A DNA stretch of 27,376 bases from Stentor roeselii (taxonomy: Eukaryota; Ciliophora; Heterotrichea; Heterotrichida; Stentoridae), in contig RSEH01000395.1 in NCBI GenBank assembly GCA_006503475.1, positions 1-27,376 of the forward strand. The letters run 5' to 3'. This document shows positions 1-27,376 of the stretch, in pieces. The position numbers were made by a program, and so were the translations under genes. A model generated the notes under the pieces. The model saw only the letters and a program-made list of their open reading frames with translations. It had not been told where the DNA came from and ran no database searches. Position 1 is the first letter of the stretch. The number at the start of each line of letters is the position of its first letter.

Positions 1-2
1 AA

Positions 3-230
3 AAAAAGATTAAAGAAAATATAACTGGAGTAGAAAACAAGATTAAAGAAAATATAGATGGAGTAGAAAACAAGATTAAAGAAAATATAACTGGAGTAGA
101 AAACAAGATTAAAGAAAATATAACTGGAGTAGAAAACAATATTAAAGAAAATATAACTGGAGTAGAAAACAAGATTGAGAGTCTTGATGAAAAGATTTTA
201 GAGATCTTAAACTTCATCAGAAATAAATAA
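3..230 (+). CDS. C-terminal coiled-coil tail of a channel-type protein, cut by window start
   Basis: An open frame enters from the left edge and ends at TAA 228-230. It encodes about 75 residues: five 11-residue units of the pattern KIKENITGVEN, then a conserved ending, ESLDEKILEILNFIRNK. The second copy at 18859-19056 has nearly the same ending and there follows a polycystin/TRP-like pore segment, so I infer that this fragment is the tail of the same protein type, with its membrane part beyond the window. The 11-residue period with Ile/Val spacing is typical of hendecad coiled coils, which usually drive oligomerisation. No start, membrane segment or pore is visible here. Whether the whole gene is intact cannot be judged. 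Confidence 0.6.
   Translation, partial: KKIKENITGVENKIKENIDGVENKIKENITGVENKIKENITGVENNIKENITGVENKIESLDEKILEILNFIRNK
6..170 (+). repeat. 33-bp tandem repeat, five units, coding
   Basis: Five in-phase 33-bp units start at 6, 39, 72, 105 and 138 and differ by only one or two bases (act to gat in unit 2, aag to aat in unit 5). Each encodes 11 residues of coiled coil. The near identity suggests recent expansion or conversion. Confidence 0.9.
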
Positions 231-1074
231 TTAGATTATTAGTAATATCAAAGGCTTTCTAATTATTATAAAAAAATTTTAATACTCTGATTCAACCTAA
301 AGAGGTTGAAAGAATTCCGTTATGAAAAATTTCCAAACGAAAGTAAAATTGTATTTATGATAAGATATCTATTTAATTATTTCGATTTTGCCAATTCAGC
401 ACTTAAATTAACCTCAATAAATAATTTATCACTATTTATCCAAACCCACTTACCCTTCTTGTTTTAAATATTATTGATTTTAATCATTTCATAAGAGTTA
501 TTATTATAAATACCTTGATAGTTAATATTGAAAAATGATAAAAATATTTGATATCCAAAAGTCAAGATTTAGAATCAAAATGTTTAAAGCACTTAAATTC
601 TGATGTAGTCTCAAATCACAATATATTTGAAACCATCCAGAAAACTTTCAATAGTTCTATGCACAACTCCTCAGATATAACAAATTTTTAATACACAGAG
701 CTGATTAATAAATTTCTCCATAAAAGCAGATAGCTTCATTGAAGCTGCCGATTTCAAAGCATTTGACAAGTGATTTACAAAATAAGAAAAAATAATAAGT
801 TTATATTTATTAACCATTTGGGAATTTCTGAATATCAATAGAATTGATTAAGAGGATACAATTATAAATATTCAAGTTTATTATCCTCTACATTGAGTAG
901 CATCATTCAACAGCCATCACCGATCAACAATTTCTAAGCCATGTTACCATTAATCCCGGGCTGCCCTACCAGTAGTCATTCGAGATCCAAGCCTAAATAG
1001 CATCCCTATCTTCTCCAAGCCAGTCTGTTCTTAACCTTCTAACCTTCCTTCTCCACAAATAAATCATGTATTTT
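231..1074. other. No intact gene; decayed duplicate of 19057-19520 flank
   Basis: The stretch is AT-rich with stops in all frames. Its first ~460 bases align loosely, in the same order, with the DNA after the second channel tail: the post-stop segment near 231-260, the block near 245-300 (taatactctgattcaacc) and the block near 645-670 (agttctatgcacaa versus agctctatgcagaa at 19510). The second block also recurs near 21393-21420. It is best read as an old segmental duplicate with decayed 5' parts of WD40/channel-type genes. Confidence 0.45.
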
Positions 1075-1660
1075 GAACGAGAAAGTCAATCAGAATTGAT
1101 TGTCATCAAGGAGGAGCTGAAGCAACAACCATGATTTCGGGATTGATAAAAAAAATCCATAAAATAGTATTTAACAAGTGCGCACTGTCATAACCAGATT
1201 AAAGAAGAAAATCCTGGAAAAACCGAAAAAAGACTCAAGAAATGGTTCAAAATCAAGAACTTAAAGAAAAGATGTTGAAATCGCACCTGTAAAATTCAAA
1301 AAAGGTTTCGAAGAACCTGACACAGTAAATAGACAAGCTGAGTAACTGGAACATTTACTTGAACATGTTGGACCGGATGAAAATGAATAATTAAATCAAT
1401 GCGAACTCCGTCTAAGTATCGCTAATTTGATCTGGCATTGCTCATCACGGAGACTGAAAAATTTAGAGAAAGTCACTTCCAGTCTCGCCTAATTATACGA
1501 GAACTGCAAAACCTTTCATCTCTGAACGCAAATCAAGGACAACAATCGAGCAACTCGAAACGAACTTCGAACTACTCCAAGAAGTTGCTCTTCGAAGAAA
1601 TCCGCATTAAAAAGCTACTGAAAATCACTGAAAAGTAGGCGAAGACTCAGCTTGAAACAA
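1075..1660 (+). pseudogene. Coiled-coil protein pseudogene
   Basis: No single frame is open, but consecutive pieces in shifting frames look like one charged, heptad-rich protein: ESQSELIVIKEELKQQP near 1081, TQEMVQNQELKEKMLKS near 1235, VEIAPVKFKKGFEEPDTVN from 1277, then a piece around CELRLSIANL near 1401 and ITETEKFRESHFQSRLI from 1444. Two TAA codons interrupt the frame near 1344 and 1390, in RQAE[TAA]LEHLL and ENE[TAA]LNQC, and at least two frameshifts follow. The composition resembles centrosomal or axonemal coiled-coil proteins of protists, but no family can be named. A 66-codon piece (1438-1638) stays open by chance or by late decay. Confidence 0.5.
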
Positions 1661-1924
1661 CTTTTACCTAAAAAAAATTGTTTTGAGGGATGTACTGAAT
1701 ATTAGATTATTTGTGAGAATTCTGATATTTATCTTTGTGAGTATTACTTTATTTCATATTAATCATGAGTAATTTAACTGTATTCATCAAAATTAATGAG
1801 AATATGGAGAGAAGTTATTTTAATGATTAAGTTAGTATAAGGAATTTATTTTCAAAGAAAATGAGAGAAGGTAGCTTAAATGATTTTAGAATTTTTTATA
1901 TCAAAACCAAAAGATTTTAAACTA

Positions 1925-4039
1925 TTAAATTATTAACTGAAATAGATTTTTCTGTATTGGATTATAAAAATTCAATAAACCTTCATCTGAGATTCCTATA
2001 ATACAAAGAGCTGTTGAACTAAATAATCTCTTTTTCGTACTTTCATCAAATCCTTTTTGGCAGTAGATACCATCCTTCTCAAAAAAGGCAATAAATTTAA
2101 AATTTTTTGATGACTTGAATCCAAAGTTCTGTTTATTAACATCAATGAGTTCTGATTCAAAAACAATTTCAGGAATTTCAGGATTCAAATCTATAACTAA
2201 GAATTGTCTAGCCTTAATAATTAATAAGTTCATTCTTTTTTTAAATACGACTTTATTTCGAATGTGTCTCAAAGCATTAGTTTTAATAAAATTCATACTC
2301 ATATCCATAATACACCATATATCTCCTCTAGTAAGAATCCTGTATTTTCCACCTAGAGTAAAATACGATAGTTCTTTTAATGATTCTATTTTCATTTCAA
2401 TAGGTTGAAAGTTTTCTTCTACTGCATATGCTTTGCAAAACAATGATGCATTTTCTACTATTATAAATAAAATCAAAATGCTCTCTTCAAGCAATATAAA
2501 ATCAAAAACATAGACAGGCCTTAGATTAATCGCAAAGTCATGTTGTTTCATTAGATCTATCCGAAAATCATACCATTCTAAATATTTATAATTTTTTGGA
2601 TTAATCTTTTGCATTTGTTTCGGTTTTTCATAAAGCCTGCATGGAGTCTCAATCCACTCAAAATGATCATCATTTTCAAAACTGACTGAATAGTATTTTT
2701 TATTAAGTAAAAATTTTGAATATTTCGGAAGGAATTCCTTAATAATCTTGATATTTTTAATTGAATCAATATAAAGTGGAGGATAGAGTTTGCCTTTTCT
2801 TGAAAAAAATACCAGATTTATACAATTATAGTCTTGATTACAAAATGTTTCATGATCAAAATCTGAATCAAAATCAATAAGCATTACTCTGACAGCAGAA
2901 AATACCAATAGTTTATTAAGATTTATTTTCAAGTAGACTTTGTCATATTCCTTATGAAGGAAATCAAATTCCTTCACACAGGAATTATTTTTATTATGAA
3001 ACAATCTGAACTTCCATCCAAATTTATAATTCTGGTTATTAACTTTTACATTTCCATATTTGATTTCACTTCCCAGAATCATTAGATCTGTATTTGGCAC
3101 ATTAAAGAAAATACTTCGAGAAAATTTACAATTATAGTATTTGCCCAGCTGAGTAATCAACGTGCAAGTGATTTTTTCATAAATATATATTTGAGAACCC
3201 ACCAAGATTATAATCTTTTTATAATCACTTGAAAAATCTACTTGACTTATGTTTTTGAGTTTATTTTCGCGAATTCTATTGCATGCTGTTGACTCTTTTA
3301 GATAAAATACTATAGCAACTGGTGGATTACACATTATCAATGTTAGGTCATCAGCAATTTTAAAATTTGCATCATCAATTGTTTCATGTTTTATGCTTTT
3401 TTCTATTGAAAAACTGCTTATTTCAAATAGAATAATCTTCCTCTGTGTTGAGATAATAATATTATTGCCTATCACTTTATACTCTAAGCTGTTGCAATTA
3501 GGAATAGATTTTTTGATAATTTTATAGATAATTCCATCATTTAACCCTATAACAGTAATTGAAATGTTTAAAATAGCCAAAAGATAGTCCTTGCCTTTCC
3601 TTTGAAATTTTATTGGTCTACAATCCAAATAAAAACTCTTTTGCATCAGGTTCGATTTATAAGTCAGCACTTGCATATTGTCATTGATATATATCAAGAA
3701 CTGCTTTGAATTTGTAAAAGTATAGCTAAGGGTTTTATTTACATCTTCTTCAACAATACTTCTGAAGCTTGAGTGAACTTCCTCTCTGTAATAATCCTTA
3801 AAAATATCCCAACACATAATTCTATCTTGGTAATCAAGATGAATATACTTGAAATCGCTACTCAGAGTTATCTGCTCAATGTTTAGCAAGGTTCTCAGAA
3901 TGATAACCTTCTCTTTTTGATTGATTTCGATTATTACTGACTTTACAACAGTTTCAAGAGAACTGTTCGCTATAATCAAAATCTTGGTTTGACCAATTTT
4001 ATAAAAGCGATAAACATTTTCATATTCCTTAAGTTTCAT
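1925..4039 (-). CDS. Beta-propeller-like protein, 704 residues
   Basis: The frame runs from ATG 4039 to TAA 1925-1927. An in-frame TTG lies just upstream at 4042. The protein is rich in beta-strand-like stretches with degenerate WD40-like elements: an early segment with DFKYIHLDYQDRIMCWDIF, a middle one with SSDYKKIIILVGSQIYIYEK, and a last one ending in SDEGLLNFYN. No signal peptide or convincing membrane helix is seen. All of its 5 Trp codons are TGG and about 23 Gln codons are CAA/CAG. It lies 8 bp downstream of the 166-residue frame on the same strand, and the two may be exons of one gene; the frame remains open upstream of the ATG as far as a TGA near 4090. WD40-type propellers normally act as protein-interaction scaffolds. 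The specific role is unknown. Confidence 0.75.
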   Translation of the reverse strand: MKLKEYENVYRFYKIGQTKILIIANSSLETVVKSVIIEINQKEKVIILRTLLNIEQITLSSDFKYIHLDYQDRIMCWDIFKDYYREEVHSSFRSIVEEDVNKTLSYTFTNSKQFLIYINDNMQVLTYKSNLMQKSFYLDCRPIKFQRKGKDYLLAILNISITVIGLNDGIIYKIIKKSIPNCNSLEYKVIGNNIIISTQRKIILFEISSFSIEKSIKHETIDDANFKIADDLTLIMCNPPVAIVFYLKESTACNRIRENKLKNISQVDFSSDYKKIIILVGSQIYIYEKITCTLITQLGKYYNCKFSRSIFFNVPNTDLMILGSEIKYGNVKVNNQNYKFGWKFRLFHNKNNSCVKEFDFLHKEYDKVYLKINLNKLLVFSAVRVMLIDFDSDFDHETFCNQDYNCINLVFFSRKGKLYPPLYIDSIKNIKIIKEFLPKYSKFLLNKKYYSVSFENDDHFEWIETPCRLYEKPKQMQKINPKNYKYLEWYDFRIDLMKQHDFAINLRPVYVFDFILLEESILILFIIVENASLFCKAYAVEENFQPIEMKIESLKELSYFTLGGKYRILTRGDIWCIMDMSMNFIKTNALRHIRNKVVFKKRMNLLIIKARQFLVIDLNPEIPEIVFESELIDVNKQNFGFKSSKNFKFIAFFEKDGIYCQKGFDESTKKRLFSSTALCIIGISDEGLLNFYNPIQKNLFQLII

Positions 4040-4047
4040 CAATTTTA

Positions 4048-4548
4048 TTAATTCCTCATGAGAATAACTTTTCCCACCAAACCAGCCTCATACCTTTTTA
4101 AAAAAGTACCCCAGCTAGATATTTCATCAAGATTATATGCATTGACATTGAATCCTTCAGAAGAAATAGAATAATTGCTTATATATGTGAGTTTTTCAAG
4201 GTAACATATTTGACTGAGAGAGTATTTTTCGATTGACATAAGTTTCATTAGTTTCTTTAATTTTTGATTATAATTCTTTAAATTACTTTCAGTTTCTTTA
4301 GAATAAGAAACTGATTGACTAGAATTACAAGAAAGGATTAATAATCTGAGTTTTATGATCCTTTTAATAATTGCGCCTGATATTTTACTTATTGAGTTTA
4401 TATGAAGCTTGAAAACAGGAGTCGAGATTGAAGATTTTTTGCATGAATAGAGATGGGCTTCCAGTTCAGATGATAGTAATTTCTTACAACACTTGGAACA
4501 TTTGTAGAAGGATGGAACAGTCAGAAACTTTGAGATCGATTCTTTCAT
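4048..4548 (-). CDS. Zinc-finger-like N-terminal ORF, possibly exon 1 of the adjacent propeller gene
   Basis: The ATG at 4548 follows a TTATAA-type context. The frame ends with two consecutive TAA codons (4048-4050 and the next). Residues ~17-36 hold a CxxC, then a His and a Cys (YKCSKCCKKL, then EAHLYSC), which fits a C2HC-type zinc finger. The middle is basic and helical. The frame stops 8 bp before the start of the 704-residue propeller frame. Removing a short GT...AG segment (for example 26, 23 or 14 nt long, all within about 4056-4115) would fuse the two frames into one protein of roughly 880 residues. A sequencing or real frameshift would give the same picture. No similarity to a named family is recognised. 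Confidence 0.55.
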   Translation of the reverse strand: MKESISKFLTVPSFYKCSKCCKKLLSSELEAHLYSCKKSSISTPVFKLHINSISKISGAIIKRIIKLRLLILSCNSSQSVSYSKETESNLKNYNQKLKKLMKLMSIEKYSLSQICYLEKLTYISNYSISSEGFNVNAYNLDEISSWGTFLKRYEAGLVGKVILMRN

Positions 4549-4649
4549 TTATAAGATAGTTGACTTATATATAAATAGAGCCGGATTTACTTCTGGAAAT
4601 TAGGGTAATTAGGAGTTAAAATAAGGATTTTATTATATCATAATCATCA

Positions 4650-4940
4650 CTAAAGATTTATATCTCTTTTGTGAATTTCTGATTTTTTTTGTCGTGACAA
4701 AGACGGAATTTCCTTCGAAATTGTGACATATTTAGAAATCTTAATTTCCAGACTAAGAAATCGTTTAGTTGTTTCGCGAAGAGCTGTTTGTGGCTTCTCT
4801 TCGATTGTCAACTCTTGTTTGATCATAGCAAACCTAATTCTGTGATGATTGGTTTGATAATGAATTAGTAATTTGAATTTATGATATGAATGAAAGTGAC
4901 TAGTTAGGTTCATATTTATTAAACATAGCATTTTATACAT
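4650..4940 (-). CDS. Doubtful 96-codon ORF
   Basis: The frame is open from ATG 4940 to TAA 4650. The last 55 codons look moderately protein-like (charged, with KQELTIEEKPQTALRET), while the start is compositionally odd. No family, repeat or domain is seen. It could be a remnant exon or chance. Confidence 0.2.
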   Translation of the reverse strand: MYKMLCLINMNLTSHFHSYHKFKLLIHYQTNHHRIRFAMIKQELTIEEKPQTALRETTKRFLSLEIKISKYVTISKEIPSLSRQKKSEIHKRDINL

Positions 4941-5499
4941 TTGGCTTAGGTCTTCCTCGCTTTATAGTGGAAATAGAACTCGCCATTCTTAGGAAAAGTA
5001 AGATCTTATAATCACTCTTATTAAAATCAACTTCAATCCATTCTCGAATACATGAAATCTTCATCCCCTTAAAAATTAATAATTTCAGCTTTTTTCTAAA
5101 TTATCATTATATTAAACCACTTATAAATGATTAAATCCAATCGAATTTAATCAAATTTTCCTACTGATAAGTTCATACTGCAAAAAAAGCAAGAATTAAT
5201 AAAAAAATGAACATGATAGTCTATCATAGAAAAGACGAAATATCACCCACTTTATACTCACAAAAAAAGCAAAAAAATTCATTACTTATAGTTATGCAAA
5301 TGCGAATCCGAGAGTAAAGTTAAGTATAATTCTCTGATATCAAAATCATCAAGTATAGACAGAGCTTCACTTCAGAACTATGTGAGTAAAGTGAAAAAAA
5401 AACTAAAAAACTTACGGATATTCATTTCCTTAAATATAAAGATAACTGAACAGGCTGAAAGATTCAAGTCGATTTGATTATTGTGGTAGACTATCTAGA
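4941..5499. other. AT-rich spacer
   Basis: There are poly-A-rich tracts and no open frame of note on either strand. I see no promoter or RNA gene. The right end is the 3' flank of the minus-strand WD40 pseudogene; taaataatctagat there resembles the flank after the channel tails (taaataattagat). Confidence 0.5.
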
Positions 5500-6661
5500 T
5501 TATTTATTTTTGATAATATTCAAGATTTCAATAATCATATAATCAACGCTCACAATTTTTGTTTCCAGAACCTTGCTTTTTACATCAGAAATCATGCTTT
5601 CTACTTCCAAAATCTTACTTTCTAGTTCAATTCCATTTGATGCTTGCAGATCCACTTGCAAGAAACTGTTCATTCGGAGAAAACATAACTGAGTTTAGTT
5701 TTGTTGAGGGCCTATGAGAGTGAACTCTATTTGTTTGTTCTATAGATTCTAAATTATAATATTTTTCCCAGAATGTCTTGCAAGAAACACCGTCATAAGA
5801 AAATAAAACTGGCCAAACATCACTTTCATGGCCATTGAGCGTGAATTCTTCTCGCTTTTGCTGAGTATTCCTAATTTTGATACTCTTGTCTGCAGATCCC
5901 ACTAACGATATACTTTTCATCAGGAGAAAACACAACAGAGCGAACATAGCATGACTGGCCATTGAGACCGAATTCTTCTTGTTTATTCTGCAAATTTAAA
6001 CTATGATGTTGTTATCGTGAGATACGCTTAAAGGTAAATTTCCCATCCTGAGAAAAATCAACTGAGAGTACTTTATCTAAATGCTTTCTTAGAATTAATA
6101 TTTCTTGTAGTTTCTTTAATCCCAAATTTTATTCTCCTGTCATCAGACCTTGGCTAGTAGTATTCCATTTGAAGAAAAGTCAACTGAGTTTATAATAGTT
6201 GCATGGCCTTCAAGAGTAAATAATTCTTGTTTCAGCAACAAACTCCAAATTTAATTTTTTGATACAATAAACTCGCGAGATTTTCCCATTCGGAAATAGA
6301 CTAAGTAGAATAATTATACAGAGTAAAATATTCTCGCTCCTCCTAAAAATTCCAAATCATTATCCTTTCATCAGACACACTTGCAAGCAACTTATTATCT
6401 GATAATAAAAAATGGAATTTACAAAGTTTGAATATTTTATAAACTGAACTCTTCTCGCTTCTCTTTAATTACAAATTTTTATGATGTCAGAAGATTCACT
6501 AGCAAGAAACTTTCTATTCAGGTATTCAGTATAGCCAAGACACATACAGCCTCTTCACCAATGTATTTTTCTGATTTGATGTTGAAGACTTTGGCCTTAC
6601 TGGATCCTTCTCGAACTAGAATAGGATGGACTACTGAACCTATTGACTTAACTTCTTCCAT
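5500..6661 (-). pseudogene. WD40-repeat protein pseudogene with channel-type coiled-coil ending
   Basis: Read from 6661 downwards, an ATG opens MEEVKSIGSVVHPILVREG and then successive WD40 repeats in shifting frames. Recognisable elements are NRKFLASESSDIIKI, LLASVSDERIMIWNF, LFTLEGHATIINSVDFSSNG, VLSVDFSQDGKFT, SCYVRSVVFSPDEKYIVSG, SADKSIKIRNTQQKREEFTL and NSVMFSPNEQFLASGS. About seven repeats are present, one full propeller. At least six frameshifts and several TAA/TAG stops separate them. The last repeat is cut short and runs into a coiled-coil tail (about 5634-5500) with IELESKILEVESMI and the ending IIEILNIIKNK followed by TAA, which matches the ending of the two channel tails in this window. 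It lies tail-to-head behind the PG-rich pseudogene, 15 bp away. Confidence 0.8.
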
Positions 6662-6676
6662 ATTTTTTATCACCCC

Positions 6677-7774
6677 CTAAGAACCTGGTGAAGAGTAAAG
6701 GTTTGGACGGCTGTTGGCATTCTTTTTCTTTTGCTTATAAAGACACTTGAACCTTTGGGTTGACTGGTTACTGTTTTATGAAACTCGTAAATGCCTGGAC
6801 TTGGAGAGTCTTTGTTTCTGTGTAACAGTTGAACCAGTCTTGACCTCCTCTGCGTTGAGTTGGTCTTACTCCTATTTTGGTTTCATAACTTCCTGCGCCA
6901 GGTCCAGCATCAACGCATTCAACACCCTTGGTCCAGTAAAATCAAAAAGAGCCTTCCCTTCAACCCCAAATTTTCCATTCTCCAAAGAAAAATAACTTCC
7001 AGGTTGTATATCAGGAGTCATAGCTCTAAACCTTTCACACCTACTTCCAAAATTCTTAACCCTATCAACATGACTCTGATTCCAAGCAGTTCCAAAGTTC
7101 TACCTTCCAGGAACATCTTTCTCACTAATAAACTCAGGCAAAACCATCCCTTTTACTTCTTCTTAAAAATGATGCACTTCCTTATCTTTATACCTTGGTT
7201 TAGGTGATTTAAAATCATAAGAAGATTTTCCTCGAATTATTATCCTTGAAGTTGAAGGCCTTCCCCAGATATAAAGTCTTGGCTTTTAGGACTTTTAGGG
7301 TCATAATACCCAGGACCGACCAGTGACTCTTTACTTTCTGAGACCTTCTTCATGACGAGTTCTCAGTATTCATCATCTGAGTAGCCTTCTCTCGGAATAG
7401 ATGGCGCTGAAGACTGTCTAATCGAGTTAATCGTTGTTTCAGTCTTGTTGGACTGTTTTAATGACGGCCAAGGTTGAGTGTCGTAGGCTTCTGGACTTTT
7501 GTATGTTTTCAGCTGGAGCATTTCGGTTTTACTTGCAAAAGAAGAAGAGAGGATTATGTTATTCATCGGACGAGGCTTCAATGTCTTAAGAAGGTTGGAA
7601 CCTGACATGGAGTTAGGACTTCATCACGGAAACAGATTTTTCAGATGATATGCAAAATGGAACTTTTCCTTGCTTTTTCTTGTATAAGTTTAAACCGATG
7701 TAGCTACCTGGACCAATTTTGTTGCGGTTTTGATAGAGAACTAGTTTTCGTTCAGATTTATGGACATATGCCAT
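6677..7774 (-). pseudogene. Sperm-tail PG-rich repeat (SHIPPO-like) axonemal protein pseudogene
   Basis: ATG 7774 starts MAYVHKSERKLVLYQNRN followed by KIGPGSY. Later pieces carry LVGPGYYDPKSPK and TPDIQPGSYFSLENG. GPGxY is the signature of sperm-tail PG-rich repeat proteins, which bind axonemal microtubules in motile cilia. The protein is spread over three frames: start to about 7620, then 7608-7240 interrupted by one TGA near 7363, then about 7270-6677. The last piece is some 200 codons long, has no indel, and is interrupted only by TAA/TAG codons (HHF[TAA]EEVKG, PGR[TAG]NFG, KPK[TAG]E[TAA]DQL, RVS[TAA]NSN). It ends at TAG 6677-6679. The + strand frames here are shadows. The family call rests on the three GPGxY-type motifs. 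Confidence 0.65.
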
Positions 7775-8049
7775 GATTACATTTTTGAATATTTATAAAG
7801 TTTACAAGAATGATGTGATTGTGGGCTTTTTATTGATTTTTGGAAGTAACTTATATTAAAATAATCATTTTTTTCTTGGAGTAGTTTGGAAATATTTAAA
7901 TTATGATTGAAGAGTTATCGAAAAGTTTGAAAGTTTTTTGAATATAAAGTTGATGAATTTCAAATTGAATTTTAGAATTTAGGTTGATATTATTTATTAA
8001 AGTTTTTCTGATTTCTGATCATTTTCTAAGGGGTTATAATAGGTAGTTG

Positions 8050-9202
8050 ATGGTAGAACAAACTGAAGAATTATAATCGATTCCAAATGGCACGAAGTGA
8101 CAGAGATATTTGACGAATCTGAAGCAAACTTTGCTGAGAGGGATCTACTCATAAGTTTTGAAAAACCGTCAGCAATCCAGCAAAATGGAATTAAACCCAT
8201 CATCTTGGGCAGAGATACTATCGCCTAGGCTCAGTCAGGTACAGGGAAGACCTCAACTTTCACTGTTGGGATGTTAGAACTGAAAGACAACTCAATCAGC
8301 TATTCTCAAGCATTGATTTAGCTCCAACATAGTCGTGCTTCAGACCGGCCAGTACCTGAAAAAAAACTGCCACGCCTGCATTGGAGGAACAGTAATGCGA
8401 GAAGACATCCGTATTCTCAAAAAAGGTTGTCACGTAATCGTCGGTACCCCAGGCCGAGTATTCAACATGATATCCTGAAACAACCTGACCACAAGTCAAT
8501 TAAAACTCTTCATCTTAGACGATGAGATACTATCAAGAGCTTTCAAAGACCAGATCTAACAAATCTTTAGACATTTTCCAGGAAACGTGCAGTGTTGCTT
8601 ATTTTCAGAGACCATGCCTGCAGAAATCTTGAAGTTGACAATAGACTTCATGAGAGACCCAATTCGCATCTTGGTGAAGAAAGACGAGTTAACATTAGAA
8701 GGAATAGCTCAATATTATATTCCTATTGAATAAAAGACTGGAAATTTGCAACTTTGGCTGATTTTTATGAAAAACTTGGATATTGATCAGGCTATTATTT
8801 ATGTGAATACCAGAAGGAAAGTAGAAGCACTTAACAAGCAAATGACTGAGAAGAAATTTGTTGTTTCGTATATGCATGGAGAAATGGACCAGAGTAAAAG
8901 GGAACTTATTATGAAGGAGTTTAGGACCGGATCAACTAGGGTGTTGATTACGACTGATTTACTGTTAGAGGAATTGATGTCCAGCAAGTCTCTCTTTGAT
9001 CAATTATGATATGCCTACTAAATATGAAAATTACTTCCATAAGATTGGAACAAGTATAAGATTGGAACAAGTGGAAGGTTTGGAAGAAAGAGAGTCGCTA
9101 TTAACTTTGTCACTGAGGCTGATGCACAGTTTTTAATGATTTAGAACAGCGTTATATACCAGCATTGAGGAGTTGCCTGAAAATCTGAGTAATCTTCTTT
9201 AG
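8050..9202 (+). pseudogene. Eukaryotic initiation factor 4A (DEAD-box RNA helicase) pseudogene
   Basis: Translating piecewise gives most of eIF4A in order: SFEKPSAIQQNG (Q motif), AQSGTGKT (motif I), [97 protein letters not shown] and a C-terminus IEELPENLSNLL before TAG 9200-9202. The functional gene would be an RNA helicase of translation initiation. It is dead here. The LAPTREL region is deleted, the DEAD box is reduced to LDDE, SAT has become SET, a 17-bp duplication breaks the HRIGR region, and at least five frameshifts plus internal stops occur. One TAG sits exactly at the conserved Gln of IAQAQSGTGKT, a TGA at a basic position after FNMIS, and a TAA at the Tyr of KDQIYDIF. The start at ATG 8050 is a guess. 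Confidence 0.93.
9039..9072 (+). repeat. 17-bp perfect tandem duplication inside the eIF4A pseudogene
   Basis: ataagattggaacaagt occurs at 9039-9055 and again at 9056-9072. It shifts the frame in the middle of the HRIGRxGRFGRKG motif, so it is a post-inactivation (or inactivating) slippage event. Confidence 0.95.
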
Positions 9203-9448
9203 TAATTATCAGCTACTAACCCAGATTTTCTTTATAATTTATAGAGATATTTGGTGATTTGATTAGTTTAGTGATTTTTATGGTTTAAATTTAGCGATAG
9301 GAAACATTTTAGGTAAGAAACATTACCAAAACAAGACCTGAGTGATAAGATAAGAACTTTATACCCCAGCCTAGCTCATCTCCATCTCATTGAAAGTTAC
9401 TAGTTTAATATTGAAGTTTGATAAAACCCGGCATTTTGAATTTATAAA

Positions 9449-11716
9449 ATGAGCAATCAAAAGAAAATATTCCCAAAGACCGCCAAGAGCTACTGCATAA
9501 GATGCCTGGCCACTTTCAAGGGCGAGAGCCCTGAAAGTTGCATCGAACTCAGGAGTCACCTCTTAAACACTGAAAAATGTGATAAGGAGGGATGTCAAAT
9601 AAAGCCAAAGGGGAGCTGCGTAAGGAGGTTCAAACGGAAGCGAATTTATCATATCTGCATCTCTCCTGCAATATATGAGGAGAGAATGGTGAGGCTGTTT
9701 GCGTATGACCCTATGGTCAGCCAGGGCCTCTTGGTAGTAGCGCCTCCTCTGCCTGTTTCGCCTCCTCTGCCTATTTCGCCTCCTCTGCCTATTTCGCCTC
9801 CTCTGCCTATTTCGCCTCCTCTGCCTGTTTCGGCTCCTCTGCCTGTTTCGCCTCCTCTGCCTGTTTCGCCTCCTCAGGAAGAAGAGCCTTTAAATCAAAG
9901 CACGCTACTCTCCATCAGAGGAGTAGTAATGACCTTGGGCCAGGTTGCGACGATTGCTTACGAGCAGATCGAAGAAAACATGAGAGACCTGTGGGAGTTG
10001 ACTTCCGGCATCCTTCAAGGGTCTAACGAGGTAGCTGGAGTCCACGCGATTGATTTTTGGAATCAAATCGCTCATCAAGAAGCTTTCCTGATGTCTCAAG
10101 GGAAGCCTTCTAAAGGGTACATAGCCACTGCAGCGGCTAGTCTTGTACCCTTGCTCCTCGCAAGAATCCACTCGCTTGAAGAAGACAGCGAAGAGTGGAA
10201 CATTGAAAAGGCCTGTGCAAGTACTATAGGGTCAATTTGCACAGTTGTCAATGATAGTATCTTGCCTATTGTTGGTGAGTACATCTTGACTAACCTGCAA
10301 ATTCCTGACCCTCGGAAGAAGACCTCAGCAGTTCTCATCATCGGCTTCTTATCTGAAGGACTCAGTGATGCGAAACTATTGGTTCAGGAAGTGTTTAAGT
10401 CTTTACTTGGACTTCTTAATGACTTTTGTTTGAAATTAAGGGAAACTTCTGCCTGGAGCTTGAGGAAACTCTGTGAGTTTCACGCGAAGACTATCATTGA
10501 AAATGGGTTTTTTCTTGAGATCCTTGAGAAAATTATCATTTTGCTTAAAGATACTCCGACCATCGCAACTCATGTTTGTTGGACTATTATTTACTTGTTT
10601 AAAAAAGGTGCAATTAATGAAATGTTGAACCAGGAAATGATTCAGTGCATTTTGAGCTCTGTTTTTGATGCAAGTTTGAGACCTGATGCTTATGATAATG
10701 GGGATGAACTGGTGATTGCCATTTATTGCTGTATCAACTCGATCATTGAAGAGGTTCCTGAAAGTTTTTTCAGTTATTTTACTAACCAGATACCTGTTTT
10801 TATACAGCTACTTGAAAATACTGTCACAAATCCGGTTCATGCTCCTACTCAGGGGCTTCTTTGCTCAGCTATTCGAACTATCTTTGGAAGATCTCAACTT
10901 GGAATGGTTGATGAGGGTAATGCAGATAAGTTCATGGATACTATCATTCGGATTTTTAAAATGAAAGGCATTGTAATCGAGGAAGGCCTGCAAGCAATCG
11001 TTTCATTAGGCAAAAACATCTCATCACGTTTCGTGAAATACCTAAATACCGTAATGCCATTCGTTATCAGGTGTATAGAAAACCCATTCTCCTTCCTATG
11101 CGAACCAGGAATAATCGCTTGCGGTGATATTTCTCGTACAGTGGGTGAAGGCTTCGGCACTCAAATCCTATCATTAATTCCCAAGCTTCTATCAATTCTC
11201 GAGAACCCGGATAAGACATTTCAAGTAAAAGTCCGAGTGATATACACATTAGCCGATTTCGCTTTTCACAATGCCGGAATAACTTCTAATTACTTGCCAA
11301 CCATCTTCAAACTTATCGGCGAACGAGCAGAAATAAGTTTAAAAGAGAACGAAATAGATTCAGAGTACTTTGAATGTTTTTTACTGTTGCGAGAGGCGAT
11401 CATGAGTTTTTATGTAGGGATCATCAAGGGTCTTCATGAAAAGAAACAAGAAGGAATCTTGAACGGGTATTTGCAGGGAATAGGCGAATACGCACTTCAA
11501 GTAGTTCAAGATAAGTACAAGCCGAGCATTGATATTCACATCAGCGTAATAGGACTTATTGGAGATATCGCGTCGTACTTCGAATCGAAATTGGGTCAGT
11601 TAATTCACTCACCACTGGTAAAGGAATATTTGGCCGCCGCTGCTCAGTCCGAGGATGAGACTATCAAGGAAATTCTAGCATATACAAATGAAAGGATTAA
11701 AACTTGTTTAGGTTGA
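9449..11716 (+). CDS. Importin-beta-like HEAT protein with a novel N-terminus (755 residues)
   Basis: ATG 9449 follows tttataaa, with an in-frame TGA upstream at 9437. The frame ends at TGA 11714. Residues ~155-755 match importin beta from about HEAT 6 to the end, with recognisable landmarks VAGVHAIDFWNQIAHQE, LRETSAWSLRKLCE, IATHVCWTIIYLF, FVIRCIENPFSFLCEPG and a final HEAT helix. Importin beta carries cargo through nuclear pores and is released by RanGTP. The missing N-terminal ~220 residues hold a major part of the Ran-binding surface and nucleoporin contacts. In their place are residues 1-98, rich in Cys/His (C16, C19, C31, H37, C44, C49, C57, H68, C70) with a basic cluster RRFKRKR at 59-65, and then seven PPLP[V/I]S repeats (99-142). 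No internal TAA, TAG or TGA occurs despite 28 Gln, 21 Cys and 5 Trp. It is the best-preserved gene of the window. Confidence 0.9.
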   Translation: MSNQKKIFPKTAKSYCIRCLATFKGESPESCIELRSHLLNTEKCDKEGCQIKPKGSCVRRFKRKRIYHICISPAIYEERMVRLFAYDPMVSQGLLVVAPPLPVSPPLPISPPLPISPPLPISPPLPVSAPLPVSPPLPVSPPQEEEPLNQSTLLSIRGVVMTLGQVATIAYEQIEENMRDLWELTSGILQGSNEVAGVHAIDFWNQIAHQEAFLMSQGKPSKGYIATAAASLVPLLLARIHSLEEDSEEWNIEKACASTIGSICTVVNDSILPIVGEYILTNLQIPDPRKKTSAVLIIGFLSEGLSDAKLLVQEVFKSLLGLLNDFCLKLRETSAWSLRKLCEFHAKTIIENGFFLEILEKIIILLKDTPTIATHVCWTIIYLFKKGAINEMLNQEMIQCILSSVFDASLRPDAYDNGDELVIAIYCCINSIIEEVPESFFSYFTNQIPVFIQLLENTVTNPVHAPTQGLLCSAIRTIFGRSQLGMVDEGNADKFMDTIIRIFKMKGIVIEEGLQAIVSLGKNISSRFVKYLNTVMPFVIRCIENPFSFLCEPGIIACGDISRTVGEGFGTQILSLIPKLLSILENPDKTFQVKVRVIYTLADFAFHNAGITSNYLPTIFKLIGERAEISLKENEIDSEYFECFLLLREAIMSFYVGIIKGLHEKKQEGILNGYLQGIGEYALQVVQDKYKPSIDIHISVIGLIGDIASYFESKLGQLIHSPLVKEYLAAAAQSEDETIKEILAYTNERIKTCLG
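9743..9874 (+). repeat. 18-bp tandem repeat, seven units, encoding PPLP[V/I]S
   Basis: Units of cctcctctgcctgtttcg, with the variants cctatttcg and one gctcctctg, encode a Pro-rich linker between the Cys/His-rich segment and the HEAT domain. PPLP is a known ligand class for WW domains. The low divergence between units indicates recent expansion. Confidence 0.93.
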
Positions 11717-11769
11717 TTTGGTTTAAATTAAAGTTTTACTTGATCTTAAATGGGATTAGGATTTTGAAT

Positions 11770-12235
11770 TTTATGAGAAATTTTTAGTTTTAAGTGAATT
11801 TCGTGTTCTGTAGAAAGGATTGGGTTGGTGAGAGATCTGGCAGAAATTATGATTTTTATGTTTTCTTGGAATTATTTGAAACAAGGTTTTGATTAATGAT
11901 TCTTGCAGGGTGTTAGGTTTGATCGGTTTGAAATACTCTGAACGTCCACCTAAATGTTTTTCAGTCTTTTTGAGTGCTAATTTAGCTAAACTTAAAAACA
12001 ACTAACTTTTTCTAAAAGTTCTTGCAGGGTTTGATTTCTTTCACGATTTTCCCGAAATCACTTTTTTATCTTTGAGTCTTGAATGATTTTTACATTCTTT
12101 GCAGCTATTTTCTAGTTTTTATAAAAAATCACGTCTTTTTCTTGTGTTTATTGCTTAAAAACGTCGCTTGGGGGCTTTTCAGTTGCATTCGAAAACCTTT
12201 GAACTCTTTAATTAAGATATAAATGTAAACTGATT
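11770..12235 (-). pseudogene. Coiled-coil protein remnant
   Basis: Read downwards from about 12235, one frame gives EKPPSDVFKQ, then KIAAKNVKIIQDSKIKK and FRENRERNQTLQELLEKV, separated by TAA, TAG and TGA. It then shifts into an open frame (12001-11771) with LAKLALKKTEKHLGGRSEYF and KPNTLQESLIKTLF. The composition is charged and helical. TLQELLEK and TLQESLIK look like an internal repeat (DNA ccctgcaagaa at both places). No family is recognised; it lies tail-to-tail with the importin-like gene. Confidence 0.4.
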
Positions 12236-12377
12236 CGATAGTAACTCGTGATTTTATTAGAATTTTTTAGAATCTTTCGAATTGAGCTAATATTTTATCA
12301 ATGGAAATTTTGATCTGCTTCAGAAGCATGCAAAAATATAAACATTGAATAGAAACAAAATTTAAAACACGGGAAAA

Positions 12378-12722
12378 ATGTTTAAAGACTTTGGAAGGAA
12401 ATCATTGATGTTCGGGCCTGAGACTTCCAAGAATTTAAATCAAATTGTAGGATATTTAAAGGAGCGGAAATTGCAAGAAGTTTTAATAGTATCGGACTCA
12501 AAAAGTCACTTTCACACTTCAATTTTGACGTTGAACCGATTTTTCAGCCTGTTTAAACTTCTCGAAACTCCTTAACAGACAAAAATTGTAAGTTTGAAAT
12601 TCTCAGCAGGAGACTTTTCCATCAAAGCTAAAGCCCAGTCCAGTAATCCTCCCCTTACTCTCCTCAAATTCCTCCACAACTCATCAAAACTAGAGTACCA
12701 TTTAAAACTTTACTACCTATAA
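12378..12722 (+). pseudogene. Hypothetical protein, interrupted by TAA
   Basis: ATG 12378 starts MFKDFGRKSLMFGPETSKNL, and the frame is open for 65 codons to TAA 12573-12575. It then continues in the same frame with protein-like sequence (QTKIVSLKFSAGDFSIKAKA, LTLLKFLHNSSKLEYHLKLYYL) to TAA 12720-12722. Either the first 65 codons are a small gene, or a ~115-residue frame carries one nonsense codon. No family is recognised. It converges on the EF-hand pseudogene, 12 bp away. Confidence 0.4.
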
Positions 12723-12733
12723 ATAGTCTAAAC

Positions 12734-13735
12734 CTAATGCTTATCAAGATGAAGATTGTATATAATCGATACAAATTTCCCATTATACTCAAGCTGATGC
12801 GACAAAAGTATTCTGACAATATCAGAAAAAGTAATCTTTCCAGTATCAGCCGGGTCAAAAAACTTAATAAGTCTTTCATTTTCTTCAAAAATATCGAGAA
12901 TAGCCAAGAGTTCTGAAAACTGTTTAGCAGTGAGAAGACCAATGTTTTCAGTGTCAATAATTGAGAACTTTTTCTTTAAAGGCTTCAAGGAGCTGGTCAT
13001 GTTCAGTCACCTGAAACTCAAGAAGAAGGCTGAATGTCGAGTAGCTTAAAGTCGACTTGCCTTGAGCCTTCGAAGCCTTGACTGAATGCGCTCGGCGTGT
13101 TCGTTGAGAAGACTTATAAGGTATTGGTTGTCTGAAGGGGTGTAAATGTAATTCACTCTTCTTCGAGGTCCCTTGAGTCTTTGTTGAGAGAAGGCCACTT
13201 ATTCCCTTTTCTTGAATGTAGGGAAATTGTTTTTTAGGAGGATTTTTAATAGAAGGAGTGGATTTTTTTTACGTCTTGGATTATGCTACGGTAGGACTCT
13301 TCGATTTAATGACGAAGAATCTTAGCGAATAGAAGGATCTCCGGTCTTCGGCTTCAAACTTGTCAACAGCTTTGATCACTGCATTTTACCAGTCGTTTTT
13401 TAGGGTCTTCATACCGTATTTCTTGTTCAGGTATGAGTCCATGTATTTCTTCATTGTTTCTTTTGGTAAGTGCATCTGTGAGCACTTCATATCACACTTT
13501 TCCTTACTCGTATAAATATCATCAATAAACTCTTTCAACTGTTTCAAAGTTAAATCTTCAATAGTAAAACCTGAGAAATCCTACCCGTGACTTTTTTAAG
13601 ATCACGAGTTTTTTCCTTAACAACCTTAGGTGCAGAGTAGCTTCTAATATCTTTATAAAGTGCACTATCCGCTTTTTCCTTAGACAAGCTGAGTATCTTC
13701 TTATGAAACTGTGATATTTTAAATTCTACGCTGAT
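12734..13735 (-). pseudogene. EF-hand protein pseudogene, probably ciliary
   Basis: From 13735 downwards the pieces read EFKISQFHKKILSLSKEKAD, GFTIEDLTLKQLKEFIDDIY, MKKYMDSYLNKKYGMKTLKNDW, NAVIKAVDKFEAED, LLFAKILRH, IEESYRSIIQDV, a Lys/Ser/Pro-rich linker, VTEHDQLLEAFKEK and two degenerate EF-hands (FSIIDTENIGLLTAKQFSEL and FFDPADTGKITFSDIV), ending at TAG 12734-12736. From memory, the YLNKKYG...W and KILRH..EE.YR order resembles a protist EF-hand protein family linked to cilia. Inactivation is shown by TAA after NDW and after ILRH, and by 1-nt shifts near 13350, 13260 and 12970. A further shift near 13580 is neatly repaired if the 14-nt segment gtaggatttctcag is spliced out, which hints at very short introns. 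The start is not found. Confidence 0.7.
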
Positions 13736-13969
13736 TCAGAGAACGTGATTATCACTTTCTTCCCTGAAAGAGGACTCGTTTTGAATCCTTTCGAAATAAA
13801 GGATTTATTTATGCCTCATTGTGAAGGATGTGTCGATGGAAAAGAATACAGGATCATGGTTGAAGACTCTGATAACGCTGCAGCTTTCGTGTTTGATGAC
13901 TTTTCAGTCGTTGTTCGAAGTGCTTATGACGATGCAGCTGTTTCCAAACTGAAAGCACCAGATGATTAA
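13703..13969 (+). CDS. Hypothetical ORF with in-frame TGA
   Basis: ATG 13703 gives MKL, then TGA 13712-13714, then 84 open codons (FYADSENVIITFFPERGLV, MPHCEGCVDGKEYRIM, FVFDDFSVVVRS) to TAA 13967. Codon use looks coding-like. There are no known domains; a single CxxC is present. It overlaps the 5' end of the minus-strand EF-hand pseudogene by some 30 bp. It may be a fragment of the same lost + strand gene as 14101-14247. The GTG at 13745 would be an alternative initiator but is unlikely in a eukaryote. Confidence 0.3.
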
Positions 13970-14100
13970 ATTGTTTTTTTCAGGTTTTGAAGTAGAGATT
14001 AGCTCAGATAGCTGGGCTGTGACTTGGTGTTTGATTTCACTTGAATAATACAACAAAGACATTATCATATAACAGTTTAATTTCCAACACCTACAACTAA

Positions 14101-14247
14101 GGCTCATCTGATTACGAACAATGGGACATTGGAGACTACCTCGAAGACTACGAATCAAGAGTTGATGACGCTTTGGGAAGTATATGAAACTTATGAAGAG
14201 GCCTCAATTCAACTCCTGAAATCGCCAGGTCTGAAAATCTTAGATAG
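14101..14247 (+). pseudogene. Protein-like fragment with two in-frame TGA codons
   Basis: The frame reads GSSDYEQWDIGDYLEDYES, then RVDDALGSI, TGA (14185-14187), NL, TGA (14194-14196), RGLNSTPEIARSENLR, and ends at TAG 14245-14247. It looks coding. It is unrecognised, and may belong with the preceding hypothetical ORF after indels in 13970-14100. Confidence 0.3.
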
Positions 14248-14854
14248 ATTTAATTTTAATGCTTTTGGTTAAGACTTGAATTATTATTAAGAATTGGGAT
14301 AGTTCAAGGTTTTTAGAATACTTAAACATTTTTTTACTAAATATGAAAAACAATCAGGAAATGGAGTGATTTTAATGGGAATGTTGATTTAGGGATTACT
14401 GAATTTTAGTTTGGATTACTCAGATCGATTTCGCCAAAGGACAATTTAATAATAGATTGAAAAACATTAAATCTATTCTATTTACTAAAGTAACATACAA
14501 TTAAGGTAATTGAAGCATAATCTAAATAAATTTTATCAAATATTACTATAATCCCTAGATTTGCGTACCTAAGTCTTCATAATAATTTCCCAAGACTATT
14601 TCAAAACTTCCAGTCATATAACGAAATAAATTAACCACTTTTAAGTCAAATCAACTAAAAATCGACTCCTTATAAAATTCTTAAGCATTTTGAAGGTTTC
14701 AAGACTACCATAACCCTTTTCAGCTTCTTAGAATCCCTAATAAGGACGATCATATTGAATGTTTTGTGAAATCCAAAATTTACATACGTAAAAAAGTAAA
14801 CATATTAGATCGAAGCAAATTACCTAAAATCTGCGATCATTAATCAATTATAAA
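14248..14854. other. AT-rich spacer upstream of B-box gene
   Basis: No gene-like frame is seen on either strand. The last bases, caattataaaATG, give the same TTATAAA-type start context as the importin-like gene and the 166-residue ORF. Confidence 0.45.
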
Positions 14855-15860
14855 ATGAAGTGTGAGGTTTGTGCTGAAGCAGCCTCTTTGAGGTGTCTCT
14901 GCTCGAATATTAATCTTTGTTCCTTACATGCAAATGAGCACCCAGAGAGTCAAAAGCAGCATAAATTAATCGAAATCCTTCTAAGTATCGACCTGCAAGA
15001 GCAAAGGTTGTTAGAAACTGAGTTAGGAGAGAGAATTTCGATATTAAATTCACTTAAGCAATCGATTATTAGTCAATCAGAGCTGCTGATCAAGGAAATC
15101 AAAACATTGACAAGTGCGAATCTCCAGAAAATTGACTCAATCTTTTCCTCATACGAAGAACTCTTAAGAAAAGGAGAATATAAAATTGAAGAGATCAACA
15201 AAATTCGAAACATTATAACAACAAATTTAACTACTAAAAAGCAAGACGAATCTCAAATTATCAAATATTTAAGTCAATTTTATTCAGAAAGCCTAGTATT
15301 CGAAGAAAAAGACCAGGAAAAGGAAACAAAGTATAATTTTCATAAGTTCCTAATAAATCACAATGGGGGAATAATAAAAGCAGTGATTTCAAAAGATGAG
15401 AAAAACTTTTAACTGGTTCAGAAGACTCAACCATTCGACTCTGGGACTTGGTTGAAAGAAGACAGTTGTCGTGCTTCTTTGAGCATCAAGCCTGCATCTC
15501 AAGTTTAGCGATTTCCAATGATAGCAGTTTAGCTGTCAGTTGTGGATATGATAAGAAGGTGATCTTATGGACCTTCTAGGCAGTTATGTCAAAAGAGTGT
15601 ACACCGGCCATACTGGAATTCCGACCTTCAAATAAATTGATTGCTCCAGCTTGCTTATCCTTGTTTTCCTTACTGATCCATCAACAGTGAGACAGTGGTT
15701 GAATAACAGTGGCCATAAGGTTTTGACCATGCCGAAATTGACAATCTTTGTGAGAGGCAGTTGTGATGCAAGAGGAATTGGAGATGATCTTGATGTCTGG
15801 GCAGTTGATGATGAACTTCTCTCTGACTTTCCTTTGTGTACATTTATGAGATTAGGGTAA
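14855..15860 (+). pseudogene. B-box zinc finger, coiled coil, WD40 protein; frameshifted
   Basis: ATG 14855 opens 185 intact codons. Residues 3-40 form a B-box-like zinc-binding motif (CEVC, CLC, C, H, H, H spacing), followed by a helical coiled coil (about 45-145, with QSELLIKEIKTLTSANLQKI). The frame stops at TAA 15410-15412. A single-nucleotide shift restores WD40 repeats: LTGSEDSTIRLWDLVERRQL, then SSLAISNDSSLAVSCGYDKK with VILWT, then after another shift YVKRVYTGHTG, and finally LTDPSTVRQWLNN and DDLDVWAVDDELL in the 15651-15860 frame. At least four shifts and a TAG after ILWTF are present, so the complete gene is broken. The 185-codon part may still be expressed as a short B-box protein. 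B-box/WD40 proteins are usually ubiquitin-linked or cytoskeletal adaptors; the role here is unknown. Confidence 0.7.
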
Positions 15861-16507
15861 AGCCTGTGAACTGCATCTTATTGAGCTGAAGACCGTTATT
15901 AGATATCTATGAATTGGTCGCTGATATCCATAGTCTTTATTTGCGGGTTCTCTACTGCAGCGCATCAAACGACCGACATGCCCGAATCATTTTATTTTCA
16001 GTTTAACCTTAGTTATTTATAAACATACATTTTTCATACTTTTTTCCTTTTGTAGTTTGATTGAGAAAATTTGCTGCTGGGAATAATTTAGATTTATTTT
16101 ATTTAAGGACTTTAAATTTAATAGATTTCAGAGAATTTAATATCAGTAGAAATATGAAAGATTGATGGCTATGGACTGATTTTTTACTTGGAACTTAAGG
16201 GCTTCTATTGAAATTCTTAAGTTTCCATTTTAAAGATACAATGAATTATATTCTTATCGACGAACCTTAACACTTTTATCGAATATCCTCATATAAAACT
16301 TCTGTTTTTAAATAAATCCATAAATTCAGAGACAAAATATTGAATCCAAGATACCAATAATGATTTAATTTACACAGTAGCCAGTTCTTCAGAACTTCAA
16401 TAAAAAATGACGTTAATCTTATCAATTTCACAGAGCCTAACGTTAATTCCTAATCACTGTCAAGTAAGTAACCAACTTCAATCCAAGAAAAGCCGATGAT
16501 CTTTTTT
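15861..16507. other. Spacer without recognisable gene
   Basis: AT-rich DNA with stops in all frames. No repeats, RNA genes or regulatory signals are recognised. Confidence 0.45.
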
Positions 16508-17762
16508 GAATCAGTAACTTCAATACTAGTAAACAAACTGAAGAATCTCCGAACGATTTTAAGCTAAACTAAGAAAGTATAATGAAACTGTTCAATCATT
16601 CAATAAAAACATCGTCGAACTGAAAAACTTTACCAAAGACCCCTCACTAGCAGAACAGCTCTACACAACAATCATTCATTTCTTATTTTTGCCTAATCAT
16701 CGACTTGAAGTTTCCCATAATTCTTTCATCCAAAAGCTCGTAATTTTTACTCAGGAACCTTTAAGAGACCTTTCAATCACTTCCTAGTTCATTCGTAAGT
16801 TCTTCAAACTGGGCAAAGAAAAATTTATCAGCGAACTGGACATGGCTGGTCTGATGTTTTGTCTTGTTTTAACTTGTCTGATAAGTGGCAAGAGTTCTGA
16901 ACAATCTACTTCCTGATAAAACATGAATGAACTCTTTGTATATCGACTGAATGAAAAATCAGCTCAATTTTCGTTGATTGTTAAAGGATTAATTTTTGTC
17001 TGAAAAGAAATTTCATTGAATTGTTATTCAATTCGTTTATCTCGAAATTTCTGAAAAACCTAAAAATACCGAGTTCCTAATTATTGACTTAACGAAAGTT
17101 ATCACTCTTATGGACTTCTTTCCTGATATGGCAGTCTTTAGAATAAGTCGGACTTTGAATTTATAAGGATTTCATCATTTGCTGAATAATATGTACAAAG
17201 TCTCTTTCTGAAATTAAATCCAGACACTTTAATGAAAGGATGACAAGAAAGACTTCAGGGAACTAAGAAAGTTGGAATTTTCAGAAGTTTTTTCCAGAGA
17301 TTGAAGTAAAAACTTCATATTCCCTTTTCTGATGATTTCAGGAATGTGGTTTTAATATAAAAGAACTTTGGATCTTAAGGACTTTTGCTTTTGTTCTTGA
17401 TAGAATGCTGATCAGCTTAGCTGAAAGCTTGGCTTATGTTGAGGTTTTAATTTATTTTTGGAAATTTTGATGAGGTGCAAACTTAAAATTACGAATTTCG
17501 CTATTTCTGTGTTCAACTGCTGTCATAGTCACGTCGCTTCTTATATCATTTCTATTTATGACTACTCTTATAATTCAGTTCAAGTTTTTTAGAAAAGGTT
17601 CTGCTTTTTGATTAGACCATTTCAATGAGGTTTTGGTTACATTCAAGGAATTCTCTATTTGGAAGCAGAAGGTTCTTGGAAAGTTTGAATTGAACATAAA
17701 TAAAATCTCCAATTATTTAAGCAGGCTTGAAATTGAAAAAAATTTCAATTCTTTGAATTTCA
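16508..17762 (+). pseudogene. Unrecognised helical and membrane protein pseudogene
   Basis: One frame is coding-like from about 16508 to 17003: ISNFNTSKQTEESPNDF, TAA (16560), KLRKYNETVQSFNKNIVELK, EQLYTTIIHFLFLPNHRLEV, SFIQKLVIFTQEPLRDLSITS, TAG (16785), FIRKFFKLGKEKFISELDM, TGA-TAA (16914-16919), NMNELFVYRLNEKSAQF, and TGA at 17001. After a shift it continues QFVYLEISEKPKNTEFLIID and LMDFFPDMAVFRISRTL. Near 17450-17762 a frame broken only by TGA codons holds a ~25-residue hydrophobic stretch (SLFLCSTAVIVTSLLISFLF) and a helical end (LDHFNEVLVTFKEFSIWKQK). These pieces may be one or two genes. No family is recognised. Spacing to the channel tail downstream is about 550 bp. Confidence 0.45.
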
Positions 17763-18061
17763 AGAATTGAAGGAGTTTGTATTGACATATTAATTGGTAT
17801 ATAATTGATTAGAAAATAGTTAAATAAGAACAATGGATTTTAAAAAACTAGTGAAACCTTTAATCAAAACTCTTAAGTAAATATTTTATATATTATTAAG
17901 TTGATAATAATTATAGAAAATAAAATCAAATAATTCTATTTATTAAAATTAGAACTTCATATGCATTACTTCACTTAAAATTAAATTTCTAAACTATTAG
18001 CACAGTAAATTTCTTAAAATCCAACAACTATCACTATTATCGTCATTTTCATTAGATAATT

Positions 18062-19056
18062 ATAAATTATGTTTGAGTAGAATTATGCATTACATCGATG
18101 GCAGATTTAAAGAAGTATCAAAAGTGACATTCGAGGAACATTAGAAATTTTCTATGGTCTCAACAATATATTTGGCTCCTCTTCATAGCATCAAGCATTA
18201 CTTGAATAGTTTAATTTTGTATTACTGATCAAGTGATATCAAGGTTTAATTTTGACGTCGTTATTTGTTCTGATTTGGAATGGGACTCAATTTCAAATAA
18301 TTTAGACTTAAAGTAGATTTCTATAGAGCCAATTTTTTGATTCTCATATTTGGATTGTTTTCTGTGAGCAAGTACGTTTAGTTGACTGGAAAATACTTAA
18401 ATCATAAAAATTAATTGTAACTGAATAAAATAATTAAAAAGGGAAATCTGTGATTGACTCTGATAATCGATTTTTCTGGGAAACTATTCTTTGTTATTAG
18501 GAAGATTATTACAGGAGCTAATCCACACTTTAGTTTAATATATATTACAATTATTGTTGCAACAGTTTTTAATGTGATATTAATGCTGAATCTCCTCATT
18601 TCGATATTAGGAGATAGCTATGACTTATTTATGCTTGAAAAAACTATTTATGATTATAAAGAAAAACTAGAAGCTTGCATTGAAATTCAGAAAACGTTGA
18701 TTTGAAATAGAAGACATGCTAGAAGAATATTTTATCAGATTCTTTCGAAGGCTTTTGATAACGAACAAGGAGAAAATAATGACTGGCAAGGAAAAATACT
18801 CTATACAGAAAAGAGACAAGAAAAAAGAATTGAAGAACTTGCAAGCAATCAAAAACAAATGCAAGATAAAATCGAAAAACAGATTTCTGGAGTAGAAAGC
18901 AAGATTAAAGAAAATATAGAAAAAAAGATTTCTGGAGTAGAAAACAAGATTTCTGGAGTAGAAAACAAGATTAAAGAGAATATAACTGGAATAGAAAACA
19001 AAATTGAGAATCTTGATGAAAAGATTTTAGAGATCTTAAACTTCATCAGAAATTAG
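18062..19056 (+). pseudogene. Polycystin/TRP-like channel C-terminus with coiled-coil tail
   Basis: The well-supported part starts at 18454: a hydrophobic pore/S6-like helix (IYITIIVATVFNVILMLNLL followed by ISILGDSYDLFM), then a helical linker, a single TGA at 18703-18705 after KTLI, then NRRHARRIFYQILSKAFDNE, a coiled coil of 7- and 11-residue units (KISGVEN, KIKENITGIEN) and the ending DEKILEILNFIRN at TAG 19054. The NxxLMLNLLIxxxGDS order is characteristic of the last membrane helix of polycystin/TRP-type cation channels. Upstream (18062-18450), frameshifted hydrophobic pieces (VDFYRANFLILIFGLFSVS) suggest decayed earlier membrane helices. Apart from the one TGA, 18454-19056 is open for 200 codons. 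Confidence 0.65.
18874..19008 (+). repeat. Degenerate 21/33-bp coding repeats of the coiled-coil tail
   Basis: Units based on aagatttctggagtagaaaa (7 codons) and on the 33-bp unit seen at 6-170 alternate here. The mixture shows that heptad and hendecad units exchange by unequal recombination. Confidence 0.8.
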
Positions 19057-20455
19057 TAATTAGATTATTCAGTAATATCAAATGTTGTCAAATTTTAAAA
19101 ATGCTGGGGTATGTTCAGAATATAAAAATAATAGCAGGTTCTCTATTTAGCATAATCAAAAGTTTTCTAGTAACTTATTAACGAGTTTAATACTCAGACC
19201 AAATTTAAGATGTCTAAATAAGTAGGAATATAGTGATAATTATTGTTATGGTGACAAATGTTTTTAATTATTTAGGTAGTTTAACCTGCTTAATATAGCA
19301 ATATTGAATTACTTGAAGCAGATATCATACTATAGATACATATCTAAAATATTTAGTGAATTATCATGAGAAAATACTTATAAATTATTTATTTTATAGA
19401 GTTTCATTAAAGATAATGCTTTAAATATTATATGACTTTTTATAAAATAGGACTTCTCCTAGACTTAAAATCAGAACTTTTCAAACTTCACCACTTAAAT
19501 TTTCGATAGCTCTATGCAGAATACCTAAGAAATTAACGAGTTTATGAAAATTTAAGCTACTCTAACTTACTAACAAATCTTTTATTCTGTTAAAAAAATT
19601 GGTTTAAGGAGAGCAAGAGGTTAGTAAAAATATCAGGAAGCTCGCATGAAAAAATCAAGTAAGTCTCAGCTTTCGGCTTATAAAGTATTTTCTTTGCAAC
19701 TAGCAGCTTAATTCTCTAAAACTAAGAATTAGCCAAATTTTAATTATGGAGAACCAACAAGAAAACGGAAGAAAAGTATATAGATTGCATTTTCTAAAAA
19801 TTGACTTTCTTAATACTTGAGCTATCAAATAGGCTTATACTTTAATTATATATACCGATAATAATCTAGATTATATTATGATATAAAACATTAATCTATA
19901 TCAATTTAAAATTTATAAAATTAAATCCCAGCTATTTATAATTATATGTTCATCTAACTAGAGAAGTTAATAAATCCTTATTATAATGATTTTTAATATA
20001 TAATGAACAATGACTAAATCTTTTAGATTAATATCGAGTTTAATTTGCGAGGTTAAAACAGAATCCTGACAGAAAGGAATCAAATCATATAAATTTTATA
20101 TTAATGTAGAGTGTTAATGAGGAAAGGTATAAAAATAAATAAAGGTTTCTTAGACTTTGAATACTCAATCTAAGCACTTTCGATGATATCTCAAATAGCA
20201 AATAATTTTAATGATTTCTAAGTCCTGATATTCGCAGAAATATGGCCTATGTAGATGAACTCTTGAGGTTGTATGACTAGGCTCTTTTCTTCATCTGAAT
20301 AAGAAAGCAGATCATTATCGAGAAATAATGAGTTTTTTTAAATGACACTCAAATGTAAAAAATGTAACTCGCGTAAATTTATGTAACATATTTTGTGATT
20401 GGGCGACGATTTTTTTTAAAATTCTTCTAAAAATACAAAAAACAATGAGAATTTC
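19057..20455. other. No intact gene; left part duplicates 231-690
   Basis: 19057-19520 aligns loosely with 231-690 (post-stop flank, taatactcagaccaaat at 19187, agctctatgcagaatacct at 19508), with an insertion of ~70 bp at 19085-19155. 19570-20455 is AT-rich and shows nothing recognisable. Confidence 0.45.
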
Positions 20456-20459
20456 GATA

Positions 20460-21236
20460 AGCTGATAATGATACTCCAATTATTTCAACAATAGGATTTT
20501 TAGGCAGGCCCTTTTGAACTAAATCGGCGAGCTTGATATGTCCTTACCCTGATCAACTTCTGCTTCGATTTTATTTTGAATTAAAGAATCTCTTTCTTAT
20601 TTTTGCCTTGGTCAGTTCTTTAGTTGGGTATTATCTCCAATAAAGAGGTGATTGATTTTCAAGTTCCAAGAAAATCTCTGCAATTCTAGTTCCCATCAAG
20701 GAATTTCCTTATTTCAAAAACTTGAGAATCTTGCAGAAAGTATCATCAGCCAATCCCTCAAATAATTAAAAAAAAAATAAAAAATCTTCCAATAAGCACT
20801 ACCAACAGAACCTAAGGTTTTAAAAGCTTATCAAATATATCTTTAATAAAAAATCAGGCCAAATCCGCTTAAGATCAACTCAAACTCACTTGCCCAGCAT
20901 CGAGAGTCTCAGGTAGCAGTGAAGTTGATTTTGTGAAGACTTCTTCGAAATTGTTGAGAAATCAAGTTGGTGAGGCAGAGGGTTTCTTTGATATTTAAGC
21001 AATATTCAGAATTTTGAAGATCTGCTTGGATATTGAACATTTTAATTGATGACTTTAGAGAAGCAATGGATCAGGGTGATTATCTTACCTTGGCAAGTTA
21101 ATATCGAAAGTTTCAGAGTATCATTTATTTTGAAAGGTTTTTGTTTTATTGGTCTTTGCTTGTGTTTTACTTTTCTTCTGTTGAAATGAAAACTTTTGGA
21201 TGAGTTCACCATCACTGTGTATCTTTCATTTACCAT
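20460..21236 (-). pseudogene. Unrecognised protein pseudogene
   Basis: Read downwards: a 64-codon basic frame (21236-21042), then MFNIQADLQNSEYCLNIKET and LTNLISQQFRRSLHKINF near 21040-20920, then near 20770 LFEGLADDTFCKILKFLK, TAA, GNSLMGTRIAEIFLELENQS, PLYWR, TAA, YPTKELTKAKIRKR, then in two further frames SLIQNKIEAEVDQGKD and KLADLVQKGLPKNPIVEIIG. The parts from 20770 to 20470 join into a plausible helical protein. No family is recognised, and grouping the upstream pieces with it is a guess. Confidence 0.4.
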
Positions 21237-21384
21237 TTAATAAAATCTCAAACCTCTTATTAGAAGTCCAACCAGCGAAAACCTCGTTCATCAATATCTG
21301 ACTAGAGCAAAGCAACTTTCCACCTATTCCGATTCATCAATTAATATTCAGGAAACTCTAATATAATATTTCTAACAAATTTTT

Positions 21385-22010
21385 CATATTCTGATTCAGT
21401 CTAAAGAGGGTGAATTTTTTATGGTTCATTCTTCAATGCTTATTTAAAATCCTTCCATACTAGAACATCAATAAAATTTTACTCTTGGCAGATCTCAAAG
21501 TTGAATTCAGGGGTTTCAAAGAATCGATTGAAGGTTATGAGAGAATTAATTACTCAATTGTTTTTACTCTGCTGATGGAATTCATATGGCAACTGGATAT
21601 ATGGAGGGATGTTTAAAATCTGGAATATAAAAGAAAAAAGAGAATAATTCACTCTAAATAGAAATTTAATATTGGTAGCTTGCTGTTCTTACTCTCCTGA
21701 TCGAATTGTCTAGTAATTTTAGCAATTGATACTCAGTTTCTAATTTTGAAATCAGAAAACAAAGAGAAGATTTTCATTTAATTATTCATCCGAAATTCAG
21801 AATTAAGGATTGTTTACAGAATACGGCTATTCAATTAATCCAATACATTATTCAAATTATTATAATTTATCCCCCTTAAGCTAAATTCATATTACTGAAG
21901 CATAAGACCTTCGAACGATGGATTATTTACTCTTGAATATAAAGATAATGATACTATTTCGTTTTGGAATATTGTAGAGAGAAGAGAGATTTCGTTTAAA
22001 ATTTAAATGC
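21385..22010 (+). pseudogene. WD40-repeat pseudogene fragment
   Basis: From 21488 a frame gives ADLKVEFRGFKESIEGYERI, then after a 1-nt shift SADGIHMATGYMEG, then KIWNIKEKRE, TAA, FTLNRNLILVACCSYSPD. Around 21920-22005 another repeat reads FTLEYKDNDTISFWNIVERR. The KIWN and ISFWN cores with KRE/RRE endings match the minus-strand WD40 pseudogene at 5500-6661, so both belong to one family. The block at 21393-21420 (ctgattcagtctaaagaggg) recurs near 278-306. Confidence 0.6.
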
Positions 22011-23735
22011 CTCTGATTATCAAGGTCTATACTTTATAAATAATGAAAGATGTTATTTTGTGTTAAAATTATAGAATTTATAGGATAGCTATATATTCTG
22101 CTTGATTATCTTTCTAGGTGCATAGTTCAAAGAAAAAATTTAGGATATCTATATAAATATGCAAAAGTAGCTGCATTTATTCTTATGACTATACTGAATA
22201 TTATAAAAGCAGATTTTAAATTGAGGAGCAATTAGAATATATAATTAGTAAGCTTCTTCTCAATTTTAACTCAACGAAAAACTCTAAAGTAGTTCTAGAC
22301 ATATCAAAGTATATAGTAAAGCATGCATCTTCGAGTTAAAGGATTCAGTTACTTTATGATGAAGCCAAAATAATCATTCATAACTTATTCCTTGAAACAA
22401 ATTGAAGCAGATTTGACAGAGAATGTTTACATGGATTAGATTTATTAGATTATTCATACCATTATGCTGTATGTAACAGTACTTTTATATTAATCTAGTT
22501 TACCGGTTTTCTTTAATATATTTGGTAGGTAGGTTAATATCTCTTTATCGAGTTAAAACTTATACTTATTTGCAAATATTCAATTATTTCTATTAAATTA
22601 AACAGATACTGCTAAAAGACATCAATGCATAGTATTTATGATATTTTTCTTCTGAAACTTAGACTGAGTTATTTTTTAAATTTATCTGATCTTAGTATTA
22701 AAATCCCGAACAAATTCACCAAAATATCAAACTAAAAAGTCTGGTTAAGTACTATCAAAGAAGTTGATATGCTTTTTTCTCATAGCACCTCAATATTTTC
22801 TAATTATCAAATTACAAATTCCAGCAAATTTTGTTGGTATACATAATGAAAATATGATTAGGAAAGTTAATTCTAATGCAAAATGTTTAAATGTAGTTTT
22901 CCATGATGAATTGTATTAAAATATATATGGTTTTTCGCTGAGTTAAAATAATCGGGGAAGACTGATGTAAAGTCTTGATTTAAACAAGATTGTGTTAGTA
23001 TCTAGTGACTTAACTGTTATAAAGTTTGGTAGACCAAAATGTTCCTGATCACATTCATTTTTTATACCTTGAGCAATCTACCATGCACATTGCTGAACCT
23101 AATTATTTCTTTCTGATGACTTCACGAAAGCAATCATTACTATTTTGAATTATACTGTCATATTTCCCCATTTTAAATACTATGATTCATCCTCTTTCTG
23201 TTTTTTATTTTTGAGGAAACTGCTCTGATTTCTGCTTCCTCTCGTCTCAATGTAGATAGTTTTTGTCCACTGATCAATTCTCTCAATACTTTATTATGAA
23301 TATATAGAAAGATTGAATGAGGATATTAAAAATATAAATAATTCGAAATATAAACAACCTGAAAATTGATGATTTTATATAAATTTATTAAGCCACTTAA
23401 TTTATTAATTTAATTCACTCAGCAGTTGCCAATTAGAGATTTTTTAGATGTATTTACATGTTGTTTCTGAGATTTTTAGCGATTATATTTAGTCAATATT
23501 ATAGCAAATAAGTCTATATTAAATAGGAGAACTGAGCATAGAATACCTAACTGCCAAGCTTTATCATAAGATTGGGTCGTGTTGTTTGGCTAAAATCCTT
23601 TTGAATAAATTTGAATGATATAATATTCCATTAACAACCTTGTATTTTTTCCTAGTTTTCGGGGTAGTTGACTTAATAATGAAAATAATAAACTGAATCG
23701 TTTAAAAGTGACCAAAAAACTGAAGAGTTTAAGTC
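22011..23735. other. Long AT-rich stretch with faint traces only
   Basis: There are no frames of note. Near 22990-23040, VSI and LTVIKFGRPK in one frame could be a last WD40 trace, and 22820-22915 has a short protein-like run (IPANFVGIHNENMIRKVNSN). Neither is strong enough to call. Confidence 0.35.
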
Positions 23736-23739
23736 TAAA

Positions 23740-24563
23740 GAAGATCAAACACACGAAATTCTAATTTTTATTCCTTTGCTCAATCCTAAGTCAAAAACAG
23801 CGAACTCGTCAGCATCGAATTTTAAGTAATCCACAAATGTTTGATCCATAAGACTTGTACCAAACTGCTCAAGACTTCAAAATCAATCATTTTCAAAACA
23901 TGTTTATAATCATTTCCTTAATTCGATGACTGATTAACAAGGCCACTTTGTTTTTTTGGTGCCATGAGATCGATCTGATCATTGTCGATTTTCAGTCTAA
24001 CCTTATAAGTCGTGAAGTTGTTTTTGAAGGTTTCTGAAAAGTTGAAACAGAGTTCATTTAAATTTAAGATTTTTAAACTTCCGAAAAAAAGAGTTTCAGG
24101 CAAATTATCCCGTTTTGAATATAGTCTTTCTTGTAATCGATTTTCAACAATTCACTTCCTTCAGAACATTCAAAGTCTTCATTGCATTTTGAGCTTAGAA
24201 CAGGGTAAGCAAGCAGAAAGGATCCAGGAATTTGATGAATTCAGTTCTTTCTTCTTTGAATTGTCTCATTAAGTTCTCAACATGACTTGCATTGTTCATG
24301 ACAAGGAAACAATAATAGAATTGTGAGTTAAAAAACATAGTGATAAGTGGCATAACTTTATCGGTATGGACTGGAATTGGCACTTTTATAGCTAATACAC
24401 TTATTGAAGCTTTCACAAATTTGGCAGTGCAAGTAGCAAGGCTTTCAAGAGTCTTCCTGAAGTAGCTCAGGGCTATTCCAAAATCCTTTATAATACCATT
24501 ACTCTTGATTCGAAGAAGGTGCTGAATAAGACTTTTACAATTGTTAAAATAATCATACCTCAT
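23740..24563 (-). pseudogene. Unrecognised protein pseudogene
   Basis: ATG 24563 opens 122 codons (MRYDYFNNCKSLIQHLLRIK, VMNNASHVENLMRQFKEERT). At the end of that frame a shift leads into LAYPVLSSKCNEDFECSEGS and IDYKKDYIQNGIICLKLFF, then the frame 24103-23918 with FNFSETFKNNFTTYKVRLKI and NDQIDLMAPKKQ, and after TAA and another shift LMDQTFVDYLKFDADEFAVF to about 23760. Together they look like one ~270-residue protein in four frames. Asn/Thr/Cys content would suit a secreted or surface domain, but no signal peptide or family is identified. Confidence 0.45.
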
Positions 24564-25414
24564 TAAATTTGACTCTTCATAATTTATACCACTGAAATTT
24601 TAGAGCAGTGATTTAATCACTGATCAAATTAATTATTGGTTAATAAAAAGGATTTAAATACATAAAAATATATGAGCTAATAATTATAAAATATTTAGCG
24701 TGATTTGATTAGGTCTCAAATTCTAAATAAGCATTTAAGTGTGATATTATTGCTAATTAAATACTTAATAGTTTTGAAGTATACTTAGCCAAAGTTTTTA
24801 TAAAAGTAAGTTTGCTCAATAGTTCTAAATAAATATCTATTCTAATTAACTAATAATTTTAGCTGAGGCAATAAAATTCCTAGTTCTTCCTTAGTATCAA
24901 ATGAAATAAAACTTATTACCTAATTTAAAAGTTATGATCAATTATGATATATATCATGCAGAAATATCGACTAACAATAAATTTTATTTGTCTAGACATA
25001 ATAGGACCTCAAACTTATGATATAAAATGATGAATGTATAGATTATTTATCGATTTTTATTGTGAAAGTATTAACTCTAATTATAGAGGTTGATTTAAAA
25101 TAATTGAATTTGTTTTATCGAAATAATATTAATGAGTCAACAACAATTGATTTATAAAATAACAACAAGAGCATATTTTTATAATTCAAATTTCTAATTT
25201 GATATTGATATAAATATTTCAAAAATTCTATCAAGAGAAAATGAATCAATAATGTATTCTTAATATAAAAAAAATCAGCTCTCAATAAAATCTTATTCAA
25301 GATCTCATAAATATTCCTAATAATTACTTTCATACAATATTGCTTATGTTTTCATATAAAGAAGACGAAATAGTTTAAAAAAATATTTATTCCATCGTCA
25401 CTCAACTAAAATTC
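24564..25414. other. Very AT-rich spacer
   Basis: Homopolymer-rich DNA. A 72-codon minus-strand frame (25333-25115) is compositionally random (Ile/Leu/Tyr/Asn only) and is not called. Confidence 0.45.
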
Positions 25415-26110
25415 CTGATTCAGGCAAGAGCCCTGACCCAAGGCAGATGTTTTCCAATACCAAAGACTAATACTATCCTTCCTCAGAAGTCTAAACATTA
25501 ACAATTCTATCAGTCCAGAAGTGGCGATTCAAACAAGTTTTCTGAAATGATCAGAAAGTTTTTCAGCCAAGGATTCCAAACGAATTTTAAAACTTGATTA
25601 TCATGAGTGTGAAAAAAAGTAAAGGCCCATTCATCATCCCATGCAAAAGCAAATCAAGTCCTCCAATAATAGGTGATCAAGGCATTTCATTTGAAGATTT
25701 TCTCTGAATTGCAAGTTACTTCATAAATCTAAATTTCAAAAACCCTTCATCATCAATCCCAACAAAATTATGTAGAAGATTGCAAATTCAGTGAATCCTT
25801 AATGACATATGTGTAACTTAAGACTCAAGTTGTATTTTCGCATGCAGAAATCCTTCAAATTGTGAACTTTGTATCGTTTAAACCTTCTTACTTTGTGATA
25901 ACTACTACTACTATGAGAAAATAGTTTCCCAAAAGACAAAACTGTTTCTGTCAATATATTCATTGGAAAATTGACAGATATAAATGTGAAAATAGTCCTG
26001 ATGTTTATTTAGAGTTTATTTGACTTCAAGTTTGTCCTCTTGGCTACAAGCCCGCATCAGACAATTGTAACAATAAGTACGAAAACTGAAAAGCTGTGAG
26101 TTTTGATTCA
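25415..26110 (+). pseudogene. Cysteine-rich surface-protein-like remnant
   Basis: At 25804-26090 the frames give SSCIFACRNPSNCELCIV, TAA, TFLLCDNYYYYEN, then SFPKDKTVSVNI and, after a shift, LQVCPLGYKPASDNCNNKYEN before TGA. The regular CxxC and CPxGY patterns resemble the Cys-rich (furin-like) repeats of protist surface proteins. Upstream, 25415-25610 holds weaker pieces (PDSGKSPDPRQMFSNTKD, QSRSGDSNKFSEMIRKFF) that may or may not belong. Stops and shifts make it non-functional. Confidence 0.4.
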
Positions 26111-26715
26111 ATGAAAAAACTCTTGAGTTTAAGGATCTGGCTTCTAATGTTTGAACCAGCACTGGAAAAAATGATGCAAATTTTTAAGCTTTTCAGAGGA
26201 ATTTCTTTTCCAGAAATTATTTCCTTTTAGATTTCCTAGAAGTCCTCATTGACTACTTTTGATTGGTCTTCGGTTTTTATTTGGGTCAACTCAAATTGAA
26301 GGAGTTTTGTTGAGAAAATTTTAGCATATATAGGATTTAATTGAAATAAAATTAAGAGATTGAGTTTTATTGGGAAAGTCATGATTAGATAAGGAGAAAG
26401 TCTTGAAATAAACCCTGAGAAAATATTATTAGAGGATTTTGGAAGCATCTTTGATATCGGTGCAATTCTTTGTTTTTAATGATTTTTCTTTATATGTGAA
26501 TGGTGTATAAGTATCATTACATTATTCAGCAGTTATTTTATTGATTAGAGATGAAGACGATTTGAATCGGATCTTATTTTTCAGGAGTTTGATTTTTTTA
26601 AGAATTAAATCAAATTTTTCGAGTAAAAGACTTGATTTTAACACTTCTGCTTTGAAAATTGTTAAAATTTAAATCTTGAAAACAAAAAGTTTAACAGTGG
26701 CCTTTACACAAGGCA
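26111..26715. other. Spacer
   Basis: A 70-codon minus-strand frame (26448-26236) is Ile/Leu/Phe-rich without pattern and is not supported. Nothing else is recognised. Confidence 0.4.
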
Positions 26716-26719
26716 GTTA

Positions 26720-27127
26720 AATAAACTATAAAATGTTAAACCTTCTGATCTAGGCCCATCTGACAACCAATGCGATGAGTAAGAATTTCAAACAAATGGA
26801 CTCTGCAAGACCTTGGCGTAGATGAAGAACCTTTCAGATCCAAAAGACTTCACCACTAGTTTCCAAGCACTTTCCTTATGGGCAAAAGATTCCTAATTCA
26901 AAACAAAAATTAACAAACTTTCAGTTCAAGCGAACTCCTCTGCAAGTTTCCAAGGCTTCAATAAAGGTCAAAATCTTTTTAGTCCTTTGACACACAAATT
27001 GAACAAAGCTCCAGCAAATGTTTCAACTTGTTTAGAAATCGAAATGTCTGACCCTGACGACTTTTCTTTCACGAACTTTACTTATGAATAGAAAGCTTTG
27101 GAAGTGGTAAAGATACGTGCAAAATGA
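26720..27127 (+). pseudogene. Hypothetical protein frame interrupted only by TAA/TAG
   Basis: One frame stays protein-like for about 135 codons with no indel: NVKPSDLGPSDNQCDE, TAA, EFQTNGLCKTLA, TAG, MKNLSDPKDFTTSFQALSLW, AKDS, TAA, FKTKINKLSVQANSSASFQG, LTHKLNKAPANVSTCLEIEM, SDPDDFSFTNFTYE, TAG, KALEVVKIRAK, and ends at TGA 27125-27127. A competing frame from ATG 26733 (MLNLLI, TAG, AHLTTNAMSKNFKQMDSARP) follows a TATAAAATG context and ends at a TGA near 26830, so which frame was used is uncertain. No family is recognised. Confidence 0.35.
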
Positions 27128-27376
27128 TAGATTCTAAACTTTTGGTTAATAAGGAATTAGGACCTTCTCTAATATTCAAGAATAGTTTGAAAAATAGATA
27201 TTTATACACTTTTCTCATAGTTGTTCGTAGAACATACTGAAAAGCAGGCTGAAGTTCATGCTCAATTGTTTTTAAGAAGTGAGATTGTGCAAGATTTTCA
27301 TATCAGGTGTATCGAAATTATTTAATCAAGAGATAGCTTGACCTTAACTCCTAAATTTTATTTTAAGGGGAAAAAG

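Follow-up and report, generated by a model that had tools for sequence, protein, structure and literature searches.

Forms of importin beta that are deficient in Ran binding are known as laboratory constructs. A close parallel to the gene described here is the engineered vertebrate fragment 71–876, in which removal of the N-terminal region abolishes RanGTP binding while cargo binding stays in vitro, and which blocks Ran-driven release (PMC3246454). This agrees with the Ran-binding role that an earlier, sequence-only reading of our locus had given to the importin N-terminus. Two nucleoporin sites have been placed in importin beta, in residues 1–396 and 304–876 (PMC2324082). Tetrahymena is also a ciliate with expanded importin betas (11 beta and 13 alpha members); most of its importin betas are associated with the macronucleus alone and nine of the alphas are specific to the micronucleus, and the passage that states this describes no truncated or module-fused member (PMC4432229), unlike the locus reported below.

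Structure of the chimeric open reading frame

The window analysed here comprises 27,376 nucleotides of Stentor roeselii DNA (RSEH01000395.1, contig C341 in our numbering). It contains an open reading frame (ORF) in which an importin beta that lacks its N-terminus is preceded by a foreign module of about 150 residues. Judging from the sequence, we tentatively read the ORF as a chimeric, N-truncated importin duplicate that is probably coding and possibly a Ran-insensitive competitor for IBB or cargo binding, a reading that we hold with slightly less than even confidence. The features are as follows.

9449–11716, forward strand: the chimeric ORF (755 aa), a foreign N-terminus joined to an N-truncated importin beta (ORF list, Pfam, phmmer, alignment)
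9390–9740, forward strand: DNA of the N-terminal module, homologous to C374:6859–7271 and C401:11921–12345 (76–77% identity, query from 9290 onwards)
9494–9658, forward strand: Cys/His-rich stretch, C16 to C70
9623–9643, forward strand: basic cluster RRFKRKR, residues 59–65
9741–9875, forward strand: 18-bp minisatellite, 7.5 copies, encoding [PA]PLP[VI]S
9872–9901, forward strand: post-repeat stretch matching C401 at the equivalent site
9902–9916, forward strand: putative module/importin junction, from the last C401-like base to the first C366-like codon (R157)
9917–10345, forward strand: importin tract 1, codons 157 to ~300 (comparison with C366)
10166–10198, forward strand: acidic loop equivalent HSLEEDSEEWN, residues 240–250 (alignment to human via C366)
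10346–11716, forward strand: importin tract 2, codons ~300–755 (89% nucleotide identity to C366, dS about 0.19)
10454–10456, forward strand: W336, human W430 in the alignment (via C366)
10580–10582, forward strand: W378, human W472 in the alignment (via C366)

The frame opens with the ATG at 9449 and closes with a TGA that ends at 11716, and another in-frame TGA lies slightly upstream of the ATG. The sequence-only reading had described a single uninterrupted frame of 755 codons, and its coordinates are exact. Its count of nine Cys/His positions in the first 150 residues also holds: residues 1–155 include seven Cys and two His (C16, C19, C31, H37, C44, C49, C57, H68, C70), and the basic cluster is where it was said to be. 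Seven PPLP[V/I]S units had been reported; seven six-residue units do span residues 99–140, but one of them reads APLPVS and six are PPLP[VI]S. The underlying 18-bp repeat is tandem, with 96% matches.

In the 755-aa protein, Pfam identified TPR_IMB1 (1.4e-40, residues 358–728) and gave no match for IBN_N. Yeast and vertebrate importin beta proteins matched the ORF from residue 161–180 onward (phmmer). The match to a human importin beta-1 chain starts at residue 161 (human residue 239) and that to C366 at ~157, close to the start at about residue 155 that had been proposed. By the standards of the importin beta-1 family the ORF thus has the TPR_IMB1 arch and, in alignment, the Trp and acidic loop (EEDSEEW) positions, and it has neither IBN_N nor HEATs 1–5. 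In addition to the two Trp listed above, W250, at the end of the acidic loop equivalent, aligned with human W342 (via C366). We take W342, W430 and W472 to be the IBB-contacting residues of human importin beta, and presume the function of the acidic loop likewise. A literature search under the three Trp residue names gave no match.

Importin-beta-like genes in the genome

We searched the genome (44.4 Mb, 522 contigs) with the ORF and found nine places, namely the ORF itself, five importin-beta-like genes, the module in C374 and C401, and a weak HEAT match in C511 (3.1e-4). The five genes encode proteins of 831, 830, 824, 823 and 804 aa, all full-length and without an internal stop. IBN_N was matched in C366, C51, C161 and C236, while C196 fell just below the cut-off (20.9 vs 21 bits), so the importin N-terminus that the ORF was said to have lost is indeed absent from it and present in the five other genes, marginally in C196.

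The closest relative of the ORF is the 831-aa gene at C366:10516–13011, the full-length paralogue for which a genome search had been proposed. It has 76% identity to the ORF over residues 157–752 in the genome search, as compared with 21–30% for C51, C161, C196 and C236. Human importin beta-1 (KPNB1/Kap95) can be aligned with its product over residues 6–866, and this product is colinear with the ORF from ~157 to the end, with TPR_IMB1, Trp and acidic-loop positions in common. The ORF differs in having the foreign N-terminus in place of the first ~235 residues of the C366 protein, which include IBN_N and HEATs 1–5. Amino acid identity between the two is 62% over residues 157–305 and 80% over 306–755.

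A whole-genome search with C366 residues 1–263 found seven places, the same five genes (C366, C161, C51, C196, C236) and two weak matches (E 0.09 and 0.66). None was in the window contig, so there is no upstream N-terminal half that could be spliced onto the ORF, and this alternative was ruled out.

The genome holds four full-length importin-beta-1-like genes (C366, C161, C51, C196) and the more divergent C236. In four of the six pairs among C366, C161, C51 and C196 that were compared, identity was about 24–30% in the C-terminal two thirds and 40–45% in the preceding segment.

A mosaic of three pieces

The ORF is a mosaic of the module (~150 codons), importin codons 157 to ~300 and importin codons ~300–755. 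At positions where the ORF and C366 have the same amino acid (Met and Trp excluded), the same codon is used in 36 of 85 cases before codon 300 and in 313 of 355 after it; none of 500 permutations reached the contrast observed for the codon-300 breakpoint. In agreement, dS (NG86) is saturated or 2.4 in residues 170–299 and about 0.1–0.3 afterwards. The NG86 value for the whole part in common (0.34) is a mixture of the two tracts. On the other side, divergence from C374/C401 rises from 3–5 to 15–17 per 60 sites near 9385–9390. With boundaries at ~9390 and ~10346, the module/importin junction falls inside one divergent tract that has younger flanks. This tract (9390–10345) may have evolved faster than its flanks, or it may be the older part, in which case both sides would have undergone gene conversion or recombination. 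The origin of the ORF as a mosaic at a duplication junction is well supported.

The duplicated block and its pseudogenes

The window and C366 have blocks in common at about 82–86% identity (local alignments), with their order changed. In C366 the importin gene is followed by other genes and then by eIF4A, whereas the order in the window is SHIPPO-like gene, eIF4A, module, importin and downstream genes. C366 frames of 406, 490, 510 and 131 aa are open, and their counterparts in the window are all broken.

8009–9199, forward strand: eIF4A-like pseudogene (name by eye; C366 copy open, 406 aa), 12 frame-breaking indels and 4 stops in 1173 aligned nt
6565–7774, reverse strand: PGPGSY-repeat (SHIPPO-like, name by eye) pseudogene of the 490-aa frame, 8 frame-breaking indels and 3 stops in 1210 aligned nt
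12737–13701, reverse strand: pseudogene of the 510-aa EF-hand-like (name by eye) C366 gene, 8 frame-breaking indels and 2 stops in 964 aligned nt
12349–12719, forward strand: pseudogene of the 131-aa C366 frame, 4 frame-breaking indels and 1 stop in 371 aligned nt

Thus, the description of the ORF as intact amid dead genes is true for the four neighbours that can be compared. An inverted second SHIPPO-like/eIF4A block occurs in C366 (1–2194 vs 17997–20231, 89%), and the copy at the contig start is itself broken.

Frame retention and selection

Compared with C366, the ORF does not have the disrupted frame of a pseudogene: it has no stop and one frame-breaking indel, at 11699 in the last six codons, in 1342 aligned nt. 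The four neighbouring pseudogenes together have 32 frame-breaking indels and 10 stops (42 lesions) in 3718 nt. Relative to them the ORF has one frameshift where 11.6 are expected (Poisson P 1.2e-4; 4e-6 when stops are counted too), in a test that is post hoc, the ORF having been chosen for being intact. In the DNA downstream of the ORF, 24 of 28 indels relative to C366 are frame-breaking (1977 nt), and nucleotide identity to C366 is 0.889 there and 0.892 in the ORF.

The two importin tracts behave differently. Codons 157–305 have 144 nucleotide differences, distributed 36/29/79 over the three codon positions, with 57 amino acid differences vs a mean of 87 in the neutral simulation, and no stops vs 4.7. 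This points to strong purifying selection over a long divergence, which may predate the truncation. Codons 306–750 have 145 nucleotide differences (48/39/58 by position) and 87 amino acid differences, about as many as the 89 of the neutral simulation with 144 changes, indicating little amino-acid constraint there. Stops are also lacking in this part, where 2.7, 3.9 and 5.4 are expected for 72, 100 and 144 changes; simulation runs with zero stops made up 5%, 2% and 0 of 400, respectively. Hence, the argument that intactness speaks for selection stands in part: the frame has been kept significantly better than in the neighbours, but the 3′ two thirds show near-neutral amino acid change, and the pattern is not simply one of purifying selection.

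Omega is 0.52 for codons 306–750 of the ORF and 0.26, 0.43, 0.20 and 0.86 for the dead neighbours, so that the ORF value lies above three of the four. Of 77 columns that are invariant in C161, C51 and C196, 12 differ in the window only and none in C366 only, 16 differ in both copies and 49 in neither. When all sites at which the two copies differ are counted, outgroup agreement with C366 rather than with the window is 25:6 in tract 1 (P 0.0009) and 31:15 in tract 2 (P 0.026). We infer that the window copy is the faster or relaxed one, yet it has an open frame.

Some of these results would suit a decaying duplicate, in which a non-functional truncated importin has a frame that is open by chance or died recently and the N-terminal extension is an accident of the flanking DNA. 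We consider this a real possibility, though on the whole doubtful. It would explain why all four comparable neighbours are pseudogenes, why the window copy is the one that departs from conserved columns, and the near-neutral change in codons 306–750 and the even codon positions of the module (see below). The contig is also gene-poor: stop-free frames of 150 codons or more make up 20% of its bases vs 63% in C366 (19% to 89% in the other stretches compared). The lesion deficit (post hoc as it is) and the lack of stops in codons 306–750 argue against decay, as does the purifying signal in codons 157–305, although the latter is perhaps older than the truncation. On balance, the ORF is probably a coding gene that has been kept.

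Origin of the N-terminal module

The module DNA (9290–9740) has only two other matches in the genome, in C374 and C401, and a protein search returned the same two (E up to 10). Each copy follows the 3′ end of an eIF4A sequence, just as the module does in the window, and both are frame-broken relative to the window. Downstream of the module, C374 continues into unrelated sequence, and in C401 a minisatellite with a 48-bp unit occupies the place of the 18-bp one of the window. In the post-repeat stretch, 23 of 30 bases are identical between the window and C401 (E 2e-4 in a 70 × 400 base comparison). About 0.3 kb further on in C401 is a Fanzor-like fragment (C401:12814–13560), with matches to Parasitella Fanzor1 (2.4e-5) and to the larger Fanzor-like frame of this genome in C499 (1.4e-10), which in turn matched Spizellomyces Fanzor1 (1.9e-26). 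Thus, DNA upstream of a Fanzor (eukaryotic TnpB-like) locus, C401:11921–12550, is homologous to the ORF module and has its minisatellite likewise placed. The window differs in that it has no RuvC or other Fanzor part, and Pfam and phmmer searches of the 755-aa protein for parts of Fanzor or TnpB-like nucleases (RuvC, OrfB zinc-ribbon) gave no match; the module as a Fanzor N-terminus is only conjectural. Upstream of the other Fanzor copies examined, the module had only weak matches (E 0.26–0.62, vs 2.7e-10 for C401 itself), so the link between module and Fanzor is based on one locus, C401.

The new N-terminus is not a domain conserved alongside importins; it corresponds to a DNA tract common to two degenerate loci. 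The module matched no family in Pfam (E up to 10) or NCBIfam, its best match in the PDB had an E of 0.42, and none of three pattern matches in viral contigs was confirmed. By eye, residues 16–44 have a spacing like that of a C2HC finger (C-x2-C-x3-F-x10-L-x2-H-x6-C), with no Pfam family match. Substitutions unique to the window are spread evenly over codon positions (15/18/18 at 77/77/78 sites), indicating no general protein constraint on the module. The Cys/His residues look preferentially kept, a weak signal: relative to C374, 8 of 9 are retained as against 33 of 68 among the other residues (p 0.023), and relative to C401 the figures are 8 of 9 and 32 of 64 (p 0.029), two tests that are not independent because C374 and C401 differ at just 17 of 232 sites. 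Possibly the module is a zinc- or nucleic-acid-binding extension used for tethering, or just a tolerated leader.

A real gene could instead be translated from M161 or M178, inside the frame, with the module as its 5′ leader and a product that is simply an N-truncated importin. The lack of codon-position constraint and of Pfam or NCBIfam matches would be expected from such a leader. We nevertheless think this improbable, given that the module frame is open over 155 codons, that its Cys/His residues look kept, and that the surroundings of the ATG at 9449 are A-rich, as they are at seven other gene starts (in DNA that is AT-rich anyway).

Further Fanzor-like genes or fragments were detected at C499:1–1827 and C401:35–412 and 515–1693, and also in C461 and C504. 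The C499 frame bears a Cas12f1-like TNB domain.

Proposed origin and function

The reading that we prefer is a kept chimeric gene. The ORF arose by rearrangement of a segmental copy of the C366 block: an eIF4A end, followed by Fanzor-adjacent DNA, now abuts the importin at the equivalent of codon ~235. The Fanzor-adjacent DNA carries the Cys/His-rich frame and the minisatellite; the neighbouring copied genes have died, and the importin frame has not. The alternative that the chimera is absent from the expressed genome, C341 being mis-joined or germline-limited, is very unlikely: C341 is a 27-kb contig without telomere repeats, and the segmental and inverted duplications that link it to C366 and C401 are complex, but a mis-join would have its break at the module/importin junction, and the divergent region runs coherently across that junction and ends well away from it on either side (~9390 and ~10346).

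Because its frame is protected, the ORF is likely translated. With less certainty, the product would keep the importin arch (HEAT ~6 onward, three Trp and acidic loop) without HEATs 1–5, and would therefore bind importin-alpha/IBB or cargo with a weak or no response to RanGTP. If made, it would be a variant that competes with the full-length importins or works by sequestration. As one nucleoporin site of importin beta lies in 304–876, the C-terminal site should remain in the product. By its anatomy alone, the predicted product fits a Ran-insensitive importin beta of the dominant-negative type. Fragment 71–876 is similarly truncated, but it is artificial, with a shorter deletion and no added module, whereas the ORF has lost more of the N-terminus. 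A Ran-blind function is a reasonable conjecture for the product. A bolder version, which we regard as unlikely, is a natural Ran-blind importin that would have gained a zinc-finger-like, basic and proline-repeat front by recombination from the Fanzor side and would serve as a trap for cargo or as a nucleus-tethered regulator of import in a cell that has two kinds of nuclei. The retention or dominant roles suggested in the sequence-only reading would be conjectural. Nucleus specificity of the product is possible, though what is described for Tetrahymena concerns chiefly the importin alphas (PMC4432229).

If the ORF is expressed, a Ran-binding-deficient importin beta would be encoded in a genome, and this would show that cells can put a laboratory trick to regulatory use. 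In a ciliate it would be relevant to how different proteins reach two nuclei that share a cytoplasm. The locus also illustrates how a chimeric coding frame may be born at a segmental-duplication junction from DNA adjacent to a mobile element, and remain readable as the genes around it decay.

Genetic code and other features of the window

Frames longer than 250 aa (26 in total) end in TAA (13), TAG (8) or TGA (5). A non-standard code was ruled out, as all three stops end long frames and the five importin paralogues have no internal stop. For the eIF4A copy of the window, decoding of TAA and TAG as Gln was also ruled out, since the C366 copy reads as an open frame. Three copies of CCCTAACA gave 220 forward and 327 reverse matches, and none in the reversed control; many of these triplets, among the matches listed, are at the first bases of contigs. 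A repeat of this type and the standard code go with heterotrich ciliates.

Another open frame amid the pseudogenes, at 1925–4042 on the reverse strand, is intact over 705 aa and had no Pfam match (E up to 1). Window positions 25651–26508 match C401:4115–5001 at 79%, a further segment common to both contigs, and 21558–21725 match a tandem-repeat region of C374 (about 1000–3200) at 69–76%. An array of 33-bp repeats occupies positions 1–240 of the window, with a 91% copy 19 kb away at 18941–19069.
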